Positions 1 to 44,713 of a DNA stretch of 44,713 nucleotides are shown here, piece by piece (positions within the stretch are counted from its first letter, which is position 1; the number at the start of each line of letters is the position of its first letter). Source of the stretch: Sideroxydans sp. (lineage in GTDB: Bacteria > Pseudomonadota > Gammaproteobacteria > Burkholderiales > Gallionellaceae); contig JAQUAD010000018.1 in assembly GCA_028687425.1 (NCBI GenBank), forward strand, positions 1 through 44,713, given 5' to 3'. A program made the position numbers and the translations under genes. The notes under the pieces were generated by a model. That model did no database searches. It had not been told where the DNA came from and saw only the letters and a program-made list of their open reading frames with translations.

Positions 1-45
1 ATATATTAGGCATATCGTTTGAAACTGTTGCAATGGAGGCGGCAC

Positions 46-576
46 ATGCCAGAACTGATATTGACTGGGAATAAAATGAAGATCGAATTCGTTCGTACGG
101 CCTTGCGGTTTGTCTTGATGGGCATTCTGTCTTACCACAATTGCGCCATTGCGCAGGACGAGAAGTTGTCGTCCGGGCAGACACTTTACCTGCCGATTTA
201 TTCGCATATCTGGCACGGCGATCGTTCCGGTGTCGGTCAGACCCCATTAAAAACGCCCCTCTCGGTTCTGGTGAGCATACGCAATACCAATCACGCTACG
301 CCACTGCAGTTGCATTCGGCCCGTTATTCCGACAGCTCGGGAAAGCTGCTGAAACAGTTCGTGATTGCTCCCGTAACAATCGGGCCGTTAAGCACATATG
401 AGATTTTTATTGAGAAACACGATGTGCAGGGCGGTTCCGGGGCGAATCTAATCCTTCAATGGGGTGCTGCCGTTCCGGTAAATGTTCCGATAGTGGAAGC
501 GATTCACGCAGAAATCAAAGGGCACTCCACGCTGACCTTCATGACCCAAGCCCAGTCGATAAACGACGAAAAATAA
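46..576 (+). CDS. DUF3124-family exported protein
   Basis: This is a small protein of 176 residues with a hydrophobic N-terminal stretch ending in an AIA-Q type signal-peptidase site, so it is probably periplasmic. The body (SSGQTLYLPIYSHIWHGD, then TPLKTPLSVLVSIRNTN) resembles the DUF3124 family, whose function is unknown. I chose ATG 46 because GGAGG at 35-39 is well placed. An internal ATG at 76 would give a shorter, more typical signal peptide and remains possible, as does a TTG at 19. The gene lies alone at the window edge and converges on the EamA exporter; nothing nearby suggests a role. Confidence 0.7.
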   Translation: MPELILTGNKMKIEFVRTALRFVLMGILSYHNCAIAQDEKLSSGQTLYLPIYSHIWHGDRSGVGQTPLKTPLSVLVSIRNTNHATPLQLHSARYSDSSGKLLKQFVIAPVTIGPLSTYEIFIEKHDVQGGSGANLILQWGAAVPVNVPIVEAIHAEIKGHSTLTFMTQAQSINDEK

Positions 577-668
577 AGCGGGTCAGCATGGTCCTTTGAA
601 GAAATGACAGCATATTTCAGCCCTGTAATTCGCATCCTGTCGGGCCTGATATGGTGTGAGGAGGTCGC

Positions 669-1508
669 TCAGCGCCTGCCGTAACGCAACACCATCCAGA
701 TGCCGCCGAGTATCAGCACCGACGAGATCAACAGGTCGCGCGTGACTGCTTCGCCGAGCAGCAGGATGCCGCCGATGGCGGCGATCACCGGCGCGGAGAG
801 CTGTACCGTCGATGCTGTCATCGCGCGCATGTGCTGCAGTACGCGATACCACAGCACGTAACCCAGCGCCGAGGTCACCGCGCCCGAGAGTGCGGCATAC
901 AGCACACCGTGCAAATCCAGCTGCAGCCATGGCAGCGCGAGCAGCGAAAGCGCGATGGTCAGTGGTGCTGTGCGCAGGAAGTTGCCGGCGGTGGCGGCAG
1001 CGGGATTCGGCAGGCCACGCCCAAACATCGAATACACGCCCCAGGCGACGCCGCTCGTCAGCATCAGTATCGAATCCAGCACCGACGGCGCTTCCACGCC
1101 GGGCGATACCAGTATTACCAGGCCGGCCACTGCCGCGACGAAACCTGCAGTCTGGATGCGTGTCATGCGCTCCCCTGCGATGTATCCCGCAATCAGCATG
1201 GTCGCCTGTACCGCGCCGAACAGCATCAACGCCCCGGCACCGGTATCTATCGTGCGATAAGCGAAGGAGAGCGCGACTGCATAAATGAACAAGGCCGTCG
1301 CGCTGCGCCAGCTGCCGTGTGCGAGCGGCGTCTGTCTTTGCCAAATCATCAACAGCCACAACATCGCCGCACCGGACAATAGCCGCACGCTGGTAAAACT
1401 GGCCGCATCGATGCCGGTCTCCTTGAGCGCCATGCGGCAGAACAATGAATTGCCTGCGAAGGCGATCATGGTCAGCGTGGTGAGTATGGAGAGGTGGAGG
1501 CGGGTCAT
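669..1508 (-). CDS. EamA/DMT-family membrane exporter
   Basis: A 279-residue, almost wholly hydrophobic protein with about ten membrane helices in two repeats, matching the EamA (RhaT/DMT) superfamily in length and pattern. Repeat one begins near residue 8 (MIAFAGNSLFCRMALKETG) and repeat two near residue 150 (LTSGVAWGVYSMFGRG). Family members export amino acids, metabolites or drugs across the inner membrane; the substrate cannot be told from sequence. It is transcribed divergently from the beta-oxidation operon, with a 199-base gap that carries that operon's operator. No partner gene is seen on its own strand. Confidence 0.85.
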   Translation of the reverse strand: MTRLHLSILTTLTMIAFAGNSLFCRMALKETGIDAASFTSVRLLSGAAMLWLLMIWQRQTPLAHGSWRSATALFIYAVALSFAYRTIDTGAGALMLFGAVQATMLIAGYIAGERMTRIQTAGFVAAVAGLVILVSPGVEAPSVLDSILMLTSGVAWGVYSMFGRGLPNPAAATAGNFLRTAPLTIALSLLALPWLQLDLHGVLYAALSGAVTSALGYVLWYRVLQHMRAMTASTVQLSAPVIAAIGGILLLGEAVTRDLLISSVLILGGIWMVLRYGRR

Positions 1509-1586
1509 CTATGTGTGCGAAATTTTCGGGACATTGGCAATGGTACCTGAGTCAACTTGTCTTCATGTCGGGCGTTAATGCATTAA

Positions 1587-1604
1587 TTCAAACGAACGTT
1601 TGAA
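1587..1604. promoter_or_regulatory. PsrA-type operator palindrome
   Basis: TTCAAACGAACGTTTGAA is an inverted repeat with 8-base arms and a 2-base centre. It contains CAAAC-N4-GTTTG, which fits the published PsrA operator pattern (G/C)AAAC-N2-4-GTTT(G/C). It lies 104 bases upstream of the SDR start, and the operon it precedes encodes a PsrA-like TetR protein as its second gene. I infer autoregulation and fatty-acid-responsive control of the whole fad operon. Confidence 0.75.
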
Positions 1605-1707
1605 ATCGGGGCGAGCCGGATATATGATGCGCAAGCACCTCGATGCAATGCCCGCTTGGCTACGAGGATTTCAAATGATGCAGCGCTGCACATATCAGGA
1701 GATTGGC

Positions 1708-2535
1708 ATGAGCGACTTGCGAGGGAAGACAGTATTCATCACGGGTTCCAGCCGCGGCATCGGGCGCGAGATCGCGTTGCGTTGTGCACGCGACGGGGCG
1801 AACGTGGTGATCACCGGGAAGACGGCGGAAGCGCATGCCAAGTTGCCCGGCACCATCCATAGCGTGGCAGCGGAGGTGGAGCAGGCGGGCGGCAAGGCGT
1901 TGGCCATCCAGCTGGATGTGCGCGAAGAAGCCGCGATCCGGGCGGCAGCCGATCAGGCTGCGCATCATTTCGGCGGTATCGACGTGCTGGTCAACAATGC
2001 CAGCGCGATCAGTCTGACACCCACCCTGGAAACCCCCGCCCGCCGCCTGGACCTGATGTGGGATGTGAACATGCGCGCCACCTTTCTGACCTCGCAGGCT
2101 TGCATCCCCTACCTGACGAAAGCGGAGAACCCGCACATCCTCACCATGTCGCCGCCGCTGAACATGGAAGCGAAATGGTTCGCGCCGCATGTGGCGTACA
2201 GCATCTCCAAGTACGGCATGAGCTTGTGCGCGCACGGCATGGCGCTGGAGTTCGCGAAGGAAGGCATCGCGGTGAACTGTTTGTGGCCGCGCACCATCAT
2301 CGCCACGGCAGCCATCGAGTTCAACTTTCCGCCAGCGCTGATGCGTGCCGCGCGCCATCCAGCCATCGTGGCCGATGCGGCGCACCACATCCTGACGCGC
2401 AATAGCCGCGAGTGCACCGGCAATTTCTTCGTGGACGAAGACATTCTACGTGAGGCCGGAGAAACGGATTTCGACAGATATGCGGTGGAACCGGGTACGC
2501 CCTTGTTCGTGGATTTCTTTTTGAACAAGGCTTGA
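1708..2535 (+). CDS. SDR-family oxidoreductase (HSDL2-like)
   Basis: This 275-residue short-chain dehydrogenase/reductase probably uses NAD(P)H on a fatty-acyl or hydroxyacyl type substrate. The cofactor motif TGSSRGIGRE lies at residues 11-20, the structural NNAS motif near residue 93, and the catalytic Tyr-x3-Lys in AYSISKYG near residue 167. Overall it looks like the HSDL2-like branch of SDRs. The open frame extends further upstream, but AGGAGA at 1697-1702 marks ATG 1708 as the start. It is the first gene of the beta-oxidation operon, 46 bases before the TetR gene, and sits behind the PsrA-type palindrome. Its place suggests a role in lipid breakdown; the exact substrate is inferred only. 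Confidence 0.85.
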   Translation: MSDLRGKTVFITGSSRGIGREIALRCARDGANVVITGKTAEAHAKLPGTIHSVAAEVEQAGGKALAIQLDVREEAAIRAAADQAAHHFGGIDVLVNNASAISLTPTLETPARRLDLMWDVNMRATFLTSQACIPYLTKAENPHILTMSPPLNMEAKWFAPHVAYSISKYGMSLCAHGMALEFAKEGIAVNCLWPRTIIATAAIEFNFPPALMRAARHPAIVADAAHHILTRNSRECTGNFFVDEDILREAGETDFDRYAVEPGTPLFVDFFLNKA

Positions 2536-2581
2536 TCGGAGCGCAGGAACGCCCCTTTGAATTCAACAGGACTATAGGATC

Positions 2582-3274
2582 ATGAGCAAAACGAACTTCG
2601 ATCAGACGCAGAAAGACACGCGCGAACGCATCCTCGATGCTGCGGAGCAGATGTTCATGCAGAACGGTTACGACGGTACCTCGATGCGTCTGGTGACCGG
2701 GGTAGCAGGCGTCAATCTGGCCGCGGCCAACTATCACTTCGGTTCCAAGGAGGCGTTGATGCAGGAGGTGTTGCGGCGGCGTCTGGAGGTCATCAACCAG
2801 GAACGCCTGCGTTTGCTGGACGAGGCTGAAGCCAGGGCAGGCGGCAAACCGCTCAAGCCTTCGGTGATCGTCGAGTGTTTCTTCGGCACCTTGCTGCGCG
2901 TCGCCGCCGACCAGAAAGCGGGCGGCGAGACCTTCCTGAAGTTGCTGGGGCGCACCATCACCGACCCTTCCTCTTTCATCCGCACCTTCATGGCTGCGGA
3001 ATACGCCGACGTGCTGGAGCGCTACAAGCAGGCACTGTTCCTGTCGCTGCCGAACGTCCCCAAGGAAGAGATCGTGTGGCGCTTCCATTTCATGCTGGGG
3101 GCGACCTCGTATGCGATCGCCGGGACTGACACCCTGCACCTGGTGACCGACTGGCAGGTGAACGAGGGCGCTGTTTCGCAGAGCGAGAATCTGCTGCCGC
3201 GCCTGATGTCCTTCCTGATCGGCGGCCTGCGCGCGCCTTTGCCTGACACCTCAGTTGCACCGCCTGCCAAATAA
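2582..3274 (+). CDS. psrA: PsrA-like TetR-family repressor
   Basis: A 230-residue TetR-family regulator. The N-terminal helix-turn-helix (ERILDAAEQMFMQNGYDGTS, then VNLAAANYHFGSKEALMQ, residues 12-63) is very close to that of Pseudomonas PsrA, which senses long-chain acyl-CoA and represses beta-oxidation genes. The C-terminal part is the larger effector-binding domain. It lies between the SDR and fadE, and the only palindrome of PsrA type I found is just upstream of the operon, so it probably represses its own transcription unit until acyl-CoA accumulates. The ribosome-binding site is weak, which may keep the repressor level low. Confidence 0.85.
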   Translation: MSKTNFDQTQKDTRERILDAAEQMFMQNGYDGTSMRLVTGVAGVNLAAANYHFGSKEALMQEVLRRRLEVINQERLRLLDEAEARAGGKPLKPSVIVECFFGTLLRVAADQKAGGETFLKLLGRTITDPSSFIRTFMAAEYADVLERYKQALFLSLPNVPKEEIVWRFHFMLGATSYAIAGTDTLHLVTDWQVNEGAVSQSENLLPRLMSFLIGGLRAPLPDTSVAPPAK

Positions 3275-3295
3275 TCCAACCGGGAGGGAATAGCC

Positions 3296-5671
3296 ATGAA
3301 TACGATCACGATCTTGTTATTGCTGGCAGGCGTCGCATTGTTCCTGCTGCTCGTTGTACGTCCCATCCGGCGCGCCGTGATCAGCGGCCCCATGCTCGCC
3401 GTCTACCGCAAGATACTACCCGCCATGTCCGACACGGAACGCGAAGCGCTGGAAGCAGGTTCGGTGTGGTGGGAAGGCGAGCTGTTCCGCGGCGATCCCG
3501 ACTGGAAGAAACTGCACAGCTATCCCAAGCCGCAACTGAACGCAGAGGAGCAATCCTTCCTCGACAACGAAGTGGACGAGGTGTGCCGACTGGTGGATGA
3601 CTGGAAAGCCACGCAGACCGATTACGACATCTCGCAGGAAGCCTGGCAGTACATCAAGGACAAGGGCTTCTTCGGCATGATCATCCCGAAGAAATACGGC
3701 GGCCTGGAATTCTCCGCCTATGCGCATTCGCAAGTGGTGACCAAGCTGTCCACGCGCTCCTCGGCGCTGGGCGTGACAGTGATGGTGCCGAACTCGTTGG
3801 GCCCGGCTGAGTTGCTGTTGCACTACGGCACCGATGCGCAGAAGGACTACTACCTGCCGCGTCTGGCCAAGGGTGTGGAGATTCCGGCTTTCGCGCTGAC
3901 TTCGCCCTGGGCAGGTTCCGACGCAGCCTCCATTCCCGACGTCGGCATCGTGTGCAAGGGTGAATGGCAGGGCAAGGAAGTGCTGGGCATGCGCGTCACC
4001 TGGGACAAGCGCTACATCACCCTCGGCCCGCTGTGCACCATCCTCGGTCTGGCGTTCCGTCTGTACGACCCGGATGGTCTGCTCGGCGAGCAGAAGGACA
4101 TCGGCATCACTTGCGCGCTGGTGCCGCACGATCATCCCGGCGTGGATGTGGGCCGTCGCCACTTCCCGCTCAATGCCGTGTTCATGAACGGCCCGACCCG
4201 CGGCAAGGACGTGTTCATGCCGCTGGAATTCATCATCGGCGGCCCGGCCATGGCCGGACGCGGCTGGCGCATGCTGATGGAATGCCTGGCCGCAGGCCGT
4301 TCCATCTCGCTGCCGTCTTCCAACACCGGCATGGCCATGCTCACTGCTCGCGGTGTCGGTGCTTATGCCCGCGTACGCAGCCAGTTCAAGATGGCGGTCG
4401 GCAAGTTCGAAGGCGTTGAAGAAGCGTTGACCCGCATCGGCGGTTACACCTACATGATGGATGCGACGCGCACCATGACCGCCTTGTCCATCGACCTCGG
4501 CGAGAAACCTTCGGTGGCGTCGGCCATCGCCAAGTACCACGCCACCGAACTGGCACGCAAAGTGGTGAACGACGGCATGGATGTGATCGGCGGCAAGGGC
4601 ATCAGCCTCGGGCCGAACAACTTCCTCGGTCGCGCATATCAACAAGTGCCGGTCGGCATCACCGTGGAAGGCGCGAACATCCTCACGCGCAGCCTGATCC
4701 TGTTCGGGCAAGGCGCGATCCGTTGCCATCCCTATGTGCTGAAAGAGATGCACGCCGCCAAGAACCCGGATACCAAACAAGGCCTGCACGATTTCGACGC
4801 TGCGCTGTTCGGTCACATCGGCTTCACCATGCGCAACGGCATACGCGCCTTCTGGCACGGCCTGACCGGTTCGCATTTCGTCAGTGTGCCAGCCGACGTG
4901 GCACCGGAAGCCAAACGTTACTACCAGCAGATGACGCGTTTCTCGGCAGCCTTTGCCTTCATCTCCGACGTGTCCATGCTGGTGCTGGGCGGCGGGCTGA
5001 AGCGCCGCGAGAAACTCTCCGCGCGACTGGGCGACATCCTGTCGCAGATGTTCCTCATGTCGGCCGTGCTCAAGCGTTATCAGGATGAAGGTCGTCAAAA
5101 GGCCGATGCGCCGCTGATGCACTGGAGCGTGTGGAATGCGATGTATCAGGCACAGGAAGCCTTCGACGGCGTGATCGCCAACTACCCGAGCAAGCTGGTC
5201 GGCAAGCTGCTCAACTTGGTCATCTTCCCCTTCGGCCATCCCTATGTGGTGCAGTCCGACGAGGTCGGCCATCAAGTGGCGAAGTTGCTGATCTCGCCGT
5301 CGGCCACGCGTGATCGTCTCACCCCGAACTGTTACATCCCCAAGACTGCGGATGAGCCGGTGGGCGCGCTGGAACTGGCGCTGGCCGCCACACTGGCTGC
5401 TGAGCCCATCGATGCGAAGGTACGCGCTGCTGACAAGCAGGGCTTGTTCGACAACGACCCGCAAGCCAACGTGCGCGACATCGCCCATGCCGCATTCAAG
5501 CATGGCGTGATCGATGCGCAGGAGTATGCTGTGCTGCAACGCCGCGACGAATTGCGCGACATCGTCATCCAGGTGGACGATTTCCCGTTTGATTATGGTG
5601 TGGCGACAGCAGCCAAACGCAATGTCGCCCCTACCACCTCAATGCCGTCGCCAGAACGCCTGGCAGCCTGA
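3296..5671 (+). CDS. fadE: acyl-CoA dehydrogenase FadE
   Basis: This 791-residue flavoprotein catalyses the first, FAD-linked step of fatty-acid beta-oxidation (acyl-CoA to trans-2-enoyl-CoA) and passes electrons to the respiratory chain. It has the long FadE architecture (E. coli FadE is about 814 residues): a hydrophobic N-terminal anchor (residues 4-24), an acyl-CoA dehydrogenase core from about residue 90 (GFFGMIIPKKYGGLEFSA; FALTSPWAGSDAAS), and a C-terminal FadE-specific domain. A good GGGAGG site precedes ATG 3296. The next gene starts 20 bases downstream. Large open frames on the opposite strand are codon-bias shadows. Confidence 0.95.
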   Translation: MNTITILLLLAGVALFLLLVVRPIRRAVISGPMLAVYRKILPAMSDTEREALEAGSVWWEGELFRGDPDWKKLHSYPKPQLNAEEQSFLDNEVDEVCRLVDDWKATQTDYDISQEAWQYIKDKGFFGMIIPKKYGGLEFSAYAHSQVVTKLSTRSSALGVTVMVPNSLGPAELLLHYGTDAQKDYYLPRLAKGVEIPAFALTSPWAGSDAASIPDVGIVCKGEWQGKEVLGMRVTWDKRYITLGPLCTILGLAFRLYDPDGLLGEQKDIGITCALVPHDHPGVDVGRRHFPLNAVFMNGPTRGKDVFMPLEFIIGGPAMAGRGWRMLMECLAAGRSISLPSSNTGMAMLTARGVGAYARVRSQFKMAVGKFEGVEEALTRIGGYTYMMDATRTMTALSIDLGEKPSVASAIAKYHATELARKVVNDGMDVIGGKGISLGPNNFLGRAYQQVPVGITVEGANILTRSLILFGQGAIRCHPYVLKEMHAAKNPDTKQGLHDFDAALFGHIGFTMRNGIRAFWHGLTGSHFVSVPADVAPEAKRYYQQMTRFSAAFAFISDVSMLVLGGGLKRREKLSARLGDILSQMFLMSAVLKRYQDEGRQKADAPLMHWSVWNAMYQAQEAFDGVIANYPSKLVGKLLNLVIFPFGHPYVVQSDEVGHQVAKLLISPSATRDRLTPNCYIPKTADEPVGALELALAATLAAEPIDAKVRAADKQGLFDNDPQANVRDIAHAAFKHGVIDAQEYAVLQRRDELRDIVIQVDDFPFDYGVATAAKRNVAPTTSMPSPERLAA

Positions 5672-5691
5672 TACCAAGAAAGGAGTCCACA

Positions 5692-8166
5692 GTGAAACGA
5701 GTCAAGGTAAAGAAAGTCGCCGTATTGGGAGCAGGTGTGATGGGCGCGCAGATCGCTGCGCACATGGTCAATGCCAATGTCGAGACCATGTTGTTCGAAC
5801 TGCCCGCGAAAGAAGGCGACCCGAACGGCAACGTGAACAAGGCGCTGGCCGGTCTGAAGAAACTGGAACCCGCACCCGCTGCCAGCCCGGCCAAGCTGGC
5901 TTACATCCAGCCCGCGAACTACGAACAGCATCTGGAGAAACTGCGCGAATGCGACCTGGTCATCGAAGCCATCGCCGAACGCATGGACTGGAAGTCCGAC
6001 CTGTACCGCAAGGTCGCGCCGTTCCTGAACGAGCATGCCATCTTCGCCACCAACACTTCGGGCCTGTCCATCAACACACTGGCCGAAGCCTTCCCGGAAC
6101 AACTACGTCACCGTTTCTGCGGTATCCACTTCTTCAATCCGCCGCGCTACATGCATCTGGTGGAACTGATCCCGTGCAAGGGCACGGAGCCGGAACTGCT
6201 CGACCAGCTGGAGACCTTCCTCGTCTCCACCGTGGGCAAGGGCATCGTGCGCGCCAAGGACACGCCGAACTTCATCGCCAACCGCATCGGTGTGTTCTCC
6301 ATGCTGGCCACCAAGCATCATGCGCAGGCCTTCAAGCTCGGCTTCGATATGGTGGATGCGCTGACAGGCCGCTACCTGGGGCGCCCCAAGAGTGCCACCT
6401 TCCGCACGCTGGATGTGGTCGGTCTGGACGTGTTCTCGCATGTGGTCAACACCATGCGCGAGAACCTCACTGAAGACCCGTGGCATCAGCATTACGAATT
6501 GCCGGAATGGTTCAAGTATCTGGTCGAGCAGGGCGCGCTGGGACAGAAGACCAAGCGCGGCATTTACCAGAAGATCGGCAAGGAGATCCACGTACTCGAC
6601 CTGCACTCGCGCGAATACAAACTGTCCGACGCCAAGGTGGACGATGGCGTGAAGGACATCCTGCGCGAACGCGACTGGGCGAAGAAACTCGCCGGCCTGC
6701 GCAACAGCCAGCATCCGCAGGCGCAGTTCCTGTGGGCCACTTTCCGCGACGTGTTCCATTACTGCGCATTGCATCTGGAGAGCATCGCCAACAATGCGCG
6801 CGATGTGGACTTCGCGGTGCGCTGGGGCTTCGGCTGGGACATGGGACCGTTCGAGATCTGGCAGGCCGCAGGCTGGCAGCAGGTCGCGGGCTGGATCGCT
6901 GCCGACATCGCCGCCGGCAAAAGCATGGCCTCCACGCCATTGCCCGCCTGGGTGACGGATGCCTCGCGCAGCGGCGTACATAGCGCAAAGGGCTCGTTCT
7001 CGCCGGCTGGCAATGCCGAGCAAGCGCGTTCGACCTTGCCCGTCTACAAGCGCCAGCTCTATCCAGATGCGCTGCTGGGCGAGACGCGCGCTTACGGCGA
7101 GACCGTGTTCGAGAACGACGCTGTGCGCATGTGGCACACCGGCGACGACATCGCCATCCTCAGTTTCAAGACCAAGATGCATGCGGTCAGCAACGAAGTG
7201 CTGGACGGCATCCTGCGTGCAGTGGATGAAGCTGAAGCGAACTTCTCCGCGCTGGTGCTGTGGCAGACAGAAGCACCGTTCTCCGCCGGTGCGCACCTGC
7301 TGCAACTGATGCAGGGCGTGCAGGAGAAGCGGGACGGCGGCATGTTCGACAAGCTCAAGGGCGCAGTGACCCGTGTCAAATTCACCGCGGCGGGTGGTGG
7401 TGGCGTGGGCGACCTGCTCAATGCGGCCACCGGCAACGTGCCCAAGGTGGAAGAGGTGGTTGCCAAGTTCCAGCAGACCTCGATGCGCTTGAAATACGCG
7501 CAAGTGCCGACTATCGCCGCAGTGGATGGACTGGCGCTGGGCGGCGGTTGCGAGTTCGCCATCCACTGCGCTCGCACGGTCGCCACGCTGGAAAGCTACA
7601 TCGGCCTGGTGGAAGTGGGCGTGGGTCTGCTGCCCGCTGGCGGCGGCTGCAAGGAGATGGCGCAACGCGCGGCAGCAGAAGCGCGCGGCGGCGACATCTT
7701 CCCCATCATCAAACGATACTTCCAGCACATCGCCATGGGCGAGGTCGCCAAGAGCGCAGAGCTGGCGCGCGAGATGGGTTATCTCAGAGCGTCCGACCGC
7801 ATCGTGCTCAACAAATTCGAGTTGCTGCACATCGCCAAGGAAGAAGCCAAAGCGCTCAATGCCACGGCCTACCGACCGCCGCTGCACCAGCGGCAGATCC
7901 CGGTGGCAGGACGCACCAGCATCGCTACCTTCAAGGCGTCGATGATCAACATGCTGGAAGGCGGTTTCATCTCCGAGCACGATTACAACATCGGCTGCCG
8001 CGTGGCCGAGACCATGTGCGGCGGCGATGTGGAGGCGGGCAGCATGGTGGATGAGGACTGGCTGCTCGATCTGGAGCGCAAGAACTTCATGGAACTGCTG
8101 GCGACCGACAAGACGCAGGCACGTATCGAATACATGCTGAAGAACGGCAAGCCCTTGCGCAATTAA
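5692..8166 (+). CDS. fadN: FadN-type 3-hydroxyacyl-CoA dehydrogenase/enoyl-CoA hydratase
   Basis: This 824-residue bifunctional enzyme carries out the hydration and NAD-dependent oxidation steps of beta-oxidation. The domain order is that of FadN and its relatives, the reverse of E. coli FadB: an N-terminal dehydrogenase (Rossmann motif AVLGAGVMGAQIAAH near residues 10-24; catalytic His in GIHFFNPPRYM) followed by a C-terminal crotonase domain (LALGGGCEFA, then VEVGVGLLPAGGGCKE with the expected catalytic Glu). It starts with GTG at 5692, preceded by AGGAG at 5681-5685. The thiolase gene begins 10 bases after the stop, so the two probably form a functional pair. Confidence 0.93.
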   Translation: MKRVKVKKVAVLGAGVMGAQIAAHMVNANVETMLFELPAKEGDPNGNVNKALAGLKKLEPAPAASPAKLAYIQPANYEQHLEKLRECDLVIEAIAERMDWKSDLYRKVAPFLNEHAIFATNTSGLSINTLAEAFPEQLRHRFCGIHFFNPPRYMHLVELIPCKGTEPELLDQLETFLVSTVGKGIVRAKDTPNFIANRIGVFSMLATKHHAQAFKLGFDMVDALTGRYLGRPKSATFRTLDVVGLDVFSHVVNTMRENLTEDPWHQHYELPEWFKYLVEQGALGQKTKRGIYQKIGKEIHVLDLHSREYKLSDAKVDDGVKDILRERDWAKKLAGLRNSQHPQAQFLWATFRDVFHYCALHLESIANNARDVDFAVRWGFGWDMGPFEIWQAAGWQQVAGWIAADIAAGKSMASTPLPAWVTDASRSGVHSAKGSFSPAGNAEQARSTLPVYKRQLYPDALLGETRAYGETVFENDAVRMWHTGDDIAILSFKTKMHAVSNEVLDGILRAVDEAEANFSALVLWQTEAPFSAGAHLLQLMQGVQEKRDGGMFDKLKGAVTRVKFTAAGGGGVGDLLNAATGNVPKVEEVVAKFQQTSMRLKYAQVPTIAAVDGLALGGGCEFAIHCARTVATLESYIGLVEVGVGLLPAGGGCKEMAQRAAAEARGGDIFPIIKRYFQHIAMGEVAKSAELAREMGYLRASDRIVLNKFELLHIAKEEAKALNATAYRPPLHQRQIPVAGRTSIATFKASMINMLEGGFISEHDYNIGCRVAETMCGGDVEAGSMVDEDWLLDLERKNFMELLATDKTQARIEYMLKNGKPLRN

Positions 8167-8176
8167 GGAGACGAAC

Positions 8177-9373
8177 ATGAGCAAACAAGTACAGGAAGCC
8201 TACATCGTCGCAACCACACGCACGCCGGTGGGCAAGGCGCGCGGCATGTTCCGCAACACCCGTCCCGACGATCTGCTGGCGCATGTGTTGAAGGGCGTGC
8301 TGGCGCAAGCGCCATCGCTCGATCCGCGCAGCATCGGTGACGTGATCGTCGGCTGTGCGATGCCGGAAGCCGAGCAGGGCATGAACGTGGCGCGCATCGC
8401 ACTGCTGCTGGCAGGCTTGCCCGACACCGTGCCGGGCATGACCATCAACCGTTTCTGCTCCTCCGGCGTACAGGCCGTGGCACTGGCTGCCGACCGTATC
8501 CGTCTGGGCGAAGCGGACGTGATGCTGGCCGGCGGTGTGGAAAGCATGAGCATGGTGCCGATGATGGGCAACAAGATCGCGTTCAATCCGGCCATCTTCG
8601 AGAAGGACGAGAACTACGGCATCGCCTACGGCATGGGCCTGACGGCGGAGAAGGTGGCGGAGCGCTGGAAGGTGTCGCGCGAAGCGCAGGATGCCTTTGC
8701 CTTGCAGAGCCATCAGCGTGCACTGGCCGCGATCAACAACGGCGAGTTCGCCGACGAGATCACGCCTTACCTGATCAACGAGCATGTGCCCGACATGGAT
8801 ACGCGCGAGATCAAGATCAAACAGCGTACCGCTGCGCAGGATGAAGGCCCGCGCGCCGACACCAACCTGGAAGCGCTGGGCAAACTGCGGACTGTGTTCG
8901 CGCAGAAAGGTTCGGTCACGGCTGGCAACAGCTCGCAGATGTCGGACGGCGCAGGTGCGGTGCTGCTGTGCAGCGAGGCCGCGCTCAAGCGCTACAACCT
9001 CACGCCCATGGGCAAGTTCCACAGCTTCAGCGTGGCCGGTGTGCCGCCTGCGATCATGGGCATAGGCCCCAAGGAAGCGATTCCGCTGGCATTGAAACAG
9101 GCCGGGCTGTCGCTGAACGACATCGACTGGATCGAACTGAATGAAGCCTTCGCCGCGCAATCGCTGGCGGTGATCGGCGATCTCGGTCTGGACCCGGACA
9201 AGGTCAATCCGCTGGGCGGCGCCATCGCCCTCGGCCACCCGCTGGGTGCGACCGGTGCGATCCGTACCGCCACGCTGATGCACGGCCTGCGCCGCCGCAA
9301 ACAGAAGTACGGCATGGTGACTATGTGCATCGGCACCGGCATGGGTGCGGCAGGCGTGTTCGAAGCGCTGTAA
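8177..9373 (+). CDS. fadA: acetyl-CoA acyltransferase (3-ketoacyl-CoA thiolase)
   Basis: A 398-residue thiolase that cleaves 3-ketoacyl-CoA with CoA, the last step of the beta-oxidation cycle. Hallmarks are the nucleophilic Cys in NRFCSSGVQAVAL (near residue 93), the ALGHPLGATG histidine motif, and the second active-site Cys in CIGTGMGAA close to the C terminus. Length is normal for the family. AAGGAG lies just before ATG 8177. It follows the FadN-type gene by 10 bases and precedes the hotdog-fold gene by 11, completing the pathway inside one operon. Confidence 0.95.
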   Translation: MSKQVQEAYIVATTRTPVGKARGMFRNTRPDDLLAHVLKGVLAQAPSLDPRSIGDVIVGCAMPEAEQGMNVARIALLLAGLPDTVPGMTINRFCSSGVQAVALAADRIRLGEADVMLAGGVESMSMVPMMGNKIAFNPAIFEKDENYGIAYGMGLTAEKVAERWKVSREAQDAFALQSHQRALAAINNGEFADEITPYLINEHVPDMDTREIKIKQRTAAQDEGPRADTNLEALGKLRTVFAQKGSVTAGNSSQMSDGAGAVLLCSEAALKRYNLTPMGKFHSFSVAGVPPAIMGIGPKEAIPLALKQAGLSLNDIDWIELNEAFAAQSLAVIGDLGLDPDKVNPLGGAIALGHPLGATGAIRTATLMHGLRRRKQKYGMVTMCIGTGMGAAGVFEAL

Positions 9374-9384
9374 GGGAAGCGCCG

Positions 9385-9885
9385 ATGAACTGGCTGCAGA
9401 AGTTGCCGCCTGCCTGGCGACCGCACGTGGTGCGCATCGGCTTCAATCTGCATCCGGCCTATCGCAGGACGGGCGGACGCGTCGAACACGTCTCGCCCGA
9501 TTTGACCACGATGCGCGTGCGTCTGCCGTTCGGTCGCGCCACGCGCAATGCGGTCGGCTCCATGTTCGGCGGTTCATTGTTCGGGATAACGGACGGCCCG
9601 CACCCGACGCTTTTGATCCTGGCACTGGGGCCGGACTACGTGATCTGGGACAGGTCGGCCTCCATCCAGTACAAGCGCCCCGGGCGCGACACCTTGTATG
9701 CAGAGTTCGTCATCAGTGCGCAAGAGGTCGCCGAGGTGCGCGACATCCTCACGCGCCAGCCCGAAGTGGATCGCATCTATCGCATCGAATTGAAAGACCG
9801 ACAGGGCATCGTCCACGCCATCATCGAACGCACGGTGTACATCGCCAGACGGGCGCACTACGTGCAGAAGAGCGCAGGGCAATGA
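9385..9885 (+). CDS. DUF4442 hotdog-fold protein, possible acyl-CoA thioesterase
   Basis: This 166-residue protein resembles the DUF4442 group of hotdog-fold proteins (GSMFGGSLFGITDGPHPTLL near residues 52-71), a superfamily that includes acyl-CoA thioesterases. As the last gene of the beta-oxidation operon, 11 bases after the thiolase, it may release CoA from excess or dead-end acyl-CoAs; this is inference from fold and context. ATG 9385 has a GGGAAG site. The frame is open upstream into fadA, but that part is shadow. It converges on egtD with only three bases between the stops, and no obvious terminator is seen there. Confidence 0.75.
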   Translation: MNWLQKLPPAWRPHVVRIGFNLHPAYRRTGGRVEHVSPDLTTMRVRLPFGRATRNAVGSMFGGSLFGITDGPHPTLLILALGPDYVIWDRSASIQYKRPGRDTLYAEFVISAQEVAEVRDILTRQPEVDRIYRIELKDRQGIVHAIIERTVYIARRAHYVQKSAGQ

Positions 9886-9888
9886 GGT

Positions 9889-10878
9889 CTATCGCGCCAG
9901 TTTGAGTGGCTCGGCGGCAGACTGGTTGAGGTAGTGCACGTTGAACAGTCCATCCTCATCGTGCCAGGTCGCTTGCAGATGCCAGCCCGCACTGCGTGCC
10001 AGCTGTTCGAATTCATCCGCGCTGTATTTGTAGGAGTTCTCGGTGTGGATGGTCTCGCCCGGTTCGAACTCGAATGACTCCTTGCCCAGTCGTATTGCCT
10101 GCCTGCACTGGCTGACCAGATGCATCTCTATGCGTCCGTGCGTCTCGTTGTAATACGCATGGTGTGCGAACTGTGTTGCATCGAGCTTTATATCGAGCTC
10201 GCGCTGCATGCGCGTCAGCAGGTTTAGGTTGAACGCTGCGGTGTGACCCGCGGCATCGTTGTAGGCGGCATTCAGCACTGCGCTGGATTTCTTCACATCC
10301 ACGCCGATCAGCAGGCCGCCGCTGGGGCCGACCAGCTTTGCAACATTCTTCAATAGCGTCACGGCTTCATCAGGTGTGCAGTTGCCGATGGTGGATCCGG
10401 GGAAGAACACCACCTGCCGCTTGCCCGCCTGACGTTTGATCGCATGGTCGGCTAGCTGGTGGTAGTCCGCGCACAGCGGCTGCATCTTCATCGCGCGGAA
10501 CATCGTTTGCAGACGCTGTGTGCTGTTGTGCAGGTGCGATGCGCAGATGTCGATGGGGATGTACACAGCATCGTCGGAGAGGTGGCGCAGGATCAGCGGC
10601 GTCTTGGTGGCGCTGCCGCTGCCCAGCTCGATCAGGGTGCAGCTGTCGCCCGCCATCTCGGCCATCTCTGCACCATGTCGTTCGAGGATGGCGGTCTCGG
10701 TGCGCGTGGGGTAATACTCCGGCGTGGTGCAGATCAGGTCGAACAGGTGCGAGCCGTGCGCATCGTAAAAATATTTCGGTGGGATAGCCTTGGGATGCTG
10801 ACGCAGGCCCGCACGTACGCTGTACAGGAAATCGTCCTCGTCCTGCGCGTAGGATGGTGTAGGGGATTCGTTGCGCAT
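9889..10878 (-). CDS. egtD: L-histidine N-alpha-methyltransferase EgtD
   Basis: This 329-residue SAM-dependent enzyme trimethylates histidine to hercynine, the first step of ergothioneine synthesis. The SAM-binding motif ELGSGSATKT and the EgtD-typical segments KYFYDAHGSHLFD and TPEYYPTRTE are present; length matches the family (about 320). The start at 10878 overlaps the egtB stop by one base (TGATG), which indicates translational coupling. The open frame continues further upstream through egtB, but that part is shadow. Together with egtB it suffices for the hercynine sulfoxide steps. A C-S lyase (EgtE) is not in the window. Confidence 0.93.
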   Translation of the reverse strand: MRNESPTPSYAQDEDDFLYSVRAGLRQHPKAIPPKYFYDAHGSHLFDLICTTPEYYPTRTETAILERHGAEMAEMAGDSCTLIELGSGSATKTPLILRHLSDDAVYIPIDICASHLHNSTQRLQTMFRAMKMQPLCADYHQLADHAIKRQAGKRQVVFFPGSTIGNCTPDEAVTLLKNVAKLVGPSGGLLIGVDVKKSSAVLNAAYNDAAGHTAAFNLNLLTRMQRELDIKLDATQFAHHAYYNETHGRIEMHLVSQCRQAIRLGKESFEFEPGETIHTENSYKYSADEFEQLARSAGWHLQATWHDEDGLFNVHYLNQSAAEPLKLAR

Positions 10879-12116
10879 CAGATGTCCTCCGCCAGACGCA
10901 GTCCGGTGAACGGCCAGCGGTCGGCTGGCCGGAAGAAGTTGCGATAGCTGGCACGCATGTGGTCCTGTGCCGTGACGCAACAACCGCCGCGCAATACCAT
11001 CTGGTCGCTCATGAACTTGCCGTTGTATTCGCCCAGCGTGCCGGGCAGCGGTTTGAAACCGGGATAGGGCAGGTAGGCGCTCTGCGTCCATTCCCACAGG
11101 TCGCCGAACATCTGGGTGAGGCCAGCCTGTTGCGCGGGGCGCGGCACATACAAACCGTTGTCGAGGAAGTTGCCCGCGATGGTTTGCGTGCTGGCCACAT
11201 GTTCCCATTCCGCTTCGGTCGGCAGGCGTTTTCCCGCCCAGCGCGCATAGGCATCGGCCTCGTAATAACTCAGGTGAGATACCGGTTCGTCCATGCGCAA
11301 TGCATGGGCTCCGGTCAGGTCGAAGTGCATCCACTCGCGGTCTTCCCGGAACCAGTACAGCGGCGCCTGCCAGCTTTCTGTCTTGAGTGTGCGCCAGGCA
11401 TCTGACAGCCACAGCTCGACGCGGTCGTAGCCGCCATCGTCGATGAAGGCCTGGTATTCCGCATTGCTGACCAGCCGCGTGGCGAGGCGGAAATCCTGCA
11501 CGTATGTCTTGTGACGCGGGCGTTCGTTGTCATAAGCGAACGCTTCGCCGTCATGACCGATCTCGACGATGCCCGCGTTGAAGTCCTGCCAGCCCATCGC
11601 GATCGCAGGCGCAGCAGGCGGCAGTTCGATCTGGTGGTAGGCAGGATGCAGCGGGTTGAGGGAGAAGTTGTAGCGCGTATCCATCAGCAGCAGTTCCTGA
11701 TGCTGGATCTCGTGCTCCATGCCGAGTTGCAGACGCTGGCGGATGTCGGCGAGATGCTGTTCTGGTGGATTCGACAACAAGTCGAGCAGCGCCGCATCGA
11801 CATGTGCGCGATAGCGGTACACCTCATCCACCGTCGGGCGTGACAGCATGCCGCGCTGCGGACGCGGGAAGAAGGTACCCGCAGTCTCATAATAGGAATT
11901 GAACAGGTGCGCGTACGCTGCGTTCAGCATGCGGTACTGTTTGGCATACGGCACGAGGATGAACATCTCGAAGAACCAGGTGACATGCGCCAGATGCCAC
12001 TTGGGCGGACTCACATTCTCCATCGCCTGGATGCAGTAGTCCTCGACTTGCAGCGGGGCGCACAGTGCTTCGGAACGCGCACGCACAGTGTGATAACGCG
12101 CTATCAGTTCATCCAT
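10878..12116 (-). CDS. egtB: ergothioneine sulfoxide synthase EgtB
   Basis: This 412-residue non-haem iron enzyme couples hercynine to a cysteine-type thiol donor with O2. The N-terminal DinB-like domain carries the iron-binding histidines (WHLAH at 40-44 and HEIQHQE near 135-141). The C-terminal FGE-sulfatase domain is evident from RLPTEAEWEH, FGDLWEWTQ and the terminal SYRNFFRPADRWPFTGLRLA. The gene lies 7 bases after the DUF427 gene and overlaps egtD, forming a three-gene unit. An ECF-type promoter candidate lies upstream of DUF427. Whether the thiol donor is cysteine or gamma-glutamylcysteine cannot be decided here. Confidence 0.93.
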   Translation of the reverse strand: MDELIARYHTVRARSEALCAPLQVEDYCIQAMENVSPPKWHLAHVTWFFEMFILVPYAKQYRMLNAAYAHLFNSYYETAGTFFPRPQRGMLSRPTVDEVYRYRAHVDAALLDLLSNPPEQHLADIRQRLQLGMEHEIQHQELLLMDTRYNFSLNPLHPAYHQIELPPAAPAIAMGWQDFNAGIVEIGHDGEAFAYDNERPRHKTYVQDFRLATRLVSNAEYQAFIDDGGYDRVELWLSDAWRTLKTESWQAPLYWFREDREWMHFDLTGAHALRMDEPVSHLSYYEADAYARWAGKRLPTEAEWEHVASTQTIAGNFLDNGLYVPRPAQQAGLTQMFGDLWEWTQSAYLPYPGFKPLPGTLGEYNGKFMSDQMVLRGGCCVTAQDHMRASYRNFFRPADRWPFTGLRLAEDI

Positions 12117-12123
12117 CGTTTCG

Positions 12124-12414
12124 TCACTCCTCTATGGTGACGCCGTGCCAGAACGCGACGTGATCCTTGATGCGGGCCGCCAGTGCTGACGGCTCGGGGT
12201 AGTACCATGCTGCATCCTCGTTCACCTTGCCGTCAACCTCTACGTTGTAATAACTCGCTTCACCTTTCCACACGCAATGCGTATGTGTGTTGCTGGGCTT
12301 GAGGTATTCCTGCTTCACGGCAGACAGCGGGAAATAGATGTTGCCTTCCACGCGATGGATATCCTTGCTCGCCGCTTCGGCGATGATCTGATTGTTCCAG
12401 ATGGCTTTGGGCAT
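12124..12414 (-). CDS. DUF427-family protein
   Basis: A 96-residue protein that fits DUF427 throughout (NIYFPLSAVKQEYLKPSNTHTHCVWKG is not quoted in full; key parts are YFP, THCVWKG and YYPEP). The family's function is unknown. A good AAGGAG precedes ATG 12414. It is the first gene of the DUF427-egtB-egtD operon, with 7 bases to egtB, so it may assist thiol-histidine chemistry or be a stress-induced passenger. Its promoter is probably the TGTAAG/CGACCAA element at 12457-12486. Confidence 0.85.
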   Translation of the reverse strand: MPKAIWNNQIIAEAASKDIHRVEGNIYFPLSAVKQEYLKPSNTHTHCVWKGEASYYNVEVDGKVNEDAAWYYPEPSALAARIKDHVAFWHGVTIEE

Positions 12415-12456
12415 GATGCGCTCCTTTGATTGTTTCGACCTTGGTCACTGTGGATG

Positions 12457-12486
12457 TTGGTCGATCAAGATGTCGATTTCCTTACA
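12457..12486 (-). promoter_or_regulatory. ECF-type promoter for DUF427-egtB-egtD
   Basis: On the minus strand TGTAAG (12486 to 12481) is followed after 17 bases by CGACCAA (12463 to 12457). Three other sites in the window carry the same two blocks with 16 bases between them. This one lies between the nrtS stop and the DUF427 start, leaving a leader of roughly 35-40 bases. The one-base-longer spacer may make it weaker. The role is inferred from pattern only. Confidence 0.6.
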
Positions 12487-12491
12487 GCGGG

Positions 12492-12719
12492 TCATTCTTC
12501 ACAGCGCCGCATTTCGTTGCGTGCCGCGCTGTAACTCGATACGCAGAACGGCACCACGAAATTCAACAGCATCTGCGTCAGGTTGATGGGGCCACCCGAA
12601 AGCAGGTTCCCGCCCTGATTCACCAGATTGAGCAAGGTGCCGACCACCAGCGCCACCTTCAATGCCGGGAGCATGATCTGGCGGCGGCTGGCGATACTGA
12701 GCAGGCGTATCAAGCGCAT
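12492..12719 (-). CDS. nrtS: NrtS-like nitrate/nitrite transporter
   Basis: This 75-residue membrane protein has two predicted helices. The segment ALKVALVVGTLLNLVNQG followed by NLTQMLLNFVVPFCVSSY fits NrtS, a small nitrate/nitrite transporter first described in cyanobacteria. It starts 8 bases after the receiver-like gene ends, so it is the last gene of the minus-strand run from the AhpD-like gene. The link between nitrate/nitrite movement and peroxide defence is not obvious; nitrite or nitrogen-oxide stress would be one reading. The family call rests on remembered sequence pattern. Confidence 0.7.
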   Translation of the reverse strand: MRLIRLLSIASRRQIMLPALKVALVVGTLLNLVNQGGNLLSGGPINLTQMLLNFVVPFCVSSYSAARNEMRRCEE

Positions 12720-12727
12720 GACGCGGG

Positions 12728-13174
12728 CTAGCGGAAGTGACGGCGCAGGATGCGCTCTGCATCGGGTGCGGCGATGTCTTCCTTGTTCAGGAACAGAAAC
12801 ACGTCGCGTTCACCCAGTCGCGGATGCGCTTCTGCCTTGGCGTTGAACGGCAGGATGGTCGCGCCCGGATGTTGCTCGCTCACGATGCGCTGCAGCGTGG
12901 GCAAGGTCGAATCGAACTCGGTCAGGCCCGCGAACATCACTGGCAGATTCGGATAGTGTTTGCGCAACGCAGCGAACACCTCGGCAGGTTTTTCCGGGAT
13001 GGATGAAACCACCGCCGTCGAAATGATCGCGCCGCTGAAGGTGCCCAGCTTGCCGGGTTGCATGTCGCTTACATTCTCCAGTTTGGTCGGCTGGTAATCG
13101 TTCCGCTCCAGGAAGGGCCGCATCTCCGACACGATGAAGGCATGGGGGCGTGCGAGCAGTACTTTCTTTGCCAT
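12728..13174 (-). CDS. receiver-like protein of unknown function
   Basis: This 148-residue cytosolic protein opens like a response-regulator receiver (KKVLLARPHAFIVSEMRPFLE) and keeps an alternating strand-helix pattern. At the place where the phosphorylated Asp is expected it reads GAIISTAVV, so it probably cannot be phosphorylated in the usual way. I do not recognise a named family. AAGGAG precedes ATG 13174; the longer frame upstream is not supported. It is set between the peroxiredoxin gene (10 bases) and nrtS (8 bases), so it is part of the same transcript. Confidence 0.65.
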   Translation of the reverse strand: MAKKVLLARPHAFIVSEMRPFLERNDYQPTKLENVSDMQPGKLGTFSGAIISTAVVSSIPEKPAEVFAALRKHYPNLPVMFAGLTEFDSTLPTLQRIVSEQHPGATILPFNAKAEAHPRLGERDVFLFLNKEDIAAPDAERILRRHFR

Positions 13175-13184
13175 GATGTGCTCC

Positions 13185-14048
13185 TTATGCGGCGGCGATG
13201 CCGTGCTGGCGCAACACCGCGAGGAAGGTGTCCGGCTCCGGGCGCACACGATAGTTATCCGTTTCGTGCGTCCACAGTATCTTGCCGTCCTTGCCGGTGA
13301 TGATCACGGTCGGCATCACCGTGTCGCTGTCGTAGCCCAGCACCTGCATGCCCATGGGCAGACCGTCCTTGTGTTCGATGCCCAGCGTGCGTGCGGCGGC
13401 ATTGCCCTCGTCGGTGAGGAAGTCGAACTTCGCATCGTAGGTCTTGGAAACACCGATGGTGTTCTCGTGCGGTTGCGGTGCGATCATGGCAACACGAACA
13501 CCGAGCGCATCGATCTCCTTGTAGCGCGCGATCAACTCCTTCAATTGCGCCGAGCAGAACGGACACCAGTTGCCGCGATAGAAGATCAGGATCGCGGGAC
13601 GGTCGGTCAATTGTGCCGAGCTGACCATGTTGTCGTTCACATCGCGTGCCGTGAAGTGCGGCAGCTTGCTGCCGATCACCAGTTTCATGCTGGGCTGGCG
13701 ATTGTCGTAGGTGGAGAACCAGTACGAGTACAGCAGGAAGGTCACCCAGCCGCTGGTTGCCAGCAGCGCCGCCAGCGCTTCATTGCCTGTCGTCGCCCAT
13801 TCGAATGCGGGCAGTGCAGCACCTGCCAGTCCCAGCACATTGATGAGCGGGAAGTGTTCACTGGTGCGTGCCAGGTTCTTCAGCATCATGGCGCGCATGA
13901 TCACGGTCAGGATGGGCGCAACGGTCAGCATCACGCCGCCCCAGACCATGGGGGCGCCGCCCTGATAGAGCATCCAGCCCGCATAGCCTGCGATGCCCAT
14001 GATGAGCATCATGTAGCTGCTGATGAATATGGATTTCAGTCGGTTCAT
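13185..14048 (-). CDS. membrane-anchored peroxiredoxin (AhpC/TSA-like)
   Basis: A 287-residue fusion. Residues 1-115 form about four membrane helices, and residues 120-287 form a redoxin domain with the peroxidase-type motif FYRGNWCPFC (C162 and C165). The CxxC arrangement suggests a Prx or thioredoxin-like peroxide reductase tethered to the inner membrane. I chose ATG 14048 (MNRLKS) because GGAG lies 8 bases before it; an ATG at 14060 is in frame but overlaps that site. The AhpD-like gene upstream ends 54 bases away and could supply reducing power. Which side of the membrane the redoxin faces is uncertain. Confidence 0.8.
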   Translation of the reverse strand: MNRLKSIFISSYMMLIMGIAGYAGWMLYQGGAPMVWGGVMLTVAPILTVIMRAMMLKNLARTSEHFPLINVLGLAGAALPAFEWATTGNEALAALLATSGWVTFLLYSYWFSTYDNRQPSMKLVIGSKLPHFTARDVNDNMVSSAQLTDRPAILIFYRGNWCPFCSAQLKELIARYKEIDALGVRVAMIAPQPHENTIGVSKTYDAKFDFLTDEGNAAARTLGIEHKDGLPMGMQVLGYDSDTVMPTVIITGKDGKILWTHETDNYRVRPEPDTFLAVLRQHGIAAA

Positions 14049-14102
14049 TTGTATCTCCATTGTGTTCGGTTGCCGCCGCGCATCCGCGCGGCGGTGCGGT
14101 GC

Positions 14103-14690
14103 TTACGCAGCTTTGCGGGTGCAGGCGTATTCGTCGTTGGCCTGCCAGGCCTCGTTGGCGAATGCGGCATCCAGCGGTGTGTCGGTCAGGTGGTTGGTGT
14201 AATTGCTGAGGGTCTTCATGGCGATGCCGAGCAATACTTCCAGCGCGTTCTGTTGCGTGTAACCGGCAGCGTAGAAATCTTTCAGCTCCTGGCTGCCGTT
14301 CACCCAGCCGCGTTCACGCACCACGGCACGGGTGAAGGCCACCAGCGCATTCAGTTTCTGGTCTTGCAGGCAGCCTTGCGCCCGCAGTGCATCGACACGT
14401 GCACCGTCGACCTTGATCAGATTGCGCGCGAGGAAGGAATGCGCGGCCACGCAGTATTCGCAGCGGTTCTCGATGCTGGCCGAGATCAGCACGACCTGCT
14501 GTTCTTCAGGGGTGAGCGTGCTCTGTTCGAGCAATGCGCCCAGTTGCTTGTAAGCGCTCAGCGCATTCGGCGCTTCGGCCAGATGCGCATACAGATTGGG
14601 GATGAAGCCCAGGCCCTTGTTGGCGGCTTCGAGGATGGGCAATGCGCCGACGGGGGCGCTGGCGAGGTCATGCAGTTTGAATGTGTTCAC
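14103..14690 (-). CDS. AhpD-like carboxymuconolactone decarboxylase-family protein
   Basis: A 195-residue protein of the CMD/AhpD superfamily with the redox motif E-x2-C-x2-C-x3-H (ENRCEYCVAAH; C77, C80, H84). Such proteins act as disulfide reductants or peroxidases. It starts with GTG at 14690, preceded by AGGAGA; the open frame upstream has no better start. It heads the run AhpD-like, membrane peroxiredoxin, receiver-like protein, NrtS. The 116-base gap to the AraC gene upstream holds a direct repeat (GTCCGAAC then GTCCGGAA at about 14789-14804) that could be an AraC site, but this is weak. Confidence 0.82.
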   Translation of the reverse strand: MNTFKLHDLASAPVGALPILEAANKGLGFIPNLYAHLAEAPNALSAYKQLGALLEQSTLTPEEQQVVLISASIENRCEYCVAAHSFLARNLIKVDGARVDALRAQGCLQDQKLNALVAFTRAVVRERGWVNGSQELKDFYAAGYTQQNALEVLLGIAMKTLSNYTNHLTDTPLDAAFANEAWQANDEYACTRKAA

Positions 14691-14806
14691 GGTCGTCTCC
14701 TGAATGGGTTGGGCAACGTGTTTGTTGCGTGGACCCATTGTCAGGATGCGGAGGCTTGCCCTCCATGACCGGAACAGCGTGATTTATGTCCGAACGTCCG
14801 GAAGCT

Positions 14807-15706
14807 TTAGCTACGCAGCTTGCCCGGCGGCACGCCGGTGATGCGCTTGAACGCCTTGCGGAATGCGGCTTCCGATTCGTAGCCGCAGCGCAGCGCGATA
14901 TCCAGCATGTTGGCGCGTTCGTCCGCCAGCATGGCCGTCGCCATCTGCATGCGCCAGGTTGCCACGAACTCCATGGGCGGCATCTTCACCACCTGGCTGA
15001 AGCGCTCCGAAAATGCGGAGCGCGACTGGCAGGCCAGACCCGCCATGCGTTCCACCGTCCATGCTTCGGCAGGCGCATCGATGAAGGCGGCAACGGCAGG
15101 CCGCAGGTGCTCATCCGCCATGGCTGCCAGCAGCGGCGAAAGTTGCGGTTCCATCTCCAGTACATGGCGGATCACATACAGGAACAGGGTGTCGGCCAGA
15201 CGGTCGAGGATCGCGTTCACGCCCAGCGCATTCTTGATCGCCTCGTCCGTCATCAACTCGATCAGCATGCGTATCTGTTTGCCGGAAGGACTCTGGTCCG
15301 GGCTGATCAAAAGGAAGTCAGGAAAAGCAGCGAGCAGCAGACGGCGGATGTGCAAAGGCAGATACAGATGGCCGCACAGCAGGCCGGCGCCCGGCGCATC
15401 GCGATCCAGCGGGGCCGGGTGGTGGTAGTCGAAGGCTTGCTCGGGGATGCCCGGCACGGCGCTGAAAGCGTGCGGCGCATCATGCGCGAAGAAAGCGATG
15501 TCCCCCGCGTTCATGCGCGCAGGCTTGCTGCCGTCTTGCATCACGATCCACGCCTCGCCATGGCACACCAGATGGAAGGTCGTCGCATCCGAACCGCCGG
15601 GCGTGGACATGTGCCATGCATCGCACAACTGGCCGACGTAATACACCTCGGCGCCGAGATGCAGATGGCGCAGGAAATCGTTGATGGGCGGCGGGGCAGC
15701 AGTCAT
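14807..15706 (-). CDS. AraC-family regulator with N-terminal cupin
   Basis: This 299-residue regulator has an N-terminal cupin sensing domain (residues 10-110, including TFHLVCHGEAWIVMQDG and MNAGDIAFFAHDAPHAF) and a C-terminal AraC helix-turn-helix pair (ERMAGLACQSRSAFSERFSQ; DIALRCGYESEAAFRKAFKR). It begins 7 bases after the zinc-finger gene, so sigma factor, zinc finger and AraC gene are probably co-transcribed. The next gene downstream on the strand encodes the AhpD-like protein, a plausible target. The ligand is unknown. Confidence 0.87.
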   Translation of the reverse strand: MTAAPPPINDFLRHLHLGAEVYYVGQLCDAWHMSTPGGSDATTFHLVCHGEAWIVMQDGSKPARMNAGDIAFFAHDAPHAFSAVPGIPEQAFDYHHPAPLDRDAPGAGLLCGHLYLPLHIRRLLLAAFPDFLLISPDQSPSGKQIRMLIELMTDEAIKNALGVNAILDRLADTLFLYVIRHVLEMEPQLSPLLAAMADEHLRPAVAAFIDAPAEAWTVERMAGLACQSRSAFSERFSQVVKMPPMEFVATWRMQMATAMLADERANMLDIALRCGYESEAAFRKAFKRITGVPPGKLRS

Positions 15707-15713
15707 GCGTCGC

Positions 15714-15890
15714 TCACAGCTTGCGAGGCAGTTCGCGCGTCGCCTTGCGGATGAAGGCGAGCTGCTTCTCGAAGTTGCGGCAACCGCGGCACATCAGCAG
15801 ATGCATGCGCATCGCGATGCGCTCGCGCAAGGTGATGGGGCGGTCGTAGGATTGCGACAGGAGTTCTGTGTTGTGTTTGCAGTCGAGCAT
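15714..15890 (-). CDS. small zinc-finger anti-sigma factor candidate
   Basis: A 58-residue protein with an H-x3-C-x2-C motif (H30, C34, C37 in MRMHLLMCRGCRNF), typical of zinc-binding anti-sigma factors of the zf-HC2/ZAS kind; it has no membrane segment. It resembles the short cytosolic type found next to ECF genes, such as MseR of Neisseria. GAGG precedes ATG 15890, which lies two bases after the sigma stop. Oxidation of the zinc-site thiols would be an obvious trigger to release the sigma factor; this is inference. Confidence 0.8.
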   Translation of the reverse strand: MLDCKHNTELLSQSYDRPITLRERIAMRMHLLMCRGCRNFEKQLAFIRKATRELPRKL

Positions 15891-15892
15891 AT

Positions 15893-16456
15893 TTACCTCG
15901 CGTTTCCAAACCAGTTCAGATCCAGACATTCACGCAAAGCTAGTCGTGCGCGGTGCAGGATCACCCAGCAGTTAGTCGTGGAGATCCCCAATTCCTGACA
16001 GATCTCGTCGGTGGACATATCCATGAACTCGCGCATCATGAAAGCGCGCGCAGTGTTGAGCGGCATGCGCTGGTTGCACTGCTCGAACACGTTCCAGAAA
16101 TGTGCGTTCTCCAGCGATTGTTCCGGCGCATTCCATGTCCGCGGCGGATCGGCCCAGTGGCCGTTCTGCTTGAACAGCGCATCCACCAGTTCGTTCTCGT
16201 CCTCGCCCTCGGCCACATCCAGTTGCGGCTCGCGTGCGCGCTTGCGCAGCAGGTCCATGATCTTGTGTTTGAGGATGCCCACCAGCCAGGTGCGCGGCGC
16301 AGACTGTGCGCTGAACTTGGCGCGGCCTTCGATGGCGGCCACCAGCGTCTCCTGCACCACGTCCTCGGCCAGATCGGGATCGCGCAGTTGCAGCATGGCG
16401 TAGCGGATCAGGTAGCTGCGATGTTCGTGCAATGCATCGGGGATGATGTCACTCAT
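15893..16456 (-). CDS. ECF-type RNA polymerase sigma factor
   Basis: A 187-residue group 4 sigma factor: region 2 at residues 13-80 (RDPDLAEDVVQETLVAAIEG; APRTWLVGILKHKIMDLLRK) and region 4 at about 125-180 (EFMDMSTDEICQELGISTTN, then WVILHRARLALRECL). TGGAG precedes ATG 16456. It is followed at two bases by the zinc-finger gene, the usual sigma/anti-sigma order. No copy of the TGTAAG/CGACCAA promoter is seen just before it, so it may be made by read-through from the NPCAA cytochrome promoter upstream, past the terminator at 16511-16538, or from a promoter I cannot see. Confidence 0.92.
   Translation of the reverse strand: MSDIIPDALHEHRSYLIRYAMLQLRDPDLAEDVVQETLVAAIEGRAKFSAQSAPRTWLVGILKHKIMDLLRKRAREPQLDVAEGEDENELVDALFKQNGHWADPPRTWNAPEQSLENAHFWNVFEQCNQRMPLNTARAFMMREFMDMSTDEICQELGISTTNCWVILHRARLALRECLDLNWFGNAR
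15972..16000 (-). promoter_or_regulatory. possible intragenic ECF promoter
   Basis: Within the sigma gene, the minus strand reads TGTCAG (16000 to 15995), 16 bases, CGACTAA (15978 to 15972). The downstream block and the spacing match the four stronger sites and the upstream block differs at one base. It would drive the zinc-finger and AraC genes and so give negative feedback. It could be chance, because it lies in coding sequence. Confidence 0.3.
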
Positions 16457-16510
16457 TCAAACTCCAGAAGGCGGGTGCAGGGCAGGTGCATGGTAGCACC
16501 CGCACAAACG

Positions 16511-16538
16511 CAAAACACCCGCCGGGTGAGGGCGGGTG
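16511..16538 (-). terminator. rho-independent terminator after NPCAA cytochrome
   Basis: Read on the minus strand, an 8-base-pair stem (CACCCGCC at 16516-16523 pairs with GGCGGGTG at 16531-16538) with a 7-base loop is followed by TTTTG. It lies about 20 bases after the cytochrome stop and before the sigma gene, so it should limit, perhaps not abolish, read-through into the sigma operon. Confidence 0.7.
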
Positions 16539-16558
16539 CGCGTGGGGGATGGAAGGGA

Positions 16559-17200
16559 TCAGTGACGCGTCGCGGCACAAGGGTTCTTCGCAGCGCAGGG
16601 ATAGTCCGCTGCGCAAGGGTTCATCGCGGCACAGGGATTCTTCGCCGCGCACGGATTGCCTGCGCGGAAGCCTTTCTGCAGCGAACCAGTGTAGGCGGTC
16701 AGCGCGGCCAGCCGCTTGCTGTTCCAGGGCAGCGGTTTGGCGGCCATGGGTACCACCATGCAGAACTGCACCATCTCATCCAGATGGACCTGCTTCACGC
16801 CGGCACGCTCGCCGGTCATCTGCACGTAGTGTGGATAGGGCTGGGCGAAGGTGGACTGGAAGGCGCCGTTGTTGTCATGGCAGGTGCTGCACGACATGCC
16901 GTTGCTGCTCAATCGGGTGTCGCTGAACAAGCGCTTGCCGTAAGCCATCAGTTCCTTATTGCTGCCACGGTAGGGACGATAGTGGGCCGGGCGCATCACG
17001 CCTTTCACATCCATCTGCACCATCGCGGCTGCGCAAGGATTGGCTGCGGCGCAGGGGTTCTTCGCGGCGCAGGGATTCATGCGCGAGCTGCGCGGCGCAC
17101 AAGGATTGGCGCGACACGGCGCAGCCAGCGCAGTGCCGCCGACGGACAGGCTCAGTACGCCGGAAGCGATCAGGGCATTCATCAGACGGGTCGGTTTCAT
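16559..17200 (-). CDS. NPCAA-repeat c-type cytochrome
   Basis: This 213-residue exported protein has a signal peptide (cleavage near ALA-AP, residue 27), a run of four NPCA units (32-58), a single-haem cytochrome c domain with CSTCH at 104-108 (GKRLFSDTRLSSNGMSCSTC), and a C-terminal run of five six-residue repeats of the form (N/Y)PCAA-x (182-211). Haem would be attached in the periplasm. The nine repeat cysteines could bind metal or form disulfides. AGGAGA precedes ATG 17200. An ECF-type promoter lies at 17229-17257. I do not know of a function for NPCAA repeats. Confidence 0.8.
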   Translation of the reverse strand: MKPTRLMNALIASGVLSLSVGGTALAAPCRANPCAPRSSRMNPCAAKNPCAAANPCAAAMVQMDVKGVMRPAHYRPYRGSNKELMAYGKRLFSDTRLSSNGMSCSTCHDNNGAFQSTFAQPYPHYVQMTGERAGVKQVHLDEMVQFCMVVPMAAKPLPWNSKRLAALTAYTGSLQKGFRAGNPCAAKNPCAAMNPCAADYPCAAKNPCAATRH

Positions 17201-17228
17201 TTCGTTCTCCTGAGTGGGTTGGCGGCTG

Positions 17229-17257
17229 TTGGTCGCACAAGGTCGGCCATCCTTACA
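17229..17257 (-). promoter_or_regulatory. ECF-type promoter for NPCAA cytochrome
   Basis: On the minus strand TGTAAG (17257 to 17252), 16 bases, CGACCAA (17235 to 17229). The predicted start of transcription is about 20-25 bases before ATG 17200. Its upstream block forms an inverted repeat (TCCTTACA/TGTAAGGA) with that of the divergent promoter for the thioredoxin gene; 13 AT-rich bases lie between the two blocks. Confidence 0.75.
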
Positions 17258-17270
17258 AAATATTTTTCGG

Positions 17271-17298
17271 TGTAAGGAATGGCAACTTATTGCGACTA
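17271..17298 (+). promoter_or_regulatory. ECF-type promoter for thioredoxin-CcdA pair
   Basis: TGTAAG at 17271-17276, 16 bases, CGACTAA at 17293-17299. The distance to ATG 17335 leaves a leader of about 28 bases. The element is divergent from and adjacent to the NPCAA cytochrome promoter, so both units should respond to the same sigma factor. Confidence 0.72.
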
Positions 17299-17334
17299 AC
17301 CGGCATCTACACATCACCAACCCAGGAGATTGCC

Positions 17335-17709
17335 ATGTTCAAGAAACTGCTATTCACGCTGACCCTGCTGTTCCCCCTGTTCGCACAGGCCGCAGGCCAG
17401 CCCTATACCCAGGACAAACTGGATGCGCTGAACGAGGCGGGCAAACCGGCGCTGGTGTTCATCCATGCGCCATGGTGCCCCACCTGCCGCGCACAGGATG
17501 CGGTGCTGGACCAGTTGCTGCCGACTGCCGAATTCAAACCGCTCACCACCTTGAAGGTCGACTTCGACAACCAGAGAGATGTGGTCAAGGCATTCGGCGT
17601 GCGCTACCAGAGCACGCTCATCGTGTTCAAGGGCGGCCATGAAGTGGCGCGCGTGACCGGTGAGACCGACCGCGACAAGATCGCCGTACTGTTGCGCAAG
17701 GCGCTGTAA
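17335..17709 (+). CDS. periplasmic thioredoxin-like protein
   Basis: A 124-residue thioredoxin-fold protein with a signal peptide (residues 1-19, FAQAA) and the active-site motif WCPTC (C48, C51). It would act in the periplasm as a disulfide reductant. CAGGAG precedes ATG 17335; the longer open frame is not needed. The CcdA-like gene begins two bases after its stop, so the pair probably moves electrons from cytosolic thioredoxin through the membrane to this protein. Likely clients are the nearby cysteine-repeat proteins or the CxxCH of cytochrome c before haem attachment. Confidence 0.87.
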   Translation: MFKKLLFTLTLLFPLFAQAAGQPYTQDKLDALNEAGKPALVFIHAPWCPTCRAQDAVLDQLLPTAEFKPLTTLKVDFDNQRDVVKAFGVRYQSTLIVFKGGHEVARVTGETDRDKIAVLLRKAL

Positions 17710-17711
17710 CG

Positions 17712-18437
17712 ATGGAACTGAGTCTTTCCAGCTACGGACTGTCGTTCCTCGCGGGCGTGCTGTCCACCTTGTCGCCCTGCGTGCTGCCGCTGGTGCCCAT
17801 CCTGATGGGCTCGGCTGCGGGCACGCATCGCTACGGCCCGTTCGCACTGGTGGGCGGGCTGATGCTGTCGTTCACGCTCATTGGTGTGGGGCTTGGTTCG
17901 CTGGGCGGGAGCATTGGCCTGGAACAGGACACCTTGCGCATGGTCGGCGGCATCCTGCTGTTGCTGTTCGGTGCGGTGCTGGTCTCCAGCCGCTTGCAGG
18001 ACAGGTTCAGTGCAGCAGTCAGCCAGCTGGGCGTTGGGCAAGGCATGCTGGCGCGTTTCAACCTGGACAGGCTGCATGGTCAGTTCCTGCTTGGCCTGTT
18101 GCTTGGCGTGGTGTGGAGTCCCTGTGTCGGTCCGACACTGGGCGTGGCGATCACGTTAGCCAGTCAGGGTGAGGCGCTGGCACAGGTTGCGTCAGTGATG
18201 CTGGTGTTCAGTCTCGGCGCCGGATTGCCCTTGCTCGCACTCGGCATGCTGTCGCGACAGGCGATGGGCAAGTGGCGCGGGCGCATGATGGCTGCCGGGC
18301 AGAAGGCCAAGAAGCTGTTCGGTGTTGCCTTGTTGCTGATCGGCGTGCTGGTGCTGTCGGGGGCGGACAAGGATTTCGAACGCTGGGCGGTCAACGCCAT
18401 GCCGGGCTGGATGGTTGATCTCACTACCCGCTATTGA
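17712..18437 (+). CDS. CcdA/DsbD-like thiol-disulfide membrane transporter
   Basis: This 241-residue protein has about six membrane helices and resembles the DsbD-beta/CcdA family, which carries reducing equivalents across the inner membrane. The two redox cysteines sit in the expected helices (LSTLSPCVLPLVP, C23; GVVWSPCVGPTLG, C138). It lacks the extra periplasmic domains of full DsbD, so the thioredoxin encoded just upstream is its likely partner. The HD-GYP gene follows 15 bases later and may share the transcript. Confidence 0.9.
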   Translation: MELSLSSYGLSFLAGVLSTLSPCVLPLVPILMGSAAGTHRYGPFALVGGLMLSFTLIGVGLGSLGGSIGLEQDTLRMVGGILLLLFGAVLVSSRLQDRFSAAVSQLGVGQGMLARFNLDRLHGQFLLGLLLGVVWSPCVGPTLGVAITLASQGEALAQVASVMLVFSLGAGLPLLALGMLSRQAMGKWRGRMMAAGQKAKKLFGVALLLIGVLVLSGADKDFERWAVNAMPGWMVDLTTRY

Positions 18438-18452
18438 ACAGAGGAGACGCAG

Positions 18453-19289
18453 ATGTCTGAAAAGGAATCCCTGTTGAACACGCTGCTCGGCCTGTCCATG
18501 ATCGTCGAGGCGCGCGATCCCTACACCGGCGGTCATTTGTGGCGTGTGTCGCAATTCTCCAAATTGCTGGCGCAGGAGGCGGGTCTGTCGCAACGCGACA
18601 TCGCGCTGTGCGAGGTCGGCGGCTTCCTGCACGACCTGGGCAAGGTCGGCGTGTCCGACGCCATCCTCAACAAGCCGGATCGGCTCACCGATGGCGAATA
18701 CGCAGTGATCAAGACACATCCCTCGGTCGGCGGTCGTCTGCTGTCCAATCATCCCTTGGCGGATCTGGCCTACGAGGCGGTGGTCGGCCACCACGAACGA
18801 CCGGACGGCAACGGCTACCCGAACGGATTGGCCGGTGAAGTCATTCCGGAAGTCGCACGCATCGTCAGCATCGCCGACGCCTTCGATGCCATGACCAGCA
18901 CGCGCGCCTACCGCAAGGGCATGCCGATGGAAAAAGCCTTCTCCATCATTGGTGAAGAAACAGGACGCCAGTTCGACGCAACGCTGGCGAAACATTTTCT
19001 GTCGCTTAGCAAGACCAGCCAGTTGTCGCACATCGTCGGCCATAGCGAGCCCGGTTTGCCGTTGTTTCAGTGCGGTTGCGGCGCACCGCTGGCGATACCA
19101 GGGACATTGCGCGACGGTGAGCATGTGTACTGCCACTGCTGCGGTGGCGAATCACGATTGAGCAAACACGGCGACGAGCGCAAGCTGGAAATGACAGGCG
19201 AGCAAGGTGATGCCTCGCTGCTCGCACCGGATTGCGATACCGACCTGATCGGTGCGATGGTGCAAGAGATCGCGCCGCATGTGTTGTGA
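18453..19289 (+). CDS. HD-GYP domain c-di-GMP phosphodiesterase with C-terminal zinc ribbon
   Basis: This 278-residue protein has an HD-GYP domain in residues 8-185 with the metal ligands HDLGK (H60-D61), the HHE motif (113-115) and the GYP triplet (121-123), so it should be an active c-di-GMP phosphodiesterase. Beyond residue 200 it carries two cysteine clusters (QCGCG and YCHCC) like a zinc ribbon, which is unusual for the family. It has no receiver or membrane domain. GGAG precedes ATG 18453. It lies 15 bases after the CcdA-like gene and 8 bases before an uncharacterised gene. Confidence 0.88.
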   Translation: MSEKESLLNTLLGLSMIVEARDPYTGGHLWRVSQFSKLLAQEAGLSQRDIALCEVGGFLHDLGKVGVSDAILNKPDRLTDGEYAVIKTHPSVGGRLLSNHPLADLAYEAVVGHHERPDGNGYPNGLAGEVIPEVARIVSIADAFDAMTSTRAYRKGMPMEKAFSIIGEETGRQFDATLAKHFLSLSKTSQLSHIVGHSEPGLPLFQCGCGAPLAIPGTLRDGEHVYCHCCGGESRLSKHGDERKLEMTGEQGDASLLAPDCDTDLIGAMVQEIAPHVL

Positions 19290-19297
19290 GGTGAAAG

Positions 19298-19675
19298 ATG
19301 AATACACAACTGAATAACACAATAGAGATCAACGGCAGGCAAGTGCTGGTGGAATGGAGCAAGGCCGCTGCCCGCGAATTGGCGCAGCGCAGTCAGCCGC
19401 TGGTAGTTGAACTGGAAATTTACTTTTCCTGCCTGGTGAAGAAATTCGTCCACTTCCACGAAGTGCAGCTGCAGCGAGAGACCATCGCCGTCAGCGACAA
19501 ACTCGCCGTCTTCTTCCGCCCAGTCACATCAACTGCCTGCTCGTTCGAGGTCGCTGACCGTCTGGGCCGGCAACCCGAGATCGAGCTCGACACGCCCAAT
19601 GTGCGCAAGTTCGCCCCGAAGCGGGTCAAGCTGGATTTCGTGCGCGGCAACTGGCTGGGGGAGTTCTGGATATAG
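19298..19675 (+). CDS. uncharacterised protein
   Basis: A 125-residue soluble protein that I do not recognise. It has no signal peptide or membrane segment; the middle reads ELEIYFSCLVKKFVHF, and the C-terminal half is basic (KFAPKRVKLDFVRG). GTGAAAG upstream gives a modest ribosome-binding site at ATG 19298. It starts 8 bases after the HD-GYP gene, so the two probably work together or share a signal. Normal codon use and base composition suggest a real gene. It converges on the GDCCVxC operon with a 30-base gap. Confidence 0.65.
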   Translation: MNTQLNNTIEINGRQVLVEWSKAAARELAQRSQPLVVELEIYFSCLVKKFVHFHEVQLQRETIAVSDKLAVFFRPVTSTACSFEVADRLGRQPEIELDTPNVRKFAPKRVKLDFVRGNWLGEFWI

Positions 19676-19705
19676 GAAATACCGGGTGGGCGGGCGGTTG
19701 TTCTG

Positions 19706-19927
19706 CTAGCTGCAACACCCCTTGCCGTGCTCCTGCACCGGCGGGCACGGCACGCTGCCATACGAGCAGTACACGCAACAATCGCCGGGTTTGGGTTTGA
19801 GCAGGGTGTGGCAGTGACTGCATTCGTAGAACCACTGGCATGAATCTGTCGGCATGGTCTCCAGTTTTGAATGCCCGCAGTGCGGGCAGGTGAGCAGGGA
19901 TTCCAGTACGGGTTCGAATGCAGTCAT
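19706..19927 (-). CDS. GDCCVxC-domain protein
   Basis: A 73-residue cysteine-rich protein. It has CPHC and CSHC pairs (a zinc-ribbon-like fold, residues 14-40), then GDCCVYCSYGSVPCPP, matching the GDCCVxC family, some members of which are selenoproteins; here all positions are ordinary Cys. It ends KGCCS. The function is unknown. Its ATG lies one base after the stop of the preceding gene, so it is the last gene of a coupled three-gene operon with the NPCAA-repeat protein. Confidence 0.8.
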   Translation of the reverse strand: MTAFEPVLESLLTCPHCGHSKLETMPTDSCQWFYECSHCHTLLKPKPGDCCVYCSYGSVPCPPVQEHGKGCCS

Positions 19928-19928
19928 G

Positions 19929-20693
19929 TCAGCTTGCCCGGTTGTTGATCTCCTGCTCGATTCTACGCAACAAGTCTTCCACCGAGATAGTTATCTGGCT
20001 GCTGATGTCCAGCGCACGATCTTCGAATACGTCTGCACCGGGATGCGCATCGGCCCATGCCCACACGGTTGCATCGCGCTGCTTTAGCAATGCCTCGATG
20101 TGCGGACGGTGGAGTACGAACATCGCGCTGATCCAGTGGTTCACCGGCAGCGAGGGGAAAGCATGGTCGATGATGAAGTGGTCCAGCATCCGTATCACTT
20201 GCTCAGCCGGATACCAGGCTTCGGCAGTCACCCAGCGGTTGGTGGTGAACAGGGTAGTGGGATAGCCATCCCTGTCCATGGCGATGGCAACCAGGTGTGA
20301 CAGTGCTTCATCGCCCTGCGGCCAGGGATCGGTCGCCGGATAGGCTATGGGCGCGACACCGACAGGCATGCCCTTGGGGCGCAGGAAACAATGGAAGTGG
20401 CCGTGTTCTCCCGTTTCGCTGCGATGCGCGTGGTAGTAATACTGCGCATGCGTCTCGCGGTCATACACGTCGTCTTCCGGGTAGTGGTTGAATTCGTAAA
20501 AAGTCTCGCCGCGGTTCAGTGAATCGCGCAGCACTTCGCCGACGATGTTCAACCCGGCTTTGTTCAGCAGGCGATAGCTGTCCAGAACCACCAGTCCCGC
20601 CTGCCGCATGGCGTGCAACTGCGCCAGCGGCAGGCGTCGGAGGTCAGGCTCTGCAACCTGTCTCGCATCGAGTGCGCTTAGTGCGCTGCGCAT
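19929..20693 (-). CDS. uncharacterised cytosolic protein of the NPCAA operon (DUF6969-like?)
   Basis: About 254 residues with no signal peptide. Conserved-looking parts are LLNKAGLNIVGEVLRDSLNR, YEFNHYPEDDVYD and GEHGHFHCFLRP; the histidine cluster HGHFHC could bind metal. The DUF6969 name is a low-confidence memory. I chose ATG 20693, which lies inside the last codons of the NPCAA gene (16-base overlap, different frame), implying coupling; the frame is open to 20747, but that part is shadow of the repeats. The GDCCVxC gene follows after one base. The role is unknown. Confidence 0.7.
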   Translation of the reverse strand: MRSALSALDARQVAEPDLRRLPLAQLHAMRQAGLVVLDSYRLLNKAGLNIVGEVLRDSLNRGETFYEFNHYPEDDVYDRETHAQYYYHAHRSETGEHGHFHCFLRPKGMPVGVAPIAYPATDPWPQGDEALSHLVAIAMDRDGYPTTLFTTNRWVTAEAWYPAEQVIRMLDHFIIDHAFPSLPVNHWISAMFVLHRPHIEALLKQRDATVWAWADAHPGADVFEDRALDISSQITISVEDLLRRIEQEINNRAS

Positions 20694-20965
20694 GGATTCC
20701 GGGCACCGCACGGATTCTTCGCGGCACATGGGTTCATGGCTGCGCACGGGTTTTTCATCTTCTTGTGTTTGGTGGCGCAGGGATTGTGCTTATGCTTGGC
20801 CGCGCAGGGGTTCTTGCCCGCACAGGGATTGGCCTGGCTGCTCTTGTGCGAACGTGCGGCGCAAGGGTTGGCTGCACCACAGGGGGCGGCGAGGGCGGCA
20901 CCGCTCATGGCAGCGGCCAGTGCGCCGGAAGAGATCAGGGTTTTTGCGAGAGTGTCGAATTTCAT
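20678..20965 (-). CDS. small exported NPCAA-repeat protein
   Basis: A 95-residue protein with a signal peptide (ending ALA-AP, residue 27) much like that of the NPCAA cytochrome, followed by eight NPC(A/G) units (residues 33-94) with basic linkers (KHKH, KHKKMK). The mature protein is mostly Cys, Asn, Pro, Ala, Lys and His, so it may bind soft metals or serve as a thiol buffer; no catalytic domain is present. AAGGAG precedes ATG 20965. An ECF-type promoter lies at 21015-21043. It heads the operon with the DUF6969-like and GDCCVxC genes. Confidence 0.8.
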   Translation of the reverse strand: MKFDTLAKTLISSGALAAAMSGAALAAPCGAANPCAARSHKSSQANPCAGKNPCAAKHKHNPCATKHKKMKNPCAAMNPCAAKNPCGARNPCAAH

Positions 20966-21014
20966 GTTGGTTCTCCTTGGTTGTATGGCATGGCCGGATT
21001 GGCGGATGCATGCA

Positions 21015-21043
21015 TTGGTCGCGGCACTTGGGCCGAACTTACA
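21015..21043 (-). promoter_or_regulatory. ECF-type promoter for NPCAA operon
   Basis: On the minus strand TGTAAG (21043 to 21038), 16 bases, CGACCAA (21021 to 21015). GCGACCAA and the base pattern CGGCC or GGCC in the spacer are shared with the NPCAA cytochrome promoter. The leader to ATG 20965 is about 40-45 bases. Confidence 0.75.
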
Positions 21044-21076
21044 AGCAAGGCGTCGATTCGTTAGCGGAGAACGGCA

Positions 21077-21955
21077 TTGACTGCGCACGCACGGGCAAGG
21101 ATACTTCGGGCCGTGCGGCTGGGTGTTCCAGCCGGAAATTTTTCAACACTTTACGATTCTGTGGCTTCTGCGACTGACCCTTCTGCGATTCGATTGAGCG
21201 ACCTGCGCCTTGATGATGCGCGCGCCTTGCTCGAGCATGATCCCTCTTGCGAGTTGCCCAAGCCGGAAGCTTCCCCAACCGTCTACCTGCAAAGCGTGCT
21301 GGATGGCTTGTGCGAACTGTCTTTGCGCGACCCGCTGACCGGCTTGTCCAATCGTCGTCATTTCCAGCATCTGCTGAACATGGAGATCGAATCGGTCGCA
21401 CGTTCCGGTGAGTCGGTACTGCTGCTGATAATCGATATAGATCACTTCAAGAAGGTCAACGACACCTACGGCCATCATGCCGGCGATCTGGTGTTGCAGG
21501 CAGTATCCAAATGCCTGGAATCATGTGTGCGCCCGATGGACACTGTGTCGCGCTTTGGCGGCGAAGAGTTCGCCGCGATCCTGCCCAACTGTCCGGCGAC
21601 CTTCGGCGCGGTGGTGGCTGAACGTATCCGGGAAGCAGTTTCTGAACTCGGTATCACCGTATCCCCGTCTGAAACCATCCATGTCACGATCAGTATAGGC
21701 GGCGCCTATGCGCCGGAATGGGTGCGTTCCACGATCGAATTGTGGACAGAACGCGCGGACGAACAGCTCTATCGCGCGAAATCTGCAGGTCGAAATCGCG
21801 TTTTCATTGAAGAACAGCGCGGCGTTGCCGTTAGTGCAGATGAGAAAGGCATGTTGTTCGGGCATCTCCTGTTCGGGGATCCCGCGTCCGCTGGCGTTGA
21901 TGGCGACGCACCGGGCAGTGCAGTGGCAGACAGTGAAATGAACAGGGCAAACTGA
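21077..21955 (+). CDS. diguanylate cyclase (GGDEF protein)
   Basis: A 292-residue soluble protein with a GGDEF domain (residues 82-245). The active site is GGEEF at 161-165, and an inhibitory c-di-GMP site RPMD lies at 152-155, five residues before, so it should make c-di-GMP under feedback control. The N-terminal 80 residues match no sensor I know. It starts with TTG at 21077; GGAGA at 21066-21070 is well spaced. The MinD/FlhG-like gene follows two bases after its stop, which suggests joint control of motility or polarity. Confidence 0.87.
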   Translation: MTAHARARILRAVRLGVPAGNFSTLYDSVASATDPSAIRLSDLRLDDARALLEHDPSCELPKPEASPTVYLQSVLDGLCELSLRDPLTGLSNRRHFQHLLNMEIESVARSGESVLLLIIDIDHFKKVNDTYGHHAGDLVLQAVSKCLESCVRPMDTVSRFGGEEFAAILPNCPATFGAVVAERIREAVSELGITVSPSETIHVTISIGGAYAPEWVRSTIELWTERADEQLYRAKSAGRNRVFIEEQRGVAVSADEKGMLFGHLLFGDPASAGVDGDAPGSAVADSEMNRAN

Positions 21956-21957
21956 AG

Positions 21958-22794
21958 ATGAGCGAAGTAAGCAATCCACCACAAGGCGCCACAGCAGAAC
22001 CCGTGCTGGCGCTCAAGTCGCGCAGCAAGGTGATCGCCGTCACCAGCGGCAAGGGCGGTGTCGGCAAGACCTTCGTTTCGGCAAACCTCGCCTCCGCACT
22101 CGCCAAACGCGGTTTGCGCGTACTGGTGCTGGGTGCCGACCTGGGTCTGGCAAACCTGGACGTGGTGCTCAATCTCTATCCCAAGATCACCCTGCACGAC
22201 GTATTCACCGGCAAATCGAAACTGGAAGACGCGATCTACAAGGCACCGGGCGGATTCTCCGTCCTGCTGGCCGGTTCAGGCATGGTGGAATATTCGCGTC
22301 TGGCACCTGAAGTGCGCGACGATTTCCTGCGCATCATGGAAAGTTTGGTGCCGAACTACGACATCGTGCTGCTGGATACCGGTGCGGGTATCTCCGACGT
22401 AGTGCTGTTCGCGGTGTCCATGGCATCCGAAGTATTACTGGTCGCCACGCCCGAGCCCACCGCACTGACCGATGCCTATGCCACCATCAAGGTGCTGGGC
22501 GCGCAACAGAAGCGACAGAGCATACGCGTCGTCATCAATCAGGTGGCACGCACCGGCGACGGCACAGGGATCACCACGCAGCTGCAACAAGTGTTGGATC
22601 GCTTTGTGAACAAAGATTCCGAACACCCCCTGAAACTCCTCCACATGGGCGACATCCCTGCCGATACCGCCGTGCGTCAGGCCATCATGAAACGTCAGCT
22701 ACTGGCTCAGGCCGATCCTGGTTGTCCTGCAGCATTGGCGATCACGCAGCTGGCGACCAAGGTTGAGTCGGCCGTCATCAAGCACGGCGCGTGA
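21958..22794 (+). CDS. MinD/FlhG-like P-loop ATPase
   Basis: A 278-residue MinD/ParA-superfamily ATPase with a deviant Walker A motif, SGKGGVGKT (30-38), the ADLGLANLDVVL motif near 61-72 and the DTGAGISD switch region. It is closer to FleN/FlhG (flagellar number control) than to MinD because of the SGKGGVGKT/ADLGLANLD pattern; no flagellar genes are in the window. It is co-transcribed with the diguanylate cyclase (two-base gap). FleN partners are often c-di-GMP-responsive, which fits this pairing; the assignment to flagella is inference. Confidence 0.8.
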   Translation: MSEVSNPPQGATAEPVLALKSRSKVIAVTSGKGGVGKTFVSANLASALAKRGLRVLVLGADLGLANLDVVLNLYPKITLHDVFTGKSKLEDAIYKAPGGFSVLLAGSGMVEYSRLAPEVRDDFLRIMESLVPNYDIVLLDTGAGISDVVLFAVSMASEVLLVATPEPTALTDAYATIKVLGAQQKRQSIRVVINQVARTGDGTGITTQLQQVLDRFVNKDSEHPLKLLHMGDIPADTAVRQAIMKRQLLAQADPGCPAALAITQLATKVESAVIKHGA

Positions 22795-22797
22795 TCG

Positions 22798-22821
22798 TCG
22801 TCTGCGGAGAAGGGCAGACGA
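22798..22821 (+). terminator. hairpin after MinD-like gene
   Basis: TCGTCTGC (22798-22805) pairs perfectly with GCAGACGA (22814-22821) across an 8-base loop, starting four bases after the MinD-like stop. No run of T follows, so termination is only likely, not proven. Bases 22822-22934 hold no gene; AAAGCG and CGCTTT there could form a second weak stem between the converging genes. Confidence 0.45.
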
Positions 22822-22934
22822 TGAAGCCTTCGTGTTTAGTGAGAAGCGCAGTTAGTTCTACTGTTATTCGACCAAAGCGGACGATCGTTCGTGGGCCGAA
22901 TCATGTTCGCTTTAGACAGTGATGAGATGCCAGG

Positions 22935-24053
22935 CTACAGGACCTCAGACCACCAACTGGAGAACTGCTGCTCTTTTTGATCGAGCATAACGGGCTCTCC
23001 GATGCGAGGCGTGGCAAGGCGATACGGCTTCCCGCCACTCGCAGCAACGATGCGTTCGAACGGCTCATCCCAAGCATGGTTTGCGATACTGAACCGTCCT
23101 ATATGCGCGGGCAGCAATGTCCTGGCATTCAAATCGACAGCGGCTTGCGAAGCTTCCTCCGGTGTCATGTGGATGTACGGCCAGTTGGCATCGTATTGCC
23201 CCATGTCGAGCGCGACCAGATCGAAGCTGCCGAAACGCTGGCCCAGCTCAGCATAGTGCGGGCCGTAACCCGAGTCGCTGCCGAACAGGATGCGCCGCGT
23301 CGCCGATTCGAGGACGAAGCCTGCCCAGAGCGTGCGGTTGCGATTCAGTGTCCGCCCGGAATAGTGGCGCGACGGGATGGCGTGGATGGCTACGCCATGC
23401 TCAAGCTCCAGTTTGTCGTACCAGTCCGCCTCAGCGATCTTGTCTTTTGCATACCCCCAGTATTCCAGATATGCCCCGACACCCAGCGGAACGAACACGC
23501 GTTTCACCTTGGGCATCAGTGCGGTCACGCTGGCATAGTCCAGATGGTCCCAATGGTCATGTGTGATCAGCAGCACATCGATCTCCGGCATGTCATCTGC
23601 CGTATAGATGCTGGTGCCCTCGAAGGCGCGTGTGGAGAACGACACGGGGGCCGCATACGGGCTGAACACCGGATCGATCAGGATGCGCTTGCCGGCGAAC
23701 ACCACGAAGAAGGAGGAATGCCCGAGCCATACCATCGTGTCCCGCCTGGCATCCAGCGCCTTGAGGTCGGTCTTTATAGCCGGCAAGGCAATGTTCGGCC
23801 GCAGGTTGCTCGCCCGATTCGACACATTGCTGAGGAGCACCGACATGAAGTTTCGGTCGTCCGCGAACATGGGTGTGGCGACCAGATTGCTGAACACGCC
23901 CTCTGCGTAATGCGGCGAACGTTCGAGTACAGCCAGTCGTTCGCCCTCCGGCAGCTTGCCGAACTTAGGATGCTGCAGGTAGGCCCAGATACCCAGCGCC
24001 AGTGCAACGACGAGCCACATCAGTCCCAGCATCATCTTTTTGAACAATCGCAT
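22935..24053 (-). CDS. membrane-anchored metallo-beta-lactamase-fold hydrolase (NAPE-PLD-like)
   Basis: A 372-residue protein with an N-terminal membrane anchor (residues 8-27) and an MBL-fold domain carrying THDHWDHLD, WLGHSSFFV and the ligand segments SRHYSGR and GSDSGYG. The fold and size match NAPE-PLD/UlaG-like hydrolases, which use two metal ions; the substrate is unknown and may be a phospholipid or lactone. It lies 41 bases after the aldo/keto reductase gene on the same strand, so it is probably the last gene of the YqhC-type operon. Confidence 0.8.
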   Translation of the reverse strand: MRLFKKMMLGLMWLVVALALGIWAYLQHPKFGKLPEGERLAVLERSPHYAEGVFSNLVATPMFADDRNFMSVLLSNVSNRASNLRPNIALPAIKTDLKALDARRDTMVWLGHSSFFVVFAGKRILIDPVFSPYAAPVSFSTRAFEGTSIYTADDMPEIDVLLITHDHWDHLDYASVTALMPKVKRVFVPLGVGAYLEYWGYAKDKIAEADWYDKLELEHGVAIHAIPSRHYSGRTLNRNRTLWAGFVLESATRRILFGSDSGYGPHYAELGQRFGSFDLVALDMGQYDANWPYIHMTPEEASQAAVDLNARTLLPAHIGRFSIANHAWDEPFERIVAASGGKPYRLATPRIGEPVMLDQKEQQFSSWWSEVL

Positions 24054-24094
24054 CGTTCGTTCCTCATGGCTGCATCACTTCCTTCATATTGGCA

Positions 24095-24952
24095 TCAAGT
24101 ACGATAGACCGGGAACACGCTGAAATCCCCATAGTCCTTGATCGGCGCCATGTTGTTCAGCACAACCATATCCTCATCCGAGATCACGAAATCCAGCGCG
24201 GCGTTGCTCTTCATGTGCAGCGGATTCCCTGTCTTGGGCAGCGGCAACAGTCCTTGTTGCAAGGTGTAGCGGATACAGAGCTGCGCAAGCGAGACCCCAT
24301 ACTGCGCCGCCATGTCGAGCAACTGCGTATTCTTGAACAACTCGCCATGTCCCATCGGAGAATAGGCTTCCACCAGCATGCCTTTCTCCTGCGAATAGCG
24401 GATCAGTTCGTTGGGCATGTTGGTGACATGCGCCAGTAGCTGATTGACCATCGGTGGCACCGTGCAGGCCCCCAGCAGGTTGTCGATGTCCGCCTTCTGG
24501 AAATTGGAGATACCGATCGCGCGCAGCTTGCCGGCTTTGTACGCGTCCTCAAGTGCGCGCCATGCTTCGCGATTGCCTTCGGAGAAACGGTCTTCCACAC
24601 CGAAATCCCCCCAAGGCTGCGGACTGTGGATGAGCATCAGATCGATATGGTCCAAGCCCAGCTTTTGCAGCGAGCCATCGATGGAGGCGACCGCAGCGTC
24701 ATAGGATTTCATCTCGGCGGCCAGTTTGGTCGTGACGAAGATCTCCTCGCGCTTCAGGCCGCAGCTGCGAACGCCGTCACCGACACCCTGCTCGTTGCCG
24801 TAGGCCTGGGCACTATCGATATGCCGGTAGCCAGCCTTGACCGCCTCGATGACGGCCTGCGCGGCATCCTTGTCGTCGATGAACCATGTGCCGAGTCCCA
24901 GTTTGGGGATCTTGACGCCGTTCGAGAGGGTGAAGTTTTCCTGGGCGATCAT
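24095..24952 (-). CDS. aldo/keto reductase (DkgA-like)
   Basis: A 285-residue NADPH-dependent aldo/keto reductase. The barrel signature RHIDSAQAYGNEQGVGDG holds the catalytic Asp and Tyr, the Lys lies in VTTKL, and the His in MLIHSPQPW. AKRs of this type reduce methylglyoxal, furfural and other aldehydes. AAGGAG precedes ATG 24952; the upstream open frame is not used. In E. coli the AraC-type regulator YqhC controls yqhD (alcohol dehydrogenase) and dkgA (AKR); the same three functions occur here in one locus. Confidence 0.9.
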   Translation of the reverse strand: MIAQENFTLSNGVKIPKLGLGTWFIDDKDAAQAVIEAVKAGYRHIDSAQAYGNEQGVGDGVRSCGLKREEIFVTTKLAAEMKSYDAAVASIDGSLQKLGLDHIDLMLIHSPQPWGDFGVEDRFSEGNREAWRALEDAYKAGKLRAIGISNFQKADIDNLLGACTVPPMVNQLLAHVTNMPNELIRYSQEKGMLVEAYSPMGHGELFKNTQLLDMAAQYGVSLAQLCIRYTLQQGLLPLPKTGNPLHMKSNAALDFVISDEDMVVLNNMAPIKDYGDFSVFPVYRT

Positions 24953-24962
24953 GTCTGTCTCC

Positions 24963-25409
24963 TTATTGTGATGGTTGATCGAGTTGCTCGATGCGGATCG
25001 TGCCGGACAGTTGCCGGATGTGTTCCGCACCGGATACGGCGTGGCCTAATTCGTACAAGCCAGCGGCCGAGCCGAAGTCCTTGAAAAACATCACCACATC
25101 ACCCCATGGTGCATAGTAGGCAAGCGTGCCGGCTTTGGCATCGGCCAACGGCGTGCGCGCCGTGGCGAGTTTCTGTGGCGGATAAAAGATCATCTCGTTG
25201 TCGCTGTAGGGCTCGACCTTCACGGTCAGAGGCAATTGTGCATACAGCGCCTGTGCGGCACGCGAGTCGTTCAGTTCATAAGTGATGCTGTGTCCGTTAC
25301 TCTGGATGCTGATACGCATGATGCCTCCTGTTTGAGCCTCCGCCCCTGCAGCGAAACTGCAGCTTGCATAGAGAAGCGAGCTCAAGAATGCCAGCAAAAC
25401 CCTTGGCAT
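24963..25409 (-). CDS. exported cyclophilin-like fold protein
   Basis: A 148-residue protein with a signal peptide (residues 1-20, SCSFAAG) and a domain of the cyclophilin-like-fold type (RISIQSNGHSITYELNDS, APWGDVVMFFKDFG, YELGHAVSG). It probably lacks prolyl isomerase activity; function unknown. Starting inside at the Met at residue 31 (MRISIQ) would give a cytosolic form, but the signal peptide looks real. It lies between a cupin (10 bases) and the AKR gene (10 bases), a mix often seen next to YqhC-like regulators. Confidence 0.75.
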   Translation of the reverse strand: MPRVLLAFLSSLLYASCSFAAGAEAQTGGIMRISIQSNGHSITYELNDSRAAQALYAQLPLTVKVEPYSDNEMIFYPPQKLATARTPLADAKAGTLAYYAPWGDVVMFFKDFGSAAGLYELGHAVSGAEHIRQLSGTIRIEQLDQPSQ

Positions 25410-25419
25410 GATCGCCTCC

Positions 25420-25926
25420 TTATTTCCCGGTGTACTGTTTGTCGGTGACCGGTTCGAGCCACTCGACGTTCTTGCCCTGATCGTCTACACCGGTGATGAC
25501 CAGATGTGTCATGGCATGTTGCTCCGTCGCGCCATGCCAGTGCTTCACACCGATGGGACACCAGACGACATCGCCAGCCTTGATCGTGCGCCGCTCACCT
25601 TGCCATGTCTGCGTATAGCCGACACCCGAGATGACGATGATGTGCTGGCCCGCAGGATGGGTATGCCAGTTCGTGCGCGCACCGGGTTCGAAGGTGACAT
25701 AAGCGCCAGAGTGGGTCTTGGCATCGCTTGCGGGATAGACCGGGTCCAGCCTGACCTCGCCACCCGAGAAATACTGCTTGAGCGGCGACTTATTGATGGT
25801 CAGCGATGGACGCATCTCGGCAGTTGAAAAGGTCTGTTCAACCGCAGCACCCGCTGCGGCAAAGGCGTTGCCTGTGATGAGGGCACCGCCCGTCAGGAGC
25901 AGCGCAAAGAGTTTATTGGTTGTCAT
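25420..25926 (-). CDS. exported cupin, (R)-mandelonitrile lyase-like
   Basis: A 168-residue protein with a signal peptide (ending AFA-A, residue 24) and a single cupin domain: the metal-binding His pattern is NWHTHPAGQH, then KHWHGATEQH. It resembles the small cupins annotated as (R)-mandelonitrile lyase-like; a true cyanohydrin activity is not shown. The next gene upstream is a second, shorter cupin of similar type (3 bases apart); one looks exported and the other cytosolic, so they may be a duplicated pair. Confidence 0.82.
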   Translation of the reverse strand: MTTNKLFALLLTGGALITGNAFAAAGAAVEQTFSTAEMRPSLTINKSPLKQYFSGGEVRLDPVYPASDAKTHSGAYVTFEPGARTNWHTHPAGQHIIVISGVGYTQTWQGERRTIKAGDVVWCPIGVKHWHGATEQHAMTHLVITGVDDQGKNVEWLEPVTDKQYTGK

Positions 25927-25929
25927 CTC

Positions 25930-26376
25930 TCATCCTTTCTCGACAAGTGCGTCGTAGTAATCGTCCGACACAGGCTCCAGCCACTCGTTGCGGGTGTTGG
26001 TTCCCGGTATCTCGACCGAGATGTGGCTGAACCAGCTATCGGCTTTTGCGCCGTGCCAGTGCTTCACCCCGGTCGGGATATACGCGATGGAACCTTCCTT
26101 GAGGCTGACAGGCGCTTCGCCGTCTTTCTGATACCAGCCTTCACCGGCGGTGCAGATCAATATCTGTCCACCACCGATTTCGGCATGATGGACGTGCCAG
26201 TGGTTGCGACAACCCGGCTCGAAGGTGACGTTCGCCATGAACAGCGGCACCTCCCCCGGCTTGACGAGGAAGTTGAGGAAGGAGTCGCCAGTGAAATATT
26301 GCGCGAACTTGTCATTGGGCACACCGGTGCCGAACATATTGGCGTTCTCGAATACATTTTTATCTGCATATTTCAT
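25930..26376 (-). CDS. cytosolic cupin protein
   Basis: A 148-residue single-domain cupin without signal peptide. The metal ligands are in NHWHVHHAEIGG and KHWHGAKADSW; the ends WLEPVSDDYY and, in the neighbour, WLEPVTDKQY show that the two cupins are related. ATG 26376 has AGGAGG upstream. It lies 43 bases after the alcohol dehydrogenase gene. Role unknown; small cupins in such operons may scavenge or isomerise aldehydes or act as sensors. Confidence 0.82.
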   Translation of the reverse strand: MKYADKNVFENANMFGTGVPNDKFAQYFTGDSFLNFLVKPGEVPLFMANVTFEPGCRNHWHVHHAEIGGGQILICTAGEGWYQKDGEAPVSLKEGSIAYIPTGVKHWHGAKADSWFSHISVEIPGTNTRNEWLEPVSDDYYDALVEKG

Positions 26377-26419
26377 CTGACGACCTCCTGCTGTTGATGT
26401 ACGTCTGGCGAGTACCTTC

Positions 26420-27574
26420 CTAGAACGTCGCCGCGTCGATGACGTAACGGTAACGCGCCTCCTTGTTCACCACTTTTTCCCAAGCATCGTTGATCTGCTC
26501 GGCGCGGATGAGCTGTATCTTCGGCAGAACCTTGTTGTCCGCGCAGTAGTTCACGACCTCCTGCGTCTCTTTCATGCCGCCAATCAGCGAGGCATTGAAA
26601 TTCACACGTGAGATAGACAGGCCGATGGCGCTCAATGTCAGTTCGAAGCGCTCCGGCATGCCGACCTGAGTGAACGTCCCGTAGGGTTTGACGACCGAGG
26701 CGTATGCCGCCACATCGTATTGATACGGGATGGTCGAGATCATGTAATCCAGCTGTCCCCTGTAGGGCTGCAGTTCCTTGAGGTCATCGACGACGATGGC
26801 CTTCTTGGCACCGAAGGCCAGAATGTCCTTCACCTTCGAGGGCGAGGTGGTGAACGCGTAGACCTCTGCACCCTTGGATACGGCGATCTTGATCGCCATG
26901 TGCCCCAGCCCGCCGATACCTGCCACGCCGACCTTGTCGCCTTTGTGCAGATGGAACTTCATCAACGGCGAATAGGTGGTGATGCCGGCACACAACAACG
27001 GGGCCGCTTCCTGAAAGCTGATGTTTTCCGGGATGTGCACCGCGAAATGATCGCGCACCACGATGTTGTTCGAGTATCCCCCTTGGGAGATTCCGGTCGG
27101 CGAGCTGGCTTCCGGGTAGCCGTAAGTGAAGGTCGTCTCCGGGCAATACTGCTCTTCATCCCCGGTGCAGTTATGGGTATCCACCATGCAACCGACACCG
27201 GCCCGGTCACCGACCTTGAACTTGGTGACCTTCTTGCCGACTGCGGTGACGATGCCGACGATCTCATGCCCCGGTACTTGCGGATAGCGCTGCTGTCCCC
27301 AGTGCCCCTTCATCTGATGGATGTCGGAATGGCAGATGCTGGCGAACTTGACCTCGATCAGCACATCGTTGTCGCCCACCGGCCGGCGCTCGAATGTCCA
27401 CGGCACCAGCTTGCCTGACGTATCGACGGCAGCATAACCTCGCGATGGGGTGTTCTTGCCAGGCGCCGGCTTGGCGGCCAAGGCACTCACCGGGTTTGTC
27501 ACCAGTGCAGCGCCGCCCGCCAGCGCTGAAAACTTCATGAAGTCCCTTCTGGACAGATCTCGTTTGTTTTCCAT
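26420..27574 (-). CDS. Tat-exported YahK-like alcohol dehydrogenase
   Basis: A 384-residue zinc-type medium-chain dehydrogenase with a twin-arginine signal (SRRDFMKF, R9-R10) and a leader to about residue 35. The catalytic zinc ligands (CHSD C81; GHE H103-E104; APLLCAG) and the Rossmann motif GIGGLGHMA are intact. In the structural zinc loop the usual four cysteines are reduced to two (GCMVDTHNCTGDEEQYC, residues 128-144), four residues shorter than in E. coli YahK. A Tat substrate would fold in the cytosol with NADP(H) and then be exported. First gene of the operon. Confidence 0.85.
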   Translation of the reverse strand: MENKRDLSRRDFMKFSALAGGAALVTNPVSALAAKPAPGKNTPSRGYAAVDTSGKLVPWTFERRPVGDNDVLIEVKFASICHSDIHQMKGHWGQQRYPQVPGHEIVGIVTAVGKKVTKFKVGDRAGVGCMVDTHNCTGDEEQYCPETTFTYGYPEASSPTGISQGGYSNNIVVRDHFAVHIPENISFQEAAPLLCAGITTYSPLMKFHLHKGDKVGVAGIGGLGHMAIKIAVSKGAEVYAFTTSPSKVKDILAFGAKKAIVVDDLKELQPYRGQLDYMISTIPYQYDVAAYASVVKPYGTFTQVGMPERFELTLSAIGLSISRVNFNASLIGGMKETQEVVNYCADNKVLPKIQLIRAEQINDAWEKVVNKEARYRYVIDAATF

Positions 27575-27728
27575 GGCAATCGCTCCTTGTCAGATTTCAT
27601 TGAACGGTCAGACCTACGACACTGCGATGACATTCTCCCTCCCGGCCGCGTAAACCGTTAGAACGATTCTGCCGATTGATTGCCTGATCCTGCATACGCC
27701 CGGACTTTTAGGTGACAAATCCGCCTTG

Positions 27729-27745
27729 TTTGTATTAAATACAAA
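27729..27745. promoter_or_regulatory. 17-base palindrome before YqhC-like gene
   Basis: TTTGTATTAAATACAAA is a perfect palindrome around a central A. It lies 22 bases before ATG 27767 and overlaps a likely -10 element (TATTAA). It is the best candidate operator in the divergent region 27575-27766, which otherwise shows no clear structure. Whether the YqhC-like protein or another regulator binds it is not known. Confidence 0.5.
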
Positions 27746-27766
27746 GCAACATTACAGGAGGTGAAA

Positions 27767-28684
27767 ATGACATCCCCAGACAGCCTGAAACAGATCAACG
27801 CGCTGCATGCGACGCTGGCTCAAACCATCGGTGCATGGACGGAAGGCATTGAGAACCTGCAAAGCCCCATCCCCGGACTTTCCTTTTTCAGACGCGAGGC
27901 GAACGCTGCACCGTGCGCCTGCCTGATCGAACCCAGCATCGTGCTGGTCGTGCAAGGTGAAAAGAAGATGTGGCTGGGCGACGAGTCCTACACCTACAAC
28001 ACCCGGCATTTTTTGATCACCTCGCTGGACCTGCCCGCCAACTCGGAGGTCGTCGATGCCAGCCAAGAAAAGCCTTGTCTCGGTCTGGTATTGAAGCTGG
28101 ATTTCCGCATCATGGCCGACCTCATTGCGCAAGGCGGCCTGACACCGCCGGCCAATGGCACGATCGATACGGGGATGGGTATCGGTGCCATCACACTGCC
28201 GATACTGGAACCGTTCAAGCGCTTGCTCGAACAACTGGATGACCCGCATGACATCGCCGTACTCGCACCACTCATCCAGCGGGAGATCCATTACCGGCTG
28301 CTGGTGAGCGATCAGGCGCCACGCTTATGGCAGATCGCAGCAGCCGGGAGTCAAACACACCGGATCACCAAGGCAGTCGACTGGCTCAAGACGAACTACG
28401 CTGTGCCGCTACGAATTGAAGAGTTGGCTGATCGCGTGCAGATGAGCACATCGAGCCTGCATCACCACTTCCGCAAGCTCACCGCGATGAGTCCATTGCA
28501 ATATCAAAAATCATTACGTCTGAATGAAGCCAGACGCTTGATGCTGAACGAGAACATCGATGCGGCAACATCCGCGTACCGTGTGGGCTACGAAAGCCCC
28601 TCGCAATTCAGCCGGGAATACAGTCGCCTGTTCGGTGCGTCACCTCGACGCGATGTGGATGAAATGCGCAGAGCAGCAGCGTAA
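27767..28684 (+). CDS. YqhC-like AraC-family regulator
   Basis: A 305-residue AraC regulator with an N-terminal AraC_N sensing domain (residues 20-180; PCACLIEPSIVLVVQGEKKM) and two helix-turn-helix motifs (RIEELADRVQMSTSSLHHHF; AATSAYRVGYESPSQFSREY). It matches E. coli YqhC, which senses aldehydes and activates an alcohol dehydrogenase and an AKR. It is divergent from exactly such genes. AGGAGGTG lies before ATG 27767; a GTG at 27761 is possible but overlaps that site. Confidence 0.88.
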   Translation: MTSPDSLKQINALHATLAQTIGAWTEGIENLQSPIPGLSFFRREANAAPCACLIEPSIVLVVQGEKKMWLGDESYTYNTRHFLITSLDLPANSEVVDASQEKPCLGLVLKLDFRIMADLIAQGGLTPPANGTIDTGMGIGAITLPILEPFKRLLEQLDDPHDIAVLAPLIQREIHYRLLVSDQAPRLWQIAAAGSQTHRITKAVDWLKTNYAVPLRIEELADRVQMSTSSLHHHFRKLTAMSPLQYQKSLRLNEARRLMLNENIDAATSAYRVGYESPSQFSREYSRLFGASPRRDVDEMRRAAA

Positions 28685-28784
28685 TAGAGTGCTTTGTTGT
28701 GTCAGCCGATGATTGTTGCGGTTCGGAAGCGGTCATCACATCAACAACATTCGAGTGACCGTCATAGTCGATGAACAGCCGCTC

Positions 28785-28810
28785 CAGCATGCCGGTGCCG
28801 GCACATGCTG
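28785..28810. other. strong hairpin between converging genes
   Basis: CAGCA and TGCTG, then TGCCGG and CCGGCA, pair with a two-base loop and a two-base CA bulge on one side. It lies between the stops of the YqhC-like gene and hupE. No T run follows on either strand, so a bidirectional terminator is possible but unproven; bases 28685-28823 hold nothing else I can support. Confidence 0.4.
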
Positions 28811-28823
28811 AAGGTCTGACAAT

Positions 28824-29393
28824 TCATACAGACACCAGCATCCATGCCCCCATAGCGGCGATGCTCATGCCAACTATCTGTATCAGACGTACGAAACGTT
28901 CGCGCAGCGCATTGCCCATCACGATGCCGCTCACATGCAGCGATGCGGTGGAGAGCAGGAAGCCTGCGGCGTAGGCGAGCGGGGCGGCGGCGCTGGGCAT
29001 TTCGGCGCCGTGTGCGTAGCCGTGGAAGATGCCGAAGGCGGCGGTGAGGGCGAAGCTGACCGGCAATGCGAGTTTAGTCGGGCTGGCGATGAGCAGGCCC
29101 AGCACCAATACCGAGGCGGCGATGCCGGGTTCGATCAAGGTCAGGGAGGGAATCGCCATGCCGATGAACGCGCCACCGGCCAGCATGAGCATGAAGGTGG
29201 CAGGTAGTTGCCAGATGCGTTGCCCGCCCAGTTGTCCGGCCCACAGGCCGACGGCCAGCATGGCGAGCAGGTGGTCCATGCCGCTGAATGGATGGGCGAG
29301 GCCGGTGCTGAAACCTGACGAGCCGTGGCCGGTGTGCGCGCTGGCGGCGGTGCTGATGAGTAGCAGTGCGAGGGTGGTGAGGGTGCGTTTCAT
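28824..29393 (-). CDS. hupE: HupE/UreJ-family nickel permease
   Basis: A 189-residue protein with a signal-like N-terminus and about six membrane helices. The HupE marker HPFSGMDHLLAMLAVGLWAG holds the nickel-binding His and Asp, and FGIFHGYAHGAEMP supplies further histidines. It would bring nickel in for the [NiFe] hydrogenase. It lies 16 bases after hynL and ends the hydrogenase operon. It converges on the YqhC-like gene across the hairpin at 28785-28810. Confidence 0.9.
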   Translation of the reverse strand: MKRTLTTLALLLISTAASAHTGHGSSGFSTGLAHPFSGMDHLLAMLAVGLWAGQLGGQRIWQLPATFMLMLAGGAFIGMAIPSLTLIEPGIAASVLVLGLLIASPTKLALPVSFALTAAFGIFHGYAHGAEMPSAAAPLAYAAGFLLSTASLHVSGIVMGNALRERFVRLIQIVGMSIAAMGAWMLVSV

Positions 29394-29409
29394 GTCAGGT
29401 CTTCCTTAA

Positions 29410-31142
<1,733 letters not shown>

Positions 31143-31146
<4 letters not shown>

Positions 31147-32420
31147 GCTGCGCTCCCTTCTTGTTTATCCGCCAGATGCTCGGCGATGAGTTCGGTGAGG
31201 CCGATGACTTCGACATCCATGTGATTGTTCTCCAGTCCGTCCAGCAGCATGGTGCGGCAGTTGGAGCAGGAGGTGACGATGGTCTTCACGTTCACCGAAT
31301 CAAGCTGTGCTTTTTTGCGACTGAACACCTGGATGCGCAACGGTTCGGCGCGGTGGTTGGCGCTGACGCCGCCGCCGCCACCGCAACACCAGTTCTGCAC
31401 GCCGGGCTCGGGCATCTCGACGAAGTTGGGCGCGACCATGTGCATCAGGTTGCGCGGCTGCTCGATCACGCCGCCGCGGCGCACCATCTGGCACGGGTCG
31501 TGGAAGGTCATGCGCGTCTCGTCCACGCCTTCGGTCTTCAGTCGGCCTGAGCTGCGCAATTCATCCAGCAGTTCGATGATGTGGATCACCTTGAACGGAT
31601 AGGGGCGGCCGATCAGGTTGGGGCCTTCCCAGCGCAAGGCGGTGAAGGCGTGGCCGCACTCCGGGCTGATCACGTATTTCACCTTGAGCCGTTCGGCGGC
31701 ATGCACGATGCGGCCGACCAATTCCGCCGCGAAATCGGAAGAGCCGATCTGGATACCGCTGTTGGTGCCTTCGAAACCGTCCGAGGCCAAGGTCCAGGAC
31801 ACGTTCGCCTGTTTGAAGATACGTGCCACCGCGCCGATGATCTCCGGGTAGTCGGCGATCTCGGCTGAGGACAGCACCAGCATGTAGTCCGCGCCCTCGA
31901 CATCCAGCGGCACGGTGAGGCCGGTGTCCTTCTCCGCGTGCTTGATCTGCGCCTTCAGGGTGTTGATGTTCAGGCCCATCGGGCTGCCCAGTTCGATGGC
32001 GCGCTGTGTTGCGCCTTTCAGTCCTTCCGGTGCGTGGCCTGAAGCGACCATGCCTTCGCGCATCTTGCGCACCATGTACACGATGTCGTTGCCCACCGGG
32101 CACACCAGCGAGCAGCGGCCGCACAACGTGCAACTGTCGTAGACCAGCGGTTCCCATTCCGTCAGTTCCTCGTCGGTGACAGGTTTGGACAGACCGACGT
32201 TCTTCATCAGCTTGCCCCAGAAGGTGTACTCCTGTTGCCACAGGCGGCGCATCGGCTCCAGCTTGTGGATGGGGGTGTACTTCGGGTCCTTGGTCTCGGT
32301 GTAGAACAGGCATGCGTCGGCGCACAGGCCGCAATGCACGCAGGAAGTGAAGAAGCTGGCGGTCGGCGCGTCGATCTGGCCGAGCAGGGTGGTGATGCCG
32401 TTCTGGAGTGATGTGGTCAT
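31143..32420 (-). CDS. isp2: Isp2, HdrD/DsrK-like iron-sulfur protein
   Basis: A 425-residue protein related to heterodisulfide reductase HdrD and DsrK. Two 4Fe-4S ferredoxin motifs (CVHCGLCADAC, C27-C37 region; CTLCGRCSLVCPVG near 99-112) are followed by two CCG domains (HDPCQ, NWCCGGGGG, TSCSNC). It is thought to accept electrons from the hydrogenase and pass them to a thiol/disulfide or quinone site via Isp1. No signal peptide, so it faces the cytosol. It lies 11 bases after isp1 and overlaps hynL by four. Confidence 0.92.
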
Positions 32421-32431
32421 GACATTTCTCC

Positions 32432-33094
32432 CTAGATCTCGATGCCTTTGAATCCATTCACCGCGCCGTTGTACCAGCGCGCGATGAAGGTGCTGAACAT
32501 GTGCGCCAGTTTGGTGAACGGTGCGATGACGAGCAGCAGTTCCACACTGGCGATGTGCATCGTCAGCAGCGTGATGTATTCGAACCCGATCTCGCGCAGC
32601 AGCATGAAGCCGGTCAGCAGCGGCAGGAAGGACAGTATCCAGCTCAGGTAGTCCTGATAGTCGGATAACAGCCGCTTCACCGGATCAATGAAACGGTGCA
32701 CCAGCAATGCGACCATGGCGGCGATGGAAAGCACGGCAGCCATGTCGATCACGCCGCGCGGCATGGCAGGCCAGTGCAGGCCCAGTACGGCGCGGAATAG
32801 GTCGATGTGCTGAGTGAGGAAGAAGAGGGTGATGAAAAAACCGATGTGGAAGATGAAGCCGGCGACGACGGTGAAGTTGCCGCGTGCGCTCAATTTGGTG
32901 GTGACGAAACTGCGTTTCCACATGGTGCGCAGTCCGCCCGACCATTCCGAACCGCGCGGTGCGGCCAGCGATTTCTTGCGGCCAAGCATCAATATATGCA
33001 GCATGCGGTAGACCATGCCGATCACGAACACCGCAGCGGCGATCTGCAAGCCTGTGCCGCGCACCCAGAGCAACAGTTCCTGTTCCATGATCAT
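32432..33094 (-). CDS. isp1: Isp1, DsrM/NarI-like cytochrome b subunit
   Basis: A 220-residue membrane protein with about five helices. It resembles the NarI/DsrM family of di-haem b-type cytochromes, with His residues in several helices (FIFHIGFFITLF, LLVHRF, LTMHIASVEL). It would link the hydrogenase small subunit on the periplasmic side to Isp2 in the cytosol and to the quinone pool. The start at 33094 overlaps the hynS stop by four bases (ATGA); an ATG at 33088 is an equal alternative. Confidence 0.88.
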   Translation of the reverse strand: MIMEQELLLWVRGTGLQIAAAVFVIGMVYRMLHILMLGRKKSLAAPRGSEWSGGLRTMWKRSFVTTKLSARGNFTVVAGFIFHIGFFITLFFLTQHIDLFRAVLGLHWPAMPRGVIDMAAVLSIAAMVALLVHRFIDPVKRLLSDYQDYLSWILSFLPLLTGFMLLREIGFEYITLLTMHIASVELLLVIAPFTKLAHMFSTFIARWYNGAVNGFKGIEI

Positions 33095-34182
33095 TCCCCT
33101 TTCAGGTCATCGACCGTGAGTTTTTCGCGCGACTGTTGCGCCTTTGTCTTTTTGCCGCGATCTATCGCGCCTGCGACCACTGCTGCCACTGCGCCGGCGA
33201 TCACGGCGGCTTTCGCCACGGTGGTGACATCGGCGGCGGGTGCGGGCAGCGGTGCGTAGAAGCTGCCCGCATCCCAGAACTTGGGCTCGGAACAGCCGAT
33301 GCAGCCGTGGCCGGCCTCGATGGGGAAGCCGGTGCCGCCGTTCCACTTGGTGGTGGCGCAGGCGTTGTGCGTGGTCGGGCCTTTGCAGCCGAGTTCATAC
33401 AAACACCAGCCATTGCGCGCGCCCTCATCATCGAAGGTCTTGGCGAATTTGCCTTGCTCATACATCGGGCGGCGATAGCAACGGTCGTGGATGGTCTCGC
33501 CATAGAACGCCTTGGGTCTGCCAAGGTTATCCAGCGCAGGCAGCGCGCCGAAGGTGAGGTAGTGCGCCAGCACGCCGGTGATGACGGCCGGGATGGGCGG
33601 ACAGCCGGAGATGTTGATGATGGGCTTGTCCTTGATGATGTCGGACACCGCTACCGCACCGGTCGGATTCGGGTTCGCATTGGGGATGCCGCCGAATGCC
33701 GCGCAGCTGCCGACGGCGACGATGGCCGCCGCGCCCTTGGCCGCTTCTTCAAGCAGGTCGAGATTGGTACGGCCCGCGATGGTGGAATACACACCGCCGT
33801 CCTTGAGCGGGATGGAGCCGTCCACCAGCAGCAGGTACTTGCCGTTGAATTCCTTCATCGCATCCTCGCGCGCCTGTTCGGCAGCGAAGCCGGATGCGGC
33901 TTGCAGGGTGTGGTGGTAGTCCAGCGACACCATGTCGAAGATCATGCTTTCCAGCGTGGGTGAATGCGAACGCGTCAGCGATTCGGTGCAGCCGGTGCAC
34001 TCCTGGAACGACAGCCAGATCACCGATGGGCGTTTCACTTTCGCCAGCGCGGCGGCGATGGCAGTCGCGCTGCCGGGCGGCAGGGCCATCATGGTCGCCA
34101 TCGCGGCACAGAACTTCAGAAAACTGCGGCGGCTCACACCTTGCTCATGTAGCCGTTGTTCCAGCGTCTCGTGTTCTTTCAT
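33091..34182 (-). CDS. hynS: [NiFe] hydrogenase small subunit, Isp type
   Basis: A 363-residue iron-sulfur subunit with a Tat signal (SRRSFLKF, R18-R19), so the hydrogenase core is exported. The proximal cluster ligands appear in QECTGCTES, VGSCAAFGG and SGCPP; the distal ones in CLYELGCKGPTTHNAC and HGCIGCSEP. A C-terminal hydrophobic helix (VAKAAVIAGAVAAVVAGAI) anchors it to the membrane. GAGGTGA precedes ATG 34182. It follows the hyaF-like gene by nine bases. Confidence 0.95.
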   Translation of the reverse strand: MKEHETLEQRLHEQGVSRRSFLKFCAAMATMMALPPGSATAIAAALAKVKRPSVIWLSFQECTGCTESLTRSHSPTLESMIFDMVSLDYHHTLQAASGFAAEQAREDAMKEFNGKYLLLVDGSIPLKDGGVYSTIAGRTNLDLLEEAAKGAAAIVAVGSCAAFGGIPNANPNPTGAVAVSDIIKDKPIINISGCPPIPAVITGVLAHYLTFGALPALDNLGRPKAFYGETIHDRCYRRPMYEQGKFAKTFDDEGARNGWCLYELGCKGPTTHNACATTKWNGGTGFPIEAGHGCIGCSEPKFWDAGSFYAPLPAPAADVTTVAKAAVIAGAVAAVVAGAIDRGKKTKAQQSREKLTVDDLKGE

Positions 34183-34191
34183 CGTGTCACC

Positions 34192-34596
34192 TCATTTGGT
34201 TTGCGACAGGGTGTGCTGCAATCTTTCTAGTCCATCGCGCACATCCTCAGGCTGACTGTGCAGGATGGCGGGCACTTCTGCGATCTCGATCAGGTCGGCG
34301 ATCACGTCGCCTTCCACGTTGTAATGCGTCACCCACCACACGCCGGAATAGTGCGTCTCATAGAGCTCCGAATCGCCGATGGTCTCCAGTCGCGCCGAGA
34401 CCTCGCCGCGGCCCAGCGCGGTGCGCAGGCTTTCGTATTCGGCGGGGGAAAAAGGCAAACTCTTTAGGTCGATCATCGCCGTTTCACCCGTAGCGATGAA
34501 ACGAGTCAGGTGGGAAGCGATCTCGTTGAGCAGGGCATCCAGGCTGCCTATCGAATGCAGGTCGGCGACCTTGATGGAAATGTCATCCAGACTCAT
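34192..34596 (-). CDS. HupH/HyaF C-terminal-domain protein
   Basis: A 134-residue protein corresponding to one HupH_C-type domain, as found in hydrogenase assembly proteins HupH and HyaF (LETIGDSELYETHYSGVWWV is the marker). Full HupH proteins are about twice as long; here only the C-terminal half is present, and no frameshift is visible upstream. It probably helps small-subunit maturation. Its start overlaps the hynD stop (ATGA), and hynS follows after nine bases. Confidence 0.8.
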   Translation of the reverse strand: MSLDDISIKVADLHSIGSLDALLNEIASHLTRFIATGETAMIDLKSLPFSPAEYESLRTALGRGEVSARLETIGDSELYETHYSGVWWVTHYNVEGDVIADLIEIAEVPAILHSQPEDVRDGLERLQHTLSQTK

Positions 34597-35069
34597 TGCC
34601 AGCCCTCCAGTATCTGTCTGGTCTGCGCACATACCTGCGGCAGGGCGGCGGCAACGGCGGGGGAAGGATGTTCGCCCCAGTCGATCATGTCTGGCTGGAT
34701 GCCGATCAAGGCGCGCTGCGCAGGCAGGTGGTCGGCCAGATGGGCAATGGCCATCAGGTCGAGCAGGCTCACTTCATGCACGCTGCGTTTGCGGTTGCTG
34801 CCGAGGAAATCGTCCATCGCCACGCCTTCGAACACCTGCGTATGGCCGGGCGCAGCATTGAGCTGCGCGGCGTCGATGACGATGAGTCGGGAGGTGTCTT
34901 CGATGGCCGATGCGAGTGTGAAACTGAGGGTGCCGCCGTCGAGGTAGGTGATGTCGTCGCGATCCGCCAGCGCTTCGCGCAGATAGTTCATCGCATGGAT
35001 GCCGGCACCTTCATCCTGCAACAGGCTATTGCCGATACCGAGGATCAATGTGTTGCTGGATTCACGCAT
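34593..35069 (-). CDS. hynD: hydrogenase maturation protease
   Basis: A 158-residue endopeptidase of the HyaD/HybD/HupD family, which trims the large subunit after nickel insertion. The N-terminal LILGIGNSLLQDEGAGIHAM contains the nickel-binding Glu, followed by DGG and the Asp in VIDAAQL and His in VHEVSLLDL. I chose ATG 35069 because it gives the usual N-terminus just before LILGIGN; the frame is open upstream to 35138. No strong ribosome site is seen. First gene of the minus-strand hydrogenase operon. Confidence 0.88.
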   Translation of the reverse strand: MRESSNTLILGIGNSLLQDEGAGIHAMNYLREALADRDDITYLDGGTLSFTLASAIEDTSRLIVIDAAQLNAAPGHTQVFEGVAMDDFLGSNRKRSVHEVSLLDLMAIAHLADHLPAQRALIGIQPDMIDWGEHPSPAVAAALPQVCAQTRQILEGWQ

Positions 35070-35149
35070 GACTTTGGAAATGGTGAGCGGGCGACGGACG
35101 CAATCTAGCATTAGAATGTGCACACCACAACCGACCAAGGATGTTTTTC
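35070..35149. promoter_or_regulatory. divergent hydrogenase/hyp control region
   Basis: Only 80 bases separate hynD and hypC, so promoters of both operons must lie here or overlap coding sequence. On the plus strand TAGAAT (35112-35117) could be a -10 for hypC. On the minus strand TTGTGG, 17 bases, TAGATT could serve hynD. No TGTAAG/CGACCAA element and no clear sigma-54 site is present. Confidence 0.35.
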
Positions 35150-35386
35150 ATGTGTCTCGGTATTCCCATGCAAGTTATCAGCATCGATGGTTACAACGCA
35201 CGCTGCGAGGCGAAGGGTGTTTCGCGCGATGTGAGCCTGTTTTTGTTACAGGGAGACGAAGTCCACGTCGGCGACCACGTCATGGTGCATGTCGGCTACG
35301 CCATCCAGACCATGACGGAACAAGAAGCACGTTCGACCTGGGAACTACTGGACGAGATGCTGGCGGCTGAGGGTAACGATGCTTGA
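35150..35386 (+). CDS. hypC: hydrogenase maturation factor HypC
   Basis: A 78-residue chaperone that carries the Fe(CN)2CO precursor with HypD and delivers it to the large subunit. It starts with the required MCLGIP (the Cys is essential after Met removal), which fixes ATG 35150 over an ATG at 35141. AAGGATG precedes it. Its end overlaps hypD by eight bases, so the two are coupled. Confidence 0.95.
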   Translation: MCLGIPMQVISIDGYNARCEAKGVSRDVSLFLLQGDEVHVGDHVMVHVGYAIQTMTEQEARSTWELLDEMLAAEGNDA

Positions 35387-36476
35387 GGCGAAGGACTGGC
35401 TGGCACGCATCCATGCGCTGAACATAGATCGCCCGCTGCGCATCATGAACGTGTGCGGCGGGCATGAACGTTCCATTTCCATGGCCGGGCTGCGCACTGC
35501 CTTACCCGAACAAGTGCAACTGATCGCCGGGCCCGGCTGCCCGGTGTGCGTATGCCCGGAAGAGGATGTGTATCAGGCGATGCAGCTCGCCATGCATGAG
35601 AAGGTGATCCTCGTCGCGTTCGGCGATATGTTGCGTGTGCCGGTGAATGTTCCGAAAGGAGAGGTGCGTTCGCTGGAGCAGGCCAAGGCGGCGGGGGCCG
35701 ATGTGCGGCCCATCGCCAGTCCGCGCGAGGCGGTGCAGATCGCGCAGCAGAATCCTGATCGACAGGTGGTGTTCTTCGCTGCCGGTTTCGAGACCACCAT
35801 GGCGCCGGTCGCCGCGATGTTGCTGGAAGGCGTGCCGGACAATCTTTCGTTGTTGCTCTCGGGCCGTCTCACCTGGCCTGCAGTCGCCATGCTGCTGGAA
35901 TCGGGCGAAGCGGGATTCAATGCCTTGGTCGCACCCGGTCATGTGGCAACGGTGATGGGGCCGGAGGAGTGGGGCTTCGTGGTGGAGAAGCATCACATGC
36001 CCACCGCCGTGGCCGGGTTCACGCCGGTGTCTTTGCTGGCGGCGATGTATTCCGTGCTGCGCCAGTCGCTCGAAGACAAATGCTTCCTCGACAATTGTTA
36101 TCCCGAGCTGGTGAAGCCGGGCGGCAATCCGGTCGCGCGCAAACATCTGGCGCAGGCGTTCGAAGTCACCGATTCCAACTGGCGCGGCATCGGCATCATC
36201 CCGGCCTCCGGTTACGCGCTGGCCCCGGCCTATGCAGCGCACGATGCGCGACTGCGCTTCCCAAGCTACAACGATGCAGAAAGAAAACGCGCCGGGCAGA
36301 TGCCGCCGGGCTGCGATTGCGCGCGCGTGGTGCTGGGCCGCATCAACCCCGACCAGTGCAAACTCTATGGCACGGCGTGCACACCCAAGTATCCGGTCGG
36401 GCCATGTATGGTGTCGGACGAAGGTGCGTGCCGCATCTGGTGGTCCACGGGCATCCGGGCAGCGGAGCATGCCTGA
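35379..36476 (+). CDS. hypD: hydrogenase maturation protein HypD
   Basis: A 365-residue iron-sulfur scaffold protein on which the Fe(CN)2CO group is built. Family motifs are MNVCGGHERS, GPGCPVCVCP, FAAGFETTMAP, and the C-terminal cluster cysteines (MPPGCDCARV, KLYGTACTP). It overlaps hypC (8 bases) at its start and hypF (8 bases) at its end. Full length. Confidence 0.96.
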   Translation: MLEAKDWLARIHALNIDRPLRIMNVCGGHERSISMAGLRTALPEQVQLIAGPGCPVCVCPEEDVYQAMQLAMHEKVILVAFGDMLRVPVNVPKGEVRSLEQAKAAGADVRPIASPREAVQIAQQNPDRQVVFFAAGFETTMAPVAAMLLEGVPDNLSLLLSGRLTWPAVAMLLESGEAGFNALVAPGHVATVMGPEEWGFVVEKHHMPTAVAGFTPVSLLAAMYSVLRQSLEDKCFLDNCYPELVKPGGNPVARKHLAQAFEVTDSNWRGIGIIPASGYALAPAYAAHDARLRFPSYNDAERKRAGQMPPGCDCARVVLGRINPDQCKLYGTACTPKYPVGPCMVSDEGACRIWWSTGIRAAEHA

Positions 36477-38697
36477 AGCGCGTAGGTGGTTGTTGACGGG
36501 CCGTGTCCAGGGCGTAGGCTTCCGTCCTTTCGTTTACTTGCTGGCACAACGCTTCGATCTCAAAGGCTGGGTGCAGAATCAGGTCGGGCAGGTGATGATC
36601 GAAGCGGAAGGTGCAGCATCCACGCTGGATGATTTCTCTAACGCACTCATCGCCGAGGCACCGTCCTTGTCGCGACCACACATCGCCAGCGTCGCCAGCA
36701 TCCTGCTGCGTGGGTTCGAGTCTTTCGAGATACGCGACAGCGCCAGCGCAGGCGAGACGCACATCCATGTCCCACCCGACCTGTATCTGTGCCCGGACTG
36801 CCAGCGCGAGATGCAATCTCCGCAAGACAGGCGCTATCGCTACCCCTTCATAAACTGCACGCAATGCGGCCCGCGCTATACGCTGATCGCACGTATGCCA
36901 TACGACCGCGCCAACACAACGATGGCAAGTTTCGCGTTGTGCGATGCCTGCCGTGACGAGTACGAAGACCCCAGCAGTCGCCGCTTCCATGCCGAACCCA
37001 TCGCCTGTCCGCAATGCGGGCCGCAACTGGAGTTCGTGTCTGGCGAAGAGAGATTGCAACGCGAGGATGCGTTGTCAGCATGCATCGCCGCACTGCGTCG
37101 CGGCGAGATCGTCGCCGTCAAAGGCATAGGCGGTTATCACCTGATGTGCGATGCACACAACGCAGCAACCATCGCGCGTCTGCGCGAACGCAAACACAGG
37201 CCGCACAAGGCGCTGGCGGTGATGTTCAAGGACATGGCAGCGGTGCATGCGGAACTGCAAGTCGATGCGGAATCTGAAACTGCACTGTGCGATGCCGCGC
37301 GTCCTATCGTGTTGCTGCCGCGCAAGCAGGCAAGCAGTCTGCCGGACGGCATCGCGCCCGGCCTGCATGAAGTCGGTGCGATGTTGCCTTACAGTCCATT
37401 GCATCATCTGCTGCTGGCCGAACTGGATGGGCCGCTGGTCGCGACCTCGGCCAACCTCAGCGGCGAACCGGTGCTGACCGAAGGTGCGGAAGTGGCAGCG
37501 CGGCTGGGTAAGGTGGCGGATGCCTTCCTGCATCACGACCGCCCCATTGCTCGACCTGCAGACGATGCCGTGCTGCGCATCATCGCCAACGCGCCGCGCT
37601 TGATCCGTCCCGGTCGCGGCATCGCGCCCATCGAGATCGAACTGCCTTTTGCATTGGCACAGCCTACCCTCGCAGTCGGTGGCCACATGAAGAACACCAT
37701 CGCACTCGGCTGGGACAATCGCGCCGTGCTGACGCCGCACATCGGCGATCTCGACGCGCCACGCAGCATCGAAGTGTTCGAACAGGTCATCGCCGACATG
37801 CAGCGCCTGTATGGCGTGCAGTCCGCTGCCATCGTGTGCGATGCACATCCGCACTACGCCAGCAGTCGCTGGGCAGAAAAGCAGGACTTGCCCGTGAAAA
37901 CTGTCTGGCATCATCACGCACATGCCGCCGCGCTGGCGCTGGAACATGGTGCGGACAAGACCTGGCTCACTGTCACCTGGGACGGCGTGGGGCTGGGTGA
38001 GGATGGCACGCTGTGGGGCGGCGAGACCTTGCACGGACGCATCGGCGACTGGCATCGCGTTGCCAGCCTGCGCACCTTCCGTTTACCCGGTGGTGACAAG
38101 GCAGCGCGCGAACCCTGGCGTTCGGCGGCGGGGCTGTGTTGGGAGATGGGCGTAGACAAATCCTTCCCGGTCGATGACATCACCTTGCTGCACACCGCCT
38201 GGCAGCGCGGTATCAACACACCAACCACCAGCGCGGCCGGCCGCTTGTTCGACGGTGCAGCGCACCTGCTCGGGCTGATCGATCATGCGAGTCATGAAGG
38301 GCAGGGGGGCATGTTGCTGGAACAGATCGCGGCGGGCGAGGCGGAAGTCATCGTGATGCCGTTGAACGAAGATGCGCACGGTGTGCTGCGCATCGACTGG
38401 CAACCATTGATCGCAGTCATGATGCGCAACGATGTACCGGTCGCAACGCGTGCGATGAAGTTCCATCGCAGTCTGGCGCACAACATCGTGATGCAGGCGC
38501 AGCATTTCCATGCGCAGCAAGCGTTCGACGCAGTGGGGCTGACGGGCGGCGTGTTCCAGAACAAACTGCTGGCCGAGCTGGCGCTGCAAGGATTGCATCA
38601 GGCAGGGTTCGATGCGTACCTGCCGCAGCAGATACCGTGCAATGATGGCGGCATCGCTCTGGGACAATTGATGGAAGCGGGAATGAACAATGGATGA
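36469..38697 (+). CDS. hypF: carbamoyltransferase HypF
   Basis: A 742-residue protein that makes the cyanide ligand precursor from carbamoyl phosphate. In order: acylphosphatase domain (GRVQGVGFRPFVYL, residues 10-23), two zinc-finger-like Cys pairs (CPDCQRE, CTQCGPRYT, CDACRDE, CPQCG), a YrdC-like domain (from about residue 200) and a Kae1-like domain (GGHMKNT, HHHAHAAALALEHG). ATG 36469 overlaps the hypD stop; the longer frame upstream is shadow. Confidence 0.96.
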   Translation: MPEARRWLLTGRVQGVGFRPFVYLLAQRFDLKGWVQNQVGQVMIEAEGAASTLDDFSNALIAEAPSLSRPHIASVASILLRGFESFEIRDSASAGETHIHVPPDLYLCPDCQREMQSPQDRRYRYPFINCTQCGPRYTLIARMPYDRANTTMASFALCDACRDEYEDPSSRRFHAEPIACPQCGPQLEFVSGEERLQREDALSACIAALRRGEIVAVKGIGGYHLMCDAHNAATIARLRERKHRPHKALAVMFKDMAAVHAELQVDAESETALCDAARPIVLLPRKQASSLPDGIAPGLHEVGAMLPYSPLHHLLLAELDGPLVATSANLSGEPVLTEGAEVAARLGKVADAFLHHDRPIARPADDAVLRIIANAPRLIRPGRGIAPIEIELPFALAQPTLAVGGHMKNTIALGWDNRAVLTPHIGDLDAPRSIEVFEQVIADMQRLYGVQSAAIVCDAHPHYASSRWAEKQDLPVKTVWHHHAHAAALALEHGADKTWLTVTWDGVGLGEDGTLWGGETLHGRIGDWHRVASLRTFRLPGGDKAAREPWRSAAGLCWEMGVDKSFPVDDITLLHTAWQRGINTPTTSAAGRLFDGAAHLLGLIDHASHEGQGGMLLEQIAAGEAEVIVMPLNEDAHGVLRIDWQPLIAVMMRNDVPVATRAMKFHRSLAHNIVMQAQHFHAQQAFDAVGLTGGVFQNKLLAELALQGLHQAGFDAYLPQQIPCNDGGIALGQLMEAGMNNG

Positions 38698-39694
38698 AAC
38701 GCATATCAGTCTGGCGCACGGCAACGGCGGGCGCTACATGCGCGAACTGATCGACGAACTGTTCGCACGTTACTTGAGCAACCCGCTGCTGGATGTGCAG
38801 GTGGACGCCGCATCGCTGCCGCCCATGGACGGCGTGCTGATGATGACCACCGACGGCTTCACCGTGCAACCGCTGGAATTCCCCGGCGGCAGCATCGGCT
38901 CGCTGGCCGTGCACGGTACAGTGAACGACCTCGCCGTATCCGGCGCGACGCCGCGCTACCTCACGCTCAATGCCTTCATAGAAGAAGGCATGGAAATCGC
39001 CCAACTGGAACGCATCGTCGCCGATCTGGCGCGCGCCGCGCGCGAGGCGAACGTGTCCGTGGTGGCGGGCGACACCAAGGTGTTGCGACGCGGCGAGGGC
39101 GGCGGCATCTATCTCGCCACCACCGGCATCGGCGTGCGGCCTGCGGCGGTGCAGCTGGGACTGAACCGTATCCGCGCGGGCGATGCCATTCTGGTCAGCG
39201 GCCCGGTGGGCGACCACGGTATCGCTGTGTTATTGGCGCGCGAACAGTTCGGTCTCAGCGGCGAGCTGATGTCCGATGCCGCCAGTGTGTTCCCGCTGGC
39301 GCAGGCGCTGTTGCCGCTGGATGGATTGCGTTTCATGCGCGACCCGACGCGCGGCGGACTCGCCACCGTGATGCACGAGATCTGCCGCGCCACGAACATG
39401 CAGGTTCACTTGCAGCAGCCAGACATCCCGGTGCGTGAGCAGGTGACATCGGTGTGCGAGATGCTGGGTTACGACGCGATGTATCTTGCATGCGAAGGGC
39501 GGTTGGTGGCGGTGGTGGACGCCGCACAGGCGGACGCCGCGCTGGCGGCGTTGCGATCGCTGCCGCAAGGGCATGGGGCTGCCCTCATCGGCCACGTGCA
39601 AGCCGGTCGCGCGCAAGTGGTGCTGCAGACCGAGTTCGGCGGCCAGCGCATCCTCGAAGAACTGGAAGACGATCCGCTGCCGCGCATCTGCTAG
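38690..39694 (+). CDS. hypE: hydrogenase maturation protein HypE
   Basis: A 334-residue protein that dehydrates the thiocarbamate to thiocyanate for HypCD. The N-terminus has LAHGNGGRYM, the ATP-binding part is DDLAVSG-like (VNDLAVSGATPRYL), and the C-terminus ends PRIC with the essential terminal Cys. Its start overlaps the hypF stop by eight bases. The order is hypCDFE; hypA and hypB, for nickel insertion, are not in the window and must be elsewhere. Confidence 0.96.
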   Translation: MDETHISLAHGNGGRYMRELIDELFARYLSNPLLDVQVDAASLPPMDGVLMMTTDGFTVQPLEFPGGSIGSLAVHGTVNDLAVSGATPRYLTLNAFIEEGMEIAQLERIVADLARAAREANVSVVAGDTKVLRRGEGGGIYLATTGIGVRPAAVQLGLNRIRAGDAILVSGPVGDHGIAVLLAREQFGLSGELMSDAASVFPLAQALLPLDGLRFMRDPTRGGLATVMHEICRATNMQVHLQQPDIPVREQVTSVCEMLGYDAMYLACEGRLVAVVDAAQADAALAALRSLPQGHGAALIGHVQAGRAQVVLQTEFGGQRILEELEDDPLPRIC

Positions 39695-39713
39695 CGCAGC
39701 TTTTCCAGCGACG

Positions 39714-40079
39714 CTACATCACGCTACCGAACGAGACATCCTGCGCATGCGGCGGCATAGGCAGCCCGGCCAGATGGCTGGCCTGACTCACCGGGCCGCG
39801 CGGGAACAGCTCATACAGATAGGCGCGTCCGCGCTCGTCACAGAACCGCTCTTCCAGGTCGCGCAAAATCTCGCGTGCCGAATCGATGTTGCCGTGCTGC
39901 CGGTAACGCTCGCGCAGGAAGACGATGATCTCCCAGTGTTCCTCGGTCAGTTCGATACCTTCGAGTTTTGCTTCACGGTTTGCATATTGCGGCGACCAGG
40001 GCGGCAGGTCGGACATGTTGCCTTCCGGGTCGTGTTCGTAACGTTGCGGGTTGCTGATGGCTTTGTTGATGTCGAGCAT
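39714..40079 (-). CDS. DsrC/TusE-family protein lacking C-terminal cysteines
   Basis: A 121-residue protein of the DsrC/TusE/RspA family: the core is LTEEHWEIIVFLRERY and the C-terminal arm LFPRGPVSQASHLAGLPMPP. In DsrC two arm cysteines carry sulfur; here the first position is Ser101 and the second Ala112, and the only Cys (C80) is in the core. It fits the regulator-like RspA group rather than a sulfur carrier. AGGAGG precedes ATG 40079. It converges on hypE (19 bases) and lies near isp1/isp2, relatives of DsrMK. Confidence 0.85.
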   Translation of the reverse strand: MLDINKAISNPQRYEHDPEGNMSDLPPWSPQYANREAKLEGIELTEEHWEIIVFLRERYRQHGNIDSAREILRDLEERFCDERGRAYLYELFPRGPVSQASHLAGLPMPPHAQDVSFGSVM

Positions 40080-40352
40080 GATGATTACCTCCTGCTGACG
40101 AGGGCGGCCTGAGGAGGGAGGCGCCCGAGTGATCATCATCGAACTATGGCGTGATGAAGTCAATCATCGCGCGACGGACGGTTGTCCACATAACTACAGT
40201 GTTCCATGTATTTGTTCTGCAGTGGAAAACTGACACACTACCTGCGCCGGATCAGCAATGTCCGGTATCCGTGAGAGCGGACGACTGCGCAGATGTTTTC
40301 GTACAGTCCTCTCGCATACGTATGGTGTTCGACTACGACAGGGAGAAGACAC

Positions 40353-41909
40353 TTGGATATACGGCATGCTTCTGCAACGTCATCCCGCGCCGGGCGTATC
40401 GCTCGCATTGCGATCCGCTGCCTGCTGTCTTTCCAGTTGTTCATCCTGTCTTTGCATTCCGTCTTCGCGGCCGACTGGTCGGACGAGGTCGTTTATTTCG
40501 TGCTGACAGACCGCTATGCCGATGGCGACAGCGGCAACAACCGAGGCGTGGATCGACGCAATCCCGGCGGCTTTCACGGCGGCGATCTCAAGGGGCTGAC
40601 ACAGCAGCTGGATGAACTGGCCGACCTGGGCATCACCGCACTGTGGATCAATCCGGTGCAGAAGCAGATCGACAAAGGTTTCTACGCCAGCGCACCGGCC
40701 AATCTGGGCATCCCCGAGTTTCGCCATTTCGGCTTCCACGGTTACTGGATAGACGATTTCGAAACGCTGGACCCGCATTTCGGCACGCTAGCTGATCTGA
40801 AGCATCTGGTCGACGAAGCGCACAAGCGCAACATCAAGGTGCTGCTGGACGTGGTGTACAACCATGCCGGCTATGGCTCGCACTACGCATCGCGCCGCAC
40901 TGCGGACGGGCAAAGCTGGCTGCGCACGGTCGAGGGCAATTGCGATGTCGATCCGCTTACCTGCAACGTGGGCGGCCTGCCGGATTTCAGGACCGAACTG
41001 CCCGAGGTGCGCGACTACCTGCTCGATGCCAATCTTGACCTCGCCAGAAAAGCCGGTGTGGACGGTTTCCGTCTGGACACCTTCAAACATATCGGAACCG
41101 ATTTCTGGCTGGAGCATCGCCGCCGCACGCGTGCCGCGTTCGGTAACGACTTCTTCCTGCTGGCCGAATACTGGGGCGGCGACGCGGGCTCGCTCGATCC
41201 ATTCTTCGCACGCGACGAGGTCGATGCCGGTTTCGATTTCGGCTTCAAGGGCAATTGCGAATCGTTCGTGAACGGTCGCGGTCGCGCGGTCGCCTACGGC
41301 AACTATCTCGCCTCGCGCCACAAGGTGCGCAAGGGCTATCTGCTGGCGCACTACCTTTCCAGTCACGATGAACCGATGGCCTTGTACGACCTGCACAACG
41401 ACAAGGACAAGTTCCGTATCTGCGCCGCCATCCAGCTGACCTCGCTCGGCCTGCCGGTGATCTATTACGGCGAGGAGGTCGCACGTGCGGGCAGCGTATG
41501 GCCGCTCAACCGCACCGACATGCCGTGGGGCGAGCGCGACATCAAGCCGGGCAAGGGCAAGTCGCGCGACGAAGGCATGCGTGCCTGGTACAAGCAGCTG
41601 TTGCATATCCGCAGCCACCATTCGGCATTGCGTCGGGGTGACTACACCTTGCTGAGCGGCGCGCAGGACAAGCTGCTGGCCTATGCGCGCAGCGATGCGA
41701 GCAGCGGCGACAGCATCCTGGTACTGGTTAACCGCGAGCCGCAGGCGCAGGAAGCAGCATTCACGCTGCCGGAGATCTGGCACGGCAAGCCGCTGATGGA
41801 TGAGCTGCAGCACACCTCGCTGTTGCCGTTCTCCGGCAAGCTGCAGTTGCGCATGGCGCCGGAATCGGTGCGCATATTCGGCATCGCTTCAGGAAAGGCG
41901 GAGCACTGA
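40353..41909 (+). CDS. periplasmic GH13 alpha-amylase
   Basis: A 518-residue glycoside hydrolase family 13 enzyme that cleaves alpha-1,4-glucans. A signal peptide ends near SVFA-AD. The four GH13 motifs are clear: DVVYNH, GFRLDTFKH (nucleophile Asp), LLAEYWGG (acid/base Glu) and LSSHDE. I chose TTG 40353, since GGGAG at 40341-40345 is well spaced and gives a normal signal peptide; an in-frame ATG at 40293 has no site. The 273 bases before it, from 40080, hold no other gene I can support. The ATPase gene overlaps by one base (TGATG). Confidence 0.88.
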   Translation: MDIRHASATSSRAGRIARIAIRCLLSFQLFILSLHSVFAADWSDEVVYFVLTDRYADGDSGNNRGVDRRNPGGFHGGDLKGLTQQLDELADLGITALWINPVQKQIDKGFYASAPANLGIPEFRHFGFHGYWIDDFETLDPHFGTLADLKHLVDEAHKRNIKVLLDVVYNHAGYGSHYASRRTADGQSWLRTVEGNCDVDPLTCNVGGLPDFRTELPEVRDYLLDANLDLARKAGVDGFRLDTFKHIGTDFWLEHRRRTRAAFGNDFFLLAEYWGGDAGSLDPFFARDEVDAGFDFGFKGNCESFVNGRGRAVAYGNYLASRHKVRKGYLLAHYLSSHDEPMALYDLHNDKDKFRICAAIQLTSLGLPVIYYGEEVARAGSVWPLNRTDMPWGERDIKPGKGKSRDEGMRAWYKQLLHIRSHHSALRRGDYTLLSGAQDKLLAYARSDASSGDSILVLVNREPQAQEAAFTLPEIWHGKPLMDELQHTSLLPFSGKLQLRMAPESVRIFGIASGKAEH

Positions 41910-43027
41910 TGGCCTCTATCCGTTTCGACAAACTGGGCAAACGCTACGGCGACACCGAGATCATCAAGAACCTCGCGTTCGACGTGAAGGACGGCGAGTT
42001 CATGGTGTTCGTCGGACCTTCCGGCTGCGGCAAATCCACCGTGCTGCGCATGATCGCCGGGCTGGAGACCATCAGCAGCGGCGAGCTGTGGATAGGCGAC
42101 CGCGTGGTGAACGAAGTGCACCCCAAGGATCGCGACATCGCCATGGTGTTCCAGAGCTACGCGCTGTACCCGCACATGAATGTGTACGACAACATCGCCT
42201 TCGGTCTGAAGATCCGCAAGATGCCCGATGCCGAGATCCGCAAGCGGGTGAGCGACGCGGCCGATTTGCTCGGTCTGCAACAGTTCCTCGACCGCAAGCC
42301 CAAAGCCCTTTCCGGCGGACAGCGCCAGCGCGTGGCACTCGGGCGCGCCATCGTGCGCAACCCCTCGGTGTTCCTGTTCGACGAACCGCTGTCCAATCTG
42401 GATGCGGAGCTGCGCGTGCAGATGCGTGCCGAGATCACCAAGCTGCAACGCCGCCTCAACACCACCACCGTGTATGTCACGCACGACCAGGTGGAGGCGA
42501 TGACCATGGGCCAGCGCATCGCCGTGCTGAGCGCCATCAAGAGCGGCAGCACGCTGGACACCAACCTGATGCAGTGCGGCACGCCGATGGACTTGTACGA
42601 CCGCCCGGACAACGTGTTCGTGGCGCGCTTCATCGGCACGCCCAACATGAACATCGTGCCGGCGCAGCTGAGCGAGGACGGCACATCGCTGTCGGTGCTG
42701 GGCGGCAGCATGCCGGTCAGCGAACAGTTCCGTCAGGCGGCGCAGGCCATGCGCGGGCGCCCTGTGCTGCTGGGCATCCGTCCCGAACACATCGGCTCGC
42801 CGCACGAGGTCGACTGGCCGCTGGTGCAACCGGTGCAGGGCCAGGTGGAGATGGTGGAGCTGCTGGGGCACGAGGCCATCGTGCATTTCCGCGTCGGCGA
42901 GCAGATGGTCATCGGCCGCTTGCACAGCCATGGCCGGTTGCCGGTGCCCGGCGACACGGTGACCATGAACCTGAAGTGCGAAGCCATCCACCTGTTCGAC
43001 CCGGAAACGGAATTGCGTTTGCGTTGA
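41909..43027 (+). CDS. MalK/UgpC-type ABC transporter ATPase
   Basis: A 372-residue ATPase of the carbohydrate CUT1 class. Walker A (GPSGCGKST), Q-loop (MVFQSYALYPHMNV), signature (LSGGQRQRVALGRAIV), Walker B (VFLFDEP) and the H-loop (VYVTHDQVEAMTMG) are complete; a TOBE-type C-terminal domain follows from about residue 245. It would power maltodextrin-like sugar import; the substrate is inferred from the amylase and binding protein next to it. Confidence 0.92.
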   Translation: MASIRFDKLGKRYGDTEIIKNLAFDVKDGEFMVFVGPSGCGKSTVLRMIAGLETISSGELWIGDRVVNEVHPKDRDIAMVFQSYALYPHMNVYDNIAFGLKIRKMPDAEIRKRVSDAADLLGLQQFLDRKPKALSGGQRQRVALGRAIVRNPSVFLFDEPLSNLDAELRVQMRAEITKLQRRLNTTTVYVTHDQVEAMTMGQRIAVLSAIKSGSTLDTNLMQCGTPMDLYDRPDNVFVARFIGTPNMNIVPAQLSEDGTSLSVLGGSMPVSEQFRQAAQAMRGRPVLLGIRPEHIGSPHEVDWPLVQPVQGQVEMVELLGHEAIVHFRVGEQMVIGRLHSHGRLPVPGDTVTMNLKCEAIHLFDPETELRLR

Positions 43028-43046
43028 TCTTTGCGAGGAGAAGAAC

Positions 43047-44264
43047 ATGAAACCACTATCGCGCATCATCCTGACACTGGGCGGCCTGCTGCTGGCCGGT
43101 CTGTTCACGGCGGCACAGGCGACGGAGCTGGTGCTGTGGCATGCCTATCGCGGCGCGGAGAAGGCAGCCATCGAGAAGGTCGCCAAGTTGTACGAGCAGA
43201 AGAGCGGGGTCAAGGTGACCACGCTGGCCATCCCGTATGACGCTTACGCCGACAAGATCACCGCGTCGGTGCCGCGCGGCAAGGGGCCGGATGTGTTCAT
43301 CTACGCGCAGGACAGGCTGGGCGGCTGGATCGAATCGGGCAAGACGGTGGAGCCCATCGGCTTCTATCTGGACGACGCGACACAGCAGCAATTCCTGCCC
43401 GGCATGATGGATGCGATGACCTACAAGGGCACGGTGTACGGCCTGCCGATCAACTACAAGAGCATCACGCTGATCTACAACAAGGCGCTGGTGAAGGAGC
43501 CGCCCAAGACCTCGACAGAGTTGGTCAAACTGGCCAAGTCGCTGACCAACGCCGACTCCGGCCGCTACGGTCTGGCCTACTGGTACACCAACTTCTACTT
43601 CCATGCCGCGCTGATGAACGCTTTCGGCGGGCGCGTGTTCGACAAGGACGGCAAGCTGGTGCTGGATTCGAAGAAGACCATCGCTTCCATCAAGCAGATG
43701 ATGAAGTGGTACAAACAGGACGGCATCATGCCGACCGAGCCTTCCGAGACGCTGGTGTCATCCATGTTCAACGAGGGCAAGGTGGCCATGGTGTTCAACG
43801 GCCCGTGGTTCATCGGCGAGATATCGCCGTCCATCAAATACGGTCTGGCCGTGCTGCCGGTGGTCGACGAGGCGGGCGGCAAACCGATGCGTCCATGGCT
43901 GACCATCGAGGGTGCCTACGTGTCGGCCAGCTCCAGGCAGAAGGAAGCAGCCTACGATTTCGCGCACTTCCTCGCCTCGAAGGAGGCCGGGCTGATCCTC
44001 GCGCTGGAAGGGCGGCAGTTGCATACCAACGCCGCCATCTATCAGGACAAGCGCGTCACGGATGATGCGGTGCTCAATGCCTTCCACGCGCAGTTGAGCA
44101 GCGCCGAGCCGATGCCCAACCGCGCCGAGATGACCATGGTGTGGTCACCGGTCACCACCGCCATGAACAAGGTGGTCAAGGGTAATTCCACACCGGAGGC
44201 GGCATTGAAGGAAGCCAGTGCGATGGTGCAGGAAAGTATCAACGCGCTGCGCAAGGGACGCTGA
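43047..44264 (+). CDS. MalE-like sugar-binding protein
   Basis: A 405-residue extracellular solute-binding protein of family 1 with a signal peptide (ending AQA-TE, residue 26). The fold markers are LVLWHAYRGAEKAAIEKVAK, PDVFIYAQDRLGGWIESG and FAHFLASKEAG. It has no lipobox. AGGAG lies before ATG 43047; it starts 19 bases after the ATPase gene. It probably captures maltodextrins released by the amylase. Confidence 0.9.
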   Translation: MKPLSRIILTLGGLLLAGLFTAAQATELVLWHAYRGAEKAAIEKVAKLYEQKSGVKVTTLAIPYDAYADKITASVPRGKGPDVFIYAQDRLGGWIESGKTVEPIGFYLDDATQQQFLPGMMDAMTYKGTVYGLPINYKSITLIYNKALVKEPPKTSTELVKLAKSLTNADSGRYGLAYWYTNFYFHAALMNAFGGRVFDKDGKLVLDSKKTIASIKQMMKWYKQDGIMPTEPSETLVSSMFNEGKVAMVFNGPWFIGEISPSIKYGLAVLPVVDEAGGKPMRPWLTIEGAYVSASSRQKEAAYDFAHFLASKEAGLILALEGRQLHTNAAIYQDKRVTDDAVLNAFHAQLSSAEPMPNRAEMTMVWSPVTTAMNKVVKGNSTPEAALKEASAMVQESINALRKGR

Positions 44265-44288
44265 TCGCACCGGCCGACGAGGCACACC

Positions 44289-44713
44289 ATGAACCTTCCG
44301 CGCTTTCTGCAACGCTCCGTGATAGTCGGCATGGGCATCGCCATGCTGCTGGCGTTGCTGCTCAGCAGCTGGCTGTTTCGGGCGGAAGAGAACGACATCG
44401 TGCAGCAGCAACACCAGCGCATGGCGGTGCTGCAGGCGAATGCCATGCTGGCGGCGGTGGCCGACACCGATGCCGCCGCGACACGTGAACGTATAGACGC
44501 GATGCAGCGACGGGACCCACGCATCGAGTCGGTGATCATCATCGCGGGGGTGCAGATGCTGGCCTCGACGCGGCCGCAGGATGCGGCACCGCGCGCGCTG
44601 CGGCGCGACGAGAAAGCACTGTACGACCTGAGCAACCTGTTGCGCACCGCGCGCGAGACCAATCGCGGCGAGGAGGTGGTGCGCAAGAAGACCATCCAGA
44701 TCGATACCTTGCC
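44289..44713 (+). CDS. N-terminal part of a membrane protein, cut by the window edge
   Basis: An open frame from ATG 44289 (GAGG upstream) runs off the end, 141 codons so far. It has one membrane helix (VIVGMGIAMLLALLLSSWLF, residues 12-31) followed by a soluble, probably periplasmic, region (AMLAAVADTDAAATRERID; RIESVIIIAGVQMLAST) like an extracytoplasmic sensor domain. Position after the binding protein suggests a sugar permease with an added N-terminal domain, or a sensor protein; the missing part would decide. Confidence 0.6.
   Translation, partial: MNLPRFLQRSVIVGMGIAMLLALLLSSWLFRAEENDIVQQQHQRMAVLQANAMLAAVADTDAAATRERIDAMQRRDPRIESVIIIAGVQMLASTRPQDAAPRALRRDEKALYDLSNLLRTARETNRGEEVVRKKTIQIDTL

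Follow-up and report, generated by a model that had tools for sequence, protein, structure and literature searches.

A putative sigmaE-type regulon for cysteine-repeat proteins, thiol reduction and ergothioneine genes in Sideroxydans sp.

Introduction

In Streptomyces, a member of the Actinobacteria, the sigmaR/RsrA system uses a zinc anti-sigma factor that senses thiol stress and drives the expression of thioredoxin and of a low-molecular thiol, which is mycothiol rather than ergothioneine. The NMB2140-2145 operon of Neisseria has DUF2282/MNIO content. According to the available portions of the published reports, the promoter of the Neisseria sigmaE/MseR system reads GTMAGBWTT-N12/13-CGTCTAAH (PMC2893595), and the RpoE2/HrsE regulon of Haemophilus influenzae includes a DoxX-family protein (PMC7907618). 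In bufferin/MNIO RiPP clusters, as far as the available text describes them, a gene for a Cys-rich precursor lies beside one for a metal-dependent enzyme, sometimes together with sigma genes (PMC12452194, PMC12668002).

Here, a stretch of 44,713 nucleotides from Sideroxydans sp. (GenBank assembly GCA_028687425.1, contig JAQUAD010000018.1, positions 1 to 44,713; the window) was analysed. Sequence comparisons make it very likely that four copies of a two-block element in the window are the -35/-10 promoters of one ECF sigma factor, whose cargo comprises Cys-repeat proteins, a thiol-reducing pair, a DUF6969 protein and an antioxidant.

The Promoter Element and the Genes That It Serves

The four elements are:

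12457..12486, minus strand, promoter element with a 17-nt spacer, 42 nt upstream of the DUF427 gene
17229..17257, minus strand, promoter element 28 nt upstream of the NPC cytochrome gene
17271..17299, plus strand, promoter element 35 nt upstream of the thioredoxin gene, forming a divergent pair with 17229-17257
21015..21043, minus strand, promoter element 49 nt upstream of the small NPC-repeat gene

All four sites were located where the first-pass annotation had placed them, each with the -10 sequence CGAC(C/T)AA, while 100 shuffles yielded 0 matches. The distance of 34-50 nt to the start codon claimed there held for three sites; for 17229-17257 it is 28 nt, not 34. A whole-genome search for exact TGTAAG-N16/17-CGACYAA, which had been proposed as a check, found 4 places, all inside the window, and 0 with the reversed control (2,786,938 bases, 119 contigs, spacers 15-18).

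The genes following the four sites proved to be those originally named, namely an NPCAA cytochrome, thioredoxin-CcdA, an NPCAA/uncharacterised/GDCCVxC group and DUF427-egtB-egtD:

16559..17200, minus strand, SoxA/TsdA-like cytochrome c that looks exported and carries NPCAA repeats at both ends
17335..17709, plus strand, thioredoxin with a signal-like N-terminus and a CPTC site
17712..18437, plus strand, CcdA-like membrane electron carrier (DsbD_TM)
20678..20965, minus strand, small NPC-repeat protein of 95 aa with a signal-like start
19929..20693, minus strand, DUF6969 protein (PF22308), start codon uncertain
19706..19927, minus strand, GDCCVxC domain protein (NF041374)
12124..12414, minus strand, DUF427 protein (PF04248)
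10878..12116, minus strand, EgtB (TIGR03440, 561.9 bits, cut-off 360)
9889..10944, minus strand, EgtD-like histidine methyltransferase (PF10017, 374 bits), start approximate

The EgtB equivalog match together with the histidine methyltransferase predicts ergothioneine synthesis.

The Sigma Factor and Its Partner

An ECF sigma gene with a zinc-finger partner had been reported to lie among the motif sites, and profile matches over cut-off bear this out:

15893..16456, minus strand, ECF sigma factor (TIGR02943, 257.9 bits, cut-off 162.2)
15714..15890, minus strand, zf-HC2 anti-sigma factor (NF052368, 75.5 bits, cut-off 50)
16515..16539, minus strand, terminator-like hairpin between the cytochrome and sigma genes
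15972..16000, minus strand, one-mismatch site within the sigma gene, 81 nt upstream of the anti-sigma start

The sigma factor has both regions (Pfam Sigma70_r2 and r4_2), the anti-sigma translation contains Cys4 (MLDC) and H-x3-C-x2-C (HLLMCRGC), and the genome holds one match over cut-off for each of the two profiles. Because the region has 13 such hairpins against a mean of 8.6 (sd 2.8) in shuffles, evidence from the hairpin is weak.

A one-mismatch search of the genome with a 16-nt spacer gave 7 places, compared with 4 control places: three of the four exact sites, the one in the sigma gene and three elsewhere. The last three, which are at control level, were discarded as noise because they lie within long open frames and no convincing gene start was seen after them. 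Matches within sigma genes were at first read as a coding coincidence; that reading was dropped because the codons over these sites are biased towards the motif, which suggests a real internal promoter, and site 15972-16000 is thus a candidate internal promoter for the anti-sigma gene.

Conservation of the Motif in Relatives

The proposed comparison with related genomes showed that the motif follows the sigma gene across 158 genomes of the family. With 8 in-sigma matches left out of the family-wide counts, a site outside the sigma gene was present in 34 of 36 sigma-bearing genomes versus 19 of 122 sigma-less ones (p 1e-18). All 17 genomes with a close, near full-length sigma factor (>=65% identity) had a site (55 sites, control 12), as did 17 of the 19 with other sigma matches (33 sites, control 19), while the 23 sites of the sigma-less genomes were fewer than those of the control (64). 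The two sigma-bearing genomes that lack such a site are G004 and G086; the sigma match of the latter, grouped with the other matches, is partial and has internal stops (74% identity).

Bases outside the search pattern were also conserved. Among 71 sites, TGTAAG is followed by G (.73), W (.98), W (.90) and T (.70), giving the consensus TGTAAGGWWT, and Y (.88) and R (.80) occur downstream at +5/+6; total length is 29 at 57 sites, 30 at 13 and 28 at 1. In regions with a close sigma factor, sites with at most one mismatch precede the trx (13/13), DUF427 (8/8), small NPC (10/10) and NPC cytochrome (13/13) genes, a table that is biased because its regions were fetched around motif matches. NPC genes are also preceded by sites in G017 and G064, where the sigma factor is only distant (46-47%). 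A further 72 loci (834 kb), none with Gallionella, Sideroxydans or Nitrosomonadales in its title, contained 17 motif matches versus 0 for the reversed control. Isolates that carry the module include Aromatoleum anaerobium (locus L185) and Nitrincola alkalilacustris (L198). The -10 form CGTCTAA is present in three relatives (L146, L151 and L154).

These patterns bear on two other explanations of the sites. All four lie within 8.6 kb, as might be expected if they were remnants of a duplicated promoter region without functional conservation, but the spacers differ among the copies, the same genes keep their sites in many relatives and NPC-gene sites occur in other groups too, making this explanation very improbable. 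It is also improbable, if less so, that the motif is the binding site of another regulator rather than a sigma promoter, for example the AraC-type protein encoded at 14807-15706 in the same cluster, and in several relatives as well. Against this stand the two-block spacing, the start-site signature, the agreement with the Neisseria sigmaE promoter as given in the available text, the tracking of sigma genes by the motif across the family, and a motif 24 nt upstream of the AraC homolog itself in one relative (L102).

A single ECF sigma regulon, as the first-pass annotation proposed, is therefore strongly supported by the co-occurrence of sigma gene and motif, the conservation of unsearched bases and the sites kept by the same genes; its inducer and its thiol function are still what we infer.

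DUF6969 and Cysteine-Repeat Peptides

In relatives, the motif was found upstream of a DUF2282 bufferin gene (one tested, 88.5 bits) and of DoxX, glutaredoxin, radical-SAM, methyltransferase and SelR-like genes (the last below cut-off), and so the view that it marks NPC genes only was rejected. The presence of DUF2282, DoxX, glutaredoxin and SelR-like genes in this list, together with a promoter class shared with Neisseria according to the available text, favours an explanation whose probability falls just short of even: that this is the known bufferin/methionine-sulfoxide stress regulon of the Neisseria sigmaE type with lineage-specific cargo, in which NPC proteins perform ordinary metal binding or thiol buffering and DUF6969 is a non-modifying accessory. 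Exported-looking NPC-repeat proteins in four sampled genomes of the class in which no DUF6969 was found (G218, G463, G414 and G233) point the same way. On the other side, DUF2282 and MNIO (PF05114) had 0 matches in the host genome, and DUF6969 pairs with Cys peptides of unlike repeats far outside the host family.

The DUF6969 protein matches its profile (PF22308) at 266.6 bits (cut-off 27) and has an invariant His/Glu cluster; a fold search of PDB and BFVD gave nothing at E<=0.001, and a sequence search of PDB gave 0 matches. At least 562 relatives were found among the 591 pattern stretches listed, and within the family 19 of the 36 genomes with the sigma gene encode DUF6969, as against 0 of the 122 without it. 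A Cys-repeat peptide gene lies directly upstream of DUF6969 at 19 of 30 class loci, compared with 3/30, 3/30, 1/30 (shifted +1500) and 0/30 (shifted +900) in controls. The paired peptides differ in their repeat unit (NPCAAK, NPCAPSARGG, PCGL), and such pairing far outside the host family suggests a direct relation.

Among 369 class genomes, at least four NPC DNA-pattern matches occurred in 7 of 30 with DUF6969 and in 5 of 339 without it (p 7e-6); because of those five, confinement of NPC arrays to DUF6969 genomes was rejected. Loci L234, L247, L241 and L246 carry true NPC-repeat frames in genomes without a DUF6969 match. NPC proteins can therefore do without DUF6969, and the maturase reading was graded lower on this account.

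DUF6969 is nonetheless a candidate for maturing Cys-repeat peptides or loading them with metal. In its fuller form this reading, which we put forward tentatively and with some doubt, holds that DUF6969 is a His-rich metalloenzyme of unknown fold that would modify cysteines in ribosomal peptides that form a class both new and widespread, the class replacing bufferins here under a sigmaE/MseR-type regulon. With the same reserve, the class would comprise exported peptides with multi-copy PC cores (NPCAAK, NPCAPSARGG, PCGL, NPCSLDED), cores that also occur in cytochrome c and cytochrome P460-like proteins. Literature searches on DUF6969, GDCCVxC, NPCAA and NPCxxxNPC found nothing relevant, and the pairing of DUF6969 with Cys-repeat peptides looks new.

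A Model for the Regulon

By analogy with MseR/RsrA-type proteins, the zinc-finger partner (15714-15890) would hold the sigma factor until oxidant, disulfide or metal stress. The sigma factor may then transcribe the NPC-repeat cytochrome gene followed by its own gene and that of the anti-sigma factor, which would amount to autoregulation. It would likewise transcribe the genes for the periplasmic thioredoxin and its membrane electron feeder, for DUF6969 and GDCCVxC along with the small NPC-repeat protein that is exported, and for DUF427-EgtB-EgtD, the last serving ergothioneine. Envelope and cytosolic thiols would be protected in this way. The exported Cys-repeat proteins probably buffer a metal, as bufferins may under the same promoter in relatives, and DUF6969 would most likely work on NPC peptides in the cytosol, before export.

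A set of exported but uncharacterised Cys-repeat proteins thus acquires a clear sigma-promoter code, and their tie to thiol reduction and ergothioneine offers a first handle on function. DUF6969 stands out as a candidate new peptide-modifying or metal-loading enzyme and, if this is true, the kind of stress regulon that serves MNIO bufferins hosts a second, unrelated Cys-peptide system.

Comparison With Known Systems

The first-pass annotation knew of no described system of this content, a claim that did not hold for the regulatory part: both the promoter and the pairing of a sigma factor with a zinc anti-sigma factor correspond to the sigmaE/MseR type published for Neisseria, and RpoE2/HrsE of H. 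influenzae is a related system, as judged from the available portions of these reports. Like N. meningitidis sigmaE (NMB2144) and MseR, the host has an ECF sigma factor, with regions 2 and 4, and an adjacent small soluble anti-sigma factor with H-x3-C-x2-C and Cys4; its sites have the -35 (GTMAGBWTT) and the 12-13 nt spacing, and a start 6 nt past the -10, predicted for the host, and a small stress regulon are also common to both (PMC2893595, PMC3240639). The -10 differs by one base, being CGACYAA in the host and CGTCTAA in Neisseria, so that CGTCTAAH is not matched. The host has its AT-rich patch 6-9 nt upstream, whereas 30 is reported in the available Neisseria text.

With RpoE2/HrsE the host shares an ECF sigma factor, a ZAS anti-sigma factor (67 aa in H. 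influenzae) and a link, for the host a putative one, to oxidant stress; unlike the host system, RpoE2/HrsE controls msrAB and dmt in the text available (PMC7907618). Caulobacter sigmaF resembles it as a metal-stress ECF sigma factor for DUF2282/DUF692 operons with a -35 containing GTAA, but the sigmaF promoter is GTAACC-N16-CGAA rather than TGTAAG/CGACYAA, and sigmaF is regulated negatively by CC3252, a protein with six TM segments (DUF1109), whereas the host counterpart is a small soluble zf-HC2 protein (PMC3511200, available portions).

The cargo is where the systems part. Neisseria sigmaE serves msrAB and the NMB2140-2145 operon, according to the text available, while the host sites serve NPC proteins, DUF6969, Trx-CcdA and DUF427-EgtB-EgtD; the Neisseria cargo is lacking in the host as judged by the absence of DUF2282 and MNIO. 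The host set was not found in the matching literature, which was covered in part, and this gene set under a sigmaE-type promoter looks new. Since the promoter class is known from Neisseria, the type of regulon has been described before and what is new is the cargo. Within that cargo, an NPC peptide with DUF6969 would be analogous to a bufferin precursor with its MNIO; the bufferin enzyme, as described in the available text, is an MNIO with a DUF2063 partner, whereas the host encodes DUF6969, for which solved structures offered no significant match in either sequence or fold.

The promoter motif and its surrounding genes

Four matches to TGTAAG-N15-18-CGACYAA are present in the window where the first-pass annotation had placed them (12457-12486, 17229-17257, 17271-17299 and 21015-21043), while 100 shuffles gave none. 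A whole-genome search, suggested there as a check, returned these sites as the only exact matches in the Sideroxydans assembly (2.79 Mb, 99.2% complete, 119 contigs) and none for a reversed control; the four-site finding is real and beyond chance. Distances to the start codon are 42, 28, 35 and 49 nt, and the range of 34-50 nt claimed earlier thus holds for three sites but not for the one at 28 nt. When one mismatch was allowed at a spacer of 16, seven places were found in the genome versus four in the control, one extra place falling within the sigma gene. Three others, elsewhere in the genome, lie within long open frames and look like noise.

The regulatory features are as follows.

15893-16456, minus strand: sigma gene, TIGR02943 over cut-off
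15714-15890, minus strand: anti-sigma gene, neighbour of sigma, matching the anti-sigma family NF052368
16539-16515, minus strand: terminator-like hairpin between the cytochrome and sigma genes; hairpins of this kind show only a mild excess

The genome holds a single match over cut-off to each of TIGR02943 and NF052368, and seven weaker sigma matches, all under cut-off. The anti-sigma protein carries Cys4 and HLLMCRGC (H-x3-C-x2-C), residues reported to be essential in MseR (PMC2893595).

The cargo comprises a SoxA/TsdA-like cytochrome c bearing NPCAA repeats; a thioredoxin (trx) that has CPTC and a signal-like N-terminus, and after it a DsbD_TM protein; an Asn-Pro-Cys (NPC) repeat protein of 95 aa, also starting in a signal-like way, and after it DUF6969 and GDCCVxC; and DUF427, EgtB (over the equivalog cut-off) and a histidine methyltransferase. 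At 12731-13174 lies a protein lacking a Pfam match, whose relative in locus L097 has the motif 32 nt upstream of its start, whereas the window copy has none. HD-GYP-like (18453-19289) and GGDEF-like (21077-21955) signalling genes, named from their translations, lie in and beside the cluster, and relatives of the former were found near trx-ccdA in other loci.

Co-occurrence of motif and sigma factor

An exact-motif search and a sigma search (E<=1e-20) were combined for 158 family genomes after removal of eight matches within sigma genes, a sigma match counting as close when it spanned most of the protein at 65% identity or more. A site was present in 17 of 17 close-sigma genomes (55 sites versus 12 in the reversed control), in 17 of 19 genomes with other sigma matches (33 versus 19) and in 19 of the 122 with no sigma (23 versus 64). 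Conservation in sigma-bearing relatives, also suggested as a check, was borne out: the motif travels with the sigma gene (any sigma versus none, Fisher p = 1.3e-18). Two sigma-bearing genomes, G004 and G086, have no site outside the sigma gene; the G086 match, 74% identical, partial and with stops, was placed among the other sigma matches.

Further conserved bases emerged from 83 exact matches (spacers 15-17) in the window and 40 fetched regions, 71 of which were kept after eight in-sigma and four duplicate or too-near-end matches were dropped. Positions that had not been searched for directly follow TGTAAG (G 73%, W 98%, W 90%, T 70%), an AT-rich patch lies 6-9 nt upstream of the motif, and the fifth and sixth bases past the -10 element are pyrimidine (88%) and purine (80%), as in 4/4 window sites. 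D-W-W follows TGTAAG in 41 of the 50 distinct sites from genomes with a close sigma versus 10 of 23 from no-sigma genomes (p 0.002).

Targets in related genomes

In fetched regions of close-sigma genomes, sites within one mismatch precede trx in 13/13 cases (10 exact), the NPC cytochrome in 13/13 (12 exact), the small NPC gene in 10/10 (8 exact) and DUF427 in 8/8 genes from seven genomes (7 exact, including one at a distance of 161 nt), counts that convey position and identity of targets, not frequency, because the regions were chosen for holding motif matches. The NPC cytochrome starts 191-199 nt past the site in 10 of the 13 genes, and in 10/10 this gap codes for a Cys-rich membrane peptide 41-43 residues long (type MSMMCKMNSSCETTPGMCVHEKMM...), whose gene comes first behind the promoter (L066, L069, L080, L081, L082, L083, L085, L088, L089, L090). 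Loci L076 and L091 are also listed for such a peptide. The window has neither gap nor peptide between promoter and NPC cytochrome.

Further targets in relatives include DUF2282 (one tested), DoxX, glutaredoxin and phosphorylase, all over the Pfam cut-off, and radical SAM, methyltransferase and SelR proteins, which were below it and were judged on 90-residue pieces. In L068, L071, L096 and L104 the motif is found upstream of genes for a radical-SAM protein and a methyltransferase, presumably ArsS- and ArsM-like.

Beyond the family, a contig scan with the DUF6969 alignment kept the best 80 of at least 562 relatives, the best matches being Nitrosomonadales, Gallionella and Sideroxydans records. 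The 72 loci past the first eight (834 kb; CGTC allowed, spacers 16-17) contain 17 motif matches versus 0 in the reversed control; nine precede an NPC-repeat frame (L151, L152, L154, L185, L187, L188, L190, L198), and two fall within sigma genes.

An internal site in the sigma gene

Promoter-like DNA also codes for the sigma region-4 helix, in the window (15972-16000, minus strand) and in relatives' sigma genes. Of 42 distinct sigma genes, 27 contain the helix pattern C-x-[ED]-[LM]-x-[IVL]-x-x-[TS]-N, with promoter-like DNA in most of them; the 15 others were set aside for lacking it. Upstream sites were examined for 23 anti-sigma genes; in 19 of them the internal site, 80-81 nt away, was the best one within 220 nt, matching exactly in 5, with a single mismatch in 13 and with two mismatches in 1. 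Codon choice at the internal site is skewed towards the motif, with Cys as TGT in 25/27 versus 22/59 elsewhere in these sigma genes (p 1e-6) and Thr as ACT in 20/26 versus 20/179 (p 6e-12), p-values that are inflated by shared ancestry. An internal sigma-dependent promoter yielding extra anti-sigma is possible on these sequence patterns.

DUF6969 and Cys-repeat peptides

The newest component of the regulon is the DUF6969/Cys-repeat pair. DUF6969 occurs in 19 of the 158 family genomes, all within the 36 sigma-bearing ones (p 5e-15), a count that includes fragments in G021 and G150 and one G099 copy with stops, and in 30 of 369 sampled class genomes. Directly upstream on the same strand, 19 of 30 class DUF6969 loci have a frame in which one Cys tripeptide occurs three or more times, versus 3/30 and 3/30 on the opposite strand and 1/30 and 0/30 in shifted windows; the counting rule missed Cys-repeat frames in L114 (contig end) and L126 (overlap). 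The repeat units vary (NPCAAK, NPCAPSARGG, NPCAPGGGYGG, PCGL, PCSL, NPCSLDED, CAAT, GCC).

Among the best 80 of at least 562 contig-scan relatives, 56 carry an NPC frame in the flanking DNA that was fetched. Under an approximate motif criterion, the nearest NPC protein is of the small type in 28, a cytochrome c in 16 and cytochrome P460-like in 12; of two P460-like proteins tested, one passed the Pfam cut-off. The other 24 relatives, some of them on short contigs, have no such frame. P460-like domains are fused to NPC-repeat regions at L166:6936-8081 and L171:9679-10959 (Thermopetrobacter, Hyphomicrobiales records). The pairing, with many repeat types, is often seen across Proteobacteria (window 19929-20693, L109-L138, L139-L218). 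Strict pairing is countered by NPC-repeat frames in class genomes G218, G463, G414 and G233 (L234, L247, L241 and L246, with 17, 10, 5 and 4 NPC, respectively), in which no DUF6969 match was found.

Invariant residues in an alignment of 36 DUF6969 proteins include Y87, H88, H90, E96, H97, G98, H99, H101, F103 and H133. The structure model (pLDDT 93) gave no significant match in a fold search against PDB and BFVD. DUF6969 has no signal-like start and is therefore probably cytosolic.

Proposed mechanism and comparison with known systems

Promoter code, conservation, gene order and protein families are read from the sequences themselves. In the proposed mechanism, a zinc-thiol switch of the anti-sigma would sense stress and sigma would be released and would autoregulate. 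Electrons would pass from CcdA via thioredoxin to Cys proteins in the periplasm, ergothioneine would serve as the cytosolic thiol, and NPC peptides, on which DUF6969 may act, would bind a soft metal. Because neither DUF2282 nor MNIO was found in the Sideroxydans genome, NPC/DUF6969 may serve in place of bufferins there.

The first-pass annotation knew of no described system of this content. The promoter class, in contrast, matches that of Neisseria sigmaE, whose reported consensus has GTMAGBWTT and CGTCTAAH at a spacing of 12-13 nt, and six nt further downstream a conserved A that falls on the mapped gonococcal msrAB start (PMC2893595). The consensus found here, TGTAAGGWWT, 12-13 nt, CGACYAA, with a purine at +6, agrees in -35 element and spacing but differs in the third base of the -10, although the Neisseria -10 form is present in relatives (L146, L151, L154), and the AT-rich patch is closer to the motif than that reported for Neisseria. 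Neisseria sigmaE is reported to autoregulate its own operon and to control msrAB (PMC2893595, PMC3240639), and a second such system has been studied in H. influenzae, RpoE2/HrsE (PMC7907618). The reported Caulobacter sigmaF promoter is GTAACC-N16-CGAA (PMC3511200), and RpoQ control of the Cupriavidus gig operon is given as assumed only (PMC10304878). Among the literature titles and abstract openings listed, no description of the cargo gene set was found. From the comparison with Neisseria sigmaE and the other studied cases, it was concluded that the regulon is of a known ECF-ZAS kind and that its gene cargo appears to be new.
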